Assembly: GCA_947484245.1 (NCBI GenBank)
Contig: CANKOT010000002.1
Location: forward strand, 5,355-69,354
Reading direction: 5' to 3'
From: Comamonadaceae bacterium
GTDB lineage: Bacteria > Pseudomonadota > Gammaproteobacteria > Burkholderiales > Burkholderiaceae
DNA length: 64,000 bases
Shown here in pieces: positions 1-64,000 of this stretch. The first letter of the stretch is position 1, and the number at the start of each line of letters is the position of its first letter. Both the position numbers and the translations under genes were made by a program. The notes under the pieces are model-generated. The model worked only from the letters and a program-made list of their open reading frames with translations. It was not told the DNA's origin and searched no databases.

Positions 1-218
1 GCAACTTGCAATTCCGCTTGACGGCTCGCAACTTCAACCCCGCAGTGGCCATGGCTGGCAAGCTTTGCATTGTGGAGGTGGAAGAGATTGTCGAAACAGG
101 CGACATGATTCCAGATCAAATTCATTTGCCAGGCATTTATGTTCACCGTTTGGTCCTCAACAAGCATCCCGAAAAACGCATTGAGAAACGCACCATCACA
201 GAGAAAGCAGGAGTCTAA
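1..218 (+). CDS. 3-oxoacid CoA-transferase subunit A, C-terminal part (cut by window edge)
   Basis: The gene enters from the left edge; codons are in frame from base 3 and end with TAA at 216-218. The visible ~71 residues include [17 protein letters not shown] and an E-x-E-E-I-V segment, typical of the C-terminus of the alpha subunit of SCOT/AtoD-type CoA-transferases, which move CoA from succinyl-CoA (or another acyl-CoA) to a 3-oxoacid. The beta subunit starts 2 bp later, so the two form an alpha-beta pair in one operon with a dehydrogenase and two binding proteins. The true substrate cannot be read from the fragment; a PcaI/J or AtoD/A-like role is possible. Confidence 0.85.
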
Positions 219-220
219 GC

Positions 221-862
221 ATGAGCTGGAATCAAGATCAAATGGCAGCTCGCGCTGCGCACGAATTGCAAGACGGTTTCTATGTGAACTTGGGCATTGG
301 CATTCCCACTTTGGTGGCCAACCATGTGCCCAGTCACATTGAGGTGTGGTTGCAGTCTGAAAACGGCATGTTGGGCATTGGCCCATTTCCGACAGAAGAT
401 GAAGTGGATGCCGACCTCATCAATGCGGGCAAACAAACTGTCACCACCATCAAGGGCACCTCTATTTTTGGTAGCCACGACAGCTTCGCCATGATTCGCG
501 GCGGAAAAATCAATCTGTCTATTTTGGGCGCCATGCAAGTGAGCGAAAAGGGCGATCTGGCCAATTGGATGATTCCAGGCAAGATGGTCAAAGGCATGGG
601 CGGTGCCATGGACTTGGTGGCGGGCGTGAAGCGCGTGATTATTTTGATGGAACACGTGGCCAAGAAAAAAGACGGTACTGAAGATTTGAAAATTTTGAAG
701 CAGTGCAATTTGCCATTGACAGGGGTGGGCGTTGTCGACCGCATCATCACTGACCTTGCCGTGATGGATGTGGTGCCTGAGGGTTTGAAAGTGATTGAGT
801 TGGCGCCTGGCGTGACAAAAGAATTTTTGCAAAGTAAAACGGGCTGTCAGTTGATCTTCTGA
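221..862 (+). CDS. 3-oxoacid CoA-transferase subunit B
   Basis: 213 residues, the usual length of the beta subunit. The N-terminal part carries [18 protein letters not shown], and [13 protein letters not shown] contains the S-E-N-G motif whose glutamate forms the acyl-CoA thioester intermediate in this family. It should pair with the subunit encoded just upstream to transfer CoA to or from a 3-oxoacid in the cytoplasm. Its TGA shares the A of the next gene's ATG at 862, indicating translational coupling. Substrate (3-oxoadipate, acetoacetate or other) is not determined by the sequence; the neighbouring dehydrogenase and binding proteins suggest a small organic-acid pathway. Confidence 0.9.
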
Positions 863-1929
863 TGAAAAAATTTAAAATTGCATGCATTCCGGGCGATGGC
901 ATCGGCAAAGAAGTCATCCCTGCTTCTCAAGTGGTTCTGGAGGCCCTGGCGGAAGGACAAAATCAGTTTGGTTTTGAATTCACCTCATTTGATTGGGGTG
1001 GCGATTACTACCGCCAACACGGGATCATGATGCCTGCAGATGGACTCGATGCCCTGCGGCCCATGGATGCCATTTTGTTTGGCTCTGCGGGCGATCCGCA
1101 AATACCCGATCACATTACCCTTTGGGGATTGCGTCTGAAAATTTGCCAAGGCTTTGATCAGTATGCCAACGTTCGCCCAACCCGCATCTTGCCCGGCATA
1201 GACGCGCCCTTGAAGCGCTGCACGCCAGAGCAACTCAATTGGGTGATTGTTCGCGAAAACTCCGAAGGTGAATATGCCGGCGTAGGCGGTAGGGCCCATC
1301 AAGGCCACCCCATTGAAGTGGCCACCGATGTCTCCATGATGACCCGCGTAGGGGTGCAACGCATCATGCGCTACGCCTTCAAGTTGGCCCAATCTAGGCC
1401 GCGCAAGTTGCTCACCGTGGTCACCAAATCCAATGCGCAGCGCCATGCCATGGTCATGTGGGATGAAATTGCCAAAGAGGTGAGCACCGAGTTTCCCGAT
1501 GTGCATTGGGACAAAGAATTGGTCGATGCCTGTACGGCGCGCATGGTCAATCGGCCTGCCACCCTAGACACCTTGGTCGCTACCAACTTGCACGCCGATA
1601 TTTTGAGCGACTTGGCAGCCGCTTTGGCAGGCAGCTTGGGCATTGCTCCCACCGGCAACATTGATCCAGAACGTCGATACCCCTCTATGTTTGAACCCAT
1701 TCACGGTTCTGCTTTTGACATTATGGGAACAGGTCTCGCAAACCCTATTGGCAGTTTTTGGAGTTGTGTGATGATGTTGGAACACATCGGTTTGGACCAG
1801 CAAGCGCAGCGCTTGATGCAGGCCATTGAGGCTGTGACCGCCAACCCCAAGTTGCACACGCGCGATCTGGGTGGAGAGGCCAATATGCAGCAAGTGACCG
1901 AGGCGGTGTGTCAGATGCTTCGGCACTGA
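862..1929 (+). CDS. Tartrate/D-malate dehydrogenase-like beta-decarboxylating dehydrogenase
   Basis: 355 residues of the isocitrate/isopropylmalate dehydrogenase family. The N-terminus IACIPGDGIGKEV is the family start, and TNLHADILSDLAAALAGS at about 241-258 is the metal- and substrate-site signature. The N-terminal segment TSFDWGGDYYRQHG and FEPIHGSAFDIMGTGLANP near the C-terminus fit the tartrate/D-malate (TtuC/DmlA) branch rather than LeuB. Family members oxidatively decarboxylate D-malate or related 2-hydroxyacids with NAD and Mn/Mg. It overlaps the CoA-transferase gene by one base and is followed by two Bug-type binding proteins, so a transported hydroxyacid substrate is a reasonable inference. 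Confidence 0.85.
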   Translation: MKKFKIACIPGDGIGKEVIPASQVVLEALAEGQNQFGFEFTSFDWGGDYYRQHGIMMPADGLDALRPMDAILFGSAGDPQIPDHITLWGLRLKICQGFDQYANVRPTRILPGIDAPLKRCTPEQLNWVIVRENSEGEYAGVGGRAHQGHPIEVATDVSMMTRVGVQRIMRYAFKLAQSRPRKLLTVVTKSNAQRHAMVMWDEIAKEVSTEFPDVHWDKELVDACTARMVNRPATLDTLVATNLHADILSDLAAALAGSLGIAPTGNIDPERRYPSMFEPIHGSAFDIMGTGLANPIGSFWSCVMMLEHIGLDQQAQRLMQAIEAVTANPKLHTRDLGGEANMQQVTEAVCQMLRH

Positions 1930-1964
1930 ATTTTCAACACCATCACCAAGATGCAGGAGACAAA

Positions 1965-2942
1965 ATGGAAAAGAAAACAAAGTTTTGGTTGAGTGCAGTC
2001 GGGCTCAGTTTGGCAAGTTTGTTGCCGCAACAAGCAGCTGCGCAAGCCATGCCTGCATGCCCCGAGAAAAATGTCATGTATTGGCAGGCGTTTCCGCCAG
2101 GTGGTGAATCAGATCTGTCCGCCAGACATCAACAGATGGTGCTGAAAAAGAAATGTGCCGCCATTGACACCATCATTCAATACAAAGCCGGCGCGGGTGG
2201 TGGTCTCATGTGGGCCCAAATAAACAATCTGCCTGGCGATGGCCTCAATGTGGTGGGCGTCAATTTGCCGCACATTGTGTTTCAGCCCATCGAAGGTGAA
2301 GTCCAATACAAAACCGCCGACATCACGCCCGTTTTCTGGTTTCATTACACCCCCGATGTGTTGGTGGTGCCTGAAAGCAGTCCTATCAAAAACTTCGCTG
2401 AGTTCATTGCAGCGGCCAAACAGTCGCCTGGCAAAATGAACTTGGGCGGCTCCGGCTTGAACTCTGCCAACCATGCCGCCCATGAACGTTTGAACGCAGC
2501 CTTTGGCATCAAGAGCACCTACGTGCCCTACAAAGGGACGGGCGACATGTCGATGGCCGTGGTTGGAGCGCAAATTGATGGCGCGGTTACTTACACACCC
2601 TTTGCCATTGCCAATCGCGGCAAAGTTCGCGCCTTGGCTGTGGCCATGGAAAAACGCCACCCGCTCATGCCCAACGTGCCCACCTTCAGAGAGCTGGGTG
2701 TCGATTGGATTGACGGCGCCTACCGTGGTGTCGGAGTGCCAAAGTCCACCTCGCTAGAGGCCCGCAAGAGACTGTCTGACATGTGGCTGGCTTTGAACAA
2801 CGATCCTGAAATGAAAGAGTTGGCTGCCAAGAGCGGCTTTGAGTTGGTCAACATTGGCACCGATCAAATGGACGCCTTCATGAAAGAGCGCATTGCTTTG
2901 TACATCGAAGGCGCCAAGCGATTGGGTTTGGGTAAAAAATAA
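1965..2942 (+). CDS. Bug/TctC-type periplasmic substrate-binding protein, divergent
   Basis: 325 residues from an ATG preceded by GCAGGAGAC; an upstream in-frame start lies inside the previous gene and is less likely. The first ~28 residues form a signal peptide ending near QQAAAQA. The domain is of the tripartite tricarboxylate transporter receptor (Bug) type, with FPPGGESD, VPYKGTGDMSMAVVGAQID and PNVPTFRELG blocks. It is divergent: the usual YPxKPIxxIVPF start is replaced by CPEKNVMYWQAF, and Cys32 and Cys64 could form a disulfide. It lies between the dehydrogenase and a more canonical Bug gene. No TctA/TctB membrane genes are nearby, so its transporter partner, if any, is elsewhere. Confidence 0.85.
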   Translation: MEKKTKFWLSAVGLSLASLLPQQAAAQAMPACPEKNVMYWQAFPPGGESDLSARHQQMVLKKKCAAIDTIIQYKAGAGGGLMWAQINNLPGDGLNVVGVNLPHIVFQPIEGEVQYKTADITPVFWFHYTPDVLVVPESSPIKNFAEFIAAAKQSPGKMNLGGSGLNSANHAAHERLNAAFGIKSTYVPYKGTGDMSMAVVGAQIDGAVTYTPFAIANRGKVRALAVAMEKRHPLMPNVPTFRELGVDWIDGAYRGVGVPKSTSLEARKRLSDMWLALNNDPEMKELAAKSGFELVNIGTDQMDAFMKERIALYIEGAKRLGLGKK

Positions 2943-2964
2943 ATCTATCAATCAAGGAGACACA

Positions 2965-3951
2965 ATGAGTTCTATTTTTTCGAAGTTGAAACAAGTTTGC
3001 TCTGTCACAGTGCTCGCTATGGCATTGCCCCTCACTGCCATGGCACAAGCCTATCCCTCCAAGCCCATCAAAATGATTGTGCCGTTCCCAGCGGGCGGCA
3101 CCACTGACATCGTGGCCCGCATCATTGCGCAAAAGATGACGGAGTCGATGGGGCAGCCCGTCACGGTAGACAACAGGGGCGGTGCGGGTGGCAACATCGG
3201 TGCAGACCTCATGGCCAAAGCGCCTCCCGATGGTTACACCATCATGATGCACAACCTTTCCTTTCCATTGGCAGCGGTGGCTCAAGCGCTTGCAAACCGT
3301 TCCCCCTTCAATGTCGACACCGATTTTGCAGGTGTGTCCATTGCGGTTTATGTCCCCTTCATCTGGACATCCAGCCCATCCGTGCCAGCCAAAGATCTCA
3401 AAGAACTTGCCAACCTTTTGAAGAGCAACAAGTCTTTGCAATACAACTACGGCTCTACGGGCCCAGGCTCCACCATGCACGTGCTGGGTGAAGCCTACAA
3501 AAAAGAAGCTGGCATCAGCATGGAGCACATTCCCTTCAAAGGTGCTGCGCCTCTCAAGCAAGAGCTTTTGGCAGGCAGGTTGCAAGTGGGCGGCGATCAG
3601 TTGTCTTCTTCTTTGGCTGAAGTCAAAGCCGGCACCTTGAAAGCTTTGGCCACAACAGCTTCCAAGCGCATTCCTGGTTTGCCTGATGTGCCCACCGTGA
3701 AGGAGTTGGGTTTCCCCAATTTGGAATTAGAAGGCTGGAATGGTGTGTTTGCTCCCGCCAAAACACCCAAAGACATCATTGACCGTTTGAACAAAGAAAT
3801 CATTGCGGCAGTCAAGCACCCCGATGTGGTGAAGCGACTCAATGATTTGGGCGCTGAAGGTGTAGGCTCTACACCTGCTGCGCAAGATGCCATGTTGCGC
3901 AAGCAAATGGATCAGTTTAGAGGCATCATCCGTGAGATGAAGCTCGACTAA
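2965..3951 (+). CDS. Bug/TctC-type periplasmic substrate-binding protein
   Basis: 328 residues from an ATG with AAGGAGA 6 bp upstream. The signal peptide ends at about AMAQA (residue 28), followed by the canonical YPSKPIKMIVPFPAGGTTD, RGGAGGNIGADLMAKAPPDG, IPFKGAAPLKQELLAG and GLPDVPTVKELG blocks of the Bug family. These proteins bind carboxylates or aromatic acids in the periplasm and hand them to TctAB-like permeases or act in sensing. It is the last gene of the CoA-transferase/dehydrogenase operon and is convergent with the next gene. Its ligand is unknown. Confidence 0.9.
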   Translation: MSSIFSKLKQVCSVTVLAMALPLTAMAQAYPSKPIKMIVPFPAGGTTDIVARIIAQKMTESMGQPVTVDNRGGAGGNIGADLMAKAPPDGYTIMMHNLSFPLAAVAQALANRSPFNVDTDFAGVSIAVYVPFIWTSSPSVPAKDLKELANLLKSNKSLQYNYGSTGPGSTMHVLGEAYKKEAGISMEHIPFKGAAPLKQELLAGRLQVGGDQLSSSLAEVKAGTLKALATTASKRIPGLPDVPTVKELGFPNLELEGWNGVFAPAKTPKDIIDRLNKEIIAAVKHPDVVKRLNDLGAEGVGSTPAAQDAMLRKQMDQFRGIIREMKLD

Positions 3952-3961
3952 GCTTTACATG

Positions 3962-3991
3962 CCAAGGCGTCACTTTGAGTGACCGCCTTGG
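3962..3991. other. Hairpin between convergent genes
   Basis: CCAAGGCGTCACT (3962-3974) pairs with AGTGACCGCCTTGG (3978-3991) with one bulged base and a TTG loop. It sits just after the Bug gene and runs into the last codons of the leftward dehydrogenase gene. No run of T follows on either strand, so it is not a classical intrinsic terminator; it may block 3' exonucleases or pause polymerase for both converging transcripts. Confidence 0.5.
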
Positions 3992-4863
3992 CCAAGCCAC
4001 CATACTGGCAATTGTGTGCAGTCTTTGCCATCGAGGCCCGATTCAGCGGCTTGGTTGAACTTCTCCAGAGCAATGCTTGTCAAAGGCAACTCTCTGCGGT
4101 TTGTTTGGCCCAAAGCAAGCATGGTTCGCATGTCTTTGCGCATGGTGGCAACGTCCACCGTCACCGTGTCATTGTTCTGATGACCTAAGGCTTGCACCAG
4201 CAAGGGACCGCGCACCTTCAACATGTTGGGGCCGCCTGAACTCTCAGACAAAATGTCGACCACTCTTTGGGGATCGAGTTTGAGGTGATCAATCAAAGAC
4301 AGTGCTTCGCCCAAGGTTTGCCAGTAAACCATCAGAGGCAAATTGACGGCCATCTTCATGGTCGATCCGGCGCCGAAGGTGCCTACGTGTTCAACCCGTT
4401 TGCACATTTGGTCGAGCAAAGATTGAACCTTGGCCAGATCGGCTGCGGCACCTCCCACAAATCCCAGCAATTTACCTTCCTTGGCCGGGCCGATACTGCC
4501 ACCCACGGGACACTCTAAATAGGCGGCACCTACGGCTTGCACTCGCAAAGCCAACTCAGGCGGTTTTGTGGGGCTGACGGTGCTCATGTCAATGAAGGTG
4601 ACGTGTTTCACGGCGCCAGACAAAAGGCCGTCTGTGCCTGAATAGACATCATCGATGGCCGCTTCGTTGGTGAGCAGTGTGATGACAGTGTCAACAGACT
4701 CAGCCAACAACTTGGGAGAGCTGGCCCATTGCGCGCCTGCACTGAGGAGTGCGCTGGCTTTGTCGGATGATCGATTCCACACAGTGACCGAATAGCCCAA
4801 ACCCAACAAACGGGAACCAATGGCATTGCCCATTTTGCCAATTCCAGCGATACCAATTTTCAT
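3970..4863 (-). CDS. NAD(P)-dependent beta-hydroxyacid dehydrogenase (GarR/GlxR/3-hydroxyisobutyrate dehydrogenase family)
   Basis: 297 residues. The N-terminal Rossmann motif GIAGIGKMGNAIGSRLL (4-20), the substrate-binding CPVGGS (118-123) and the catalytic lysine in GSTMKMAVN (Lys170) place it in the 3-hydroxyisobutyrate dehydrogenase / tartronate semialdehyde reductase family. It would reduce or oxidise a short beta-hydroxyacid semialdehyde with NAD(P). It follows the aldehyde dehydrogenase gene by about 50 bp in the same direction, so the two may handle related semialdehydes. Exact substrate cannot be assigned; 2-hydroxy-3-oxopropionate reductase is one candidate. Confidence 0.82.
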   Translation of the reverse strand: MKIGIAGIGKMGNAIGSRLLGLGYSVTVWNRSSDKASALLSAGAQWASSPKLLAESVDTVITLLTNEAAIDDVYSGTDGLLSGAVKHVTFIDMSTVSPTKPPELALRVQAVGAAYLECPVGGSIGPAKEGKLLGFVGGAAADLAKVQSLLDQMCKRVEHVGTFGAGSTMKMAVNLPLMVYWQTLGEALSLIDHLKLDPQRVVDILSESSGGPNMLKVRGPLLVQALGHQNNDTVTVDVATMRKDMRTMLALGQTNRRELPLTSIALEKFNQAAESGLDGKDCTQLPVWWLGQGGHSK

Positions 4864-4912
4864 TTAGCGCTCCATTGAAGGTGAGAAGGATTCAAAACAA
4901 TTGGGGCAGAAT

Positions 4913-6391
4913 TTATTTCAGAATATCGCCCATGCACAAGTACTTCATTTCGAGGTACTCTTCCATACCGTGGCGCGAGCCTTCGCGGCCCAAGCCCGAT
5001 TGCTTCACGCCGCCAAAGGGGACATGCTCGGTAGCGATGATGCCCACATTGATACCAACCATGCCGTATTCCAAACCTTCACTGACGCGGAAAATTCGGC
5101 CAACATCGCGGCTGTAAAAATAACTGGCCAAACCAAACTCTGTGTTGTTGGCGGCATCGATGGCTTCTTGTTCGGTTTTGAATTTGAAGACGGGTGCGAA
5201 GGGACCAAAGGTTTCCTCGCGTGCGCACAGCATGTCTGAAGTGGCGTTGCCAATCACGGTGGGTTCAAAGAACTGGCCATTCAAGGCCTTGCCGCCGGCC
5301 AACACCACGCCACCTTTGGCTTTGGCGTCTTCCACGTGGCGTGTGACCTTCTCCAATGCGGCGGGCTCAATGAGCGGGCCTTGCACCACACCCTCTTCAA
5401 AGCCATTGCCCACTTTCAAAGCCTTCACTTTGGCTGCAAACTTTTGCACAAACGCGTCGTACACAGACTCTTGCACGTAGATGCGGTTGGCGCACACGCA
5501 GGTCTGGCCAGCATTGCGGTACTTGCTGGCCATGGCGCCTTCGACGGCGCTGTCGATGTCGGCATCGTCAAACACAATAAAGGGTGCATTGCCGCCTAGT
5601 TCGAGGGACAGTTTTTTCACTGTGGGTGCTGATTGCGCCATCAGAATTCGGCCTACTTCGGTGCTGCCCGTGAAGCTGATGTGGCGAACAATGTCGCTTG
5701 AGCAGAACACTTTGCCTGCGGCAATGCTGTTGTCTGAATCGGCGGTGAGCATGTTGATGACGCCAGCAGGAATGCCAGCGCGAATGGCCAATTCGGCTGC
5801 TGCCAAAGCTGTGAGGGGTGTGAGTTCGGCAGGCTTGATGACCACGGTGCAGCCAGCCGCCAAAGCGGGAGCCACTTTGCGCGTGATCATGGCCAAGGGG
5901 AAGTTCCAAGGCGTGATGGCAGCACAAACACCGATAGGCTGCTTGATGACCATCAGGCGACGGGTGTTGTCAAACTGGGGCAAGGTTTCGCCATTGACGC
6001 GTTTGGCTTCTTCGGCATACCACTCGACAAAGCTGGCACCGTACATCACTTCACCTTTGGCTTCCGCATAAGGTTTGCCTTGCTCGGCGGTCATGAGGCG
6101 GCCCAAATCGTCGACGTTGGCCAACAGCAAGTCATACCACTTGCGAAGCAAGATGCTGCGCTCTTTGCTGGTCTTACCGCGCCAAGCGGGCAAGGCGGCA
6201 TTGGCGGCTGCAATGGCAGCTTCTGCTTCTGGCGCGCCTAAATTGGCCACATCAGCCAATTTAGCCCCTGTTGCAGGATCATTCACATCAAAACGGCTTT
6301 GGCCTTTGACCCACTGGCCATTGATGAGGGCATCGGTCTTGAGAAGGCTGGGGTCTTTGAGCAGCGCCAAAGGTGAAGTTTTCATGTCCAT
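4913..6391 (-). CDS. gabD: NAD(P)-dependent succinate-semialdehyde dehydrogenase (GabD type)
   Basis: 492 residues when started at the ATG at 6391, which has AAGGAGACCCTC just upstream; a longer in-frame extension exists but lacks a ribosome site. Aldehyde dehydrogenase features are complete: TPWNFPLAMITRK, TGSTEVGR for cofactor binding, LSLELGGNAP with Glu264, and NAGQTCVCANRIYVQ with catalytic Cys298 and the second cysteine typical of GabD. The C-terminal PFGGVKQSGLGREGS is also GabD-like. It oxidises succinate semialdehyde, or a close relative such as glutarate semialdehyde, to the acid. It is divergent from alaS and leads into the beta-hydroxyacid dehydrogenase gene. Confidence 0.88.
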   Translation of the reverse strand: MDMKTSPLALLKDPSLLKTDALINGQWVKGQSRFDVNDPATGAKLADVANLGAPEAEAAIAAANAALPAWRGKTSKERSILLRKWYDLLLANVDDLGRLMTAEQGKPYAEAKGEVMYGASFVEWYAEEAKRVNGETLPQFDNTRRLMVIKQPIGVCAAITPWNFPLAMITRKVAPALAAGCTVVIKPAELTPLTALAAAELAIRAGIPAGVINMLTADSDNSIAAGKVFCSSDIVRHISFTGSTEVGRILMAQSAPTVKKLSLELGGNAPFIVFDDADIDSAVEGAMASKYRNAGQTCVCANRIYVQESVYDAFVQKFAAKVKALKVGNGFEEGVVQGPLIEPAALEKVTRHVEDAKAKGGVVLAGGKALNGQFFEPTVIGNATSDMLCAREETFGPFAPVFKFKTEQEAIDAANNTEFGLASYFYSRDVGRIFRVSEGLEYGMVGINVGIIATEHVPFGGVKQSGLGREGSRHGMEEYLEMKYLCMGDILK

Positions 6392-6451
6392 GAGGGTCTC
6401 CTTGATGGGAATCTGTTGTTGGGTAGGCCTATTTTGCACTTGCCGCAATCT

Positions 6452-6457
6452 TATAAT
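6452..6457 (+). promoter_or_regulatory. Probable -10 box of the alaS promoter
   Basis: A perfect TATAAT lies 44 bp before the alaS ATG in the divergent intergenic region. No good -35 hexamer stands at 16-18 bp spacing (the nearest TTGCAC is only 12 bp away), so the assignment rests on the -10 box and its position. Confidence 0.5.
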
Positions 6458-6500
6458 GGAAAGTTGAGCCCCGTTTGGCTTTCACAAAGATACCCCTGCC

Positions 6501-9125
6501 ATGAGCACACCTGTCATTTCTGTTGCTGATATTCGCAAAACCTTCCTCGACTTTTTTGCGTCCAAAGGTCACACCGTGGTGTCTTCCAGCCCTTTGGTGC
6601 CTGGCAACGATCCCACTTTGATGTTCACTAACTCAGGCATGGTTCAGTTCAAGGACGTGTTCCTGGGCACGGACAAGCGAAGTTATGTGCGCGCAGCCTC
6701 GGTTCAAGCCTGTTTGCGCGCTGGCGGCAAACACAACGATTTGGAAAACGTGGGTTACACCGCGCGCCACCACACCTTCTTTGAAATGTTGGGCAATTGG
6801 AGTTTTGGCGACTATTTCAAACGCGACAGTTTGAAGTGGGCTTTTGAATTGCTCACGCAAGTTTACAAATTGCCTGCCGACAAATTGTGGGCTACGGTCT
6901 ACATTGAAGATGACGAAGCCTACGACATCTGGACCAAAGAAATTGGCCTGCCCCCCGAGCGCGTGGTACGCATTGGTGACAACAAAGGCGGACGCTACAT
7001 GTCCGACAATTTCTGGATGATGGCCGACACTGGCCCTTGTGGTCCTTGCTCTGAAATTTTTTACGACCACGGCCCCGAAGTGGCCGGCGGCCCTCCTGGC
7101 AGCCCCGAGCAAGACGGCGATCGTTACATTGAAATTTGGAACAACGTGTTCATGCAGTTCGACATGCAGCCCGACGGCAGCTTGAATAACTTGCCAGCAC
7201 CCTGTGTCGATACCGGCATGGGCCTTGAGCGTTTGGCCGCCATTTTGCAACACGTGCACAGCAACTACGAGATCGATATTTTTGATGCTTTGATCAAAGC
7301 AGCATCGCGGGAAACGGGCTGTACAGATTTGCAAAACAAATCATTGCGCGTCATTGCCGACCACATTCGCGCTACGGCCTTTTTGGTCAGCGATGGCGTC
7401 GTGCCTAGCAACGAAGGCCGTGGTTATGTTCAGCGCCGCATCGTTCGCCGCGCTATTCGTCATGGTTATAAGCTGGGTCAAAAAACGCCGTTCTTCCACA
7501 AGCTGGTGCCTGACCTTGTGAAGTTGATGGGCGCTGCATACCCCAGCTTGGCATCGCAAGAAAAACGCATCACCGACATCTTGAAGGCCGAAGAAGAGCG
7601 CTTCTTTGAAACCCTTGAAGTGGGCATGCAAATTTTGGATTCAGCCCTCGAAGGTGGCGTTAAAGTGTTGTCGGGTGATGTGGCCTTCAAATTGCACGAC
7701 ACCTATGGCTTCCCTTTGGACTTGTCAGCAGACGTTTGCCGCGAGCGCGATTTGAGCGTGGACGAAGCAGGCTTTGCGGCTGCTATGGAACGCCAAAAAT
7801 CCCAAGCTCGTGCGGCTGGCAAATTCAAAATGGACCGCGCACTGGAATACACAGGTGCTGGCAACACCTTCGTGGGTTACGACGAATTCCAAGCCACCGC
7901 CAAGGTGTTGGCGCTGTATGTGGATGGCACGCCAGCCACAGAACTCAAGGCCGGTCAAAACGGCGTGGTGGTGTTGGACACCACACCTTTTTATGCAGAG
8001 TCGGGCGGCCAAGTTGGCGACCAAGGTTTGTTGCAAACAGCTGGCGCTTGGTTTGACGTTGAAGACACATTGAAAATCAAAGCCGATGTGTTTGGCCATC
8101 ATGGTGTTCTGTCTCAAGGCAGCCTCAAGTTGGGCGATGCTGTACAGGCGCAGGTCAATACAGAAATGCGAACAGCCACTGTTCGCAATCACTCGGCCAC
8201 CCACTTGATGCATAAAGCTTTGCGCGAAGTGTTGGGCGACCACGTGCAACAAAAAGGCTCCTTGGTAAATGCCGAGCGCACTCGTTTCGACTTTGCGCAC
8301 AACGCCCCCATCACGGATGAACAAATCTTGGCCATTGAAGCCAAAGTGAATCAAGAAATTTGGGCGAACCCCGCTACGCAAGCGCGCGTGATGGACATTG
8401 AGTCTGCGCAAAAAACGGGCGCCATGATGTTGTTTGGCGAGAAGTACGGCGAGACCGTGCGCGTGCTCGACATTGGCACCAGTCGTGAACTGTGCGGTGG
8501 CGTTCACGTGAATCGCACAGGTGACATTGGCTTGTTCAAAGTGGTGGCCGAAAGTGGCGTGGCTGCTGGCGTGCGCCGCATTGAGGCTGTGACCGGCGGC
8601 AATGCATTGGCGTACTTGCAATCTTTGGAGGCTACCGTATCTAAGGCTGCAGGTAGCTTGAAAGCATCACCTGCTGAATTGAACAGCCGCATTGCCCAAG
8701 TCTTGGACCAAGTGAAATCTTTGGAAAAAGAAATGGCGGCGCTCAAAGGCAAATTGGCTTCGTCACAAGGTGATGAACTCATGACGCAAGCGGCTGATGT
8801 GAAGGGCGTCAAAGTGCTGGCCGCATTGTTGCCTGGCGCAGATGCCAAAACATTGCGCAACACCATGGACAAGTTGAAGGACAAGCTGAAATCAGCCGTC
8901 ATTGTGTTGGCCGCTGTCGAGGGCGACAAAGTTCAATTGGCGGCAGGCGTCACTTCTGACACTACCGGCAAAGTGAAAGCGGGCGAGTTGGTCAATTTTG
9001 TGGCCCAGCAAGTGGGTGGCAAGGGTGGCGGCAAGCCTGATATGGCCATGGCGGGTGGTGCCGATGCCACCACCCTGAATGCGGCATTGGCAAGCGTGCA
9101 GGCGTGGGTGGCTGAGCGTTTGTAA
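6501..9125 (+). CDS. alaS: Alanyl-tRNA synthetase
   Basis: 874 residues, the normal full length. The N-terminus [20 protein letters not shown] and [19 protein letters not shown] are class II AlaRS catalytic core. The editing domain carries the zinc motif HSATHLMH (about 563-570) and CGGVHV (about 664-669). The C-terminal coiled-coil/C-Ala part ends with [15 protein letters not shown]. It charges tRNA-Ala in the cytoplasm and hydrolyses mischarged Ser/Gly. It is transcribed alone from a region divergent from gabD, and a leftward toxin-antitoxin pair converges on its 3' end. Confidence 0.98.
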
Positions 9126-9136
9126 ATTGCTGAGTA

Positions 9137-9568
9137 CTATGTGATCGCATTTTGAAATCGATCAAAGAAAATTGAGGGCGATAAAATTTCGATGCCCTCA
9201 AACGCTTGAATATTTTTCAAGTCTGGATCGCCCGAAATGATGATGCTCGATTGCGAGTCAACTGCTAGTTCCAGGAACTTATTGTCGGTTTGATCGCGAC
9301 TGTATTGGATCTGTGCAATTGATTCAAACCGTTTGATGGATTGTGCAATTTGGATCAGGTGCTTTAGGCGTCCATCTTTCTCAAAATAGCGGTCGAATTT
9401 CTGGCGCGCAATTCTTGTTTCAAGTTCATGCCAAGTGGCCTCGTTTTGTGCAATGACAAAACGCTCAACTGCTATGGCAAGTACTTGGGCAGACTTAGAA
9501 TGTGGCAATAAACCTGCGCTGATCAATACATTGGTGTCAATGACGATGTAGGCAGGTTTACTTTTCAT
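9137..9568 (-). CDS. PIN-domain toxin (putative ribonuclease of a type II toxin-antitoxin pair)
   Basis: 143 residues. The PIN fold is recognisable from YIVIDTNVLISAGLL with Asp11, an acidic helix around Glu48, and SRDQTDNKFLELAVD followed by IIISGDPDL, which supply the acidic metal-binding residues. Such proteins are Mg-dependent RNases that act when the antitoxin is degraded. Its start overlaps the end of the upstream antitoxin gene by 11 bp, the usual arrangement for a coupled antitoxin-toxin operon. It belongs to the 'putative toxin, PIN family' group rather than classical VapC, and its RNA target is unknown. Confidence 0.85.
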   Translation of the reverse strand: MKSKPAYIVIDTNVLISAGLLPHSKSAQVLAIAVERFVIAQNEATWHELETRIARQKFDRYFEKDGRLKHLIQIAQSIKRFESIAQIQYSRDQTDNKFLELAVDSQSSIIISGDPDLKNIQAFEGIEILSPSIFFDRFQNAIT

Positions 9569-9863
9569 TCAGCATTCGCGCAATATCTGCTTCGTTCAGA
9601 CCATCTTGTTCGGCTTGATTGCTCATTTTTGAAAGATGTTGGCGCATCGCATCTGACGCATCTTTTCCGCGAAGCGCGTAGTTCTCACTGATCAGTTCAG
9701 CAACATGCAAGGGAATGGTTTGTGTAACGGCTTTGTAGTCCTCATATGAGAGAACAACAGCAACTGGGCGGCCGCGCCTGGTCACCGCGACTGGCTGGCG
9801 TTGTGAAGTATCGATAAGGGTGCCGAACTGATTTTGTGCAGCAAGTGAAGTCATTGTGAGCAT
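9558..9863 (-). CDS. Phd/YefM-type antitoxin
   Basis: 101 residues from the ATG at 9863, which has AAAGGGC a few bases upstream; a later ATG at 9854 is an alternative. The segment SLAAQNQFGTLIDTSQRQPV followed by AVTRRGRPVAVVLSYEDYK is the Phd/YefM DNA-binding fold, and the C-terminal part should wrap the toxin. It would neutralise the PIN toxin encoded next and repress the shared promoter. The intergenic stretch upstream (9864-10046) separates it from a divergent GntR gene. Assignment to the family is firm; the identity of the cognate toxin follows from overlap. Confidence 0.85.
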   Translation of the reverse strand: MLTMTSLAAQNQFGTLIDTSQRQPVAVTRRGRPVAVVLSYEDYKAVTQTIPLHVAELISENYALRGKDASDAMRQHLSKMSNQAEQDGLNEADIARMLNEK

Positions 9864-10024
9864 GAAAAAGCCCTTTAAATGGATGTAACAGCTATTATGG
9901 CTGTTAGATGCGTTCAGGCCAAGAATAATCCGCACACATGATGGACTTGTTCACCAACATTTCTCGGCCAAGATTTGCTCGAAGCCTTCATTTCGAGGGT
10001 AATCCGCACTGTGCTTTACTTTAT

Positions 10025-10056
10025 TTTTATGCATAAAATTCAATTTATGGATAAAA
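10025..10056. promoter_or_regulatory. Candidate operator: palindrome plus near-repeat at the GntR start
   Basis: TTTTATGCATAAAA (10025-10038) is a perfect 14-bp palindrome, and TTTATGGATAAAA (10044-10056) repeats 12 of 13 bases of it 18 bp downstream. The second copy contains the proposed ATG of the GntR gene (10047). Two similar sites nearly two helical turns apart are consistent with autoregulation, but the AT-rich composition makes chance possible. Confidence 0.4.
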
Positions 10057-10733
10057 ATCAAAATCCCACGGCCATCGAAATTGCCCTCACCTCGCTTCGG
10101 CAAGATGTTTTGTCATTGGCTTATTTGCCTGGCACAAAGCTGAAAGTAGAGCATTTGCAGCAGACCTATGGCTTGTCATCTAGCCCGATCAGAGAGGCGC
10201 TGAACAGGCTTGCCGAGGAAGGCTTGGTGCGCTCTGACGATCGCAAAGGTTTTCGTGTGGCATTGGTTTCTGATGTTGATCTGCAAGACATCACCAGCAT
10301 GCGTTTGCTAATTGATCTGCCCACCTTAGAGCAGTCTATGAAGAATGGCGATGACGATTGGGAGGCGCAAGTCATTGCCAGTTTCCACGTGCTTGAAAAA
10401 CTTGAAAGCAGGTTGCCAGAAGGCCCCGTGGTCTTGAATGCTGAATGGAGTGCACTTCACCGTGCTTTTCATGCTGCCATGATGAGTGCTTGTCCTTCAG
10501 AGCGAATGGTGTTGAGCAGCAGCAGTCTGTTTGACCAAGCAGAAAGGTACCGCCACATCTCAGCGCGCTACAGGACTGTGATCAAACGCAAAAGCGAAGA
10601 GCACAAAGTTTTGATGCGTGCTGTCCTGAAACGGGATATTGCCACCGCACAAGAGCTTCACCAAGAACATGTCTTGAGTACGCAAAAAAATGCTCTTAAA
10701 GCTTTGGCGCAGTGGCATCAAGATACGCATTGA
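10047..10733 (+). CDS. GntR-family transcriptional regulator, FCD type
   Basis: 228 residues from the ATG at 10047; starts at 10029 and 9975 are possible but would place the palindromic site inside the gene. The N-terminal winged helix contains LKVEHLQQTYGLSSSPIREA and a second-helix segment LAEEGLVRSDDRKGFRVA. The C-terminal all-helical FCD ligand-binding domain has HRAFHAAMMSACPSERM and a final EEHKVLMRAVLKRD, including the usual histidines. Such regulators respond to organic acids. It precedes the VOC/FAH/oxidoreductase/Bug genes on the same strand with a 15-bp gap and is likely their local regulator. Confidence 0.85.
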   Translation: MDKNQNPTAIEIALTSLRQDVLSLAYLPGTKLKVEHLQQTYGLSSSPIREALNRLAEEGLVRSDDRKGFRVALVSDVDLQDITSMRLLIDLPTLEQSMKNGDDDWEAQVIASFHVLEKLESRLPEGPVVLNAEWSALHRAFHAAMMSACPSERMVLSSSSLFDQAERYRHISARYRTVIKRKSEEHKVLMRAVLKRDIATAQELHQEHVLSTQKNALKALAQWHQDTH

Positions 10734-10748
10734 TATTTGGAGGCCTGT

Positions 10749-11282
10749 ATGCTGAAAGTAAGTCGACCCACTCTGTCTCATTTTGGCGTTTATGCCACCG
10801 ATGTCGACAAGATGGTGCATTTTTATAAAACTGTTTTTGGTTTGGTCGAAACAGACCGAGGTGTGGGCAAAACATTCAAAGCACCTTTGGTGTTTTTGAG
10901 TGCCAGCCCCGATCAACATCACCAACTGGTCATTGCAGGAGGTCGGCCGGCCGATGCAACCTTTAGCACTGTGATGCAGTTGTCTTTTGCAGTGCCCTCT
11001 ATTCAGCATTTAAGAGATTTGAAAAAGTCTGCAGAAGCACTTGGTGCAAGTCGAATTTTGCCTTTGAACCATGGCAATGCATTGTCTGTTTACTTTGCAG
11101 ACCCAGAAGGCAATACGGTTGAGATTTACATCGACATGCCTTTCTATATTTCTCAGCCTCACGGAGATCCCTTAGATCTGACCAAGGACGACGAAACACT
11201 GCTGCGTGAAACAGAAGCCATCTGCAGAAGCGACCCCACCTTCAAACTCATTGAAGACTGGCAAGCTGCCACATTCAAATAA
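10749..11282 (+). CDS. VOC (glyoxalase/dioxygenase) superfamily protein
   Basis: 177 residues from the ATG at 10749, preceded by TTGGAGG. One VOC module is visible: SHFGVYATDVDKMVHFY at the N-terminus, HHQLVIAGG in the middle and YFADPEGNTVEIYID near the end. Candidate metal ligands are His11, His58 and Glu125. It resembles single-module dioxygenase/glyoxalase-like proteins that work with FAH-family hydrolases in ring-cleavage or related pathways. The FAH gene follows 27 bp later in the same operon. The reaction itself is not determined. Confidence 0.75.
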   Translation: MLKVSRPTLSHFGVYATDVDKMVHFYKTVFGLVETDRGVGKTFKAPLVFLSASPDQHHQLVIAGGRPADATFSTVMQLSFAVPSIQHLRDLKKSAEALGASRILPLNHGNALSVYFADPEGNTVEIYIDMPFYISQPHGDPLDLTKDDETLLRETEAICRSDPTFKLIEDWQAATFK

Positions 11283-11309
11283 CCCTTTTCATTCATTAAG
11301 AGAATCAAC

Positions 11310-12176
11310 ATGAAATTACTTTCTTTCATTGGCGCAAATGGGCCCACATGGGGTGCCGTGCTTGGGCAAGACGATGTGATCGACCTGGGCAAAGAAATGC
11401 CCCAGTTTGCCAATTTGGCGGCCTACATTGGATCGGGTGAATATCTCAAAGCCAAAGACCACGTGGCTGGCAAAAAACCATCAGCCAAATTGAGTGAGGT
11501 TACTTTCTTGCCAGTCATTCCTGAGCCAGAAAAAATCATTTGCGCTGTGCGCAATTACATGGACCACCACCAAGAGGTTCTGGCAGCAGGCATGCACAGA
11601 GAACTGTCTGAAGAGCCGCCCATTTTCTTGCGTGTCTGGCGCTCTCAAGTGGCACACAATCAAGGCATTGTGTGCCCCGATGTTTCAAATAGTTTAGATT
11701 GGGAAGGCGAGTTGGCGGTCATCATTGGCAAGCCTGGTCGCTTTATCAAAGAAGAAAATGCGTTCGATCATGTGGCCGGCTACTCTTGCTACAACGACGG
11801 CAGCATTCGCGAATGGCAATTCCACGCTAAGCAAATTGCGTCGGGCAAAAACTTTGAGTCCACAGGTGGCTTTGGTCCTTGGATGGTCACAGCGGATGAA
11901 ATCAAGCCCAATCAAGAACTGAAGTTGATCACGCGTTTGAATGGTGTGGTGGAGCAGTCTAGTCACACGGGGCACATGATTTTCCCCATCGCCAAGTTAA
12001 TCAGCTATGCCTCCACCATTTTCACGTTGATGCCTGGAGATGTCATTGCAACAGGCACACCTGCGGGCGTGGGTTGGAGCCGCAAGCCACCTAAGTTTAT
12101 GAAGCCTGGAGACGTGTGTGAAGTTGAAATTGAGCACATTGGCACCTTGGTGAACAAGATCGTCGCGCAGCATTAA
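11310..12176 (+). CDS. Fumarylacetoacetate hydrolase (FAH) family protein
   Basis: 288 residues. The C-terminal FAH fold is clear: SLDWEGELAVIIGK with Glu132 and Glu134, GYSCYNDGSIREWQ with Asp163, GKNFESTGGFGPW, and GDVIATGTPAGVGWSRKPP near the end. These residues coordinate the divalent metal in hydrolases, hydratases and decarboxylases of this family. It acts in the cytoplasm on a 2-keto or beta-diketo acid. A second FAH gene at 53296 shares the same blocks and also lies with a VOC protein and Bug genes, suggesting a related pathway step. The precise reaction is unknown. Confidence 0.85.
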   Translation: MKLLSFIGANGPTWGAVLGQDDVIDLGKEMPQFANLAAYIGSGEYLKAKDHVAGKKPSAKLSEVTFLPVIPEPEKIICAVRNYMDHHQEVLAAGMHRELSEEPPIFLRVWRSQVAHNQGIVCPDVSNSLDWEGELAVIIGKPGRFIKEENAFDHVAGYSCYNDGSIREWQFHAKQIASGKNFESTGGFGPWMVTADEIKPNQELKLITRLNGVVEQSSHTGHMIFPIAKLISYASTIFTLMPGDVIATGTPAGVGWSRKPPKFMKPGDVCEVEIEHIGTLVNKIVAQH

Positions 12177-12218
12177 AGGCAAAGCGGGTCCTTAAGCTTC
12201 AATTCAAGTCGACACTTT

Positions 12219-13220
12219 ATGCAAATCGTCCGCATCCATCAGCCAGGTGGGCCTGAAGCTCTGCAACTTGAAGAGGTGGCGGAGCCATCTCCCAAGTCGG
12301 GTGAGGTCAGAATCAAAGCCATGGCGATTGGCGTGGGCCGGCCCGACGTGCTCATGCGTCAGGGCATTTACAAATGGATGCCGCCATTGCCTGCAACCCC
12401 TGGTGCTGAGTTGTCGGGCATCATTGACGCGGTGGGTGAGGGCGTCAGTCAAGCGCGCGTGGGCGAGCGAGTGTTGCTCAGTTCTCGAGACTTGGCGCAG
12501 CGGGGTGGGTGTTATGTGCAATCCATTGCGGTGCCACAAAGTAAACCTTACTTTCTACCCAGCAGTATTTCATTTCGGGATGCGTTGAGTTTGCCTAACT
12601 TGCAACTGGCTTTGGCTTTGTTGCAAAGTGCCAATTTGAGTCCTGCAGCAGAAAAAAGGGCCCTCTTGATCACGGGTGCTGCTGGGGGCGTTGCCGGGAT
12701 GTTGTCTCAACTGGCTAGAGTTTATGGGTTTCAAACCATCGGAACTGCACGCACCGCCCTGAAAAGAGACTTTGCTCTGGTCAATGGTTTCGATGTGGTG
12801 CTTGACTCAAATCCTGAGACGCTGTGCGAAGACGTCTTGAAAGCCACGGCAGGCTTGGGCGTCAATTTGGCGTATGACCACTTAGGCGGTGCTTATTTCC
12901 CTGCATGCATGCGAAGTTTAAGCCCACTTGGTACAGCCATTTCATTCAACGTCATCACTGGCCAACCCAGTGTGGATGTTTTTTCTGTGATGCGAGAGTT
13001 GCTGTCCAAAAGTTTGGGCATTCGTTGCTTCTCAATGCATACCTTTGATGAAAACGAAAACAATCGCCGTCAATTGATGCAACAAGCGATTGATTTGATG
13101 GCGTCCGGAAAAATTCGCGCGCCTTTGCCAATGGTCATGTCCTTGAGCGAAGTTGTTCAAGCGCACATTATTTTGGACAAAGGCGAGACCCTTGGGAAAA
13201 TTGTATTGAATCCTCAGTAA
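12219..13220 (+). CDS. Zinc-free medium-chain dehydrogenase/reductase (quinone oxidoreductase-like)
   Basis: 333 residues. The start MQIVRIHQPGGPEALQLEEV and the motif PATPGAELSGIIDAVGEGV are typical of the QOR/PIG3 branch of medium-chain oxidoreductases. The nucleotide-binding region reads LLITGAAGGVAGMLSQLAR, and GLGVNLAYDHLGGAYF follows. The catalytic zinc cysteines of alcohol dehydrogenases are absent. It probably uses NADPH to reduce an enone, quinone or acyl substrate. It lies 42 bp after the FAH gene and before a Bug gene in the GntR/FCD cluster. Confidence 0.8.
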   Translation: MQIVRIHQPGGPEALQLEEVAEPSPKSGEVRIKAMAIGVGRPDVLMRQGIYKWMPPLPATPGAELSGIIDAVGEGVSQARVGERVLLSSRDLAQRGGCYVQSIAVPQSKPYFLPSSISFRDALSLPNLQLALALLQSANLSPAAEKRALLITGAAGGVAGMLSQLARVYGFQTIGTARTALKRDFALVNGFDVVLDSNPETLCEDVLKATAGLGVNLAYDHLGGAYFPACMRSLSPLGTAISFNVITGQPSVDVFSVMRELLSKSLGIRCFSMHTFDENENNRRQLMQQAIDLMASGKIRAPLPMVMSLSEVVQAHIILDKGETLGKIVLNPQ

Positions 13221-13254
13221 GAAGGATTTTTATGTTTAATTTTGATGGAGACAA

Positions 13255-14238
13255 ATGATGAAACTTGAAAACTCAAAAACCAACTTCTTGAAAAAGACCT
13301 TGATGCTGGCCTTGCTAGTCAGTGGTGCCGCGCTTGCACAAACCTACCCCGATAAAAATATCAAAATCATGCAAGGCTTTGCGCCGGGTGGCAATGCAGA
13401 TGCCATTGCACGTGCTGTGGGCTCTGAAATATCAAAAAGTGTAGGCCAAGCAGTCGTGGTTGAGGCGCAGGCTGGTGCGGGCGGCACGATTGCCGCCACG
13501 ACCGTGGCCAAATCCAAACCTGATGGCTATACCTTGCTGCTTGCAACGGGCGGTCATGCCGTAGCAGGTGCCATTTACAACAACCTCAATTACAAAACAG
13601 TTCAAGATTTTGAGATGGTCAGCACGATCACTTATTTTCCATTTTTGATTGTGATCAACGCAGAAAACAAGATTGCTAATTTCCCTGCACTCTTGAATCA
13701 GGCCAAGGCCAATCCAGGAAAAATTGCATACGGCACTGCAGGCATTGGTTCTACCCACCATTTGGCGGGCGAGTTGCTGGCCAGCATGGCCAAAGTCGAT
13801 TTGCTCCACGTGCCTTATCGCGGTGATGCAGGTTCTATTACCGCTTTGTTGGCGGGTGATGTGCCCTTCATCATTGCCCCGCCAACAGCTGTGCTAACCA
13901 ACATCAAAGCGGGCAAACTGAAAGCCATTGCGGCAACCGGCCCTCAGCGCTGGGTTGGATTGCCTGATGTGCCAACAGTTGCCGAGCAAGGGGTGACTGG
14001 CTACGATGTGCGCTCTTGGGCTGGCTTGATGGCCCCTGCCGGTACGCCCAAACCTGTCATTGACAAATTGAACGCAGAAACTTTAAAAGCCATTCAACTT
14101 CCTCACGTCAAGGCACGTTTGGAGGAGATGGGGGGCGATGTTCGCGGCAGCACTTCGGATGAGATGAAAAACATGGTGACCTCTGAAACACAAAAGTGGA
14201 TTCAGGTGGTCAACAATGCCAAAATTCCTAAGCAGTAA
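13255..14238 (+). CDS. Bug/TctC-type periplasmic substrate-binding protein
   Basis: About 326-327 residues; tandem ATG codons at 13255 and 13258 both follow GGAG, and the second has the better spacing. The signal peptide runs to about ALAQT (residue ~25). Bug family blocks are present: YPDKNIKIMQGFAPGGNADA, AGAGGTIAATTVAKSKPDG, VPYRGDAGSITALLAGDVPF and GLPDVPTVAEQG. It binds an unknown small organic anion in the periplasm. It belongs to the GntR/FCD cluster and is followed directly by the broken DUF1185 gene. No TctA/TctB genes are close. Confidence 0.9.
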   Translation: MMKLENSKTNFLKKTLMLALLVSGAALAQTYPDKNIKIMQGFAPGGNADAIARAVGSEISKSVGQAVVVEAQAGAGGTIAATTVAKSKPDGYTLLLATGGHAVAGAIYNNLNYKTVQDFEMVSTITYFPFLIVINAENKIANFPALLNQAKANPGKIAYGTAGIGSTHHLAGELLASMAKVDLLHVPYRGDAGSITALLAGDVPFIIAPPTAVLTNIKAGKLKAIAATGPQRWVGLPDVPTVAEQGVTGYDVRSWAGLMAPAGTPKPVIDKLNAETLKAIQLPHVKARLEEMGGDVRGSTSDEMKNMVTSETQKWIQVVNNAKIPKQ

Positions 14239-14262
14239 TCAGTGATTCACGCAAGGCTCAAA

Positions 14263-14840
14263 ATGTCTCTCATCAAAATTCGCAAACGCAGCTTGATCAT
14301 TGAAACGCAATACCATGAAGGGGGTCCTGTTGCCGAAGTGCCTCTGAAGTTGGCGGCAGCTTGCGCTGTGATTGAAAATCCGTATGCGGGACGTTATGAG
14401 CCTGATTTGATGCCTTTCATGGCCGAGTTGCGCACACTGGGCAAACTTTTAGCGCAAGAACTGATAGACACCCTTGGCAAAGAGAATGTCGAGGTGTACA
14501 GCAAAGCGGCCATCGTAGGGGTCAATGGCGAAATGGAGCATGGGGCCGTTTGGCATGAAGCAGGTGGATAGGCTATGCGCGCAGCATTGGGTGAGCCTAA
14601 GGCCATAGTGCCTGCAAACAAGGCGGTTGCAAGTGCTGGTTATCGCATCATGGTGCCCTTGCATTACATCCATGCTTGTTATGTGCGCAGTCACTTCAAC
14701 AGCATGGAAGTAGGCATTCAGGATGCGCCACGCCCCAATGAAATTTTGTTTGCACTGGTCATGGTACGGGCGGCCGTGTGCACTCTCGTTTAGGTGGGTT
14801 GACCAAGGATAAAGTGTCTGTCCATGATGGACAACGATAA
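14263..14840 (+). pseudogene. DUF1185 'amino acid synthesis' family gene, broken by an amber codon and a frameshift
   Basis: The reading frame from ATG 14263 (MSLIKIRKRSLIIETQYHEG) matches the intact gene at 62270 along its length, e.g. GAIVGVNGELEHGATWHEAGG there and AAIVGVNGEMEHGAVWHEAG here. At 14569-14571 a TAG stands where the intact copy has TGG (Trp), and the frame then continues with AMRAALGEPKAIVPANKAV. A one-base deletion near 14764-14766 shifts the last part: GGRVHSRLGGLTKDKVSV is read in another frame and ends DGQR-TAA at 14838-14840, as in the intact copy. Two independent lesions make loss of function very likely. It closes the GntR/FCD cluster. Confidence 0.9.
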
Positions 14841-14885
14841 ACCATAGAGGCTTTTCTGTTCGGCGATTGAAAGAGATTGTCCGAT

Positions 14886-15908
14886 TTAGGATGAACTGGG
14901 TGTCAGCTGCCTTTCACTCTCAAAAGTTCTGAAAGCACCGGTCAATGGATCTTGGAAGCTGATCGTCTTGGCTAGAAGTTGCAAGGGCGAGTTGAAATCA
15001 TCTGGCTTATCTGGCTTATCTGGCTCTTTGGCGCGGTGCTTGACCACTGGATAAAACTGATCACCTAACAAGGGCAAGCCTAATGCGTTCATGTGAACAC
15101 GCAATTGGTGGCGTTGACCTGTGATGGGCTTCAAAAGGTACCTCGCCAATGACTTTGGAGTCGTTTCGCTTGTTGGCCTTGCAGCGTCGTTGACGTCAAG
15201 CCGCTCAATGCAATCAATCCAAGTCTCACTGTTGTAATTCGCAGCGTCAGGATATTCGTGAGTTGCCACTTCACGCATTCTGAAAAATTGCGTGTCTTCC
15301 ATCATCATGCTTTTGTGAGTGCGTGGAAACGTTGGGTATTGATTCGAAGTCTCGGGTGCTCCGGCAATACCTTCGTAGGTTTTTTCAACTTCTCGAAGTC
15401 TGAACATCGCTTGGTAAGCATTGCGATCTTGCGCACGAACGCTAAATAACACCAAGCCAGCCGTCTCGCGATCGATGCGATGCACAGGTGAAAGCTCTGG
15501 CAAATTCAATTGCTGTTTAAGTTGTACCAACAAGCTTTGTTGCACATACCGTCCGCCTGGGGTGACGGGCATGAAGTGCGGTTTGTCTGCCACTACCAAA
15601 TGATGATCCTGAAAAATGATTTGCGCTTTGAAGGGTAATTCAGGTTCGTTCTCAATGCGGCGGTAATAGTGAAGGTGCGACTCGCGAATCAAGCTGTCTT
15701 GTGGCGACATGACGCGCCCAATCGCGTTCAGAATCTCACCAGCTTCAAACCGCTGCTGCCATTGTGCAAGCGAAATGGTGCTGAACTTGGTGGCTAAAAA
15801 TTCAATCGCAGGCAGCGTGGTGTTTGAGGGAATGCCCACTGTACTGGGCCCCACACCATTTTTAACGAGCGGTTTAAATGCGGTGAAAGACGACATCCCA
15901 CACACCAT
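14886..15908 (-). CDS. RluA-family RNA pseudouridine synthase
   Basis: 340 residues from ATG 15908, or 336 from ATG 15896. The catalytic motif HRIDRETAGLVLF contains the essential aspartate, and ITGQRHQLRVHMNALGLPLL is the second RluA block. The N-terminal ~100 residues precede IIFQDHHLVVADKPHFMPVT, which starts the synthase domain. It would isomerise uridine in rRNA or tRNA; the exact target is unclear. It overlaps the 3' end of trmB by up to 35 bp on the same strand, so it is the last gene of the trmB/gluQ run. The insert EPDKPDKPDD near the C-terminus is a short low-complexity repeat. Confidence 0.88.
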   Translation of the reverse strand: MVCGMSSFTAFKPLVKNGVGPSTVGIPSNTTLPAIEFLATKFSTISLAQWQQRFEAGEILNAIGRVMSPQDSLIRESHLHYYRRIENEPELPFKAQIIFQDHHLVVADKPHFMPVTPGGRYVQQSLLVQLKQQLNLPELSPVHRIDRETAGLVLFSVRAQDRNAYQAMFRLREVEKTYEGIAGAPETSNQYPTFPRTHKSMMMEDTQFFRMREVATHEYPDAANYNSETWIDCIERLDVNDAARPTSETTPKSLARYLLKPITGQRHQLRVHMNALGLPLLGDQFYPVVKHRAKEPDKPDKPDDFNSPLQLLAKTISFQDPLTGAFRTFESERQLTPSSS

Positions 15909-16614
15909 GCCCTAATTTCAAACCGCGATTTTCAAACTTGGTGAGAGGGCGGTAATCTGGTTTGACGGCGTAGCCACCCCGATCGCTAGAAGCCGTATTT
16001 TTCAAAATTGGCTCTGCACTCAATACTTCCAAAATTTGAACAGCATAGGGTTCCCAATCGGTGGCGCAGTGAATGTAAGCCCCAGGTTTGAGGCGCGCCG
16101 CCAGTTTGGCAATCAAAGGTGTTTGAATGAGTCTGCGTTTGTTGTGGCGCGACTTGTGCCAAGGGTCGGGAAAGAAAATGTGTACGCCATCCAGTGAAGC
16201 CAAGGGCAGCATGTTGTCGATCACTTCCACGGCATCGTGTTGCAAGATGCGAATGTTGTGAATGTCTTGCTCGCCAATGCGTTTGAGCAAGGCGCCCACA
16301 CCGGGTTCGTGTACTTCACAGCACAAGAAGTGATCATTGGGGCGAACTTTGGCAATGTGCGCAGTGGCTTCACCCATGCCAAAGCCAATCTCTAGAATGA
16401 CCGAGGCTGTTTCTTTGCCATCTAATCTATCTAATGCAAACGCTTTGGCCATGTTCAATGGCTCTGGCGCATAGCTGAGTAAATACTGTGGACCCCAAAC
16501 TTCAAAAGCCTTGGCTTGGCCTGTCGTGGTGCGACCCGCACGTTTGACAAAGCTTTTGATGTTTTTGGGAAAAGCGACCGAGGCAGGTGCTTGATTGGCA
16601 GAGTCAGAAGTCAT
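15874..16614 (-). CDS. trmB: tRNA (guanine-N7-)-methyltransferase
   Basis: 246 residues. SAM-binding VILEIGFGMGEATAHIA, HFLCCEVHEPGVGALL, and the TrmB signature VHIFFPDPWHKSRHNKRR are all present. It methylates G46 in the variable loop of several tRNAs. It lies 9 bp downstream of gluQ-rs on the same strand, and its 3' end overlaps the RluA-like gene, giving a small RNA-modification operon. Full length; no anomalies seen. Confidence 0.95.
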   Translation of the reverse strand: MTSDSANQAPASVAFPKNIKSFVKRAGRTTTGQAKAFEVWGPQYLLSYAPEPLNMAKAFALDRLDGKETASVILEIGFGMGEATAHIAKVRPNDHFLCCEVHEPGVGALLKRIGEQDIHNIRILQHDAVEVIDNMLPLASLDGVHIFFPDPWHKSRHNKRRLIQTPLIAKLAARLKPGAYIHCATDWEPYAVQILEVLSAEPILKNTASSDRGGYAVKPDYRPLTKFENRGLKLGHGVWDVVFHRI

Positions 16615-16623
16615 GCGTCGATT

Positions 16624-17547
16624 TTAAGGGGTGGCGAAGGGATACTTCTGAGCCCATTCCTGAGTCCAAATGGCCTTGGCCACTTCTGGCTGCATGGAGC
16701 CGTCAATGAATGGCGCCAAGTGACTTAATTCCAGTGCGCTAGCGGCAGCCTGCATCGCCAGACAGGTAGCCTTGCTTGAACTTAAATCCAAAGGGGTGGC
16801 GCCATTTTGCTTGGAGAGTTTTTCACCATTGGCGCCCAGAACCAAGGGCGTGTGCAGGTAATGCGGAGGGTCCAATTTCAATGCTTCTTGCAGCAAGAGC
16901 TGCCTAGCTGTGTTGTCCCTTAAGTCTTCGCCGCGCACCACATGCGTGATGCTTTGTGCAGCATCGTCAACCACCACCGCCAGTTGGTAGGCCCACAAAC
17001 CATCGGCGCGCTTTAAAACGAAATCGCCGACTTCATGCAACACATTTTGCGATTGCGGGCCCAAACGCCTGTCGTGCCAATGCACCTCTGGCGTACCTCG
17101 CAATAGGCTCCAATGGGCGACATTGAAACGCCAAGCTCTAGCAGCTTTGCCATTCAAGCCGTTTCGGCAGGTGCCCGGATAAACCAAGTCTTTGTGACGC
17201 GCTACGCCCAAGCCCATGGCCCATTGTTGTTCTTCGATTTCTTTGCGTGTGCATGCGCAAGGATAGGCCAAGCCTTTTTCAATCAGTTGTTGAAGGGCTT
17301 GTTCGTACAGCGCGTTGCGCTTAGATTGGTAGGCAACTTCAGCGTCTGAATGGAGTCCGCACACAGAGAGTTGTTGAAGCATGTTGTTGGCTGCGCCGTC
17401 AATGCAACGTGGCAGATCGAGATCCTCCATGCGCACCCACCAATCGCCCTGCATCGCCTTGGCATCAAGCCAACTGGCCAATGCTGCCACCATTGAGCCA
17501 GCATGCAACTCACCGGTGGGTGAGGGCGCAAATCTGCCGCGATTCAT
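16624..17547 (-). CDS. gluQ: Glutamyl-Q tRNA(Asp) synthetase
   Basis: 307 residues. It begins [20 protein letters not shown], the class I HIGH-like motif, and carries [14 protein letters not shown] as the KMSKS-like motif. The length is about that of the catalytic domain of GluRS without the anticodon-binding domain, which defines GluQ-RS (YadB). [12 protein letters not shown] lies in the zinc-binding region. It attaches glutamate to queuosine at position 34 of tRNA-Asp. It sits 6 bp after the flavin oxidoreductase gene and just before trmB. Confidence 0.93.
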
Positions 17548-17553
17548 TCCAAC

Positions 17554-18618
17554 TTAAATTGCAGCCAGCGCCAGTTCTAGACCGGAAACGAAGGCATCTT
17601 CTACGCGGTGACCCATGCACCAATCGCCGCACAAACCGATGCCTTGTTTTTGACTCAGCATGTAAGGTGCGCCAAGGGGTTGCAATGTTTTGGCATAGCG
17701 CCAGCGGTGCACTTCGGAGTGTGCCGGTGTAGCGCGAATGCCTGTAATTTCAGAAAAGGCTCTGAGCAATTTGGCTTTAACACGCTCTGGAGCGTCTTCC
17801 AAATGTTCTTGTGACCAAGCAGCGCTGGCCTGAATGGTCCAGCGTTCAATGAGATCACGCCCTGGCTTGGAAGATTCACGGGCCAACCAAGCAACGCGGT
17901 GGTGAACGCTTCTTGCTGCATTCCACTGGGGTCCTAGGGTGATGAGGCCGGGTTGGGCCGCATTGGGAAATGCCAGCATGAGTGTCCAGCAAGGTGCCAC
18001 TTGAACTTTCGACAAGGCCGCCGCATTTTCCATTTTGATTTTGGAGATTCGCAGCAATTCGATGGCTTGATCGGAAGGCACGGCCAAGAGCACTTGGTCA
18101 AAACCACTGAACACCGATTGGGCACCTTCTGGCTCTTCGCTGTGCAGCTGCCAAAGTTCGGGGTGCAAGGTGTCGCGTTCAATTTTGATGACTTTGGACT
18201 GAAAGTGAATGCTGTCGTTTTGCACCAAGGGCTGAGCCCAGGCTTTGACCAAAGCGTTCATGCCCGGTGTGGCCACCCAATGTTTGTCTTGTGTATGGCG
18301 AGCAGCTTCAACCAAGCGACCCATGGCATCGAGCACGCGCACTGCGTTGGCGCTCCAGGGCTTGCAAGTGTTGGGCGTGGTGGCCAGGGCTTGCGCAAAG
18401 CGTTCGTCGCGAACCGTGAAATATTGGGCGCCATGGTCGAAATTGCCAAAGCTTGTAGCCTGTGTTGACATGCGGCCACTGGCGCCTCTGCTTTTCTCAA
18501 ACACCGTCACGCGGTGACCCGCTTGCATGAGTGTGCGAGCGCAGGCAATGCCTGCCATGCCAGCCCCGATGATGGCGAAATTTTGAACAGGTTTTGTCTG
18601 AGGGATTGTTTTTGTCAT
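17554..18618 (-). CDS. FAD-dependent oxidoreductase (renalase/amine-oxidase-like)
   Basis: 354 residues. The N-terminal dinucleotide-binding motif FAIIGAGMAGIACARTLMQ and VFEKSRGASGRMST bind FAD. The C-terminal IGLCGDWCMGHRVEDAFVSG is the second flavin motif of the FAD-dependent amine oxidase/renalase-like family. HRWRYAKTLQPLGAPYML is a conserved block near the C-terminus. Substrate is unknown. It lies 6 bp upstream of gluQ on the same strand and 9 bp downstream of the LysR gene, so it could be cotranscribed with either. Confidence 0.8.
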   Translation of the reverse strand: MTKTIPQTKPVQNFAIIGAGMAGIACARTLMQAGHRVTVFEKSRGASGRMSTQATSFGNFDHGAQYFTVRDERFAQALATTPNTCKPWSANAVRVLDAMGRLVEAARHTQDKHWVATPGMNALVKAWAQPLVQNDSIHFQSKVIKIERDTLHPELWQLHSEEPEGAQSVFSGFDQVLLAVPSDQAIELLRISKIKMENAAALSKVQVAPCWTLMLAFPNAAQPGLITLGPQWNAARSVHHRVAWLARESSKPGRDLIERWTIQASAAWSQEHLEDAPERVKAKLLRAFSEITGIRATPAHSEVHRWRYAKTLQPLGAPYMLSQKQGIGLCGDWCMGHRVEDAFVSGLELALAAI

Positions 18619-18627
18619 GGGGCTACT

Positions 18628-19572
18628 CTACACGCGATGGTGGGGTTGGAGCAATGCCTGTTTGGTTCTGTCTTGACTCAACTGAGACAGCCACCAACTC
18701 AAGGCATGGCCCAGGCTTTTGCCGTTGGGATTGCGCCAAGCATATTCCACGAGGCTGATGCGCGGAACGCGGCTGACCTTTTTGGCCACTAAGCGACCAC
18801 TTTCCAAATAAGGCTTGGCCATGCTTTCGGGCAAGAAGCCACCACCCAGGCCCCTGAGTTGGGCTTCCAGCTTCGAGGGCATGTCTGGCACCGTTAAAAC
18901 ATCTTGTCCGCCCAAAAGGCCAATGGTGACGCCTTCACCACGCGGCACCGAGTCTGCAACCGCCACAGCGCGGTGTTGTTGAATCATAGAGTCCGTCAAA
19001 GGTTCTGGGGCCATGGCCAAGGCGTGATGGGGTGCGACGGCATAGACAAAACCAATATGCCCTAGGCTTTCGTGCAGCAATTCTGGGTGGCTTGTTGCCG
19101 ACATCAACACGCCAATGGCCAAATCGGCTTGACCTGATTTGAGCGCGGCCAAGGTGCCCGACAGCGTTTCGTATCGAATGCGCAAGCGGGTGGGTGGCTT
19201 AAGTGCCAAGAAGCCTTCGCAAATTTCCATGACGACCGACCGGGAGATGATGCTGTCTACTGCCAGCGTCAGGACCGATTCCCAACCCGTGGCCACACGT
19301 TTCACCCGGTTGGCCAAAGCGTCCACATCTTGAAGGAGTCGCTTGGCTTCTCTGAGCAATTCTTTGCCAGCTTCGGTGGGTTTGGCTTGCCGGCTGCTGC
19401 GGTCGAACAACAAGACATCCAGCGCGTCTTCAATTTGCCTGATCCGGTAGGTCAAGGCGCTGGGTACCAGACCTCTTTGCCTAGCAGCGGCTGCAAAGCT
19501 GCCAGTCTCTTCGATGGCCAGCAGCATGCTAAGGGCATCGGGGGTGAGGAGGTCATGAGGCGAGGCGGACAT
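18628..19572 (-). CDS. LysR-family transcriptional regulator (pirin-linked)
   Basis: 314 residues from ATG 19572. A longer TTG start at 19608 would swallow the perfect palindrome at 19581-19597, so the ATG is preferred. The winged HTH reads ETGSFAAAARQRGLVPSAL and YRIRQIEDALDVLLFDR, followed by the effector-binding domain with LTLAVDSIISRSVVMEI. It is divergent from the pirin gene with a ~108-bp intergenic region carrying a LysR-type operator, and probably activates pirin and the flavodoxin-like gene. Its effector is unknown. Confidence 0.88.
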   Translation of the reverse strand: MSASPHDLLTPDALSMLLAIEETGSFAAAARQRGLVPSALTYRIRQIEDALDVLLFDRSSRQAKPTEAGKELLREAKRLLQDVDALANRVKRVATGWESVLTLAVDSIISRSVVMEICEGFLALKPPTRLRIRYETLSGTLAALKSGQADLAIGVLMSATSHPELLHESLGHIGFVYAVAPHHALAMAPEPLTDSMIQQHRAVAVADSVPRGEGVTIGLLGGQDVLTVPDMPSKLEAQLRGLGGGFLPESMAKPYLESGRLVAKKVSRVPRISLVEYAWRNPNGKSLGHALSWWLSQLSQDRTKQALLQPHHRV

Positions 19573-19580
19573 GTTTTTAG

Positions 19581-19597
19581 ATTCAAATAATTTGAAT
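19581..19597. promoter_or_regulatory. LysR-type operator between lysR and pirin
   Basis: ATTCAAAT-A-ATTTGAAT is a perfect 17-bp inverted repeat containing the LysR T-N11-A pattern. It lies 9-25 bp before the lysR ATG and ~84-100 bp before the pirin start. The position fits autoregulation of lysR and activation of the divergent pirin operon. Family-level knowledge of LysR sites supports the call; binding is inferred. Confidence 0.7.
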
Positions 19598-19680
19598 GAT
19601 AACGACAAATAATGATGCTTGCATTGAAACTATTGCAATATAAAGTACAGCCATTGAATGTTTCAAACAGGAGCCACAAA

Positions 19681-20382
19681 GTGATTCAAATTCGCCGTTC
19701 CGCAGACCGTGGCTATGCCGACCATGGCTGGCTCAAATCCTTTCACAGTTTTTCCTTTGCTGGCTATTACGACCCTGCTTTCATGGGGTGGGGTAATTTG
19801 CGCGTCATCAACGAAGACCGCATTGCCCCCGGCACTGGTTTTGGCACCCATGGTCACAAAGACATGGAAATCATCAGCTATGTGTTGTCGGGCAACTTGG
19901 CTCACAAAGACAGCATGGGCAACGTGAAAGGCATTCCACCCGGGGATATTCAGCGCATGAGCGCAGGCAAAGGCGTGATGCACAGCGAGTTTAACCATGC
20001 CGAAGGTCAGAACACACATTTTTTCCAAATTTGGATTGAGCCCAATGTGACCGGCATTGCGCCCAGCTACGAACAAAAAACAGTCCCTTCAGCCACCAAA
20101 CGTGGCGCTTTGAAAGTGGTGGCATCGCCCCAAGGTGAAGGTGATGCTGTGCAGATTTCTGCCGACGCAACCTTGTACGCAGGACTGTTGGATGGTGAAG
20201 AAAAAGCTTCACTGACATTGAACCCAGCGCGCAAAGCTTATGTGCACCTCATTCGCGGCGAACTGCAGGTCAATGGACAAGCTTTGAGGGGTGGCGATGC
20301 TGCACTCATTCAAGCTGAATCGAATCTTGAACTGGCCCACGGCAAAAATGCCGAGGTCTTGGTTTTTGACTTGGCTTCTTAA
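19681..20382 (+). CDS. Pirin-family protein
   Basis: 233 residues from GTG 19681, which has CAGGAG at proper distance; an upstream in-frame ATG at 19612 has no ribosome site. Pirin motifs are clear: GWLKSFHSFSFAGYYDPAFM, GFGTHGHKDMEIISYVLSG with the metal-binding histidines, MSAGKGVMHSEFNH with further ligands, and QIWIEPN. Bacterial pirins of this type can have quercetinase activity or act in redox sensing. The gene is divergent from a LysR regulator and precedes a flavodoxin-like reductase gene, a common Burkholderiales trio. Confidence 0.92.
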   Translation: MIQIRRSADRGYADHGWLKSFHSFSFAGYYDPAFMGWGNLRVINEDRIAPGTGFGTHGHKDMEIISYVLSGNLAHKDSMGNVKGIPPGDIQRMSAGKGVMHSEFNHAEGQNTHFFQIWIEPNVTGIAPSYEQKTVPSATKRGALKVVASPQGEGDAVQISADATLYAGLLDGEEKASLTLNPARKAYVHLIRGELQVNGQALRGGDAALIQAESNLELAHGKNAEVLVFDLAS

Positions 20383-20403
20383 GCCGAAAGAAGCTGTTTT
20401 TTT
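20374..20403 (+). terminator. Possible intrinsic terminator after pirin
   Basis: GCTTCTT (20374-20380) pairs with AAGAAGC (20388-20394) across a 7-base loop, followed by TG and seven T. The stem starts inside the last pirin codons. It stands between pirin and the flavodoxin-like gene and could lower readthrough into the latter. Confidence 0.5.
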
Positions 20404-20424
20404 ATTTTTGTTTGGAGCACTCTC

Positions 20425-20958
20425 ATGGCTAAATCAGTTGTTATTTATCACTCAGGTTACGGTCACACACAGCGCGTGGCGCAATTCGTGGCACAAGGCG
20501 CCAATGCAGCCTTGATCGCCATCGATGCAGACGGCAACATCACCGATGCCGATTGGGCTGCATTGGATGCCGCTGATGCCATCATCTTTGGATCACCCAC
20601 TTACATGGGCATGGCTTCTTGGCAGTTTAAGAAATTTGCAGATGCTTCGTCCAAGCGTTGGTTCAGCGGCGCTTGGAAAGACAAAGTGGCGGCTGGTTTT
20701 ACCATCTCCGCAAGCCCTAGCGGCGACAAGCTGTCGACCCTGCAATACTTCATCACATTGGCGATGCAGCAAGGCATGATTTGGGTAGGTCAACCTGCCA
20801 TGAACGACGGCACGGTGAACCGCATTGGGTCCAACTCTGGTGTGATGGCACAAGTGGGCCCTACCAGTCCTGCTGAAGAAATTCCGCAAGGTGACTTGGA
20901 CACCGCCAAGGCTTATGGTGAGCGCGTGGTGGCAATCGCTGCGAAATTGCGCGCTTGA
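20425..20958 (+). CDS. Flavodoxin/NADPH-dependent FMN reductase family protein
   Basis: 177 residues. SVVIYHSGYGHTQRVAQFVA is the FMN phosphate-binding loop, ADAIIFGSPTYMGMASWQF is the second flavin loop, and KVAAGFTISASPSGDK the third. It resembles WrbA-like quinone reductases. It probably reduces quinones or azo compounds using NAD(P)H and bound FMN. It follows pirin by 42 bp and shares its LysR regulator by position. Its stop is 1 bp from the convergent trhO stop. Confidence 0.85.
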   Translation: MAKSVVIYHSGYGHTQRVAQFVAQGANAALIAIDADGNITDADWAALDAADAIIFGSPTYMGMASWQFKKFADASSKRWFSGAWKDKVAAGFTISASPSGDKLSTLQYFITLAMQQGMIWVGQPAMNDGTVNRIGSNSGVMAQVGPTSPAEEIPQGDLDTAKAYGERVVAIAAKLRA

Positions 20959-20959
20959 T

Positions 20960-21769
20960 TTAAACAAGCCCTTTGTTGGGCTTCACTGTTTCTAATTCTA
21001 GATCCACAGCGCGGCGTTCGTCGAATACAAAACAACCGCCGTCGTAGTGCGAGCCATCGGTCTCTTCAAAATATTTCAAGATGCCGCCCTCTAACTGGTA
21101 AGTGTGGGGCAGACCATTTTGTTGCATGAAGATGGCAGCTTTTTCGCAGCGAATGCCGCCGGTACAAAAGCTGATGATGGTTTTGTCTTGCAGCTCTTCT
21201 TTGTGCGCCCGCAAGGCTTCGGGAAACTCTGTGAATTTGGTGAGGCGCCAATCTATCGCGCCCTTGAAGGTGCCTTCGTCCACTTCGTAATCATTGCGGG
21301 TGTCCAAAATCACCACGGGTCGGCCGTTGTCGTCAAAGCCCTGATCGAGCCATCTTTTGGCGGTGGCAGGGTTGACGGCGGGGGCACGCCCTTCGGCGGG
21401 TCGAATGGTGGGATGGTTCATGCGAATGATTTCGCCTTTGACCTTGACCAACATTTTTTTGAATGGCACCGTTTCCGACCAACTTTCTTTGGGAGCGATG
21501 TCAGAAAACCTAGGATCTGTGTGGAGTTCGGCCACAAAAGCTCTCACATCCTCGGCGGGGCCTGCCAAGAATAAATTGATGCCTTCAGAGGCCAACAAAA
21601 TCGTGCCTTTCAGGGCGCGCTCTAAGCAGCGTTCTAGAAGCACTGGGCGAAGTTCTTCTGCATCCGGGATGGGGATGAACTTGTAGGACGAAATATTCAA
21701 AATATTGTTCACCCCTGTATTGTAGAAAACATCTGAAGCAGCTTCTACAATGGACCCATGTTTGTTCAT
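20960..21769 (-). CDS. trhO: tRNA uridine(34) hydroxylase (rhodanese-related, YceA/TrhO)
   Basis: 269 residues from ATG 21769, which has GGAGG with 6-bp spacing; the ATG at 21779-21781 overlaps that ribosome site and is unlikely. The N-terminal acylphosphatase-like part contains GTILLASEGINLFLAG, followed by a rhodanese domain with VVILDTRNDYEVDEGTFKGA and active-site FCTGGIRCEKAA. TrhO makes 5-hydroxyuridine at tRNA position 34 using oxygen. Its start overlaps the divergent dnaE start by 12 bp, so each promoter must lie inside the other gene. A downstream start cannot be excluded because homologues often begin near NILNISSYKF. Confidence 0.88.
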   Translation of the reverse strand: MNKHGSIVEAASDVFYNTGVNNILNISSYKFIPIPDAEELRPVLLERCLERALKGTILLASEGINLFLAGPAEDVRAFVAELHTDPRFSDIAPKESWSETVPFKKMLVKVKGEIIRMNHPTIRPAEGRAPAVNPATAKRWLDQGFDDNGRPVVILDTRNDYEVDEGTFKGAIDWRLTKFTEFPEALRAHKEELQDKTIISFCTGGIRCEKAAIFMQQNGLPHTYQLEGGILKYFEETDGSHYDGGCFVFDERRAVDLELETVKPNKGLV

Positions 21770-24700
21770 TTGCGCCTCCATTCCGAGTTTTCCATTGTCG
21801 ATTCCACCTGTCGCATTGACGAGGTGGTGCAGGCCGCGGCAGACGATCAGCAGCCCGCTTTGGCCATCACCGACCTCAGCAATTTGTTTGGCGCGATCAA
21901 GTTTTACAAAGCGGCTCGCGAAAAGGGCGTTCAGCCCATTTTGGGCGCTGAAATCTTTTTAGAAGGTTTGGGTGCCGATCCACTGGCTTTGTCTCGGGTC
22001 ATGGTGCTGGTGCAAAGCTCGCAAGGTTATTTGAACCTGTCCGAATTGCTGGCGCGTGCCTGGACGCAAAACATGGTGAAAACCAATGCGGTGGTCAAGC
22101 TGGCGTGGTTGCAAGAGTTGTCTGAAGGTTTGATTCTTTTGTCTGGCGCGCAAGCCGGACCCGTGGGGCAAGCCTTGGTGCAAGGTGATACGTCACGAGC
22201 TGCGGAAATTGCGTTGCAATTGGCGTCTATTTTCACACACCGCTTCTATTTGGAAATTCAACGCGCAGGTCGACCTGAAGACAATGCGCATGTGGTGGCG
22301 GCCGTTAAGTTGGCCTCTCGCTTGAGCTTGCCCGTGGTGGCCACGCACCCCATTCAGTTTTTGACCCAAGACGATTACGAATCGCACGAAGCTCGGGTGT
22401 GCATTTCTGAAGGTGAAATTTTGGGCAACCAACGACGTGTTCGCAAGTTCACGCGCGACCAATACTTCAAGTCGTCTGCCGAAATGCAGGCCCTGTTTGC
22501 CGATGTGCCCAGTGCCTTGGCCAACTCGGTTGAAATTGCCAAGCGATGCAATTTGACCTTAGTGTTGGGCAAACCGCAATTGCCCAACTATCCAACGCCC
22601 GTCAACGATGGCAAGCCCATGCCCATCGAGGATTATTTCCGCTTGTTGTCAGTTGAGGGTTTGGAAGAACGCCTGGTGCACTTATACCCCGATGCAGCCA
22701 AGCGAGAAACAGAGCGTCAGCGTTATGCCGAGCGTTTGGAATTTGAGATCGACACCATTTTGAACATGGGGTTCCCAGGCTACTTTTTAATCGTGGGTGA
22801 CTTCATCAATTGGGCCAAGAAAAACGGCTGTCCCGTCGGACCAGGTCGTGGCTCGGGTGCAGGCTCGTTGGTGGCTTATTCATTGAAGATCACCGACCTC
22901 GATCCGCTGCAATACAACTTGCTGTTTGAGCGCTTCTTGAATCCTGAGCGGGTGTCCATGCCCGACTTTGACATTGATTTTTGTCAGACCAATCGCGACC
23001 GCGTGATTGACTACGTGAAAGACAAATACGGCCGCGATGCCGTCAGTCAAATTGCCACCTTCGGTACCATGGCGGCACGCGCGGCCATTCGTGACGTAGG
23101 TCGTGTGCTCGACATGAGTTACATGTTCTGCGATGGCATCAGCAAGCTCATTCCCAACAAGCCAGGTCAGCACATCACCATCGATGGCGCTATCAAGGCT
23201 GAGCCTATTTTGGCCGAGCGTTTGGAAAAAGAAGACGAAGTCAAAACTTTGTTGGCGCTGGCGCAAAAACTCGAAGGCATGACCCGCAATGTGGGCATGC
23301 ACGCGGGCGGTGTGCTCATTGCGCCTGGCAAGCTCACCGACTTTTGTCCTTTGTACCAACAGCCCGGCAGCACATCGGCCGTCAGTCAGTACGACAAAGA
23401 CGACGTGGAAGCCATTGGTCTGGTGAAATTTGACTTTTTGGGCTTGGCCACCTTGACTATTTTGGAGTTGGCGCGCGAGATGATTGTGAAGCGCCACAAG
23501 GGCCAAGAAAACTTTGCTTTTGAAAATATTCCCTTAGACGATACGGCCACCTACAAATTGTTTGCCGATGGTCGCACCGAGTCTGTGTTCCAGTTTGAAA
23601 GTCGCGGCATGCAAGGCATGTTGAAAGATGCGCGGCCTTCACGCTTGGAAGACTTGATTGCGTTGAATGCCTTGTACCGACCCGGCCCGATGGATTTGAT
23701 TCCAAGTTTCGTAGCGCGCAAGCACGGCCGGGAAGTGATTGACTATCCTCATCCTTTGGTAGAGAAAGTGTTGTCCGAAACCTACGGCATCATGGTGTAC
23801 CAAGAACAGGTGATGCAAACTGCTCAGGTATTGGGCGGTTACAGCTTGGGCGGCGCCGACTTGTTGCGCCGCGCCATGGGTAAGAAAAAAGCGGAAGAAA
23901 TGGCCGAGCACCGCGAAATTTTCCGCAAAGGTGCGGTTGTCAATGGCTTGTCGGAAGCCAAAGCTGACGAAGTTTTTGACTTGATGGAAAGGTTTGCAGG
24001 TTACGGTTTCAACAAATCACACGCGGCGGCTTATTCTTTGTTGGCGTATCACACGGGTTGGCTCAAGGTGCATTTCACGGCGGAGTTTTTCTGCGCCAAC
24101 ATGACCATTGAGGTGGACGACACCGACAAACTCAAGGTCTTGTTTGAAGATGCTTTGAAGTTTGGCATCAGCTTCGATCCACCCGACGTCAATCGCGGCA
24201 CGCACCGCTTTGAGCCAATCTCTGACAAAGTCATTCGCTACGGTTTAGGCGCCATCAAGGGCACGGGTCAACAGGCCATCGATGCCATTGTGAAAGCGCG
24301 TGAGGAGGGCGGCCTCTTTACCAGCTTGTTTGATTTTTGTGTGCGTGTCGATCGCAGCCGCTTGAACAAACGAACCGTCGAGGCATTGGTCAAGGCGGGC
24401 GCATTTGATTCTCTGCAACGCAATCGCGCATCCTTGGCGGCTTCTATCGACCGCGCTTTTGATTTCTCTACGGCCACATCTGCCAATGCCAACCAGGGTG
24501 GCCTGTTTGACATGATGGGCGACGATACCCATGGCTCTAGCACGCAAGAACCCGAGCTGGTGGACGTCTTGCCATGGGGTGTGAAAGAGCAGCTCACCAA
24601 CGAAAAAACAGCGGTTGGTTTTTACTTGTCAGGTCATTTGTTTGATGCGGTAGAGCGCGAAGTTCGCTTGTTTGCCAAATGCAAAATTGACGACCTGATT

Positions 24701-25246
24701 GACAGCCGCGAACCGCAACTGTTGGCGGGCATTGTGAGCGACTTTCGCGTCATCAATGCCCAACGCGGTAAGCTGGCCCTTTTTAAGCTGGACGACAAAA
24801 GTGCTGTCATGGAAGCTACGGCCGACGAGACCATGATCAACGCCAATCGCCATCTTTTCAAAGACGATGAACTGATCATTGTGATGGCCAAGATGCAAGC
24901 CGATCGCTTCTCAGGCGGCTACCGCTTGTCCATTCAACAAGTCTGGGATTTGCCTGCAGCGCGTTGTCGCTTTGGCAAGTTCTTGCGTGTTGCTGTGAAT
25001 GGCCGTGCGCCTGAAGTGGCCAAACTCGTCAAAGCCTTTCCGCCTCAACGTGAAATGACGGAGCAAGGGGAGTTATTCAGGGGTTTGCCAGTGCGCTTGA
25101 AACTAGAGCGCAATGCAAACAACGTAGCCGCATCTGCAGAACTGCTTTTGGGCGAGCAAGCCAAATTTTTCCCAAGTGATGCGGCCTTGTCCAGCTGGAT
25201 AGCCCAAGCCGACCAAGGCAAAGCCGAAATCGTTTACGACATTTAA
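21758..25246 (+). CDS. dnaE: DNA polymerase III alpha subunit
   Basis: 1162 residues, full length. It starts MFVHLRLHSEFSIVDSTCRI, the PHP domain. The polymerase core contains GPGRGSGAGSLVAYSLKITD, the catalytic FLNPERVSMPDFDIDFCQTN and MHAGGVLIAPG. GYGFNKSHAAAYSLLAYHT precedes the tandem HhH and OB domains in the C-terminal third. It is the replicative polymerase. No strong ribosome site is seen upstream, and the start lies inside the antisense trhO reading frame. A hairpin element begins 5 bp after its stop. Confidence 0.98.
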   Translation: MFVHLRLHSEFSIVDSTCRIDEVVQAAADDQQPALAITDLSNLFGAIKFYKAAREKGVQPILGAEIFLEGLGADPLALSRVMVLVQSSQGYLNLSELLARAWTQNMVKTNAVVKLAWLQELSEGLILLSGAQAGPVGQALVQGDTSRAAEIALQLASIFTHRFYLEIQRAGRPEDNAHVVAAVKLASRLSLPVVATHPIQFLTQDDYESHEARVCISEGEILGNQRRVRKFTRDQYFKSSAEMQALFADVPSALANSVEIAKRCNLTLVLGKPQLPNYPTPVNDGKPMPIEDYFRLLSVEGLEERLVHLYPDAAKRETERQRYAERLEFEIDTILNMGFPGYFLIVGDFINWAKKNGCPVGPGRGSGAGSLVAYSLKITDLDPLQYNLLFERFLNPERVSMPDFDIDFCQTNRDRVIDYVKDKYGRDAVSQIATFGTMAARAAIRDVGRVLDMSYMFCDGISKLIPNKPGQHITIDGAIKAEPILAERLEKEDEVKTLLALAQKLEGMTRNVGMHAGGVLIAPGKLTDFCPLYQQPGSTSAVSQYDKDDVEAIGLVKFDFLGLATLTILELAREMIVKRHKGQENFAFENIPLDDTATYKLFADGRTESVFQFESRGMQGMLKDARPSRLEDLIALNALYRPGPMDLIPSFVARKHGREVIDYPHPLVEKVLSETYGIMVYQEQVMQTAQVLGGYSLGGADLLRRAMGKKKAEEMAEHREIFRKGAVVNGLSEAKADEVFDLMERFAGYGFNKSHAAAYSLLAYHTGWLKVHFTAEFFCANMTIEVDDTDKLKVLFEDALKFGISFDPPDVNRGTHRFEPISDKVIRYGLGAIKGTGQQAIDAIVKAREEGGLFTSLFDFCVRVDRSRLNKRTVEALVKAGAFDSLQRNRASLAASIDRAFDFSTATSANANQGGLFDMMGDDTHGSSTQEPELVDVLPWGVKEQLTNEKTAVGFYLSGHLFDAVEREVRLFAKCKIDDLIDSREPQLLAGIVSDFRVINAQRGKLALFKLDDKSAVMEATADETMINANRHLFKDDELIIVMAKMQADRFSGGYRLSIQQVWDLPAARCRFGKFLRVAVNGRAPEVAKLVKAFPPQREMTEQGELFRGLPVRLKLERNANNVAASAELLLGEQAKFFPSDAALSSWIAQADQGKAEIVYDI

Positions 25247-25251
25247 TTGAA

Positions 25252-25412
25252 GTCAAACAATTGGGGTCAGATCAACATTAATTTCCAATCTAAAGGGCTA
25301 AAGGCAGAGGGGGGCTGAACGATTTCTGGTACTCCAGTATGAGGAAGCCCCCCTCTGCCTTTAGCCCTTTAGATTGACCAAATTAATGTTGATCTGACCC
25401 CAATTGTTTGAC
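25252..25412. repeat. Hairpin repeat element, copy 1
   Basis: A 161-bp near-perfect inverted repeat. Outer arms of 33 bp (25252-25284 and 25380-25412) contain GGGGTCAGATCAAC and its complement. After a 1/3-base asymmetry an inner stem of 31 bp follows (25286-25316 and 25346-25376), with no mismatch in either stem. The 29-base loop (25317-25345) contains a CTGG-TACT-CCAG mini-hairpin. The element fills the space between the convergent dnaE and tolA stop codons, 5 bp from each. No T-tract follows, so it is not a normal terminator. No transposase is present in the window. Confidence 0.92.
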
Positions 25413-25417
25413 CCCAA

Positions 25418-26377
25418 TTAATCTTTGTGGCGGAAGCTGATTTCTAGAACCGGTGGTACACGGCCATCTTCGTCTCGGGGGAGGGTGGCGGTTTTGTCGA
25501 TGGCTTTGAGGACGGCTTCGTCCCATGCTTTGTTGCCACTGCTAGACAGCAGTTTGCGGCTCAGGATGGTGCCATCGGGGGATGTGCGAACTTCAACTTC
25601 GGCTTTGGGGTTGCCAGCTACATCTTCGGTAAAGGTAATGTTGGGTTTGATGCGCGCACGAATGCGACCCGCATAGCTGGCGGATGGGCCTGAGGATTTC
25701 AAGGCAGTGCCTTTGGCCTTTTCGTCACCCGATGCGCCTGCCATACCTTGCATGCGTTTGAGGTTTTCATTGCGCAGTGCCTCTGCGCGTTTTTCCTCAA
25801 CGGCCGCTTTTTTGGCATCTTCTTTGGCTTTAGCGGCAGCTTCAGCCTTCTTCAGTGTCTCTTCTTTTTTCTTCTTCTCGAGTTCCTTGGCCTTTTCCTT
25901 TTCTTTCTCTTTGGCCTTCGCTTTTTCTAATTTTTCTTTTTCAATTTTGTCTTTCTCAAGCTTCTTTTTCTTTTCCAATTCAGCTTCTTTTTTCTCTTCT
26001 AGTTTCTTTTTTTCGATTTCTTTTTTGAGTGCAATGTCGGCCGCTTCACGCTCAGCCGCTGCATTGACCTTGGGCACTGCGGGTGGCGGTGGAGGCGGTT
26101 CTGGTTTCACCTCGGGTTTTGGTTCTGGTTTCTGTTCAACGGCCTTCACAGGCTCAGGCGGCGTTGGCTCCGGTTCATTGGCGGCTGGTGCAGCTTCTAA
26201 GGGTACGGCAGACCATAGCTCTGCAGATGCAGACAAATTGTTGGGCTCGGTTTTCCATTGAACGCCCAAGGCAATTGCGATCAGCAGCAGCAAGTGCATG
26301 AACAAGGCAAAAGACAAAGAGCGACCAAACCCGCCAACGGGTGGTGGTGCAAACTCATTGTGTGCGGTGGCGTTCAT
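25418..26377 (-). CDS. tolA: TolA, Tol-Pal envelope protein
   Basis: 319 residues. One N-terminal membrane helix (about 21-40, with LLLLIAIALGV), a Pro-rich stretch, and a very long Lys/Glu/Ala helical region rich in EKKKLEEKK-type repeats (about 110-210). The C-terminal globular domain carries YAGRIRARIKPNITFTEDV and TSPDGTILSRKLLSSSGN, as in TolA/TonB domains. It links the inner-membrane TolQR motor to the outer membrane during cell constriction. It is last in the ribD-to-tolA run; tolB and pal do not follow, and the convergent dnaE begins beyond the hairpin element. Confidence 0.9.
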   Translation of the reverse strand: MNATAHNEFAPPPVGGFGRSLSFALFMHLLLLIAIALGVQWKTEPNNLSASAELWSAVPLEAAPAANEPEPTPPEPVKAVEQKPEPKPEVKPEPPPPPPAVPKVNAAAEREAADIALKKEIEKKKLEEKKEAELEKKKKLEKDKIEKEKLEKAKAKEKEKEKAKELEKKKKEETLKKAEAAAKAKEDAKKAAVEEKRAEALRNENLKRMQGMAGASGDEKAKGTALKSSGPSASYAGRIRARIKPNITFTEDVAGNPKAEVEVRTSPDGTILSRKLLSSSGNKAWDEAVLKAIDKTATLPRDEDGRVPPVLEISFRHKD

Positions 26378-26413
26378 GCGTTATGAGTGATCTTCATGAG
26401 AAGGTCTGCGAGA

Positions 26414-26833
26414 TCAAGGCGCTAGCTGAACAGACAAGCCCACACGCTGAATGCCAGCGCGTTGAAGGGTGTCCATCACCTTCACCACTGTTTCGTATTT
26501 CACATTCCGATCGGCGCTGATGACCACCGCAGAATTGGCTTGACCTGTTTGAGCCTGAAGCACCAAGTTGGCCAAACTTTCTAGCTTGGTTTTTTGAGTC
26601 TTGTTGTCGTTCAGCATCTCAAGACTGTCGTCTTTCTGAACCACAATTTGAATCACTTGATCGGGCAGCTTGGCTGCTTTGCCCACACTGGGCAAGTCGA
26701 TCACACTGGGTGAGATCATGGGTGCCGTGACCATGAAAATAATGAGTAGCACCAACATCACATCGATGAAAGGCACCATGTTGATTTCATTGATGGTGCG
26801 CCGTCCGCGGCCGCGAGAGGAAACAGCAGGCAT
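26414..26833 (-). CDS. tolR: TolR, ExbD/TolR-family proton-channel subunit
   Basis: 139 residues. The single membrane helix VPFIDVMLVLLIIFMVTAP contains the essential aspartate (Asp24). The periplasmic part ends YETVVKVMDTLQRAGIQRVG, the usual TolR/ExbD C-terminal block. With TolQ it forms the proton-driven motor for TolA. It lies 18 bp after tolQ and 36 bp before tolA. Confidence 0.93.
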   Translation of the reverse strand: MPAVSSRGRGRRTINEINMVPFIDVMLVLLIIFMVTAPMISPSVIDLPSVGKAAKLPDQVIQIVVQKDDSLEMLNDNKTQKTKLESLANLVLQAQTGQANSAVVISADRNVKYETVVKVMDTLQRAGIQRVGLSVQLAP

Positions 26834-26851
26834 GTGTGTGCTCCCTGAAAA

Positions 26852-27574
26852 TCAGTGGCCAGAGGCCGAGAGACCCGACCCAGATGTTCCCGCGCCCGCT
26901 GAGCCCCCCAAACTTCTTTGCAAAATATTGGAAAACTCTTCAATGAAGGTTTCTAATTTGATGGCCACTCGGTCAATGTCGCGTGCAAATCGGTTGTAAG
27001 CCACCACAGCAGGAATGGCCGCAAACAAGCCGATGGCAGTGGCGACCAATGCCTCAGCAATGCCGGGCGCTACCGTTGCCAAAGTCACTTGTTGCATGCT
27101 GGCAAGGCCCGTAAAGGCGTGCATGATGCCCCACACCGTACCAAACAAACCTACATAAGGAGAAACGGAGCCTACTGAAGCTAAAAAAGACAATTGCGCT
27201 TCAGCCACATCCATCTCTCTTTGGAAACTGGCTCGCATGGCGCGACGTGCGCCATCAAGCAAAGTACCAGGGTCGGCGATCCGACGTTCACGCAGTTTTT
27301 GATATTCGCGCATGCCGCTGGCAAAAATACGCTCCATGGGTCCGGACAATTTAGCGTTTTGAACAGCCGCTGAGAACAATTCGTTCAAGCTGGTTCCCGA
27401 CCAAAACTGCTGTTCAAATTCTTCGTTCAAAGTTTGAATGCGTTTGATAGCGGTGAGCTTGCGCACAATGGCCGCCCAGCTTGAAATGGAGATGGCCATG
27501 AGGATAAGCATCACCAGTTGCACCACAAAGCTGGCATGCAACACAAGTTGAATGATGGACATGTCTTGGTTCAT
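26852..27574 (-). CDS. tolQ: TolQ, MotA/TolQ/ExbB-family channel protein
   Basis: 240 residues with three membrane helices: one near the N-terminus (VVQLVMLILMAISISSWAA) and two in the C-terminal half around SVSPYVGLFGTVWGIMHAF and EALVATAIGLFAAIPAVVAY. GLFGTVWGIM and the APGIAEAL segment are TolQ/ExbB signatures. It forms the pentameric channel around TolR. Its ATG overlaps the ybgC stop by 4 bp. Confidence 0.94.
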   Translation of the reverse strand: MNQDMSIIQLVLHASFVVQLVMLILMAISISSWAAIVRKLTAIKRIQTLNEEFEQQFWSGTSLNELFSAAVQNAKLSGPMERIFASGMREYQKLRERRIADPGTLLDGARRAMRASFQREMDVAEAQLSFLASVGSVSPYVGLFGTVWGIMHAFTGLASMQQVTLATVAPGIAEALVATAIGLFAAIPAVVAYNRFARDIDRVAIKLETFIEEFSNILQRSLGGSAGAGTSGSGLSASGH

Positions 27575-27981
27575 TGAAGTGCTTCCAATATTTGGGCCGG
27601 AATGCGCCCGGGTTTCATGGTTTGGGTGTCAACCCAGCCAATTCGAATGGTACCCTCTGCCAAAAGCTTGTGCTCACCGTTGACAGAGTGCCAAGCTTGC
27701 TGAGACAGCACCAAGCTGGCGCGGCCAGCTTCTGAGGTTTGCGCAGTGACTTCGATCAAATCATCGAGTCGTGCAGGAGAGAAATACTTGATATGAGTTT
27801 CGCTGACCACAAACATGCCGCCGCTCTTGTCTTTCAACGATTGTTGTTCAACCCCCAAAGACCGCAGCCACTCAGTGCGGGCACGTTCAAAAAACTTCAA
27901 GTAATTGGCGTAGAAAACAATGCCACCGGCGTCGGTGTCTTCCCAGTAAATTCGAATTGGAAAGGTGAAGATGGCTTTCAT
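27571..27981 (-). CDS. ybgC: Tol-Pal system-associated acyl-CoA thioesterase
   Basis: 136 residues, a single hot-dog fold. [20 protein letters not shown] contains the catalytic Asp in the D-T-D-A-G-G-I-V motif, and [14 protein letters not shown] is typical of YbgC. It hydrolyses short-chain acyl-CoAs and usually precedes tolQ. It overlaps both nusB (upstream) and tolQ (downstream) by 4 bp, an ATGA-type coupling. Confidence 0.92.
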
Positions 27982-28514
27982 GCGCGGGCGCGACCTGCTT
28001 GCCTATCGGCTTGAACTTCATGCGGACGCAGTTGGGGCGCCAGACCCTCCAACACAGCGTTCACATACTTGTGGCCATCGGTGCCGCCAAATTCTTTGGC
28101 CAACTCAATGCACTCATTGAGGCTCACGCGCCAGGGCACATCGAGGCAATGCTTCATCTCGAAAACACCAATCCACATGGTGGCGCGTTCGATGGGCGAA
28201 ATTTCAGCCATGCTGCGATCTAGCAAAGGCAGAATGAGTTTGTCTAATTCTGAGGCCTGCTCGGCGCAGCCATACAGCAACGCATCGTAGTGGGCGGAAT
28301 CGGCTTTGTGAAAGCCAGACAAATCCCGCGTGAACACATCGATGTCTGAGGCTTCATTTTTGCCCACCAGCACTTGATAAAGAGCTTGAAGTGCAAATTC
28401 GCGTGCTCGACTTCGAGCCGATTTGCTGGCTGACTTGCCAGGTTTTCGGCTGGCTGCTTTGCTGGGTTTGACAGTCTGATCCAGTGCTGCAGAACTTTCA
28501 GGCAATTCGCTCAT
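27978..28514 (-). CDS. nusB: Transcription antitermination factor NusB
   Basis: 178 residues. A basic, Ser/Lys-rich N-terminal tail of ~35 residues precedes [20 protein letters not shown], the NusB start. [20 protein letters not shown] and [20 protein letters not shown] follow, ending [14 protein letters not shown]. It binds boxA RNA with NusE in rRNA antitermination. It overlaps ribH and ybgC by 4 bp each. Confidence 0.94.
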
Positions 28515-29005
28515 GCCAGTTCCTCGTCGTCTAACTCATCGTCATCCACAGACAAGTCTTCCAACAGCATGGCCATTTCGACGGCGACACGAGCGGCATC
28601 ACGCCCCTTCTCTGTTTGTCGTGCAATGGCTTGCTCTAAATTCTCGGTCGTCAAAATGGCATTGGCAATGGGTACGTTGTAGTCAAGGGCAATGCGGCTC
28701 ACGCCAGCGGCAGATTCATTGGCTACCAATTCGAAGTGATAGGTTTCGCCGCGAATGATGCAACCCAATGCAATCAAGGCGTCGTACTCGCCGCGCTCGG
28801 CCATGGCTTGCAAGGCAATGGGCACTTCCAAGGCGCCCGGAACCAACACATGATCGATGTCGTGCACGCCCAAGGCTTCCAGTTCCTGAATGCAAGCCAC
28901 AGCCAATGCGTTGGTGATGCCGTCGTTAAAGCGGGCTTGAACAATACCGATGTGCAGACCTAAGCCTTCCAACTCTTGTTCAATACCTTTGTCTGCGCCT
29001 TGCAT
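28511..29005 (-). CDS. ribH: 6,7-dimethyl-8-ribityllumazine synthase
   Basis: 164 residues. [20 protein letters not shown] starts the lumazine synthase fold, followed by [20 protein letters not shown] and [20 protein letters not shown] with the conserved histidine. [20 protein letters not shown] completes the domain, and an acidic tail follows. It condenses the ribityl-uracil intermediate with dihydroxybutanone phosphate. The gene starts 2 bp after ribB and overlaps nusB by 4 bp. Confidence 0.95.
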
Positions 29006-29007
29006 AT

Positions 29008-30141
29008 TTATTCCTTAGGGATGTAGCCGGTAACTTCAACGCCATAACCCGCCATGCTGGGCATGCGTCGGGGTTGACCCATCAGTTTCATTTTGTGAAC
29101 GCCACACTCGCGAACAATTTGGATGCCCACACCGTAGGTGCGCAAATCCATTTTGCTTTTATTGGGCGCCTGTGCCGAACGAGCGCGACCTTCAAACTGC
29201 GCCAGCAATTGGTCTGCGCTTTCGCCGCAATTGAGCAGCACAGCCACACCGTGCCCTTGCTTGTTGATGTAGTTCAAGCTGTTTTCCAAGCTCCAAGAGT
29301 GCATTCTGCGACCCACTTCTAAAACATCGAAGACAGACAGGGGTTCATGGACGCGAACAGGCACTTCTGAATCTGCTTGCCATTTGCCTTTGACCAAGGC
29401 CAAGTGCAAGGATTGGCTGGGCTTGTCTTTGAAAGCGTGCGCTGTGAACTCACCGTGAGCAGTTTGCAAGATGCGCGTGCCTACTTTTTCCACCAATGAC
29501 TCGGTGCGACTGCGGTACGCAATGAGGTCGGCAATGGTGCCAATTTTGAGGCCGTGCTCTGCTGCAAAAATTTGCAGATCGGGCAAGCGCGCCATGGTGC
29601 CGTCGTCTTTCATGATTTCGCAAATCACGGAAGAGGCACTGCAGCCAGCCATGGTGCCCAAATCGCAACCGGCTTCGGTATGGCCTGCACGCATCAATGC
29701 GCCACCGTCCACCGCCTGCAATGGAAAAATATGGCCCGGTTGAACCAAGTCTTTGGCGGTGGCATTGGCAGCCACAGCGGCCTTGATGGTCAGTGCACGG
29801 TCGGCAGCAGAAATGCCAGTGGTCACGCCTTCAGCCGCTTCAATCGACACCGTAAAAGCCGTGCTGTAGACGGTGCCATTGCTGGTTGCCATAGGCGGCA
29901 ATTTAAGGTGTTCGCATCGCTCGCGGGTAAGGGTAAGGCAAATGAGACCGCGACCAAAGCGGGCCATGAAGTTGATGGCCTCTGCCGTGATGTGGTCGGA
30001 GGCAATGAGCAAGTCGCCTTCGTTTTCGCGATCTTCGTCGTCCACCATGATGACGATGCGACCAGCGCGCAAGTCTGCGACGATGTCTTCTACCGGAGAA
30101 ATTTGCACAGGCGTCAAGGGACTGCCAGAATTCGTCGTCAT
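29008..30141 (-). CDS. ribB: 3,4-dihydroxy-2-butanone-4-phosphate synthase with degenerate GTP cyclohydrolase II-like domain (RibBX type)
   Basis: 377 residues from ATG 30141; longer in-frame starts run into ribE. The N-terminal RibB domain is intact: [32 protein letters not shown] and the acidic substrate site, then [17 protein letters not shown]. The C-terminal ~165 residues align with RibA in outline ([33 protein letters not shown]) but the zinc site and catalytic block are gone: where RibA has H-S-x-C-x-T-G-D and C-x-C, this protein reads [20 protein letters not shown]. It should make dihydroxybutanone phosphate but probably not cleave GTP. It sits between ribE and ribH. Confidence 0.88.
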
Positions 30142-30151
30142 GTCACAACTT

Positions 30152-30817
30152 TCAATAGGACTTGCCATCCTGCAGGGCTGGCGAAACTGATGGGGTGGTC
30201 GCATCGTTACTGAGCATGCGCTCCACATAACGTGCGATCAAATCGATTTCCAAATTCACAGTGCTGCCTTTTTGCAAAGTGCCAAGCGCCGTGTTGTCGA
30301 TGGTGTGCGGAATGAGGTTGATACTGAACTCGCAGCCATCTGCCGTGTCGGCCACTTTGTTCACGGTGAGGCTTACACCATTGATGGTGATGGAGCCTTT
30401 GTAGGCCAGGTATTTGCCCATGCCAGCGGGCGCTTGAATGCGCAGCTCCCAGCTCTCGCCCACTTGCGCAAAATGCGTGACGTGGCCAATGCCATCGACA
30501 TGGCCCGACACAATGTGGCCGCCTAATCGGTCGTGGGCGCGCAATGCTTTTTCAAGGTTGACCTTGCCAAGCTGCGTCAGGCCACAGGTTTTGTCGAGCG
30601 ACTCGGCTGACACATCGATGGTGAATTGATGCGCTGCCAGGTCAAAGGAAGTGACGGTCATGCAGGCGCCGTTGATGGCAATGCTGTCGCCCAAGCCAAC
30701 GTCATCCAGGTAGCCCGCGGGCACCTCGAGAGTGAGTCGCTTGCCATGACTTAAAGAGCTGCCCAGGTCGTGGAGGGCGGCGATACGCCCCACGCCGGTG
30801 ATGATTCCGGTAAACAT
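30152..30817 (-). CDS. ribE: Riboflavin synthase alpha subunit
   Basis: 221 residues with two lumazine-binding repeats. It starts [19 protein letters not shown], the classical N-terminus; the first repeat contains [15 protein letters not shown], and the second [15 protein letters not shown]. It dismutates two dimethylribityllumazine molecules to riboflavin. It lies 30 bp after ribD and 10 bp before ribB in the leftward riboflavin operon. Confidence 0.95.
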
Positions 30818-30847
30818 GGTTGGTATTTTCGCAGGGATTGGGCCGGT

Positions 30848-31972
30848 TTAGGCCTGCACCCTGGCTAAAACCCGCAAATCTTTTCCGATTAACTGTGTTT
30901 CGGTGAACGCCAGTGACAGGCCTTGTGACAAGTCCTCCAGTGGACCCCAATGGGCCATGCCTTGGCCTAGGCCTAGCAATGTGGGCGCCAGGTAAACCAA
31001 AAATTCATCGACGCAAGATTCTCGGATGAGTGAGCCGTTGAGCTTGTGACCGGCCTCGATGTGCAGCTCGTTGACTTCTCGCTTGGCCAGATCGGCCATG
31101 AGGGCGGGCAGATCCACTTTGCCATGTTGATTGGGAAGTACCGTGATGTGGGCACCCAAGGCCTGGAGCGCCGCTCTTTTTTCAGGGTGGTCTTTGGCGG
31201 CGTAAATCCAGACTTTTCTGGGCGTTTGGCAGCCTGGTTGGCTGTGTTGAAACAATTTGGCCGAGGGGGGTGTTTCCATTTGGCTGTCGACAATGACCAA
31301 ATGCGGCATGCGGGGGGCATCGCCGAGATTGGGGCAAAGGCGAAGGTCTAACAAAGGATCGTCTTCCAACACAGTGCCAATGCCAGTGAGGATGGCGCAG
31401 GCGCGCGCGCGCCAAGCATGGCCATCAGCTCGGGCATCAGGGCCGGTAATCCATTGGCTTTGACCGTTTTGCAGGGCTGTTTGTCCATCTAAGGAGGCTG
31501 CAATTTTCAGGCGGACCCAAGGTTTTTGACGCCTCATGCGGCTTAAAAACCCCGGGTTTTGTTGTTCTGCAAGAAGGGCACCCTGGCCCACCTCTACTTC
31601 CACGCCGGCGGCTTTCAAGCGATCAAAGCCTTGGCCTGACACCAAAGGATTGGGGTCTGCGAGGGCCGCCACCACTTTGCCAACTTTGGCTTGAATGAGT
31701 GCATCGCAACAGGGGGCGGTGCGGCCATGGTGAGAGCAGGGTTCTAGCGTGACATAGGCCGTAGCGCCTGCAACAGAATGACCGCGCCTTGCGGCATCTT
31801 GCAAGGCCGCAATTTCGGCATGATGTCCACCGGCCTGTTGCGTGTGGCCCTGCCCCAAAATTTGGCCCTTCGCATCCACAATGACACATCCCACCCTGGG
31901 ATTGGGCGAGGTGATGCGCATGGCCTTGTCGGCCATGTTCAGGGCTTCCAGCATGAAGGGGTTGACGGACAT
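30848..31972 (-). CDS. ribD: Bifunctional diaminohydroxyphosphoribosylaminopyrimidine deaminase / reductase
   Basis: 374 residues from ATG 31972; an upstream in-frame extension runs into the pilV-like gene. The deaminase domain has HHAEIAALQDA (zinc His and catalytic Glu) and LEPCSHHGRTAPCCDAL (zinc cysteines). The reductase domain starts around PWVRLKIAASLDGQTAL and includes ELHIEAGHKLNGSLI. It carries out steps two and three of riboflavin synthesis. No ribosome site or FMN riboswitch is visible upstream. It follows the pilin genes by ~43 bp, so readthrough is possible. Confidence 0.92.
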   Translation of the reverse strand: MSVNPFMLEALNMADKAMRITSPNPRVGCVIVDAKGQILGQGHTQQAGGHHAEIAALQDAARRGHSVAGATAYVTLEPCSHHGRTAPCCDALIQAKVGKVVAALADPNPLVSGQGFDRLKAAGVEVEVGQGALLAEQQNPGFLSRMRRQKPWVRLKIAASLDGQTALQNGQSQWITGPDARADGHAWRARACAILTGIGTVLEDDPLLDLRLCPNLGDAPRMPHLVIVDSQMETPPSAKLFQHSQPGCQTPRKVWIYAAKDHPEKRAALQALGAHITVLPNQHGKVDLPALMADLAKREVNELHIEAGHKLNGSLIRESCVDEFLVYLAPTLLGLGQGMAHWGPLEDLSQGLSLAFTETQLIGKDLRVLARVQA

Positions 31973-32015
31973 GGGGGTCAATGTAGCAATCGGTAAGCTC
32001 CTAGGATACGACAAG

Positions 32016-32453
32016 TTAAAGGCCAACCCAAGTGGGGGTGCTGGCACGTCTGATGTGCCAAGCCAATTCGGCAGTGCTGCCTGGTGGGTTTTGGCTTGGC
32101 CATTTCACAGAAATTTGCAAAGTTTGAAGCAGATGGGGGTCTGTGCTTTGGTTTGAGATGGCCGTGATCTGCCAACTTCTTTCAAATTGAACGCCGGCTT
32201 CATTGCTCAGAGATTCGGCCTGCTGTGAGTTTTGAAACTGAGAAACGCAAACGACGGTTCGCACTTGCCAACATTCAGTAAGGTCTTGCGCCAAGCCACT
32301 GGCAAAATTTAAATTTCTCTGGGATTGTTGAGCAGCCATGCTGACAATGCTAAGCTGGAAGACTCCCACCAGTCCGAGGGCCAAAATGGCACTGGCAAAG
32401 ACGGCCTCTAAAACCGTCAATCCACGCGGAAGATGTTGCTGAGGCTGAGACAT
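32016..32453 (-). CDS. pilV: PilV-like minor type IV pilin
   Basis: 145 residues from ATG 32453, which has GGAGG nine bases upstream inside the previous reading frame; a start at 32477 lies further in that gene. The prepilin leader and helix RGLTVLEAVFASAILALGLV show a G-L cleavage site and the conserved Glu at mature position 5. The mature region contains paired cysteines (ECWQVRTVVC). Minor pilins prime pilus assembly in the inner membrane. It begins 2 bp after the preceding open frame, at the end of a cluster of minor pilin genes. Confidence 0.75.
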   Translation of the reverse strand: MSQPQQHLPRGLTVLEAVFASAILALGLVGVFQLSIVSMAAQQSQRNLNFASGLAQDLTECWQVRTVVCVSQFQNSQQAESLSNEAGVQFERSWQITAISNQSTDPHLLQTLQISVKWPSQNPPGSTAELAWHIRRASTPTWVGL

Positions 32454-32455
32454 GA

Positions 32456-32992
32456 CTAGAAACCTCCATTTTTCCAAGAGCCAGAGACGCGCTGCACACG
32501 CCTTGCATCAATGCCATTGGGCCACTCAAAGTGATGTGCCTCAAAATTGACGGAGAGCTGGGGCACAGGGTTCTGGCATGCATTGGCACTTTGAAAATAA
32601 ACCATGCCAGTGATGGCCGCTGAGTTGGCAATTTGGGGGCATTGAACAGCGCAAGCATTGGCTGAAAAAATGAGCACCACGGGCGCACTCTGTGAACCCA
32701 AGCTTTGGGTCCAAGTTTGCGGGCTGTCTATCCAATACACAGATCGGGTGGTTTGTGTTTGGCTTGTTAAACCATTTTGCGATTGAGCCTCTGAAATGGC
32801 TTTCAGTTGGGCAGGTGTGGTGTTGCCAAACAACTTGCGCCAATCGACAGGCACACACGCCGAAGTGTTGGTTGGGGGTGCGGGTTCAAGAACGGGGGGT
32901 ATCCAAGGTGAGCTAATGGGAATGTAAACACTTTGTTGAACCGTAGCGCGGCTTCCATGGCCCGGCTGTTTGGCATTCAAACTTACTTGCAC
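32456..32992 (-). CDS. Open frame downstream of an amber codon, probably the C-terminal part of a pilX-like gene
   Basis: 178 residues if read from GTG 32992, which follows the TAG of the preceding frame with no gap and in the same frame. It has no signal or pilin helix of its own. Its first residues VSLNAKQPGHGSRATVQQSV look like the C-terminal half of a PilX-type pilin, and the rest is rich in Gln/Ser/Asn with four clustered cysteines (ANACAVQCPQIANS, SANACQNP). The simplest reading is one ~322-residue protein interrupted by TAG at 32993-32995. Expression as a separate protein from GTG is possible but lacks support. Confidence 0.6.
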   Translation of the reverse strand: MQVSLNAKQPGHGSRATVQQSVYIPISSPWIPPVLEPAPPTNTSACVPVDWRKLFGNTTPAQLKAISEAQSQNGLTSQTQTTRSVYWIDSPQTWTQSLGSQSAPVVLIFSANACAVQCPQIANSAAITGMVYFQSANACQNPVPQLSVNFEAHHFEWPNGIDARRVQRVSGSWKNGGF

Positions 32993-33424
32993 CTAGATTT
33001 TTACTTTGTGCGGAGCCAGTTTGACATCCCGTATAAAAAGCACAAATGAGTCGGCGGTGTCGATGGATTCTGGCCAGGTCAATTCTGCAATGTGCTTGTC
33101 AAATAAGCCCAAGCCTGCTCCTGTCCACTTTAAACATTGCCACTGCATCAACGCATGGCTTGAAGGACATTGGTTTTGACTTGCATTGCGCCAGAAAGCG
33201 GAGTCAATGGCAATGTCTTGTCCGGTGTAGATACTGTCAATTTGAGCAATGCTGGTTTCCAAAAGCGACTCACTGACGGCGAGGGCCTGGGCTGCATACA
33301 ACTGGTGCTGGCTTCTTTGGGTTTCAGACATCACAGACTGCAAGGTCATCCAAGCGAGCAAGCTTGTGATGAAGATCAAACTGCTGGCAGTCCAAAGGGT
33401 GGCCATGCCGCTTTCTTGCTTCAT
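32993..33424 (-). CDS. pilX: PilX-like minor pilin, N-terminal part ending at an in-frame TAG
   Basis: 143 residues from ATG 33424, which overlaps the preceding stop as ATGA. The N-terminus KQESGMATLWTASSLIFITS resembles PilX, which has a short charged leader, a glycine and a hydrophobic helix; the position-5 glutamate is missing, as in many PilX proteins. The frame stops at TAG 32993-32995 and continues in the same frame for 178 more residues, so this is probably a nonsense-truncated gene. It lies between pilW-like and pilV-like genes. Confidence 0.65.
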   Translation of the reverse strand: MKQESGMATLWTASSLIFITSLLAWMTLQSVMSETQRSQHQLYAAQALAVSESLLETSIAQIDSIYTGQDIAIDSAFWRNASQNQCPSSHALMQWQCLKWTGAGLGLFDKHIAELTWPESIDTADSFVLFIRDVKLAPHKVKI

Positions 33425-34029
33425 GTGCCAGTGTGAGGGCAATTGGGACCGAAATTGTTGGCACGGGTGCTTGCATTGCGCAGCTGAACAAGACGTTGAA
33501 ATAAGACAGGCAAATGGGCTGAAGCCAATTGACTGCGCACGCTCAAATTCAAAAGAACCACTTGGTTGAGTGCGAAAGGATCACAGTGCAGCTGAACTTC
33601 GAACGCCAAAATGTCCAAATTTTGAAACTTGGTGAGTGCGGTCCAAACAACGGGTTTGCAGGAGGTTTTGATCTGAATTTGATTCGCATAGAACCTAAAA
33701 CCACTGCACTCGTTGTTTTCTTTAAGTCCATTTTCGTTGCGATCAATGCTGAACAATATTTGATGTGCCGAGACATCAAAGTCCTCAGCTGCACCGCAAA
33801 ATGGGCTAGAGCAAAAAGGACCTTGTGTACCAAGGTTTGTGACCTTGCTGCTTTGAAAGTTGGCCCGTCGCAGATCGTGCACTAAGGTCTGTATTAAAAC
33901 GCTGATCTCTTGCTGCGACCGACTGCTTTGCAAAATTTGTCTGCTGTGTTGCCATTGAAATTGGACCCAAAAAGTGGCTGCACTCAACACACTCAAGCCA
34001 ATGGCAATGCCCACCATTAAATTCACCAT
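33421..34029 (-). CDS. pilW: PilW-like minor pilin lacking a prepilin leader
   Basis: 202 residues. The hydrophobic start MVNLMVGIAIGLSVLSAATF matches the helix of PilW, but the basic leader, the glycine before the cleavage site and the Glu5 motif (as in G-F-S-L-V-E-L) are missing; a TAA lies immediately upstream in the same frame. Cysteines, including PFCSSPFCGAAE, occur in the mature part. Either initiation uses another signal or the gene has lost its 5' end. It is 8 bp from the pilE-like gene and overlaps pilX by 4 bp. Confidence 0.6.
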   Translation of the reverse strand: MVNLMVGIAIGLSVLSAATFWVQFQWQHSRQILQSSRSQQEISVLIQTLVHDLRRANFQSSKVTNLGTQGPFCSSPFCGAAEDFDVSAHQILFSIDRNENGLKENNECSGFRFYANQIQIKTSCKPVVWTALTKFQNLDILAFEVQLHCDPFALNQVVLLNLSVRSQLASAHLPVLFQRLVQLRNASTRANNFGPNCPHTGT

Positions 34030-34037
34030 TTAGAGAC

Positions 34038-34508
34038 TCACCATTTCCAGCAATTGCCGGTGTCGCTCAATGCAGACCCATTGCTGGTTCTCAGCAACTG
34101 GGCGTTGGCTGACACATGAAGGCTCATGGTGCTGCAAGTTAAATCGCGGCTTTGCATGCCAACTGCCGTGGCATGCAGGGCGTAGCTGTGCGCGTTGCTG
34201 TTTTGAAGATTTAAAAGGTAATGTTTGGAAAGAGAATGCGAGTCCGGCCAGTTGAGTTCAGCCAATGTGCTTGCATATTCGGGTTGCAAACCTCGCCATT
34301 GCAATTGGCGCAAGTGCAATTGCATGAGTGAATTTTGGGCGTCTTGACGCCTGCTTGTTTGCCAGTACAACTCAAGTTGCGGCAACGCAATGCCCATCAA
34401 GATGCCAATGAGCGCAATGCTTACCAGTAACTCGATCAGCGTAAAGCCTGCTGCTTCAGAACAGGCCAGTTGGTGCTTGGCTAGAGGGTTGATGGGCAGA
34501 GAGTTCAT
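34038..34508 (-). CDS. Type IV pilin (PilE-like)
   Basis: 156 residues. A leader of ~20 residues with basic character ends AAG, followed by FTLIELLVSIALIGILMGIA with the conserved Glu5 and the helix of a typical pilin. The C-terminal region has a Cys pair (DLTCSTMS and NCWKW) that could form the D-loop disulfide. It starts the leftward pilin run and is divergent from fimT. It may be a minor rather than major pilin, given its genomic context. Confidence 0.8.
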   Translation of the reverse strand: MNSLPINPLAKHQLACSEAAGFTLIELLVSIALIGILMGIALPQLELYWQTSRRQDAQNSLMQLHLRQLQWRGLQPEYASTLAELNWPDSHSLSKHYLLNLQNSNAHSYALHATAVGMQSRDLTCSTMSLHVSANAQLLRTSNGSALSDTGNCWKW

Positions 34509-34618
34509 GGTCTGAGCATGCCCTGACTGTTGAACCGCCCAATGGCATTGTCTTGCACGCCCCCAAAATTGAAAGTCAATGTGATTGCCTCGAAGTCACT
34601 CGCATCAAAACTAACAGC

Positions 34619-35203
34619 ATGAAATTTTCTTTGAGTGTGATGGGATTCAGTCTGATCGAAACGCTTTTCATGCTGTTTGTTTTGGCCCTTCTGTTCAGCA
34701 TGGCAGCGCCCTCATTTCAGTCAATGCAAGCTCGAGTTCAAGTGCAAGCCGCTTCGCAAATGTTGTTAAGTGATGTTTTAAGCGCAAGAACTGAAGCGCT
34801 TCGCCGCGAGAGACGCGTCACGTTGTGTGTCGCAGCCTTGGATGTAGGTGCCAAAGCCACATTGCCCTCTGCTTGTGCTTCGGTGGGTGGTGTGTCTGCT
34901 TGGCATCAAGGTTGGTTGGTGTTTGAAGATGTCAACAGCAATGGTTTGTGGGACGCCGGTGAGGAGTTGCTGCAGCAGCGATCTCGTTTGAGCTTGAAGG
35001 TCTCTGCCACAGGCAATATCACGGTGGGTAGGTATGTGTCGTTTGGGGCCAGTGGCCGCAGCTTAAGCTTGAATGGTGCATTTCAAGCAGGAACGATCAC
35101 GGTATGTGAGCAGGGCGCAAAGGCCAAAGAAGCTTGGTTGTTGGTGGTCAATGCGGTGGGGCGGCCCCGCTTAGAAAAAGGGCAGATTGCGATCTGCCCT
35201 TGA
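34619..35203 (+). CDS. fimT: GspH/FimT-family pseudopilin
   Basis: 194 residues from ATG 34619; an upstream in-frame start at 34553 has no ribosome site. MGFSLIETLFMLFVLALLFS is the prepilin helix with Glu5. FEDVNSNGLWDAGEELLQQR is the typical GspH/FimT loop, and TVCEQGAKAKEAW follows. It belongs with the minor pilins on the other strand. Its last seven codons form the hairpin of a terminator for the opposite strand, and it ends 1 bp from the nrdR stop. Confidence 0.82.
   Translation: MKFSLSVMGFSLIETLFMLFVLALLFSMAAPSFQSMQARVQVQAASQMLLSDVLSARTEALRRERRVTLCVAALDVGAKATLPSACASVGGVSAWHQGWLVFEDVNSNGLWDAGEELLQQRSRLSLKVSATGNITVGRYVSFGASGRSLSLNGAFQAGTITVCEQGAKAKEAWLLVVNAVGRPRLEKGQIAICP
35173..35201 (-). 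terminator. Intrinsic terminator of glyA-nrdR, embedded in the fimT 3' end
   Basis: AAGGGCAGAT (35178-35187) and ATCTGCCCTT (35192-35201) form a perfect 10-bp stem with a four-base loop. On the minus strand the stem is followed by a T-run (35173-35177 complement), 3 bp after the nrdR stop. It lies wholly inside the last fimT codons. Confidence 0.85.
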
Positions 35204-35204
35204 A

Positions 35205-35654
35205 TTACTTACTCACTTCGTCCACCAGCAATTTGAAGTCATCAATGTCTTCAAAGCTTCGGTACACACTGGCAAATCGAACGTAGGCTACTTTGTCGAG
35301 TTTTTTGAGTTCGCGCATGACCAGCTCGCCAATTTTGTTTGAAGCCACTTCGCGTTGTGCCAAGTTCAGCAGCTTTTCTTCAATGCGCTCGATGGCTGAG
35401 TCGACTTGCTCTGTGCTGACCGGTCTTTTGCGCAAGGCCAAGTTCATGCTGGCAAGCAGTTTGATGCGCTCGTATTCAATGCGCCTGCCGTCTTTTTTGA
35501 CGATGGCTGGAAAATTAACCTCTGGTCGCTCGTAGGTGGTGAAGCGTTTTTCGCACGCCGCACACTGACGGCGGCGGCGAATAAGATCGCCATCTTCAGC
35601 CAGACGTGTCTCGACCACTTGGGTATCGTTATGGCTGCAGAAGGGGCACTTCAT
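35205..35654 (-). CDS. nrdR: Transcriptional repressor NrdR
   Basis: 149 residues. The zinc ribbon [17 protein letters not shown] plus [20 protein letters not shown], and the ATP-cone domain with [20 protein letters not shown], give the full NrdR architecture. It represses ribonucleotide reductase genes according to ATP/dATP. It overlaps glyA by 4 bp, a common pairing in beta- and gammaproteobacteria. Confidence 0.96.
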
Positions 35655-36895
35655 TTGTAAACAGGGAAACGGGCGGTCAAGGCATTGACCTTGGCACGCA
35701 CGGATTCAATGTTGGCAGGGTCGTTGGGGTTGTCCAGCACATCGGCAATCAGGTTGGCCGTGATGCGCGCTTCTTCATCCTTGAAGCCACGGGTGGTCAT
35801 GGCGGGGGTGCCAATGCGCACGCCGCTGGTGACCATGGGTTTTTCAGGGTCGTTGGGGATAGAGTTTTTGTTGATGGTCATGTGTGCTTGACCCAAAGCA
35901 GCTTCGGCCACCTTGCCTGTAATGCCTTTGGAGCGCAGATCAACCAGCATCACATGGCTTTGTGTGCCGCCACTCACAATGCGCAGACCGCGTTGGGTGA
36001 GTGTTTCTGCAATGATCTGTGCGTTTTTGACCACTTGTTGTTGGTAGGCTTTGAAATCGGGGGCCATGGCTTCTTTGAAGGCCACAGCCTTGGCTGCGAT
36101 GACGTGCATGAGAGGGCCGCCTTGGAGGCCAGGAAAGATGGCGCTGTTGATGGCTTTTTCGTGCTCGGCTTTCATCAAGATGATGCCGCCGCGAGGACCG
36201 CGCAAGCTCTTGTGAGTCGTTGACGTCACAACATCGGCGTGTGGCACAGGGTTTGGATAAACGCCAGCCGCGATGAGGCCTGCATAGTGGGCCATGTCAA
36301 CCAAGAAAATAGCGCCGACATCCTTGGCCACTTTGGCGAAGCGGGCAAAATCAATGTGCAAGCTGTAAGCCGAGGCACCCGCAATGATCAACTTTGGTTT
36401 GGACTCATGTGCCTTCTTTTCCATGGCATCGTAGTCAATGGCTTCATTGGCATCGAGGCCATAGCTCACCACATTGAACCACTTGCCGCTCATGTTGAGG
36501 GGCATACCGTGTGTGAGGTGGCCACCTTCGGCCAAGCTCATGCCCATGATGGTGTCGCCAGGCTTCAAGAAAGCCAAGAACACGGCTTCGTTGGCAGATG
36601 CGCCGCAATGGGGCTGCACGTTGGCCGCGTCGGCGCCAAAAATTTGTTTGATGCGGTCGATGGCCAATTGCTCTACAACGTCGACATATTCACAGCCACC
36701 GTAATAACGCTTGCCTGGATAGCCTTCGGCATATTTGTTGGTGAGTTGTGAGCCTTGAGCGGCCAAGACGGCAGGCGAGGCATAGTTTTCGCTGGCAATC
36801 AGTTCAATGTGATGCTCTTGGCGGGCGTTCTCAGCCTGAATGGCTGCGAAAATTTCGGGATCGGTTTGTTCAATCAGAATGTTTCTTGAATACAT
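35651..36895 (-). CDS. glyA: Serine hydroxymethyltransferase
   Basis: 414 residues, full length. [40 protein letters not shown] and the PLP lysine segment [20 protein letters not shown] are present. It converts serine and tetrahydrofolate to glycine and methylene-THF. A GAAGG ribosome site stands nine bases before the ATG. It is the first gene of the glyA-nrdR pair. Confidence 0.98.
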
Positions 36896-37199
36896 GGCAG
36901 GCCTTCAAAGGATGGTTCCTTGCTGAATTGAGGCACAAATGGCCGCAAAGTGGCAAGGGCTGCCCAGGCGAACGGCTGAAACCTTGTGCCATCAAGTCCC
37001 GGACAAGGTGCACGCTTCCCAGTGGTTGAGGATGGCGCAATGCTCATCCATTTCCACGTCAGAACTTGGTTTGCTATGAGAGCAAGGCCAGGATCCTATC
37101 GCCAGTTGCGTACACCGTAAGTGTAGCCGAGGAGGGGGTCAATCCGTTTGAAAAGACGCCATTTGGCAGTCCTTTTGCGCTGTCTTTTGCCAAAAGACC
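36896..37199. other. Intergenic region between glyA and the transglycosylase gene
   Basis: 304 bp without a supported gene. It holds the glyA leader. Near 37182-37198 a perfect inverted repeat GTCTTTTG-C-CAAAAGAC lies 1 bp from the transglycosylase stop; on the plus strand it is followed by a T-rich run, on the minus strand it is preceded by the matching A-run. No tRNA or known riboswitch was recognised. Confidence 0.5.
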
Positions 37200-37979
37200 C
37201 TATTTTTTTGAGTTGGGTTTGGCGTCTGCGGCTACCTTGGGGAGAGCTTGCTTTAGACGCTCTTGCTCGACTAAAACGCGCGAAACATATTCAGTTTCCA
37301 ATGAAACCGATTCTTCGCCTGCTTTGTAAAGACGCAAGCCCTCTTCAATGCTGCCTGTCAGTTTGATGCATTCATTCAGGATTTTGACGCCAATGCGCAA
37401 ATTGGTTTTGGGGTCAAAAATAGCCATCACGCCGCCATACGGGGTGAATTGTTCTGAATGCACTTCTTGCAGGACTTGCATCAGGCCCTTGGCGCCAGAA
37501 GAGCTGTTGGCAAAGGGATTGAAATTGGACTCTACGCCTATGACCGCCAAAATGAGGGTGGGGTCAATTGAAGCCCGATCGGCCAAGTCAAAGACCTCCA
37601 GCATCAAGGCATTCGTGGGTTCGGGCGCAATTTTGTACTTGCTCCTAACGGCTTGAACAAGGGCCATTTGAGCCGGGTTGAGGTCCGTGGCCGATGCGGC
37701 AAAACTTCTTAGCAAAATTTGCTGTTGCTCGTCTTCAACTTCAGTGATTTGAAGGCGTGTAAACAGCCAGCCCTGTACGCTTTGAACCGTCAAGGTTCGG
37801 ACCTCTGGCCGAGCCAGCGCCAGCATGCAAAGAATCAGCGCCATCAAGCCCAACAGCGCAAAACTGTGGTGAGAAATGTTCACAAAGCCCCGCGCAATGT
37901 CGCCTGCAAAGGTCTGAATTCCCCGCCAAAGACGAACAGTCCATTGGCTTGTAGAGTCGTGAAGGGCAGGTTGGGGCAC
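37200..37979 (-). CDS. Lytic transglycosylase (SLT domain), membrane-anchored
   Basis: 259 residues. One membrane helix at about 41-57 (LLGLMALILCMLALA). The SLT fold has catalytic Glu150 in AVIGVESNFNPFANSSSGAK, then GLMQVLQEVHSEQF, and NLRIGVKILNECIKLTG. The substrate is the glycan strand of peptidoglycan. The C-terminal tail is basic. It is divergent from the DUF349 gene with ~115 bp between them, and ends in TAG. Confidence 0.83.
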   Translation of the reverse strand: MPQPALHDSTSQWTVRLWRGIQTFAGDIARGFVNISHHSFALLGLMALILCMLALARPEVRTLTVQSVQGWLFTRLQITEVEDEQQQILLRSFAASATDLNPAQMALVQAVRSKYKIAPEPTNALMLEVFDLADRASIDPTLILAVIGVESNFNPFANSSSGAKGLMQVLQEVHSEQFTPYGGVMAIFDPKTNLRIGVKILNECIKLTGSIEEGLRLYKAGEESVSLETEYVSRVLVEQERLKQALPKVAADAKPNSKK

Positions 37980-38094
37980 GGTAAAAGTAAAAGTGGCTGA
38001 ACTTGGTATTATAAAAATAATCGAAAATAGATGCTTTGGACATATCGAGGTGCGCCATCCTCGGTGAAAATAGCTTCTTTATCTTTTTTGTGTT

Positions 38095-41064
38095 GTGACT
38101 GTGACTCCTTCATCTCCTAAAACCTCAGACGTTCAAGCATTAGACAACTTGACGGGAGGCGCCTTTGTCGCTCAAACATCCGGTGAGCGCACTTCCAAAT
38201 TGCGCAAATGGCTTCTGACCCATCCTTCACAAGAAGATTTGCAACTCGTCTACAAAGAAATATCGACGAGGGACAAAGGTGCGGCCAAAGTCCTGCGCGA
38301 AAAGCTAGATGAGCTTAAACGCACACACGGACAAGACGTCCTGGCCGCAGAGTGGGCCGAGCGTGCCAATGCCATGCTCACTGCATCGCGTTTGAACATT
38401 GCCGATGCCATGGCATGGCAGCGTGATGCCGCCAAAGCGGGTGCCCCTTTGTCGCGTGAACCCCTTGCCAGTCTGAAGTTGCAGTTGAATGAAAAAATCA
38501 AAGCGGTTGAAGATTTGCAACACCAAGTGATGGTGCAGCGCGAAACCGCTGTGTTGCTGGCGCAGCGCATTGAAGTCCTGTCTACCAAAAGCTTGAAAGA
38601 GGCAGACGCTGCCAACGAGCTGCTGCAGTCTGATGTGGCGCACTGGCAGCAACAAGCCCACGCACTGACACAAGATACTTCGTGGCACAGTGTTGATTTG
38701 AAATTCCCCCCTCAACTCGAAGCCTCACAGCATCAGCTGAACAGTGTTTGGGAGGCCTTTGAGGCAGCTTTGTTTCAAGCCAAATCAGCCCGCAACGATG
38801 CCAATGAACCGATGCCATCCGTGCCAGTCTGGGCAGAAGAAATTCGGGTGGGTCGTGGTGGACAAGCAGGTCACAATGAACCAGCGCATGCACAGCAGAT
38901 GTCGGAGACTCCTTCAGCATCAGTCGAAGGCGCTCAAGAAGCAGCTGTCGAAGCCAAGCCAGCCAAGACGCCCAAAGTGAGCAACACCAAAATGGACCCC
39001 GCGCAGCGTTTGGCATTGCGCGAGGCAGCCAATCAAGTTGTCACAGCTGCCATGACTTTGTTGGCAGCTGAAAACAATGAAGCAAACTTGATGGCATTCA
39101 AGCAAGCCCTCAAAGAACATGGCCGCAACATGGACACCCAAATGGACTTGAAGGTCCATGAAGCCTTGATTGCTGCGGGTGAGTCAGAGGGCTGGCAGCG
39201 CCATGTGGCCGATCAATTGCGTTTGGCGTTGGTCTTGAAGGCTGAAGGCTTGTTCAAAAAAGTACCGTTGAAAGTGCCGCTTCAAACTGAAGTGCCGAGC
39301 GAAACTGAAGCGGCCAGCACTGAAACGGCCAGCACTGAAACGGCCAACCCTGTAGCGGCCAACCCTGAAGAGCCTGTGCAAGCAATTGCGCCAAAAGCAG
39401 AAGAGTTTCAACTCGAACCCACGTTGGGTGGCAGAAAGATGCAAGACGCCTTGCGTCAATTGCGTGAAGAGTGGAAAAAGGCAGACCAGGGCGGCTTGCC
39501 CAACCATTCTTTGTGGAAGCGCTTTGATGCTGCGTGCAACAACGCCTACAAAGTGGTTCAAGCTTGGTTAGACAAAATTAAAAACGAAGCCAGTGAGCAC
39601 CGCGCTCAACGCCTTTCCCTGATTGAAGAGGTCAAGGCATGGGATGAAGCCAACGCCCAAAACTCAGATTGGCGCATGCAATTGCGCACGCTTCATCAGT
39701 TTGGTGATCGTTGGCGCTCTGCGGGTCATTTGAGTGAAAAGGCATTTGCAGAGTTACAACCGCTTTGGAAGCAGGCTTTGAACAGCGCTGCGGCACCCCT
39801 AGAGGCTGCGCAAAAAGCCAGCACCGAACGCCGTCAAGCCTTGATTGCGGAGGCCGAGCAACTTGGATCTGCTCCCATGTTGCGGGTTGATGCTGTCAAA
39901 GCATTGCAGCAAAGTTGGCAAACCGAAGCGCAAAGTGTGCCCATGGATCGCCGCATTGAGCAAAAAATGTGGGAAGCTTTCCGCAAACCCATTGATGAAG
40001 CTTTTAGTCGCAAGACAAGCGCTCGCGAGCAAGTTTCTGCCGCTCCCTTGTCTGCTCACGACAGGTTGGTTTTAGACGCCTCCAACGCTTTGAAAGCGGC
40101 CAACGCGTCGGGCGATGTCCAGAAAATCAAGGCAGCCATGGCGGCTTTGGATGCCGCACTGAAGGGGCAGGCCCATGCCAATGCCACAAGCAATGCCACA
40201 AGCAATGCCACAAGCAATGCCACAAGCAATGTAGATTCAAATGCCAATTCCCAAGAGGCGACTGCGCCTGCTGAGTCAGATCTCAATGCGGTTGCGACTG
40301 CAGAAGGCGCTATACAAGGGGTTGCAGAAGGAGTTGCAGATGCAGCAGTTGCAGATTCAGAAACTTCTGAGCTTGCCAAACCCAATGTGCCGCCAAAACC
40401 TGCACGCCCTTTGGTGGCCATGCGGGGAGACGACCGACCTGGTCAGAAGAAGTCGGTCCCTGTACCCGCTGGTCGTGGTGGCCCAGGCGATCGCCGCGAT
40501 GGCAAAGCTGGTCAAGGGGGTCAGCGTTTTGACAAGGGTGGTTTTGGCGATAAGGCCGGTGGCCGATTTGACCGCAATGAGCGAACAGAGCGTCCAGACC
40601 GCGGCCCGCGTTTAAGCGACACTGCTTTCAGGGCGCAGCGCGATGCCATGGAGCACGCTGAAATGGCGCTGCGCAAGTTGGCCGCTCAAGCACATGGAGA
40701 GTCGGTCACTCACTTGCTGGCTGCATGGGAAAAACGCCAAGCCGATTTGGTACCTTCAGCACCAGATCTGGGGCGCAATGTCAACGCAGCTGCCAGAGCT
40801 GCATGGTCGCAAGCCCTCAGCCAGACTCCAGCAGCCTCAGCGGGCGAGTCAATTTTGCGCCTGGAAATGGCGGCTGAAGTGCCCACGCCTGCCGAAAATT
40901 TGAATGAGCGCCGAGCCCTGCAGTTGCAATTGCTCACTCGTAAAAACCAGCCTGGCCCCGAGCAAACATGGGCCTTGGATGTCACGGCTGTTTTGTCATC
41001 TGCGCATGACCCTAAGGTGGCACGCCGCTTGCAAAACGCTTTGAAAAATTTACTGAGAAGCTAA
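38095..41064 (+). CDS. Large DUF349-repeat protein
   Basis: 989 residues, started at GTG 38095 (no clear ribosome site; start uncertain). Three or more DUF349-like helical repeats are visible in residues ~440-660, e.g. LREEWKKADQGGLPNHSLWK, FGDRWRSAGHLSEKAFAELQ and LQQSWQTEAQSVPMDRRIEQ. Between them lie Ala/Glu-rich linkers, a 15-bp and a 12-bp tandem repeat, and a Gly/Arg/Asp-rich stretch around 780-850 (GRGGPGDRRDGKAGQGGQR) of the kind seen in RNA-binding tails. The family role is poorly known. No membrane segment. Confidence 0.8.
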   Translation: MTVTPSSPKTSDVQALDNLTGGAFVAQTSGERTSKLRKWLLTHPSQEDLQLVYKEISTRDKGAAKVLREKLDELKRTHGQDVLAAEWAERANAMLTASRLNIADAMAWQRDAAKAGAPLSREPLASLKLQLNEKIKAVEDLQHQVMVQRETAVLLAQRIEVLSTKSLKEADAANELLQSDVAHWQQQAHALTQDTSWHSVDLKFPPQLEASQHQLNSVWEAFEAALFQAKSARNDANEPMPSVPVWAEEIRVGRGGQAGHNEPAHAQQMSETPSASVEGAQEAAVEAKPAKTPKVSNTKMDPAQRLALREAANQVVTAAMTLLAAENNEANLMAFKQALKEHGRNMDTQMDLKVHEALIAAGESEGWQRHVADQLRLALVLKAEGLFKKVPLKVPLQTEVPSETEAASTETASTETANPVAANPEEPVQAIAPKAEEFQLEPTLGGRKMQDALRQLREEWKKADQGGLPNHSLWKRFDAACNNAYKVVQAWLDKIKNEASEHRAQRLSLIEEVKAWDEANAQNSDWRMQLRTLHQFGDRWRSAGHLSEKAFAELQPLWKQALNSAAAPLEAAQKASTERRQALIAEAEQLGSAPMLRVDAVKALQQSWQTEAQSVPMDRRIEQKMWEAFRKPIDEAFSRKTSAREQVSAAPLSAHDRLVLDASNALKAANASGDVQKIKAAMAALDAALKGQAHANATSNATSNATSNATSNVDSNANSQEATAPAESDLNAVATAEGAIQGVAEGVADAAVADSETSELAKPNVPPKPARPLVAMRGDDRPGQKKSVPVPAGRGGPGDRRDGKAGQGGQRFDKGGFGDKAGGRFDRNERTERPDRGPRLSDTAFRAQRDAMEHAEMALRKLAAQAHGESVTHLLAAWEKRQADLVPSAPDLGRNVNAAARAAWSQALSQTPAASAGESILRLEMAAEVPTPAENLNERRALQLQLLTRKNQPGPEQTWALDVTAVLSSAHDPKVARRLQNALKNLLRS
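39307..39366 (+). repeat. 15-bp imperfect tandem repeat inside the DUF349 gene
   Basis: Four units of five codons: EAAST, ETAST, ETANP, VAANP. In-frame, so copy number changes only the linker length. Confidence 0.8.
40180..40227 (+). repeat. 12-bp tandem repeat inside the DUF349 gene
   Basis: Four exact copies of AATGCCACAAGC encoding (Asn-Ala-Thr-Ser)4, followed by degenerate copies. In-frame; likely length-variable linker between helical repeats and the Gly/Arg-rich region. Confidence 0.9.
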
Positions 41065-41115
41065 TTTTTCAGAGCTATTTTCAGCGCAATATCGGCGCCA
41101 ATTCTCAGCACTTTT

Positions 41116-41901
41116 TCATTGAGCGATCAAGCTGACGCGTTCAACCTGGCCAGTTGAATGCCAGCGCAGCACCTCTGCGCGTGGCGTGTCAGCAGCATCC
41201 CAGTCACTCAGCACATAACGTTTCAGGGCCGAGCCTAGACCGAAGCTGTGGTCGGCTGGGCGATGGGTGTGGCCATGCACCAGGCTTGTGGCCTCAGTGT
41301 CTGAAAGCCACTGCATGGACCATCCGTCATCGACATCGGCATACACGGCTTTGGGGTCTTGCTTGAGCATTTCAGATTGCGCTCGAAGTTGTCTGGCTAT
41401 GCGCTGGCGCTCTGGCAAAGGCTTGGCCAAGAACGCTGTTTGCCAACTTGCTTGGCGCACCATGTGTCTAAATTCTTGGTAACGGGTGTCTGCCAAGCAA
41501 CCTGCATCGCCGTGCGAGAGCAAAATCTTTTGTGCTGCAAAGTTCAAGAGTGTGGGATCTTGCAGGTCTTGAACTTGGCATTCATTGAGGAAGGAGGCGC
41601 CCACCAGAAAATCACGGTTGCCTCGCATGAAGGCCACATGCCTTGTCGCTGCGCAAGACTTCAACACCGAGGCGCATTGTTGAAGAAAAGCATCGTGGGG
41701 CACGGCATCGTCTCCCACCCACACTTCAAACAGATCGCCCAAAATAAAGACCGCATCTGCGGTTGTGTTTTGCATGTAGGTTTGCCACACTTCAAATGTG
41801 GCCATCTCTTGTTCTTGCAAATGCAAGTCTGAAATGAAATCAAGCGTGCGCCAATTTTCAGGGGCTTGAAGCAACTGAAAAGGCAACACGGTTGCGCTCA
41901 T
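41116..41901 (-). CDS. lpxH: UDP-2,3-diacylglucosamine diphosphatase
   Basis: 261 residues. The metallophosphatase motifs are in order: DFISDLHLQE, FILGDLFEVWVGDDAV, MRGNRDFLVG, LLSHGDAGC and VHGHTHRPADH. It makes lipid X in the lipid A pathway on the inner face of the inner membrane. It is the last gene of a leftward operon with two cyclophilins and a TPR protein, a known gammaproteobacterial/betaproteobacterial arrangement. Confidence 0.93.
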   Translation of the reverse strand: MSATVLPFQLLQAPENWRTLDFISDLHLQEQEMATFEVWQTYMQNTTADAVFILGDLFEVWVGDDAVPHDAFLQQCASVLKSCAATRHVAFMRGNRDFLVGASFLNECQVQDLQDPTLLNFAAQKILLSHGDAGCLADTRYQEFRHMVRQASWQTAFLAKPLPERQRIARQLRAQSEMLKQDPKAVYADVDDGWSMQWLSDTEATSLVHGHTHRPADHSFGLGSALKRYVLSDWDAADTPRAEVLRWHSTGQVERVSLIAQ

Positions 41902-41921
41902 GAAAAGTGTTGGCTCAAAAA

Positions 41922-42428
41922 TTAAAGCGCAACGGCCTTTTCAATGATGATGGGCTCTTTGGGCACGTCGTCGTGGAAACCATTGCGACCTGTTTTGACT
42001 TCTTCAAGCGCGTCCACGATGTCAGTGCCCGACACAACGTGAGCAAACACTGCGTAGCCCCAGCCTTGCAAGGAGGGGGCTGTGTGGTTTAAGAACTCAT
42101 TGTCAGCTGTATTGATAAAGAACTGCGCCGTGGCGGAGTGGGGCGCTTGTGTACGCGCCATGGCCAAGGTGTATTTGTTGTTTTTTAAACCGTTGTTGCC
42201 TTCGTTTTGAATGGCTGCATCGGAGTGCTTTTGCTCCATGCTGGGTTCAAAGCCGCCGCCTTGAATCATGAAGCCTGGAATGACGCGGTGAAAAATGGTG
42301 TTGTCGTAATGACCTTTGTTCACATAGCGCAAAAAATTCTCTGTACTGAGCGGTGCTTTTTCGGCATCGAGTTCAATGAGGATGACGCCTTTGCCGGCGA
42401 TGTGGAGTTCGACTTGAGGATTGCTCAT
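41922..42428 (-). CDS. ppiB: Cytoplasmic cyclophilin peptidyl-prolyl isomerase
   Basis: 168 residues, no signal peptide. The cyclophilin core is complete: [34 protein letters not shown], and [19 protein letters not shown]. It catalyses proline isomerisation in the cytoplasm. It begins 2 bp after the exported cyclophilin gene, from which it was probably duplicated. Confidence 0.93.
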
Positions 42429-42430
42429 GG

Positions 42431-43126
42431 TTATTGCACCAAAGTGATTGATTGAATGACAACAGGGGTTTTTGGAACATCAGATCGAAAAGGGCCGCCC
42501 ATGCCGGTTGAAGTGGCTCTGATTTTATCCACGACATCCATGCCGGAGGTGACTTTGCCAAAAACTGTATACCCGAAAAGTTGTAGGGCGTTTAGCAAAT
42601 TTTCACGCGGCACGTTTTCATAGACCTGTCCACGGTGTTCAAAGCGTTTGACGGGGTCGCCATCGGGGATGGGCGTGGGGTCTAGAAAAGCATTGTCCAC
42701 GGTGTTGATGAAAAACTGGGCCGTGGCAGATTGTGGGTCGTTGGTTCTGGCCATGGCCAAAAAACCGGTTTGATTTTTAAGGCCCGCCGTCATGGCTTGG
42801 CGTCCTTCGTGGGGCACGGGTGCACGGGTAGGGCGCTCTTTGAATTGGGCGTCATAGCCACCACCTTGAATCATGAAGTTGGCAATGACTCGGTGAAAAA
42901 TGGTGCCGTTGTAGTGCTTGTCTTTTGCATACTGAAGGAAGTTGGCCACTGTTTTGGGGGCTTTGTCGGGGTACAACTCCACCATGATCTCGCCCATGTT
43001 GGTGGCAATTCTGACTTTCGGTGTTTCTTGCGCGTGGCCAGACAAAGGCAACAGCGCCAAGCCCAAGCACAGTGCCCATGCGCTGCAAAAGGCTCCAAAA
43101 TTTCGGCGAACAAGGATTGAATTCAT
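42431..43126 (-). CDS. ppiA: Exported cyclophilin peptidyl-prolyl isomerase
   Basis: 231 residues. A signal peptide of ~32 residues ([17 protein letters not shown]) is followed by the cyclophilin domain with [20 protein letters not shown] and [20 protein letters not shown]. It has an insert ([18 protein letters not shown]) relative to ppiB. It should act in the periplasm. It lies 4 bp after the TPR gene and 2 bp before ppiB. Confidence 0.9.
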
Positions 43127-43130
43127 AGCG

Positions 43131-43676
43131 TCAACGCATGGAGCGTGTTTGGGTCGATGTGGTGGTGTTGGCTGCAGGTAGAGGCAAGGGCAGTAGGCCA
43201 GGGCCTTCTTGCACGTTTTTGGCTTTGGCGTAGGCTTGCTGGGCCATGGCTGTGTACAAATCGCCTAAATTTTGAATCGCAATTTTATAATTGGGTCGTG
43301 CTTGGACTGCTGAATTGAAGGCCGACATGGCAGCTTCATAGTTGCCTTGTGCAGCATAGAGAACCCCCAAATTGTTGTAGGGCTCAGGCAATTCGGGAAA
43401 CTCTTGAATGAGAGTTAACAGTTCTTCAACCGCTTTGGCAGATTGACCAAGTCCGGCCAAGATTTGGCTGTTCATGAGGCGCCACTGCGGGAAAGGAGCA
43501 GAGCTTGTCTTTGTGGCGCTTTGCTTGATGGCCGACTGCAGCTTTTGCTGGGCTTGTGTCCACTGCTTGTTTCGAATGAGTTCTTCGACTTCATTACTTT
43601 CATTGGCCCAAGCCATGTTGCAGCTGAAAAAGATCGCAGCTGTGAAAACTCTGAGAAGAACCCAAGTTGGGGACAT
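43131..43676 (-). CDS. Exported TPR-repeat protein
   Basis: 181 residues from ATG 43676 (a start at 43709 has less support). An N-terminal signal sequence (VFTAAIFFSCNMAWA) precedes two or three TPR-like helical pairs, the clearest being LPEPYNNLGVLYAAQGNYEA and AMSAFNSAVQARPNYKIAIQ. The C-terminal tail is Thr-rich. Proteins of this type occur upstream of ppi-lpxH in Comamonadaceae by my recollection; role unknown, probably a periplasmic scaffold. First gene of its operon and divergent from cysS. Confidence 0.75.
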   Translation of the reverse strand: MSPTWVLLRVFTAAIFFSCNMAWANESNEVEELIRNKQWTQAQQKLQSAIKQSATKTSSAPFPQWRLMNSQILAGLGQSAKAVEELLTLIQEFPELPEPYNNLGVLYAAQGNYEAAMSAFNSAVQARPNYKIAIQNLGDLYTAMAQQAYAKAKNVQEGPGLLPLPLPAANTTTSTQTRSMR

Positions 43677-43760
43677 GTTGATCGATTTTGAATGGTGAAA
43701 TTTCAGCAAAATTGCTGCTTAAAGGCTTGGTCAGTGCTTGAGTTTGGCTTGAATGGGGCT

Positions 43761-43789
43761 TTGTCAGCGGCTAAATTGGGCCTTATACT
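43761..43789 (+). promoter_or_regulatory. Sigma-70 promoter of the cysS leader
   Basis: TTGTCA (43761-43766), 17-bp spacer, TATACT (43784-43789). Near-consensus in both boxes and spacing. Predicted transcription start near 43796, about 92 bp before the cysS ATG. Confidence 0.75.
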
Positions 43790-43841
43790 GAAGCAAATTG
43801 TAACGGAGGCCATTGGCAAAGGCCGACCATGTAACAACTAT

Positions 43842-43860
43842 GGGGCTGCGGCCCCTTTTT
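43842..43860 (+). terminator. Terminator-like hairpin in the cysS leader
   Basis: GGGGC-TGCG-GCCCC (43842-43855) followed by TTTTT (43856-43860), ending 27 bp before the cysS ATG. Upstream in the leader GGCC-N9-GGCC can form a competing hairpin (about 43808-43824). Position between promoter and gene suggests attenuation or a ~65-nt small RNA. Confidence 0.6.
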
Positions 43861-43887
43861 GCACCCGAACAAGAAAAACAGTATTTC

Positions 43888-45264
43888 ATGAGCTTGCGCA
43901 TTTACAACACGCTACACCGCGCTGTTGCCGATTTCTCTCCCGCAGAGACTGGCCATGTCCGCATGTATGTTTGCGGCATGACGGTGTATGACTTGTGTCA
44001 TGTGGGACACGCGCGTTCCAATGTGGCCTTTGACGTGGTTCAGCGCTGGCTCAGAGCCAGTGGCTACAAGGTCACGTACATTCGCAACATCACCGACATT
44101 GACGACAAAATCATCAAGCGTGCTGTGGAAAATGGTGAAACCATCCGCGCTCTCACAGACCGCATGATCGATACCATGCATGCCGACTTTGATGCCTTGG
44201 GCATTGCCCGACCCACCGCCGAACCACGCGCCACCGAATTTGTGCCGCAAATGCTGAGCATGATTGGCACATTGGAAGAAAAAGGTTTGGCTTATCGCAC
44301 CCCTCAGGGCGATGTGAATTACGCGGTTCGAAAGTTTCCGGGTTATGGCAAGCTGTCTGGCAAATCACTCGATGAATTGCATGCGGGTGAACGTGTGGCG
44401 GTACTCGATGGCAAAGACGATCCGCTTGACTTTGTGTTGTGGAAGAGTGCCAAAGAATCTGAGCCCGCCGAAGTGAAATGGAGCAGTCTATTTGGCCCAG
44501 GCCGACCTGGTTGGCACATCGAGTGCTCGGCCATGGCTTGCCAAATGCTGGGCAACAGTTTTGACATTCACGCGGGCGGTGCCGATTTGCAGTTTCCGCA
44601 CCACGAAAATGAAATTGCCCAAAGCGAAGGTGCCACGGGTGAGCCCTTCGCGCGCTTTTGGATGCACAACGGTTTCATCAATGTTGACAATGAAAAGATG
44701 TCCAAAAGCTTGGGCAACTTTTTCACCATTCGCGAAGTGCTCAAAGCCTTTGATGCCGAAACCGTTCGGTTTTTCTTGGTTCGCAGCCATTACCGCACAC
44801 CCTTGAATTATTCCGATGTGCATTTGAACGATGCGCGCGGTGCTTTGAAACGCCTTTACACCGCCTTGCAAGCTGCCACGCCAACACAATTGGCAATTGA
44901 TTGGACCAACCCCTATGCGGCGCGTTTCAAAGCCGCCATGGATGAAGACTTTGGTACCCCTGAAGCGGTGGCGGTGCTGTTCGATTTGGCGGGTGAAGTC
45001 AATCGCAGCAAGTCAGCCGATCAAGCGGGTTTGCTAAAGGCTCTGGGTGGTGTTTTGGGTATTTTGCAAACTGACCCCGTGGCTTATTTGCAAGCTGGCG
45101 CAGGCTTGGACGAAGCAGCCATTCAGGCGCACATTCAAGCGCGCGCTGATGCCAAAGCTGCCAAGAATTTTGCGGAGGCCGATCGCATTCGCAAACTTTT
45201 GCTAGAGCAGGGCATTGTGCTCAAAGACTCTGCCTCAGTCACCACGTGGGAAGCCGCTCAATGA
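43888..45264 (+). CDS. cysS: Cysteinyl-tRNA synthetase
   Basis: 458 residues from ATG 43888 ([18 protein letters not shown]). A TTG at 43813 would add 25 residues that run through the terminator hairpin, and its ribosome site is too close, so it is not preferred. Zinc-site [19 protein letters not shown] includes the HIGH-like motif; EKMSKSLGN is the KMSKS motif. It charges tRNA-Cys. It overlaps the glycosylase gene by 4 bp. Confidence 0.96.
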
Positions 45265-45899
45265 GCCAAGCCGACGAGCTGATGACGCCCGAATATTGGG
45301 CCGCCGCCTGCGCGCACTTGTCTAAAAAAGACCGGGTGATGAAGCGAATCATTCCTAAGTGTGGCGACGCATGTTTGGTGTCTCGTGGCGATGCCTTTGT
45401 CACCTTGGCTCGCAGCATTGTGGGGCAGCAAATTTCGGTCAAGGCTGCTCAGTCTGTCTGGATTAAATTTGAAGCACTGAACAAAAAAATCACCCCTGCA
45501 GGCGTCTTGAAACTCAAAGTCGATGACATGCGCGAAGCAGGTTTGTCTGCTCGAAAAGTTGAATACTTGGTCGATTTGGCATTGAACTTCCATGGCAAAA
45601 ATGTCAGCGTCAAAGAGTGGCAACACATGGACGATGACGCCATCATTGATGAATTGGTAGCCATTCGCGGCATTGGCCGCTGGACAGCCGAGATGTTTTT
45701 GATCTTCCACCTCATGCGTCCCAATGTCTTGCCTTTGGACGATGTTGGCTTGATCAATGGCATTAGCAAGAATTATTTTTCAGGCGAGCCTGTCAGTCGA
45801 AGTGACGCCCGCGAGGTGGCGCAGGCTTGGCAACCCTATAGTACAGTTGCAACTTGGTATATTTGGCGGTCGCTCGACCCATTGCCAGTTGAGTATTGA
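45261..45899 (+). CDS. DNA-3-methyladenine glycosylase (HhH-GPD, AlkA-like)
   Basis: 212 residues. Start ATG overlaps the cysS stop as ATGA. The helix-hairpin-helix [17 protein letters not shown] and catalytic Asp in [13 protein letters not shown] define the HhH-GPD family; [16 protein letters not shown] is the usual N-terminal block. No iron-sulfur cysteine loop, as expected for AlkA-type enzymes. It removes alkylated bases. It leads into accA. Confidence 0.9.
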
Positions 45900-45920
45900 G
45901 ATCCAAAAAGGAGGCCCATT

Positions 45921-46895
45921 TTGGCCAAGCGCACATTCTTAGACTTTGAGCAACCCGTGGCGGAACTCGAAGGCAAAATTGAAGAACTTCGCTACGTGCA
46001 AAGCGAGTCTGCCGTCGATATTTCTGAAGAAATTGACCAACTGTCCAAAAAAAGTCAGCAACTGACCAAGGACATCTACTCCGATTTGACAGCTTGGCAA
46101 ATTACCAAGATTGCCCGTCATCCCGAGCGTCCTTACACCCTTGACTACATTCGCGAAATATTTACCGATTTTGTAGAAATGCATGGCGACCGCCACTTTG
46201 CAGACGACTTGTCCATTGTGGGTGGCTTGGCCCGTTTCAATGGCTCGCCTTGCATGGTGCTGGGCCACCAAAAAGGCCGTGACACCAAAGAGCGCACCCA
46301 ACGCAACTTTGGCATGAGCAAACCCGAAGGTTACCGCAAAGCTTTGCGTCTCATGAAAACGGCCGAGAAGTTCAAGTTGCCCGTCTTCACTTTTGTTGAC
46401 ACGCCGGGTGCATATCCTGGTATTGATGCCGAAGAGCGCAGTCAGTCAGAAGCCATTGGCCGCAATATCTTTGAAATGGCCCAACTCGAAGTGCCCATCA
46501 TTACCACCATCATTGGTGAAGGTGGCTCGGGCGGCGCCTTGGCCATTTCGGTGGCCGATTCGGTGCTGATGCTTCAGTATTCTGTTTATTCCGTTATCAG
46601 CCCAGAAGGCTGTGCATCTATTTTGTGGAAGACCTCTGAAAAAGCTGAAGAAGCAGCCGAAGCGCTTGGCATCACGGCACACCGTCTCAAAGCTTTTAAT
46701 TTGGTTGACAAAATTGTGAACGAACCCGTGGGTGGTGCGCACCGTGATCATGCTCAAATGGCCGCTTTCCTCAAGCGTGCCTTGGGTGATGCATGGCGCC
46801 AAGTGATCGATTTGAAACCCAAAGAATTGGTCGAGCGTCGCTACGAGCGTTTGCAAAGCTATGGCCGCTTCACCGACACCAAAGCCAGCAAATAA
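45921..46895 (+). CDS. accA: Acetyl-CoA carboxylase carboxyltransferase subunit alpha
   Basis: 324 residues beginning with TTG 45921, which has AAGGAGG six bases upstream. Start [39 protein letters not shown] and [20 protein letters not shown] are AccA. It pairs with AccD to carboxylate acetyl-CoA. It overlaps tilS by 35 bp. Confidence 0.97.
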
Positions 46896-47859
46896 TTCTG
46901 CGCTTGCCTGTGCGGCATTGCTTCCGCCTGGCTTTCAGCCCGAGCTTCCATTCGCCGTCGCTTTGAGCGGCGGTGCCGACTCCACCGCTTTGTTGTGGGC
47001 CTGCTCGCAGCGCTGGCCTGGACAGGTGAGTGCCATTCACATTCACCATGGCTTGCAAGACGCAGCCGATCTTTTTGAAGCGCACTGCCGCCGCCTATGC
47101 AGTGAATGGCAAGTACCTTTGGTGGTATGCAAAGTTAATGCAAAGCATGAAGCCGGACAAAGCCCTGAAGATGCAGCCAGAAGCGCACGTTACTTTGCAC
47201 TGAGTGAGGCTGTTCACAATCATCCTGAGTTAGCAGGGGTTAAGCACATTGCGCTGGCGCAGCATGCAGACGATCAAGTGGAAACCTTGTTGCTGGCGCT
47301 GTCTCGCGGTGCAGGTTTGCCCGGCTTGGCCTGCATGCCCGCTCAATGGACACGCCATGGTTTGCAATGGCATCGGCCTTTTCTGAGGGTGCCTGGATCG
47401 AAATTGCGAGAGTGCTTGGTGCAAGCGCAAGTGACGTGGATTGAAGATCCCACCAACCAAGACGAGCAGTTCACACGCAACCGCATCCGCGCCCAATTGT
47501 TGCCTGCTTTAGAGCGTGCTTTTCCTCAATTCAGAGAGACTTTTGCACGCAGCGCTTCGCATGTTGCGCAGGCGCAAGACATCTTGGACGAAGTGGCGCA
47601 AGTCGATTTGGCCAGTGTCATGGAAGCGGGCGCGCCTGGTATCAAGGCGCTTCAATTGTTGAGCTCGGACAGACAGTCTTTGGTGTTGCGTCACTGGCTG
47701 AAAGTGCAGCATCAAACAACCCCTAGTACCGTGCAACTGAGTGAGTTGTTGTCGCAAATTGCGGCTTGCACCACACGCGGGCATCAACTGCATTTGAAGG
47801 TGGGTCGGGGTTATGTGCGCAGAGACGGGCCTGTTTTGACCTGGTCTGCTGGGGACTAG
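46861..47859 (+). CDS. tilS: tRNA(Ile)-lysidine synthase
   Basis: 332 residues. PP-loop [18 protein letters not shown], then [20 protein letters not shown] and [15 protein letters not shown], which are the TilS motifs. It makes lysidine at C34 of tRNA-Ile(CAU), so it is essential. It starts inside accA (35-bp overlap), consistent with coupling, and ends in TAG. Confidence 0.94.
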
Positions 47860-47944
47860 ACCCTAAAGATCCCCCCTAAAATTAGGGTTCTCCCGAGTAC
47901 AATCGATAAGCTTTGCTGAATTTTCCCTTTTATAACTTCTAAAA

Positions 47945-49207
47945 ATGGCACTGATCGTTCACAAATACGGCGGTACATCGATGGGCTCCACAGAGCGCAT
48001 TCGAAATGTGGCCAAACGCGTCGCCAAATGGGCAAGGGCTGGCCACCAAATGGTGGTGGTGCCCAGCGCCATGAGTGGCGAGACCAATCGCTTGCTGGGC
48101 TTGGCCAAAGAATTGGCGCCCGCCAAAAAAGACACTGCCTACGACCGCGAGCTCGACATGTTGGCTTCAACAGGCGAGCAAGCCTCTTCTGCTTTGTTGG
48201 CCATCGCTTTGCAATCTGAGGGCATGGAATCGGTCAGCTATGCAGGCTGGCAAGTGCCCATCAAGACCAACAGCGCTTTCACCAAGGCCCGCATTGAATC
48301 AATTGACGATGTGCGTGTTCGCAAAGACTTGTCGGCTGGCCGTGTGGTCATCGTGACGGGCTTCCAAGGTGTAGACACAGATGGCCATATCACCACCTTG
48401 GGCCGCGGTGGTTCAGACACTTCAGCGGTTGCAGTTGCTGCTGCCATGAAAGCCGACGAGTGCCTCATTTACACCGACGTGGATGGCGTGTACACCACCG
48501 ACCCACGCGTGGTGCCAGAAGCGCGCCGCCTGAAAACGGTGAGCTTTGAAGAGATGCTCGAAATGGCATCGCTTGGCTCCAAAGTTTTGCAAATTCGCTC
48601 GGTGGAATTTGCAGGTAAATACAAAGTGCCAATGCGTGTGTTGTCTAGCTTCACACCTTGGGACATCGACATTCATGAAGAAGCCAAATCTGGCACCCTG
48701 ATCACTTTTGAGGAAGACGAAAAAATGGAACAAGCCGTAGTCTCCGGCATTGCGTTCAACCGCGATGAAGCCAAAATTTCTGTGTTGGGCGTACCCGACA
48801 AACCCGGAATTGCCTATCAAATTTTGGGCGCGGTGGCCGATGCCAACATTGAAGTCGATGTGATCATTCAAAACCTCAGCAAAGAAGGCAAGACCGACTT
48901 CAGCTTCACGGTGCACCGCAATGATTTTGCGCGCACCATGGACCTGCTGAAAGAAAAGGTGCTCCCAGTTTTGGGTGCCTCCGAGGTCATTGGCGATGCC
49001 AAAATTTGCAAGGTGTCCATCGTGGGCATTGGCATGCGCAGTCATGTGGGCATTGCCAGCAAGATGTTCCGGTCATTGAGCGAAGAGGGCATCAATATTC
49101 AGATGATTTCTACGTCCGAAATTAAAACCTCTGTGGTAATTGACGAGAAATACATGGAATTGGCTGTGCGGGCCTTGCACAAAGCCTTTGATTTAGACCA
49201 AGCCTGA
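47945..49207 (+). CDS. lysC: Aspartate kinase
   Basis: 420 residues. KYGGTSMGSTERIRNVAKR is the kinase N-terminus, and TLGRGGSDTSAVAVAAAMKA the nucleotide/substrate site. Two ACT domains follow, with VLGVPDKPGIAYQILGAVAD and KVSIVGIGMRSHVGIASKMF, as in the ~420-residue alpha-type enzymes feedback-inhibited by lysine/threonine. It starts the aspartate pathway. No lysine riboswitch seen. The TGA is part of the tRNA-Ser promoter. Confidence 0.96.
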   Translation: MALIVHKYGGTSMGSTERIRNVAKRVAKWARAGHQMVVVPSAMSGETNRLLGLAKELAPAKKDTAYDRELDMLASTGEQASSALLAIALQSEGMESVSYAGWQVPIKTNSAFTKARIESIDDVRVRKDLSAGRVVIVTGFQGVDTDGHITTLGRGGSDTSAVAVAAAMKADECLIYTDVDGVYTTDPRVVPEARRLKTVSFEEMLEMASLGSKVLQIRSVEFAGKYKVPMRVLSSFTPWDIDIHEEAKSGTLITFEEDEKMEQAVVSGIAFNRDEAKISVLGVPDKPGIAYQILGAVADANIEVDVIIQNLSKEGKTDFSFTVHRNDFARTMDLLKEKVLPVLGASEVIGDAKICKVSIVGIGMRSHVGIASKMFRSLSEEGINIQMISTSEIKTSVVIDEKYMELAVRALHKAFDLDQA

Positions 49208-49213
49208 TATAAT
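49205..49213 (+). promoter_or_regulatory. Extended -10 promoter of tRNA-Ser, overlapping the lysC stop
   Basis: TGATATAAT: TG-N plus a perfect TATAAT box, 12 bp before the tRNA. The TGA is the lysC stop codon. No good -35 hexamer at 17 bp, consistent with an extended -10 promoter. Confidence 0.6.
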
Positions 49214-49224
49214 TTTCGTGTGCT

Positions 49225-49317
49225 GGAATCGTGACCGAGTGGCCGAAGGTGCTCCCCTGCTAAGGGAGTATAGGGTGTAGAGCCTTATCGAGAGTTCGAA
49301 TCTCTCCGATTCCGCCA
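49225..49317 (+). tRNA. tRNA-Ser (anticodon GCU)
   Basis: 93 nt. Acceptor GGAATCG pairs with CGATTCC; anticodon stem CTCCC/GGGAG with loop CTGCTAA gives anticodon GCU (AGC/AGU codons). A long variable arm, typical of tRNA-Ser, and T-arm GAGAGTTCGAATCTCTC. The CCA end is encoded. Confidence 0.97.
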
Positions 49318-49330
49318 AATTGTCAAGTAA

Positions 49331-49359
49331 ATAGGGGCCCTTAGGGGCCTCTATTTTTT
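49331..49359 (+). terminator. Intrinsic terminator after tRNA-Ser
   Basis: ATAGGGGCCC-TTAG-GGGCCTCTAT forms a 10-bp stem with one G-U pair, followed by six T in all. It ends the tRNA-Ser transcript. Confidence 0.88.
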
Positions 49360-49432
49360 GCCCAAAGATTTCCTCCCGATATCAAAATTGAGCAGAAAAA
49401 TTGTGCTGGCCTCAAGTTTGTAGCGGTCATTC

Positions 49433-50338
49433 TCAAGTTTTAGAAAAAAGCCGATGAATTGCACTGCGCAGCCATGCATGGCCCGGATCTTTTTGCAGGC
49501 GCTGGTGCCAGTGAAGTTGAACATCTATCACTGGCGCTTTAACTGGCGTCGGCACTGCGCGCACTTGACCGTGTTGCACGCAAAAGTCGGCCAGGTCTTG
49601 GGGTACGGTTGCAATCAGGTCTGTTGATTCAATGATGGGCAATAGGCTTAAAAAATTGGAGATTTCCAGCACCACGCGTCTTGTGATGCCTTGTTGCAAA
49701 AGGTGTTTTTCAAAGACGTGCTCGCGGCCATGCGGCTTGACGACCACATGTGAGGCTGCCATGAAATCGTCCAAGCTCATTCGCTCGCCAATCACAGGAT
49801 GTTTTATTCTGACCAAACTCACATGCGAGGAACGCATCAAGCGTTGCTGAAAAAACCCCGCCTTCTGCAGATCCGGAAAGTAGCCCATAGCCAGGTCGGC
49901 TGCGCCAGATTCCAAACTTTCGGCGGCGGCATGTCGTGGCATGGCCAAAGTGCACAGTTTCAATTGAGGCGCATCGTGCGTCAACATGGCCAAGATGCGA
50001 GGCAAAAAATTAGCTTCGCCAATGTCAGGCATCAGCACCGTGAAAGTTCGATTGGACGAGCGCGCTTCAAACTGGGCGGGTTGCAAAATTTCGCTTTGCA
50101 CCATGTGAACAACCTGCCTGACCGCCGCGCTCAACTGCAAAGCGCGGGGTGTTGGTTTCATTTCTAATCCGGCACGAATGAACAAAGGGTCATCTAGCAA
50201 GAGTCGCAATCGACGTAAGGCCGAACTCATAGCGGGTTGACTCAGTCCAATGGCTTCGCCAGCGCGGGTGACATTGCGGTGTTCCAGCATGGCGTGAAAT
50301 GCCACAAGCAGGTTTAAATCGACGGCTGCAATATTCAT
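49433..50338 (-). CDS. LysR-family transcriptional regulator
   Basis: 301 residues. LLVAFHAMLEHRNVTRAGEA and LSQPAMSSALRRLRLLLDDP form the winged HTH. The effector-binding domain begins around FTVLMPDIGEANFLPRILAM, which is like NodD/NahR-type LysR proteins that respond to aromatic acids. It is divergent from the extradiol dioxygenase/hydroxylase cluster, and the intergenic region contains ATTCA-N14-TGAAT (50355-50378). It probably controls the aromatic genes to its right. Confidence 0.86.
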   Translation of the reverse strand: MNIAAVDLNLLVAFHAMLEHRNVTRAGEAIGLSQPAMSSALRRLRLLLDDPLFIRAGLEMKPTPRALQLSAAVRQVVHMVQSEILQPAQFEARSSNRTFTVLMPDIGEANFLPRILAMLTHDAPQLKLCTLAMPRHAAAESLESGAADLAMGYFPDLQKAGFFQQRLMRSSHVSLVRIKHPVIGERMSLDDFMAASHVVVKPHGREHVFEKHLLQQGITRRVVLEISNFLSLLPIIESTDLIATVPQDLADFCVQHGQVRAVPTPVKAPVIDVQLHWHQRLQKDPGHAWLRSAIHRLFSKT

Positions 50339-50546
50339 GGGGTGAATTCTACCTATTCAAATAATTGTCTGGATGAATTAATTGGCGTTCTCTAAACTGA
50401 GCGAATGTAGCTAATTTCATTTTTTGGAGACTCCCAATGTCGTTACTCAATTTGGCATCAGCCCAAAAAACAATAAAAGCGGCCTTGGCGGTTACCGTGG
50501 AAGGCAAGTTTTGCTGCAGAAGTCATGGCTTGCTGAGTGCATGAAC
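50339..50546. other. Regulatory region and unrecognised short frame right of lysR
   Basis: Contains ATTCA (50355-50359) and TGAAT (50374-50378) arms that could be a LysR site; ATTCAAATAATT is shared with the operator at 19581. From ATG 50437 (with TGGAGA upstream) a 35-codon frame MSLLNLASAQKTIKAALAVT reads to TGA at 50544. It resembles no family I know and may be the start of a lost gene. Confidence 0.4.
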
Positions 50547-50809
50547 GGCTTTGCAACATGCGCTTGCGGTGTCGATGTGCATGCTTACATCATTCCGCAC
50601 GATTTTCCAGATTATTTGGGGGGCGCTGCCCCTTCAGGTTGGCCGTCCATGGTGACCTGCAATTGATGATTGCTACTGATTACCCGTTCAACTTCCAAGA
50701 ATCCCGGCCCCTGCAGTGCAGTGCGCAAGCCAGCTTCGATGCCGGGGTCACCCAACAATTGGTTCAGACCAATGGTCTGAGATTTCTGGGCTTGCCCGCT
50801 CTTTCTTGA
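50547..50809 (+). pseudogene. Amidohydrolase (ACMSD-like) remnant with the middle deleted
   Basis: Left part, in the frame ending at TGA 50664-50666: VDVHAYIIPHDFPDYLGGAA then PSGWPSMVTC, like the N-terminal metal site of amidohydrolase-2 proteins (D-x-H-A-H). Right part, in a different frame from about 50663: LMIATDYPFNFQESRP and TQQLVQTNGLRFLGLP, the C-terminal block of the same family (G-T-D-Y-P-F). The ~250 residues expected between are absent, so a large internal deletion joined the two ends. The family includes decarboxylases/hydrolases of ring-cleavage pathways, in keeping with the neighbours. Confidence 0.75.
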
Positions 50810-50818
50810 GAACTATTT

Positions 50819-51718
50819 ATGACCCACGCCTCCTCATTGGTTTCTGCCCTGCGCAGTGTTGCGCTTACGGTGCCAGATCTTACTTTGGCCGAAGATTTTT
50901 TCACTCGCACTTGGCATTTACTGGTGGTGGCCCGCACGGACAACGCGCTTTACTTTCGCGGTGCGGGCTCAGACCACCATCTGCTGGCTTTGCACCATGC
51001 GCCGGGTGCTGCGCAGATTCTGCACATCACGCTTAGAGCGCGCAGTTTGAATGCGCTGGCATTGGCTGCACAAAGGACGGCGGCTGCAGGTGGCCATGTG
51101 CTGTCGCCGACTGCGCCGTTGACTGAACCCGGCGGTGGCCATGCAATCACCTTGGCCGACCCCGATGGCCGCGTGTTCCGTTTGGTGTACGACGACGACC
51201 AACTCGATGCCATCGATGCACCCGACATGCCTCTGCGCCTGGCCCATGTGGTGCTCAATAGCAGCCATGTTGAAGACACTCGCCAATTTATGGAGGCGGC
51301 TTTGGACTTTTCGATGTCCGATCGCACCCGCATCATGGCTTTCATGCGTTGCAACAACGACCACCACAGTGTGGCGCTGGGTGACACAGATAACAATGCC
51401 CTGAACCACATTGCCTTCTTGATGCCGGATATCGACGCCGTCATGCGCGGTGGTGGACGCATGCAATACGCCGGCTTCCCCATCGAATGGGGGCCAGGGC
51501 GACACGGTCCGGGTGACAACGCCTTCAACTATTTCATCGGACCCTTTGACGTCGTCATTGAGTACACCGCCGAGGTCGAACAAATCGACGACAGCTACCA
51601 GACGGGCCAGCCGAGCGACTGGACTTGGCCGCCTGGCCGAGTCGATCAGTGGGGTATTTCGCAACCACCAAGTGCACGCCTGAAAGAGGCGCAGCGTGCT
51701 GTTGTGTTTGCCAGTTGA
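50819..51718 (+). CDS. Type I extradiol ring-cleavage dioxygenase-like protein (two VOC modules)
   Basis: 299 residues in two VOC modules. The C-terminal module contains LRLAHVVLNSSHVEDTRQFM, NALNHIAFLMPDID and FDVVIEYTAEVEQI, giving a His-His-Glu metal triad as in catechol/dihydroxybiphenyl dioxygenases. The N-terminal module (VALTVPDLTLAEDFFTRTWH) is more degenerate, as usual. It probably opens a catechol-like ring with Fe(II) and oxygen. It ends 11 bp before the FAD hydroxylase gene and is followed by an FAH hydrolase gene, as in meta-cleavage pathways. Confidence 0.82.
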   Translation: MTHASSLVSALRSVALTVPDLTLAEDFFTRTWHLLVVARTDNALYFRGAGSDHHLLALHHAPGAAQILHITLRARSLNALALAAQRTAAAGGHVLSPTAPLTEPGGGHAITLADPDGRVFRLVYDDDQLDAIDAPDMPLRLAHVVLNSSHVEDTRQFMEAALDFSMSDRTRIMAFMRCNNDHHSVALGDTDNNALNHIAFLMPDIDAVMRGGGRMQYAGFPIEWGPGRHGPGDNAFNYFIGPFDVVIEYTAEVEQIDDSYQTGQPSDWTWPPGRVDQWGISQPPSARLKEAQRAVVFAS

Positions 51719-51729
51719 AGGAGGCCTCA

Positions 51730-53250
51730 GTGTTTGATGTCGCCATCGTTGGATTTGGCCCCACAGGCGCTGTGGCAGCGGGCCTATTGGGTTTGCAAGG
51801 CATTCGTACCTTTGTATGCGATGAACAGACTGCGGTGTATGACAAGCCGCGCGCTATTGCTCTAGACCACGAAATCATGCGCGTGTTCCAGCAGCTGGGC
51901 ATCGCTGAAGCACTCGAGCCCTTCATGGAGCCCTTTACTAACTCTGAGTTTTATGGTGTTGATGGACAGCTCATTAAATGCATGTCCACTGTGGCACCGC
52001 CCTACCCGCTGGGCTTTTCGCCCTCCTTGGTTTTTACACAACCCGCATTAGAAGGGGTATTGCGCCAGCGTGTCAGTCGCATGCCATCTGTGCAAGTGAA
52101 GTTGGGGCATCAAGTGACAGCTTTGCAGACAAGTGATGATGCGGTCTCAATCACCATGATCGATGCACAAGGTCAGCGAAGCCAAGTGAAAGCACGCTTC
52201 TTGATTGCATGCGACGGGGCTTCGAGTTTTGTCAGAAAACAGGTTGATATCGAGCTGCAGGATCTAGGCTTTGACGAACCTTGGCTGGTGGTCGATGTCA
52301 AGGTGAACGACAAAGGCATGGCCAAACTGCCCAAGGTTAGCGTGCAGTTTTGCGAACCGCAAAGGCCCTGCACTTATGTCATCGGGCCCAAAAACCATCG
52401 CCGTTGGGAAATCGCCATCAACCCGGGCGAGGACCCTCAACAGATGGCCACACCCGAAGCGACCTGGAAGCTTTTGTCGCGCTGGCTGCAGCCTGATGAG
52501 GCCATCTTGTGGCGGCAGGCTAGTTATCAGTTTCACGCACTGGTGGCCAAAGAATGGCGTCACAAGCGGATCTTCGTTGCGGGCGATGCTGCGCACCAAC
52601 AGCCGCCATTCCTAGGCCAAGGCATGTGCCAAGGCATTCGGGATGCGGCCAACCTTTGCTGGAAGCTTGCCGATGTGGTTCATGCGCGCGCAAGCGATGC
52701 ATTGCTCGACAGTTATTGCACTGAACGCAAAGGCCATGTGACCGAGTTGACTTCACGCATCAAGGGCATCGGCCAATTGGTGGGGCAGCGAGACTTCCAA
52801 AAAGCCAGAGAACGCGACGCTAGATTGCTCGCTGAATGCGGCGGTCAGGTGCAACCCACACCGCGACAAAACGTTCAGCCTGCGCTTGTCGGTGGCTGTC
52901 TGGACACATCCAAGCATTCTGCGGTGGGCACCTTGTTTCCGCAAGCCTGGATTGAACAAGCTGCCAGTCCCGTCCGCATGGACGAGTTGCTCGGTTGTGG
53001 TTGGCGCTTGCTGCTGCAATCTGATGTTGATGCCACTTGGACACAAGCTGCAGACTCTGCTCAGCCTGGTCTGAACCTGAAAGTGCAAAGACTGAATGCG
53101 CCTGGTTTTAAAGAGTCTTCTGGGGTGCTGGCGTCATGGTTTGAGCGCATGGGCTGCCAAGCAGCGCTTGTGCGTCCAGACCACTATGTATATGGCGCTT
53201 TCAACAGCGCGCAAGATCTTCAGGCTACTCTGTTGGCTTTAAAGCCATGA
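51730..53250 (+). CDS. FAD-dependent aromatic hydroxylase (MhpA-like)
   Basis: 506 residues from GTG 51730, which has GAAGGAGG just upstream. The FAD-binding motif is VAIVGFGPTGAVAAGLLGLQ; ACDGASSFVRKQVDIEL is the D-G motif; and the third motif reads GDAAHQQPPFLGQGMCQGIR, closest to 3-(3-hydroxyphenyl)propionate hydroxylase. It adds OH to a phenolic ring using NAD(P)H and oxygen. The C-terminal thioredoxin-like region is present. With the dioxygenase and FAH genes it forms a hydroxylation and ring-opening set. Confidence 0.87.
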   Translation: MFDVAIVGFGPTGAVAAGLLGLQGIRTFVCDEQTAVYDKPRAIALDHEIMRVFQQLGIAEALEPFMEPFTNSEFYGVDGQLIKCMSTVAPPYPLGFSPSLVFTQPALEGVLRQRVSRMPSVQVKLGHQVTALQTSDDAVSITMIDAQGQRSQVKARFLIACDGASSFVRKQVDIELQDLGFDEPWLVVDVKVNDKGMAKLPKVSVQFCEPQRPCTYVIGPKNHRRWEIAINPGEDPQQMATPEATWKLLSRWLQPDEAILWRQASYQFHALVAKEWRHKRIFVAGDAAHQQPPFLGQGMCQGIRDAANLCWKLADVVHARASDALLDSYCTERKGHVTELTSRIKGIGQLVGQRDFQKARERDARLLAECGGQVQPTPRQNVQPALVGGCLDTSKHSAVGTLFPQAWIEQAASPVRMDELLGCGWRLLLQSDVDATWTQAADSAQPGLNLKVQRLNAPGFKESSGVLASWFERMGCQAALVRPDHYVYGAFNSAQDLQATLLALKP

Positions 53251-53295
53251 GTTTTTTGATTTGACTGACCTTATTTACTTCACTGCAAAACCACC

Positions 53296-54141
53296 ATGAA
53301 ATTTCTCAGCTATTCATTTCAAAATCAAGCCTCATGGGGCTTGGCCACCGATGCTGGCGTTGTCTCTTTGTTCAGCGCCCAATACCCAACTTTGCGCAGC
53401 GCCCTGGTCGCTGGCATGTTGGAAAAACTAGGCGCTTCGGTGCAAGTTCAACCCGATACTTGCACACTGGCGCAAATTCAATACTTACCCGTCATCACCG
53501 ACCCCGGCAAGATCATTTGTATTGGTCACAACTACGAAGAACACCGCGTTGAAACCGAGCGCGATAAGACCGAAAACCCCACCGTATTTTTGCGTGTGGC
53601 CGACTCACAAACTGGCCACCTGCAGCCCTTGCTCATGCCGCCTGAATCAGATCACTTTGACTACGAAGGTGAAATTGCCGTGGTGATCGGTAAAGGCGGT
53701 AGACGTATTGCACGCGATCAGGCGTGGGAGCACGTAGCTGGTTATAGCGCTTACAACGATGGCTCGGTGCGAGACTGGCAACGTCACACCACACAGTTCA
53801 CACCCGGCAAAAACTTTGTTGGCACTGGCGCCTTTGGACCCGTCTTGGTGACACGCGGCGAAATTGCCGATGGTGAGGAGTTGAATTTGACCACTCGATT
53901 GAACGGTCAAGTGATGCAGCATGCCACCACAGCCATGTTGATTTTTCCAATCCCTCGCTTGATCGAATACGTTTCGACTTTCACCACATTGGCACCTGGC
54001 GATGTGATTGTCAGTGGCACACCCGGTGGTGTGGGCGCACGTCGCAAGCCACCCGTTTGGATGAAAGAGGGCGATCTGGTCGAGATCGAGGTGTCCAAAA
54101 TTGGGGTTCTAAGTAATCGAGTTGAAAAAGAAAAAATTTGA
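53296..54141 (+). CDS. Fumarylacetoacetate hydrolase (FAH) family protein
   Basis: 281 residues. Metal site FDYEGEIAVVIGKGG (Glu124, Glu126) and AYNDGSVRDWQ (Asp155); GKNFVGTGAFGPVLVTRG and GDVIVSGTPGGVGARRKPP follow. ICIGHNYEEHRVE near residue 75-87 is the family's N-terminal conserved block, better preserved than in the 11310 paralogue. Candidate for hydrolysis or hydration of a ring-cleavage product. A Bug gene follows 90 bp later. Confidence 0.87.
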   Translation: MKFLSYSFQNQASWGLATDAGVVSLFSAQYPTLRSALVAGMLEKLGASVQVQPDTCTLAQIQYLPVITDPGKIICIGHNYEEHRVETERDKTENPTVFLRVADSQTGHLQPLLMPPESDHFDYEGEIAVVIGKGGRRIARDQAWEHVAGYSAYNDGSVRDWQRHTTQFTPGKNFVGTGAFGPVLVTRGEIADGEELNLTTRLNGQVMQHATTAMLIFPIPRLIEYVSTFTTLAPGDVIVSGTPGGVGARRKPPVWMKEGDLVEIEVSKIGVLSNRVEKEKI

Positions 54142-54231
54142 AGACAAGCCCATTCTTTTAAAAAGGGGGCCTTCAAAAGCGAGAGGTAAAGACGAGTGTT
54201 ATATTTTTTAAAAATGAAACAGGAGACAAGC

Positions 54232-55215
54232 ATGCAAAGAAGATCATTCAATAAAGCTTTGTTGTCGGCAGCTGCCGCATTGACCGCTGGTACGCAGGGA
54301 GTGGCTTGGGCGCAAGCCTGGCCTGCGCGGCCTATCAAGTGGATCTTGTCGCAGCCTCCAGGATCAGGACCAGATATCTTGGCGCGTTTTGTTGCCGACA
54401 ATCTGAGCCGACGCTTGGGTCAGCCCATTGTGGTGGACAACCGACCTGGTGGACAAAACGTCATTGGTGCGCAAGCGGCCATGCGATCTCCGGCCGACGG
54501 CTACACCTTTTATTACGCTACCACCGCTGCCATGGTCACCAACGTCTTTACTTTCAAGGCCCTGCCTTACGACCCAGAGAAAGACTTTGTGCCTGTGCGT
54601 TTGATTGGTCGTAGTCCGTTTGTCATCGCTGCAGGGCCAGCATTTAAAGGCAACAATTTGGCCGATGCCATTGCACTGGCCAAGGCTCAACCTGAAAAAG
54701 AGGCCATTGCCACGGAAGGTCCCAAAACCTTTTCGGGCATGCTGGCCGATTCTTTCGCCGCCATGGCGGGCGTCAAGTACACCAACGTACCTTACAACAA
54801 GGCCCCCGAGGCCATTCAGGATTTGATCGGTGGTCGAGTGAACTTTATTTGTCTACCTGAGGCAGCACTTTTAAGCTACATTCGCTCTGGCCAAGTCAAG
54901 GCTCTGGCAGTCAGCTCATCTCAGCGCACTGCCAACTTGCCCAATGTGCCCGCCTTGTCCGAGACCTTTGCTGGTTTTGAATACACCGGTTGGAACGGGC
55001 TGTTTGCACCTGCAGGAACACCTGTGGCCATTTTGGAAAACCTTAACCGTGAACTGGAGGCGGTGCTCAGGCAGCCAGAAGTGGCGCAGCGACTGTTGTC
55101 ACTGGGATCGATCCCTGAAGCCAAAATGAATGTGGCTGAGTTTGACGGATTCATGCGGGCTGAAAGAACTCGCTGGGCTGGTATTGTGAAGGCGATTGGT
55201 ATCAAGCCGGAATGA
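54232..55215 (+). CDS. Bug/TctC-type periplasmic substrate-binding protein
   Basis: 327 residues from ATG 54232, preceded by AGGAGAC. The signal peptide begins MQRRSFNKALLSAAAALTAG, with twin arginines near the start (possible Tat export), and is cleaved near AWAQA. Bug blocks: WPARPIKWILSQPPGSGPD, NRPGGQNVIGAQAAMRSPAD, VPYNKAPEAIQDLIGGRVNF and NLPNVPALSETF. Likely to bind the aromatic or acid substrate of the neighbouring pathway. Convergent with the next Bug gene. Confidence 0.88.
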   Translation: MQRRSFNKALLSAAAALTAGTQGVAWAQAWPARPIKWILSQPPGSGPDILARFVADNLSRRLGQPIVVDNRPGGQNVIGAQAAMRSPADGYTFYYATTAAMVTNVFTFKALPYDPEKDFVPVRLIGRSPFVIAAGPAFKGNNLADAIALAKAQPEKEAIATEGPKTFSGMLADSFAAMAGVKYTNVPYNKAPEAIQDLIGGRVNFICLPEAALLSYIRSGQVKALAVSSSQRTANLPNVPALSETFAGFEYTGWNGLFAPAGTPVAILENLNRELEAVLRQPEVAQRLLSLGSIPEAKMNVAEFDGFMRAERTRWAGIVKAIGIKPE

Positions 55216-55337
55216 GTCAAATGGGGGGCTCAAGGTTTGATAACCCAAAGCCCTCCAAGACGCGTTCGGGTAGGGGCCCCACATCATTACGAGTTCAAAT
55301 CCTCAACCCTAGCAAATCTGGCAACCGGGCCAATCTT

Positions 55338-56348
55338 TCAATCAATCTTGATACCAGCCTTGGTAATGATGGCGCCCCATTTGCGGGTTTCACTGTCAAT
55401 GAATGTTTTGAAGCTGGCTGCTGTGCCGCCGCCAACGATCAAGCCTTGCTTGATCATGTTTTGTCGAAATGCAGGTTCGGCCATGGCTGCATTGATGTCG
55501 GCGTTCAAGCGATTGACGATGTCCGCTGGGGTACCGGTGGGTGCAAAAATACCGTTCCAAGCCAAGGCATCAAAGCCAGGAAAACCGGCTTCGGCAACGG
55601 TCTGCAAATCGGGGCGAGTGGGCAAACGTTGTTGGCTGGTGACGGCAATCAATTTCAGACGGCCACCTTGAACCAAAGAAAGCAATGCGGGCTCGACAGT
55701 CATCAAGGCCTGTGTTTCGTTTTGCGCCACCGAAAGCGCGGCGGGAGGCGAGCCGTTGAACGGCACGTGCGTAGCCTCAAAACCTGCTGAGGCCTTGAGC
55801 AATTCCATTGACAAGTGTGATGAACTGCCAAGGCCAACAGAGGCATAGCTCACTTTGTCGCCTTGAGATTTAGACCAGGCGATGAACTCTCGCAAATTGT
55901 TGGCTGGATGTGCTGCGGGCACCGCCAAAACATTGGGCTGCGAGGTGGTAAGCACAATGGGTATCAAATCCTTGGCGGGGTCGTAAGGCATTTTCTTGAA
56001 CATGAAGGGACCAAAGGCGATGGGGCCGTTGAAACCAATGCCAAGTGTGTAGCCGTCGGCAGGGGCTTTGGCAACGATGTCCATGCCGATAGTGCCGCCT
56101 GCGCCTGGCTTGTTTTCAACCACCAAGGGCTGTCCCCAGCGCTTGCTCAAAGTGTCGCTCATGCCACGCACAATGACGTCCAAAGAACTGCCAGCAGGAG
56201 CAGGTACCACCACTTTGACTGGCTTGGTTGGCCAAGTTTGGGCAGTTGCGGGCATGGCAAGCAAGCCGATCAAGCAAAGGCTGGCGGTGGCCCATGTTGT
56301 TTGAAGGAGGCTGCGTCGGGTCGTAGAAGATTTCAAGATGGTCTCCAT
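55338..56348 (-). CDS. Bug/TctC-type periplasmic substrate-binding protein
   Basis: 336 residues. A long N-terminal signal region with TRRSLLQTTWATASLCLIGL ends near PATAQ. Bug blocks: WPTKPVKVVVPAPAGSSLDV, NKPGAGGTIGMDIVAKAPAD, VPFNGSPPAALSVAQNETQA and TRPDLQTVAEAG. It is separated from the Bug gene to its right by an intrinsic terminator and a hairpin element, so it is a separate unit. Convergent with the Bug gene to its left, with 122 bp between that shows no recognisable gene or tRNA. Confidence 0.88.
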   Translation of the reverse strand: METILKSSTTRRSLLQTTWATASLCLIGLLAMPATAQTWPTKPVKVVVPAPAGSSLDVIVRGMSDTLSKRWGQPLVVENKPGAGGTIGMDIVAKAPADGYTLGIGFNGPIAFGPFMFKKMPYDPAKDLIPIVLTTSQPNVLAVPAAHPANNLREFIAWSKSQGDKVSYASVGLGSSSHLSMELLKASAGFEATHVPFNGSPPAALSVAQNETQALMTVEPALLSLVQGGRLKLIAVTSQQRLPTRPDLQTVAEAGFPGFDALAWNGIFAPTGTPADIVNRLNADINAAMAEPAFRQNMIKQGLIVGGGTAASFKTFIDSETRKWGAIITKAGIKID

Positions 56349-56391
56349 TGGATTTCAGATTGGATGCCGCCATGATAGCAACTCCATAGAA

Positions 56392-56411
56392 AAAGCCCCT
56401 TTCGGGGCTTT
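56392..56411 (-). terminator. Intrinsic terminator of the leftward GntR/Bug unit
   Basis: AAAGCCCC-TTTC-GGGGCTTT, perfect 8-bp stem; on the minus strand it is followed by a T-run (complement of 56390-56395 region). The hairpin element copy 2 lies between it and the Bug stop codon, as if inserted into an existing 3' end. Confidence 0.85.
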
Positions 56412-56412
56412 C

Positions 56413-56567
56413 GAATAATTGGGGTCAGATCAACATTAATTTCCAATCAGTGAGGGCTGAAGGCAAGGGGGGCTGAACGATTTCTGGTACTCCAGTATGA
56501 GGAAGCCCCCCTTGCCTTCAGCCCTCACTGATTGACCAAATTAATGTTGATCTGACCCCAATTATTC
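56413..56567. repeat. Hairpin repeat element, copy 2
   Basis: 155-bp inverted repeat: outer arms of 30 bp (56413-56442 and 56538-56567) with GGGGTCAGATCAAC; inner stem of 31 bp (56444-56474 and 56504-56534); and the same 29-base loop (56475-56503) as in copy 1. The inner stem differs from copy 1 in sequence but is perfectly paired. The right end abuts the stop codon of the leftward Bug gene at 56568. Same plus-strand orientation as copies 1 and 3. Confidence 0.92.
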
Positions 56568-57545
56568 TTATTCGGCTTTGATGCCTGCGCGTCGAATGAT
56601 TTGGGTATAGCGCTCGAGTTCCACCGCAATGATTCGGCTAAATTCAGCCGGCGTTGTGGCGTACAAGTCAAAGCCAATGTTTTGCAGTTGGTCGCGCACC
56701 TCGGGCTGACTCAAGATGGCGGCAACTGCTTTGTGCAGCTTGTCAACAATGGCTGGCGGGGTGCCGGCTGGAGCTAAGAGGCCTTGCAGGTTGTCTGCCA
56801 CCACCTCGGGAAAGCCCGACTCAGCAAGTGTTGGCACGTTGGGCATCACAGCGCTTCTGCGGGCGCTGGTTACAGCGATGGCTCGCAAGGTGCCTGCTTT
56901 CACGTGTGATGTGGTAGGGGGCAAAGCGGAGCAACCAAAGGTGAGCTGGTTGCCCAGCACCGCATTGACCACGGGCGCTGCGCCTTGGTAGGGGACATGA
57001 ATGGCTTCGCCGTTGGCAGCCATCTTCAAACCTTCACAAGCAATATGCGGCGTGGTGCCAACACCGGGTGTGCCATAAGTCGTGGGGTTGCGCTTTTGCT
57101 TTAAGTGGGCAGCCAAGTCGGCAACATTTTGAATGGGCGACGAAGGGTGCACGTAAATGATATTGGGCGATACCGCGGCATAGGTGATGGGCGCAAAATC
57201 CTTGATGGGATCAAATGGCGCTTGCATGGCGGGGTTGGACACAATGTTTGAGCTGGAGAACAGCAAGGTATAGCCGTCTGCAGGGGATGTGGCCACGCTC
57301 TTGATGGCGATGTTGCCGCCCGCGCCCGTGCGGTTTTCAATCAAGATAGGTTGCCCGAGAGAATTTTTAAGGTGAGTGGCAATGACTCGGGCGATGACAT
57401 CGGTGGGGCCGCCAGCAGCAAATGGAACCACAACGCGGATCGGTTTGTTGGGGTAACCGTCGGCGCTTTGCGCATGCGCTGTCCCGGCTAAGAACAATGC
57501 GCAAAGTGCGGCTAGGGAAGTGCTGAACAATTTCAATGTCTTCAT
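56568..57545 (-). CDS. Bug/TctC-type periplasmic substrate-binding protein
   Basis: 325 residues. The signal peptide ends near GTAHAQS (residue 27). Bug blocks: YPNKPIRVVVPFAAGGPTD, NRTGAGGNIAIKSVATSPAD, VPYQGAAPVVNAVLGNQLTF and VMPNVPTLAESGFP. Its start is 19 bp after the GntR/UTRA stop in the same direction, so it is probably the transported-ligand receptor of the molybdenum hydroxylase module. Copy 2 of the hairpin element begins at its stop. Confidence 0.9.
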   Translation of the reverse strand: MKTLKLFSTSLAALCALFLAGTAHAQSADGYPNKPIRVVVPFAAGGPTDVIARVIATHLKNSLGQPILIENRTGAGGNIAIKSVATSPADGYTLLFSSSNIVSNPAMQAPFDPIKDFAPITYAAVSPNIIYVHPSSPIQNVADLAAHLKQKRNPTTYGTPGVGTTPHIACEGLKMAANGEAIHVPYQGAAPVVNAVLGNQLTFGCSALPPTTSHVKAGTLRAIAVTSARRSAVMPNVPTLAESGFPEVVADNLQGLLAPAGTPPAIVDKLHKAVAAILSQPEVRDQLQNIGFDLYATTPAEFSRIIAVELERYTQIIRRAGIKAE

Positions 57546-57564
57546 GGCGTATCTCCTCTGAGGT

Positions 57565-58389
57565 TTAGTGTCTGTTTAAAAGGTGAGCGGATCGAGCTTT
57601 GAATGGCGTGGTCGCATCTTCTGTTGCGCTGAATTTGTCGGACACAACAAGGCGATACGGATTATTGGGAACATACAGTTCTTGGTACATCACCGCCTTG
57701 CCAGCCGTTTCCATCGCCAGCAGTTCCAGCTTGGCGCCGGCAGCTTCTGCGGGCAGTTCCATGATGCGTTGCACCGTTGCACTAAACGGTTCAATCTGCA
57801 TGGTCTGTTCAATGTGCGAAATGGAAACTCGGTAGTTTTTTGCCAGCAACAACTTGATATTGGCACTGGCCAGCTCAGCTGGTGGGCAAGTCATGAGCAA
57901 TGGAAAGCGAAGCAGGTCGACATAAATTCGACTCAGAACATGAAACTCTCGGTTGATCGAAATCTTGCGATCAATTCGCAAAACACTTTGTCCGTTTTGA
58001 TTCAAAGGAGCAGACCAAGACCCGCGCGAGCTCAGCAGTTTTCTGCTGATGAGTTGCGAATAGACAGGCAAGAAACCGTTGGGGCCCACAAAGCGGCAAT
58101 GCAGGGGTTGTTCCAGTAAATGTTGGGGATGCGCGACAAAGCTGCCTGCGCCGCGTCGACGATTGACCAGGCCCTCGCTCACCAAGGAGCCCAGTGCGCG
58201 CTGAATGGTGCCAATGCTGACGGGAAGCAGTTCGGCCAGCGCTGTTTCAGTGGGGAGTTTTTGTCCGGGCTTGAGCGCGCCAGACTCGATGGCTTCCACA
58301 AAGCCAGCATACAGACCGCCGTGCTTAGGCATGCCTGCATTGGGCTGGTTCAGCTTTCGCAAAACACTCTCGCGCCATGTCATGGTCAT
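57565..58389 (-). CDS. GntR-family regulator, HutC/UTRA type
   Basis: 274 residues from ATG 58389 (another ATG at 58383). Winged HTH: KLPTETALAELLPVSIGTIQ and RALGSLVSEGLVNRRRGAGS. The C-terminal UTRA domain has VLRIDRKISINREFHVLSRI and IMELPAEAAGAKLELLAMET. It is divergent from the molybdenum hydroxylase genes across a 125-bp gap holding an 18-bp perfect palindrome, and is followed by a Bug gene. Likely a repressor released by the pathway substrate. Confidence 0.88.
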   Translation of the reverse strand: MTMTWRESVLRKLNQPNAGMPKHGGLYAGFVEAIESGALKPGQKLPTETALAELLPVSIGTIQRALGSLVSEGLVNRRRGAGSFVAHPQHLLEQPLHCRFVGPNGFLPVYSQLISRKLLSSRGSWSAPLNQNGQSVLRIDRKISINREFHVLSRIYVDLLRFPLLMTCPPAELASANIKLLLAKNYRVSISHIEQTMQIEPFSATVQRIMELPAEAAGAKLELLAMETAGKAVMYQELYVPNNPYRLVVSDKFSATEDATTPFKARSAHLLNRH

Positions 58390-58419
58390 GAGCAGAAAAC
58401 CTTGTTCACATCAGAATCA

Positions 58420-58437
58420 AATTACTATATAGTAATT
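58420..58437. promoter_or_regulatory. Perfect palindromic operator between gntR and the molybdenum hydroxylase genes
   Basis: AATTACTATATAGTAATT, 18 bp, fully symmetrical, 31 bp before the GntR ATG and 78 bp before the FAD-subunit start. It includes a TATAGT that could be part of a -10 box. Consistent with GntR repression of both directions. Confidence 0.65.
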
Positions 58438-58514
58438 AAGGTGTTTCAATCAATGTTTTCTCGCTACGGGCAAACCCTCAAGCGGTCACAAATCGGTGTG
58501 GATAGGAATCCAAG

Positions 58515-59372
58515 TTGAAGGCGGCTCCCTTTAAATACGTGTTGGCTCAATCGCTTGAGCACTGCCTCGAATTGCTGAGCGAGCATGGTGACGACGCTCG
58601 GCTTTTGGCAGGAGGGCAGAGTCTGTTGCCTTCTTTGGCCCTCAGGTTGAGCGCGCCTGCTTTGCTGATCGACATCAACCGTGTCAGTGACATTTCTGCG
58701 CCGCCCCAAGTCAGTGGCGGCGTGGTGCGGCTGTCTGCGCTCACCCGTCATGCCGATCTCATCACATCGCCAGTGGTGCAAGCTCATTTGCCATTGCTGC
58801 ACCGAGCTGCACCTTGGATTGCCCACCCTGGCATTCGGAATCGGGGCACGATAGGCGGCAGCTTGGCCCTGGGGGATCCGGCTTCCGAGTTGCCGGCTTG
58901 TGCCGTGGCTGCTGGCGCCACTTTCATACTACAAAGTAAGTCTGGAGGGTTGCGGCGGGTTCCAGCGCCGTCTTTTTATCAAGGCATGTTTCGCAATGCC
59001 TGTGCGGTCGACGAGATGATTGTGGCCATTGAATTTGCGCGCATGGATGCGCTGCAAACTGGTTTCAAAGAGGTGGCTCGCCGCCGGGGCGACTATGCGA
59101 TGGTGGGGCTGGCCGGTCAGGCCCGCCGCAGTGGCCAGCGCCTGACTAACGTCGGACTGAGTTTTTTTTCTGTGGGTGATTGCCCGGTCTTGGCGTCCAA
59201 AATTTGTCAGGCCATTGAAGCTGCCGAGAATGAATCGCAGGCCGTGGCCATGGCGCTTGATGTCTACCAACGCGACATGCAAGCATCGGCAGATTTGTGG
59301 TGTTCTAGCCAAGCCAAAAAATACATTGGGCGCTCGGTGCTCGAGGATGTCATTCATGACCTTTATCAATGA
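58515..59372 (+). CDS. Molybdenum hydroxylase, FAD-binding (medium) subunit
   Basis: 285 residues beginning with TTG 58515 (AGGA 9-13 bases upstream). FAD-binding motifs: LLAGGQSLLPSLALRLSAP and HPGIRNRGTIGGSLALGDPA, then VARRRGDYAMVGLAGQARRS. This is the CoxM/XdhB type subunit that passes electrons from the Fe-S clusters to FAD. It overlaps the Fe-S subunit gene by 17 bp, so the three subunits are coupled. Confidence 0.88.
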   Translation: MKAAPFKYVLAQSLEHCLELLSEHGDDARLLAGGQSLLPSLALRLSAPALLIDINRVSDISAPPQVSGGVVRLSALTRHADLITSPVVQAHLPLLHRAAPWIAHPGIRNRGTIGGSLALGDPASELPACAVAAGATFILQSKSGGLRRVPAPSFYQGMFRNACAVDEMIVAIEFARMDALQTGFKEVARRRGDYAMVGLAGQARRSGQRLTNVGLSFFSVGDCPVLASKICQAIEAAENESQAVAMALDVYQRDMQASADLWCSSQAKKYIGRSVLEDVIHDLYQ

Positions 59373-59868
59373 TCAAGTGCCCGATACGGGGCTGAACATC
59401 AAGTTGCAAGTTAACGGGCAGCCTGTGCATGCTCAGGTCTCTGTACGCCAGCACTTAGGCGATTTTTTGCGTGAGTCGCAGGGCTTTAAAGGCACGCACA
59501 TTGGGTGCGAGCATGGGGTGTGCGGCGCCTGCACCGTTCGAGTTGATGGCCGTGCGGTGCGCAGTTGCCTCACCTTGGCAGTGCAGGCCGATGCTGCGCA
59601 AGTGTTCACCATTGAGGGGCTGTCAGACGATCCCGTGGTGCGAGCCCTACAAAACAGCTTTGTGCGATGCCATGCCATGCAGTGCGGTTTTTGCACCGCA
59701 GGCATGTTGCTCACGGCAGCGGAGTTGTTGCAAGCTCAGCTTGATCCAAGCCGAGACGAAGTGCGTGAATACCTGTCGGGCAACTATTGCCGTTGCACGG
59801 GCTATGAATCGATTGTCAATGCGGTGATGGATGCCGCTCAAACTTTGCGAAAGGCTCGTGGTGAATAG
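59356..59868 (+). CDS. Molybdenum hydroxylase, [2Fe-2S] (small) subunit
   Basis: 170 residues from ATG 59356 (ATG 59347 is an alternative). N-terminal ferredoxin-type cluster GTHIGCEHGVCGACTVRVDG and the C-terminal cluster with QCGFCTAGMLLTA and GNYCRCTGYESIVNA. Both [2Fe-2S] sites are intact. Transfers electrons between the molybdenum and FAD subunits. It overlaps the large subunit by 8 bp. Confidence 0.92.
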   Translation: MTFINDQVPDTGLNIKLQVNGQPVHAQVSVRQHLGDFLRESQGFKGTHIGCEHGVCGACTVRVDGRAVRSCLTLAVQADAAQVFTIEGLSDDPVVRALQNSFVRCHAMQCGFCTAGMLLTAAELLQAQLDPSRDEVREYLSGNYCRCTGYESIVNAVMDAAQTLRKARGE

Positions 59869-62251
59869 CGCTGAGCTTCCTTTCATGCAAAAGCACAAGC
59901 ACGAGGGCATTGGAGCTGCGGTGCCGCGCGTGGGCGCCAAGCGGCTGGTACAAGGTCAAGCACGCTACTGCGACGACATCGAACTGCCGCGCATGGTTCA
60001 TGTTTGCTTTTTGCGCAGCCCCTATGCGCACGCGCGAATTCTCTCTATTGACACCAAAGTGGCGAGCGCCATGCCGGGTGTTGTCAGTGTGCTCACCGGC
60101 GCCGACTTGCGTGCTCATTGCGAGCCATTTTTAGGCGTATTGAATCACTTGCCTGGCATGGTTTCGGCCCCCCAGTGGCCCTTGGCCTTGGAGACGGCAC
60201 GTTGGCAGGGTGAGCCAGTGGTCATGATTGCAGCCCAGACTCGAGCCCTGGCCGAGGATGCACTTGCACTGGTGGAAGTGAACTGGGAGCCACTTGAACC
60301 AGTGGTTGACCCTGAAGCCGCGCTGGCTCAAGACGCCACCGCCATTCACCCAGAGTTGGAACAAGCCAACTTGGCCTATGAGGCGCGTGTGGACCGTGGT
60401 GACTACGCCGGTGAAGTGGCCCGATCGGCTTTGAGCTTGTCTCTGAATATTTCTACAACCCGTGTTACGGCCGTCACGCTCGAGCCGCGCGGCGTGGTGG
60501 CTGATTGGGACAGCGGCCGCGAGGAATTGACGGTTTGGATGGGCACCCAGGTGCCGCACATGATGCAAAGTGTGTTGGCTAAGCATCTGCGGCTTGCAGA
60601 GAATCGGGTGCGTGTGGTGGGCATGGAAACAGGCGGTAGTTTTGGTTTGAAAATCCACACTTATCCCGACGAGTTTGCCGCTGTGATGTTGTCTAGGTTG
60701 CTGGGACGACCGGTGAAGTTTATCGCCGACCGACTCGAATCATTTAGCAGTGATGTTCACGCCAGAGCGCACACCGCGCGGGTTGAAATTGCGGTCTCGC
60801 CAGACCATCAAATTCGAGCCTTTGGTGTCGATGGGTTGCTAGGCATCGGTGCTTATTCCAAGCATCCCCGCGGCAGCGTGAACGAGGTGCGTCACGTGGT
60901 CAATTTGCTGGGCGCGCCCTACCAATTTGCAGCCTTGCACGCGCATGTGCGCGTTGCTTTTCAAAACAAAACGCCCTATGGCATGTACAGAGGTGTGGGG
61001 CATCCCATTGTTTGTCTGCTCACAGAAATGGCCGTGGAATGCGCCGCTCGCAAACTCAAGGTAGATCCGGTCGAGTTTCGTTTTAAAAACTACCGCGCCG
61101 ATTCGGATTACCCGGCTGAGCTGCTGTCGGGCACCAAATTAGAAGCGCTGTCGCACGAGGCTTGTTTGCGCCAATTGGTGAGCTTGATGGACTATCCTGC
61201 GCTGCGCCAAGCGCAGGCAAAAGCATTGGCCGAGGGCCGTTACCAAGGCATTGGCTTTGCCACCTTTGTCGAAAATTCAAACCATGGCTCTGCCACGTAT
61301 GGCCGAGGCGGAGCGCCTATTGCAGCCAACGATGGTTGCACCGTTCGATTGCAAGTCGATGGCACCGTGCTTTGCACCAGTGGCGCCACCGATACGGGTC
61401 AAGGCACTGAAACCGCACTGACGCAAATCGTGGCCCACACCTTAGACCTGCCGCTGTCAGATGTTCGCATGCAGTTGGGTGACACAGCTGCCGCACCGGT
61501 GGGTGGTGGCAACTGGGGCTCTAGAGGCACGGGTGTGGCTGGCGAGGCAGCTTTGCAAGCCAGCCTGGCACTCAAAGAAGAGGTGCTGCGATGCGCCAGT
61601 GTTTTGTGGGAAGTTCCCCAAGACCGCATTGGCTTGCAAGGCAAACAACTGGTTGATGTGCTGAGCGGTCAAGTGCTTGGTACGCTGGCGCAGCTTTGCC
61701 AGGCGGCCTATGTGCGGCCAGACTTGTTCAAGTCAGGCCCTGTTCCGCAATTGGCCGTTACCCGTTTTTATGCGCAGCGCGAATACGATGGCGGCATTTA
61801 CACCAATGGTGTGCAGGCCAGCTTGGTCGAGGTTGATGTTCGCACAGGTTGCGTGCGCTTGCTCAAGCACTGGATCGTTGATGATTGCGGTGTTGTGATT
61901 AACCCAGCGCTGGCCGATGAGCAATTGCGCGGTGCGGTGGTGCAGGGCATTGGTCAGGCATTGTTGGAGGGTTGTCTGTACGACAATCAAGGGCAGTTGA
62001 TGAACGCCACCATGGCCGAGTACCTCACGCCCATGGCTGGCGAAATGCCAGACATTTGCGTGGGCCATGTGGTCACACCCACCCGGTCCTCTGAGTTAGG
62101 GGCTAAGGGTGTGGCCGAAGCGGGCATCACGGGGGCCATTGCGGCGGTGGTCAACGCGGTCAACGACGCGCTGTTTCCGCTCAACGGACAGGTCACTGAT
62201 TTGCCAGTCACCCCAGACCGTATTTTGAAAGCCATTGGTGTTATTAACTGA
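59861..62251 (+). CDS. Molybdenum hydroxylase, molybdopterin-binding (large) subunit
   Basis: 796 residues from GTG 59861, with GAAAGG six bases upstream; ATG 59831 would overlap the Fe-S gene further. It starts GAAVPRVGAKRLVQGQARYC and contains the molybdopterin-contact blocks PYGMYRGVGHPIV, GRGGAPIAAND, and WGSRGTGVAGEAA. LGAKGVAEAGITGAIAAVVN carries the catalytic glutamate of xanthine-dehydrogenase-family enzymes. The Y-R-G-V-G-H motif is unlike the C-S-F-R of true CO dehydrogenase, so a carbon hydroxylase is likely. Substrate unknown. Confidence 0.9.
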   Translation: MNSAELPFMQKHKHEGIGAAVPRVGAKRLVQGQARYCDDIELPRMVHVCFLRSPYAHARILSIDTKVASAMPGVVSVLTGADLRAHCEPFLGVLNHLPGMVSAPQWPLALETARWQGEPVVMIAAQTRALAEDALALVEVNWEPLEPVVDPEAALAQDATAIHPELEQANLAYEARVDRGDYAGEVARSALSLSLNISTTRVTAVTLEPRGVVADWDSGREELTVWMGTQVPHMMQSVLAKHLRLAENRVRVVGMETGGSFGLKIHTYPDEFAAVMLSRLLGRPVKFIADRLESFSSDVHARAHTARVEIAVSPDHQIRAFGVDGLLGIGAYSKHPRGSVNEVRHVVNLLGAPYQFAALHAHVRVAFQNKTPYGMYRGVGHPIVCLLTEMAVECAARKLKVDPVEFRFKNYRADSDYPAELLSGTKLEALSHEACLRQLVSLMDYPALRQAQAKALAEGRYQGIGFATFVENSNHGSATYGRGGAPIAANDGCTVRLQVDGTVLCTSGATDTGQGTETALTQIVAHTLDLPLSDVRMQLGDTAAAPVGGGNWGSRGTGVAGEAALQASLALKEEVLRCASVLWEVPQDRIGLQGKQLVDVLSGQVLGTLAQLCQAAYVRPDLFKSGPVPQLAVTRFYAQREYDGGIYTNGVQASLVEVDVRTGCVRLLKHWIVDDCGVVINPALADEQLRGAVVQGIGQALLEGCLYDNQGQLMNATMAEYLTPMAGEMPDICVGHVVTPTRSSELGAKGVAEAGITGAIAAVVNAVNDALFPLNGQVTDLPVTPDRILKAIGVIN

Positions 62252-62269
62252 TTTTTAAACGGAGGTGTT

Positions 62270-62857
62270 ATGAAATTGATCCAAGTTCGCAAGAAAATTT
62301 TGAACGTTGAAACCACAAACCACGAAGGTGGAGAGGCAGTGCAGACGCCATTGCAAATTGGTGTCATAGCCGTGGTGGTCAACAATCCATTTGCAGGGCG
62401 ATTTGCCGATGCCAATGAGTTGGCCGAGTTTGTCAAACAAGGCCGCAACTTGGCCAATGAAATGGTGCCCGAGTTGGTGGCCGCGCTGGGCGGCGCAAGC
62501 AACATCGAGACCTACGGCAAAGGCGCTATTGTGGGCGTCAATGGCGAGCTCGAGCATGGCGCTACCTGGCACGAAGCGGGTGGTTGGGCCATGCGGGCTG
62601 TTTTGACCAACGCCAAGTCCATTGTGCCTGCCAGTAAATTTGTGGGCTCGGCGGGCAGCCGTTTGCATGTTCCGCTGCACCACATCGAAGCTTGCTATGT
62701 GCGCAGCCACTTCAATACCGCCGAGGTCAGTGTGTCCGATTCGCCTCGTCCCAACGAGTTGCTTTTTGCACTGGCCATGTCTACCGGTCCTCGCGTTCAT
62801 GAGCGTTTAGGTGGTTTGCGTGTCGAACAGATTTCTGTGGGCGATGGCCAGCGATAA
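62270..62857 (+). CDS. DUF1185 'amino acid synthesis' family protein
   Basis: 195 residues. A good ribosome site (GGAGG) precedes the ATG. GAIVGVNGELEHGATWHEAG and HIEACYVRSHFNTAEVSVSD are the family's conserved blocks, which the broken copy at 14263 shares. The biochemical role is not established, but these proteins often sit in catabolic clusters with Bug proteins. It lies 18 bp after the large molybdenum subunit and 33 bp before the reductase. Confidence 0.85.
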   Translation: MKLIQVRKKILNVETTNHEGGEAVQTPLQIGVIAVVVNNPFAGRFADANELAEFVKQGRNLANEMVPELVAALGGASNIETYGKGAIVGVNGELEHGATWHEAGGWAMRAVLTNAKSIVPASKFVGSAGSRLHVPLHHIEACYVRSHFNTAEVSVSDSPRPNELLFALAMSTGPRVHERLGGLRVEQISVGDGQR

Positions 62858-62890
62858 AACGACTTCTGCAAACAACCAGAGTTTGAACTT

Positions 62891-63901
62891 ATGAGAATTT
62901 TGATTTACGGCGCGGGCGCCATTGGCAGTGACTTGGGTGCTTTGCTCAGCGCCAGCGGTGAGGACGTTCAACTGTTGGCACGCGGTGCGCAGTTGGCTGC
63001 CTTGCAAGCCAATGGGGTGACTGTTGAGTACCAAGGTCAGACAAGCGTTCAGGTGCCAGTTAAAGCGCTGTCGGCAGAAGCCTGCAGTGGACGCTTTGAT
63101 CTGATCTTTGTCACTCTCAAGTCTACTCAACTGGCTGCCGCTGCAAAGTCCATTGTGTCTCTCCTGGCACCTGACGGTGTGGTGGTGATGATTCAAAACG
63201 GACTGCCGTGGTGGTACTTTGATGGCGTTGAATCAGCCCACCAAGGCGCTCGTTTGTCTTGCCTAGATCCTGATGGCGTGCTCCAGCGCGAGATACCCTT
63301 AAGCCAAATACTAGGCGCCGTGATCTACCGGCCAGTGACGCAAACAGCACCAGGAAAAATCTTTTTGCCCAAAGTCATGCCGCCGAAACTGCAGATTGGC
63401 GAAGTCGACAATCAGCTTTCGAAGCGACTGCAAAGCATTGCCGATTTGGTTAGTCGCGCCGGTCTACCCACAGAAGCGACGCAAGATATCAGGCGCGCCA
63501 AGTGGCAGAAATTGATGATGAATCTGATTTGGAATCCCTTGTGCTCAATCACGCAGTCGTCGCCGGGCTATATCGTTCAAAGCGCATTGGCTGCCGACAT
63601 TGTGGGTTTGATGATGCTCGAAGGAAGTGCTGTGGCTCGCAGCGTTGGCATTGATTTAAAGGTTGATCCGCTGGCCGAGTTAGAGCGTGTGCGCCACAAC
63701 TTGGCACAAACTCCCTCAATGCTTCAAGACGTTCGTGCAGGCCGACCGATCGAGTTTGATGCCATCATGAATGTGGTTGTAGAAATGGCGCAGCTCACAG
63801 GGGTGCCTGTGCCTACGCTGAAGTCGGTTGCGGCCATGCTGGATGTGCTGAATGCAGGGGTCATTCGCCAAGGACAGGGCGTTGGATTTTTGGGCAGTTA
63901 A
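62891..63901 (+). CDS. Ketopantoate reductase-family dehydrogenase (PanE/ApbA-like)
   Basis: 336 residues. Rossmann motif MRILIYGAGAIGSDLGALLS, and the catalytic block RRAKWQKLMMNLIWNPLCSI with the conserved Lys and Asn. ADIVGLMMLEGSAVARSVGI follows. It is longer than E. coli PanE (303) and, as the last gene of a catabolic operon, probably reduces or oxidises a pathway 2-keto/hydroxyacid rather than making pantoate. Its TAA overlaps the first bases of hairpin element copy 3. Confidence 0.82.
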   Translation: MRILIYGAGAIGSDLGALLSASGEDVQLLARGAQLAALQANGVTVEYQGQTSVQVPVKALSAEACSGRFDLIFVTLKSTQLAAAAKSIVSLLAPDGVVVMIQNGLPWWYFDGVESAHQGARLSCLDPDGVLQREIPLSQILGAVIYRPVTQTAPGKIFLPKVMPPKLQIGEVDNQLSKRLQSIADLVSRAGLPTEATQDIRRAKWQKLMMNLIWNPLCSITQSSPGYIVQSALAADIVGLMMLEGSAVARSVGIDLKVDPLAELERVRHNLAQTPSMLQDVRAGRPIEFDAIMNVVVEMAQLTGVPVPTLKSVAAMLDVLNAGVIRQGQGVGFLGS

Positions 63902-64000
63902 TAATTGGGGTCAGATCAACATTAATTTCCAATCAGTGAGGGCTGAAGGCAAGGGGGGCTGAACGATTTCTGGTACTCCAGTATGAGGAAGCCCCCCTTG
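63900..64000. repeat. Hairpin repeat element, copy 3 (cut by window end)
   Basis: 101 bases identical to copy 2 from AATAATTGGGGTCAG onward: outer left arm, inner left arm, the 29-base loop and the first 11 bases of the inner right arm. It begins at the TAA stop of the reductase gene. Same orientation as copy 2. Confidence 0.9.

Follow-up and report, generated by a model that had tools for sequence, protein, structure and literature searches.

A family of hairpin elements with a conserved apical loop in Comamonadaceae and its probable relation to a TIR-type RAYT

Hairpin elements of the window and their architecture

The window, i.e., the whole stretch of 64,000 nucleotides analysed here from a Comamonadaceae bacterium (contig CANKOT010000002.1), contains three copies of a hairpin element, two of them complete (copies 1 and 2) and the third ending at the window edge. 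They lie beside genes that we take to be dnaE, tolA, a Bug gene and a reductase gene, the last two names being those of an earlier sequence-only reading of this DNA. The features are as follows.

21758..25246, + strand: dnaE-like gene (context only), with 16 nt between its stop codon and the start of copy 1
25243..25262, + strand: left outer end of copy 1, iterated and copy-specific, forming a longer palindrome with 25402-25421
25263..25401, + strand: copy 1, a complete long element flanked by the convergent genes dnaE and tolA
25263..25284, + strand: left outer arm of copy 1, GGGGTCAGATCAACATTAATTT, a RAYT-type end; in relatives, these ends lie on both sides of the RAYT gene
25377-25379 and 25285: asymmetric internal loop of copy 1, unpaired ACC opposite C
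25286..25316, + strand: 5' side of the inner stem of copy 1, 31 nt, 100% complementary to 25346-25376
25317..25345, + strand: apical loop of copy 1, 29 nt, with the mini-hairpin CTGG-TACT-CCAG at 25326-25337
25346..25376, + strand: 3' side of the inner stem of copy 1
25380..25401, - strand: right outer arm of copy 1
25402..25421, + strand: right outer end of copy 1, iterated, TGACCCCAATT type
25418..26377, - strand: tolA-like gene (context only), whose stop codon lies 16 nt beyond copy 1
56421..56559, + strand: copy 2, complete long element, downstream of the minus-strand Bug gene
56444..56534, + strand: inner stem and loop of copy 2 (stem 56444-56474 with 56504-56534; loop 56475-56503)
56568..57545, - strand: Bug-like gene (context only), with 8 nt between its stop codon and copy 2
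62891..63901, + strand: reductase-like gene (context only), with 5 nt between its stop codon and the start of copy 3
63907..64000, + strand: copy 3, cut by the window end, which retains the left arm, the 5' side of the stem, the loop and the beginning of the 3' side

Direct sequence comparison bears out the earlier description of shared outer arms, a second stem of 31 bp and an identical loop of 29 bases. The outer arms of 22 bp are common to the window copies, while the inner stem differs in sequence between copies 1 and 2, yet is free of mismatches inside each of them, and a small asymmetric internal loop (C opposite ACC) parts the arms from the stem. The interior between the arms measures 95 nt in the complete copies, and the 29-nt loop with its 4-bp mini-hairpin is identical in all window copies, being complete in copy 3 as well. 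The 20-nt core of the arm occurs five times in the window as compared with 0 in 100 shuffles, and the fold of copy 1 as single-stranded DNA has an energy of -76.8 kcal/mol (z = -21.8). The flanks outside the GGGG are also palindromic and differ in sequence between copies 1 and 2. It is from these outer, copy-specific flanks that the sequence-only reading had counted its distance of 0-5 bp to the stop codons; the proximity itself is real, but the distances from GGGG or CCCC are 16, 16, 8 and 5 nt.

Several familiar classes of element were considered and set aside. In agreement with the earlier reading, no T-run directly follows either complete copy, and an intrinsic terminator was rejected since AATT follows both and no terminator-like site was found at copy 2. 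An Rfam RNA was rejected because the window gives only a tRNA and a ZTP riboswitch, neither of them at the elements; in a lax Rfam scan of six loci, the hairpins had only sub-threshold matches, mostly to microRNA families. The riboswitch is a ZMP/ZTP riboswitch at 36955-37119 on the minus strand (45 bits against a cutoff of 39). A plasmid element was rejected for lack of a plasmid match, and integron attC sites were rejected by eye. A viral element was likewise rejected, as the exact 33-nt loop and the loop pattern both occur 0 times in viral contigs and the relaxed arm pattern matches one contig (L001), with a single unpaired arm. Among the matches listed from the open-licence PubMed Central literature, no published report of these elements was found.

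Copies in relatives and the Y1/RAYT gene with the same ends

The closest relatives found belong to Limnohabitans (Comamonadaceae), the nearest genome being that of Limnohabitans sp. MMS-10A-178 (G001), with 90-94% identity to stretches of the window. A scan of genome contigs with the exact arm gave at least 117 stretches, 80 of which were listed, so that degenerate copies are under-sampled. The 80 listed matches belong to entries named Comamonadaceae, Limnohabitans, Burkholderiales or Betaproteobacteria, and to two MAGs named Cryomorphaceae and Singulisphaera. Eight genomes were picked from these exact-arm matches, and are hence all element-bearing, for counts of the arm and of Y1 genes. Each of the eight contains 24-67 arms at up to two mismatches, against 0 for a reversed-pattern control; copies are thus numerous in these relatives. 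The fetched loci hold 138 distinct elements, comprising 82 long elements with the loop, 28 short elements of 65-85 nt, 15 consisting of arms only and 13 composite or other forms, the composites being built so that a short element occupies the place of the loop of a long one. A scarcity of copies, a missing loop and no bias towards stop codons had been named as observations that would count against the proposal, and the relatives display none of these. As a separate observation, one genome carries five copies of the end variant GGGGTCAGATCAACATTGTT in a single orientation, 0.5-2.7 kb apart (G002:C1:449203-453561).

Exactly one match to Y1_Tnp (PF01797) is present in each of the eight genomes, in a protein of 230-233 aa whose gene lies upstream of what is presumably a gltB-like gene. 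This gene is bounded by element ends in all eight (left end exact in eight, right end exact in six and with one mismatch in two). A Y1/RAYT gene flanked by the same arms, which the sequence-only reading had suggested looking for, thus exists in 8/8 relatives, all chosen as element-bearing. The window itself appears to lack it, in agreement with the earlier statement that no transposase is present, at least as regards RAYT (tblastn of three RAYTs, best E 0.05).

The only Pfam domain of the protein at E 0.001 is Y1_Tnp, and the motifs NHxH and YxDLNPVR are invariant across 37 homologs. Over the 28 pairs of the eight genes, dN/dS ranges from 0.036 to 0.085. The NCBIfam model REP_Tyr_transpos (REP-associated tyrosine transposase) scores 78.4 bits, below its cutoff of 80, while a profile search of the PDB returns TnpArep 4er8 as the best hit (E 1.3e-6) and a single-sequence PDB search returns nothing at E 0.001. 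The HUH motif with a single-tyrosine core and the similarity to TnpAREP place the protein in the RAYT/TnpAREP family. In the family set, 188 of 200 genomes have a homolog at E 1e-20 or better, mostly one each, and 12 have none at this threshold. Among the 37 RAYT loci that were read, a gltB-like motif lies downstream in 36, the right end is present in all 37 and the left end in 26, being missing upstream of the gene in the other 11. Judging from these sequences, the gene most likely codes for a Y1/HUH enzyme of the RAYT/TnpAREP family that is present in single copy and passed on vertically, in keeping with the description of RAYTs of the REPIN/RAYT system as single-copy and vertically inherited (PMC8049555).

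The ends vary by lineage. In the eight RAYT loci of this clade, the right end is GATCAACATTAAT or one base off, and in the 29 more distant loci, it is of the GATTC[CT] type in 22, GATCCC in two (L158 and L159) and another sequence in five; the RAYTs of other lineages have different ends. The GGGGTCAGATTCCAATT end is found in 42 of the 200 family genomes, each of which has between 1 and 24 matches, and the counts of 1-3 seen in many of them may represent the RAYT's own ends alone; two genomes (G048 and G139) give no RAYT hit at E 1e-20, yet have one such end each. The end of this clade occurs in one of the 200 family genomes, which is the centre genome itself, and its exact form in 22 of 80 genus genomes. 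All 20 genus genomes whose dnaE matches at 81% or more across 400 nt or more are among these 22; the remaining two are G007 (no dnaE match) and G550 (a short match). The end is absent in G529 (dnaE 79%) and in G511 (81% over only 114 nt). Among the genomes sampled, the end type is lineage-specific and confined to this clade.

This variation bears on the reading of the elements as classical MITEs mobilised by a DDE transposase and unrelated to the Y1 gene, for which the ends around RAYT would be one more insertion. The size and the terminal inverted repeats of the elements, with ends GGGGTCAGATCAACATTAAT, are MITE-like, and the direct AATT repeat around some copies is readable as a target duplication, but RAYT has the right end in 37/37 loci and the ends vary by lineage together with the gene, which makes a DDE origin highly improbable.

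Two further observations concern the surroundings of RAYT. A TGTCCC[CT][AT]A-like motif (one mismatch allowed) lies downstream of the stop codon in 37/37 loci (L119-L126 and L158-L186), precedes the right end where that part is printed and resembles the end with one base changed; it may be an enzyme-binding or regulatory site. In four loci (L159, L163, L166 and L184), left ends upstream of RAYT take the form of short tandem repeats of the TAATAGGGGTCA type.

Taken together, the hairpins are very probably REPIN-like non-autonomous mobile elements, whose ends AAWTGGGGTCAGATCAACATTAAT (inverted) are the cognate TIRs of a TIR-type RAYT ('TIRYT'). Ends shared with the enzyme gene, dispersed and mostly intergenic copies and polymorphism at one orthologous site were observed in relatives, and the elements are presumably mobile, as their sequences suggest. 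The first of two options in the sequence-only reading, a non-autonomous hairpin of the REP/RAYT type, gains support from the many copies and from the arms that flank the Y1/RAYT gene.

Several characterized systems resemble this one in part. A TIRYT or TIRtron is a RAYT-like gene within long terminal inverted repeats with GGGGWSAS (Di Nocera et al. 2013, PMC3733652). The relatives share with it a Y1 RAYT-like gene with TIR ends that fit GGGGWSAS and copies of the TIR elsewhere (24-67 arms in 8/8 genomes; 22/80 genus genomes), and differ from it in that the repeats enclose a hypervariable paired stem of 31 bp with an invariant loop and occur in long, short and composite classes. According to the available text of PMC6006769, 20/26 TIRYTs fall in RAYT subclass 2.1, which has a C-terminal HTH; RAYT here lacks one by Pfam (only Y1_Tnp at E 0.001), which leaves TIRYT membership intact because the HTH is not part of the definition. 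As in REPIN/RAYT (Bertels and Rainey 2011, PMC3116915), invariant inverted ends border a variable fold-back spacer with compensatory changes; unlike there, the arms, read directly, show no GTAG-tagged REP, the copy number is in the tens and the apical loop is conserved, no such loop being described for REPINs in the available text of that source. The REP and TnpAREP of E. coli and Stenotrophomonas have in common with it an HUH/Y1 enzyme (4er8 being the best PDB profile hit), and their single-stranded hairpin substrates are recognised via loop, bulge and tetranucleotide (PMC8266576), a feature applied here by analogy; the GTAG foot is absent. The Y1 catalytic core is shared with IS200/IS605 (IS608) as well, but the eight genomes have one gene each, at one locus, and no autonomous mobile copy was seen in them. 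On the sequence evidence, the system most likely works like REPIN/RAYT and, judged by ends and gene, belongs with TIRYT/TIRtron rather than with the GTAG REP kind.

According to the text available, TIRYTs are possibly less productive than RAYTs (PMC3733652), and no REP-like sequences were found near the gene in RAYT subclasses 2.1 and 2.3 (PMC6006769). The present case offers a TIR-type RAYT, kept at one locus family-wide, with a sizeable element population and visible turnover, in a clade that includes cultured strains. The conserved-apex hairpin on an element of TIRYT type appears to be new relative to the known TIRYT and REPIN kinds, as do the two-sided covariation, the exchange of cores at one site, the flipping of the loop and the occurrence of the loop on unrelated stems without arms.

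Stem pairing, turnover and gene context

The stems vary extensively while staying paired. Across the 82 long elements, 75 distinct stems were counted, with 52 mismatches in 2512 inner-stem pairs, some of the gap counts stemming from trimming. The apex and the internal loop have the same orientation in 41 of these elements and opposite orientations in 35, with six undetermined, so the apex appears to flip freely. Alignment A1 covers 38 of the 41 same-orientation elements (L051, L067:932-1069 and L127 left out) and none of the 35 opposite and six undetermined ones, giving 37 distinct rows and 1992 cells. Pairing holds in 99.4% of these cells, among which 197 carry two-sided changes, 8 one-sided changes and 12 are unpaired. 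None of 500 shuffles reaches any of five pairing measures, a comparison that related sequences can win without structure; when the partner is slid by 1-3 columns, pairing falls to 31-51% and two-sided cells to 15-24. Orthologs of copy 2 display the same tendency at single sites. For example, in the ortholog from G001 (L294), one side is shorter by a G and the opposite side by a C; in that from G007 (L295), a substitution is matched by its pairing partner and the apex is flipped. The arm of L294 further carries a one-sided change, so that such changes do occur.

Turnover can be followed at the dnaE-tolA junction, which was read in 30 genus loci (L264-L293). A long element is present in six (L265, L268, L274 and L280, as well as L269 and L284 with GAGC-type arms), a short element in two (L264, and L270 with another end type), a composite in two (L267 and L277) and arms only in three (L271, L275 and L276); one has the residual AATTGGGTCCCAATT, a shorter end pair (L273), and two have a broken remnant or are unclear (L278 and L283). 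In L264, from G001, the short element sits in the same flanks as the long copy 1 of the window. Nine loci have no element in the printed stretch (L266, L281, L285-L287, L289-L291 and L293), which provides the empty sites that had been proposed as a check, and five were not readable (L272, L279, L282, L288 and L292). Core exchange at one site, with the dnaE-tolA junction holding a long, short, composite or collapsed element or none, appears from these comparisons to be a new observation. What separates filled from empty sites is A/T-rich sequence, which may belong to the element or to the target; the AATT at the ends is ambiguous in the same way. No solo scars of GGGGTCA/TGACCCC with 0-14 nt inside were found in the fetched loci.

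Relative to G002 (L265), the outer palindromic flanks in the window have the same 6 bp changed on both sides. Over 131 copies, complementarity extends outward by a mean of 7.1 nt, compared with 3.4 for flanks of different copies, and reaches at least 8 nt in 51% versus 6%. On 50 of 272 flank sides, or in 45 of 136 copies, a further GGGGTCA-like end (one mismatch allowed) is found no more than 40 nt outward, compared with 18 of 519 length-matched control stretches that contain such an end; 43 of these 50 ends are not followed by the GA of the full end, and some of the 50 belong to composites.

With regard to gene context, which was taken from ORFs of at least 100 aa rather than from a gene finder, 55 of the 138 elements lie between tandem ORFs, 52 between convergent and 18 between divergent ones, three lie inside ORFs and 10 at locus edges. 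The background gaps of the same loci number 183 tandem, 92 convergent and 85 divergent, so that the convergent setting accounts for 52/125 elements versus 92/360 gaps. Among 159 neighbouring stop codons, 111 lie within 40 nt of an element, three of them overlapping it, a count given without a background for distance, and 20 lie exactly 2 nt away. AAWT directly precedes GGGG in 123 of 131 copies (89 AATT and 34 AAAT), so that TAA stop codons may extend straight into the junction. Since REPs in general sit mostly downstream of coding regions (PMC3733652, in the text available), the bias is not special to these elements; the proximity is real and fits the known extragenic bias of such repeats together with A+T-rich junctions.

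The second option of the sequence-only reading was a structured RNA at mRNA 3' ends, i.e., hairpins selected at the transcript level as a stabiliser, processing site or terminator, with the loop as a protein- or RNA-binding motif. The proximity to stop codons and the convergent excess would suit such a role, as would the invariant loop and its mini-hairpin, which has a two-sided change in 2 of the 37 distinct rows of A1. Selection on transcripts, however, sits poorly with the rarity of one-sided changes (8 cells versus 197 two-sided), with a loop that points either way, with the lack of a T-run at the two complete window copies and with the 18 of 125 elements that lie between divergent ORFs. 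On the transcript strand of copies between tandem genes, mismatches comprise seven G-T and seven A-C, small numbers that give no hint of wobble at the RNA level. No sign of RNA-level selection was found, and this second option, left without positive support, is improbable.

On the preferred, REPIN-like reading, the substrate of the TIR-type RAYT would be the ends folded as single-stranded DNA, most likely at the replication fork; by cutting and joining them, the enzyme would spread or exchange elements in A+T-rich intergenic DNA, often after stop codons. This proposal is modelled on the TnpAREP enzymes studied so far, which recognise single strands in a strand-specific manner via GTAG, loop and bulge and cleave at CT or CA (PMC8266576, in the text available); the loop and the internal loop of the present elements are probably single-stranded features read by protein, as are the loop and bulge of those REPs. 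The pattern of changes further suggests that the arms may be kept identical by local templated correction inside the hairpin (template switching), which would explain the two-sided changes, the symmetric indels and the flipping loop, and for which quasi-palindrome mutation offers a parallel (PMC3820800, as far as its available text goes). Because the asymmetric internal loop is not erased by such correction, either the correction is local or the internal loop is selected. In the available text of PMC3116915, selection for pairing is proposed for REPINs, in which compensatory changes are said to be frequent; the rarity of one-sided states here favours correction over selection for stem pairing, without proving it. 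It also provides a testable case in which arms would stay identical through templated correction and not through base-by-base selection.

The loop as a second repeat family

The apical loop is not confined to elements with arms. Its pattern, at up to two mismatches, occurs in 14 of 200 family genomes, and the exact pattern in three of 300 order genomes, the same three being present in the family set; since 188 of the 200 family genomes have RAYT, its presence in all 14 is uninformative. Armless loop hairpins number 55 distinct examples on 43 distinct stem stretches, with 21.8 of 24 positions paired versus 11.3 for mismatched halves (the best of several offsets in both cases). One genome (G072) has 61 loops, of which five are single and the others make up 28 inverted pairs spaced 154-156 nt apart.

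These armless hairpins and the inverted pairs raise the possibility, held here tentatively, of two overlapping repeat systems, in which the RAYT family captured an independent 'invariant-apex' hairpin family and the second system matters for the loop. No partner gene of the loop family was found, and such a capture is compatible with the elements being REPIN-like dependants of the TIR-type RAYT. In the printed flanks of RAYT genes, no loop copy lies beside the gene, nor was the inner stem seen there. An autonomous version was sought in four genomes as a widely spaced pair of loop hairpins and none was found, several loops being single; adjacent inverted pairs in these genomes are 109-301 nt apart, which is too close for a gene. 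L040 was considered as an autonomous loop element and rejected, as it holds separate elements. The presence of the loop on unrelated stems without arms, where it is putatively dependent on a partner, is the least explained part of the finding.

A more specific reading, rather unlikely as a whole, treats the invariant-apex hairpin as a separate DNA element of Comamonadaceae, in which a stem of arbitrary sequence presents a single-stranded recognition loop of 25 nt. A putative factor, or RAYT, would read the loop, and templated correction of the arms together with exchange of the apex would rewrite the palindromes; the hairpin would thus persist at a site although its content is replaced. In either case, the free-standing loop family supplies a defined 25-nt bait for finding the partner.

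In G072, the paired loops form two-hairpin elements (for example, L229 1066-1245), whose spacer looks palindromic in those that were read and which constitute a separate repeat family. A 29-base match between a loop pair of this genome and a Pseudoalteromonas plasmid (E 0.08) was taken as chance. In G001, four loop-hairpin pairs lie within 6 kb (L227 1879-7745, in G001:C1:827000-837000), the first of them just after a tRNA gene and an ORF that we take to be serS-like.
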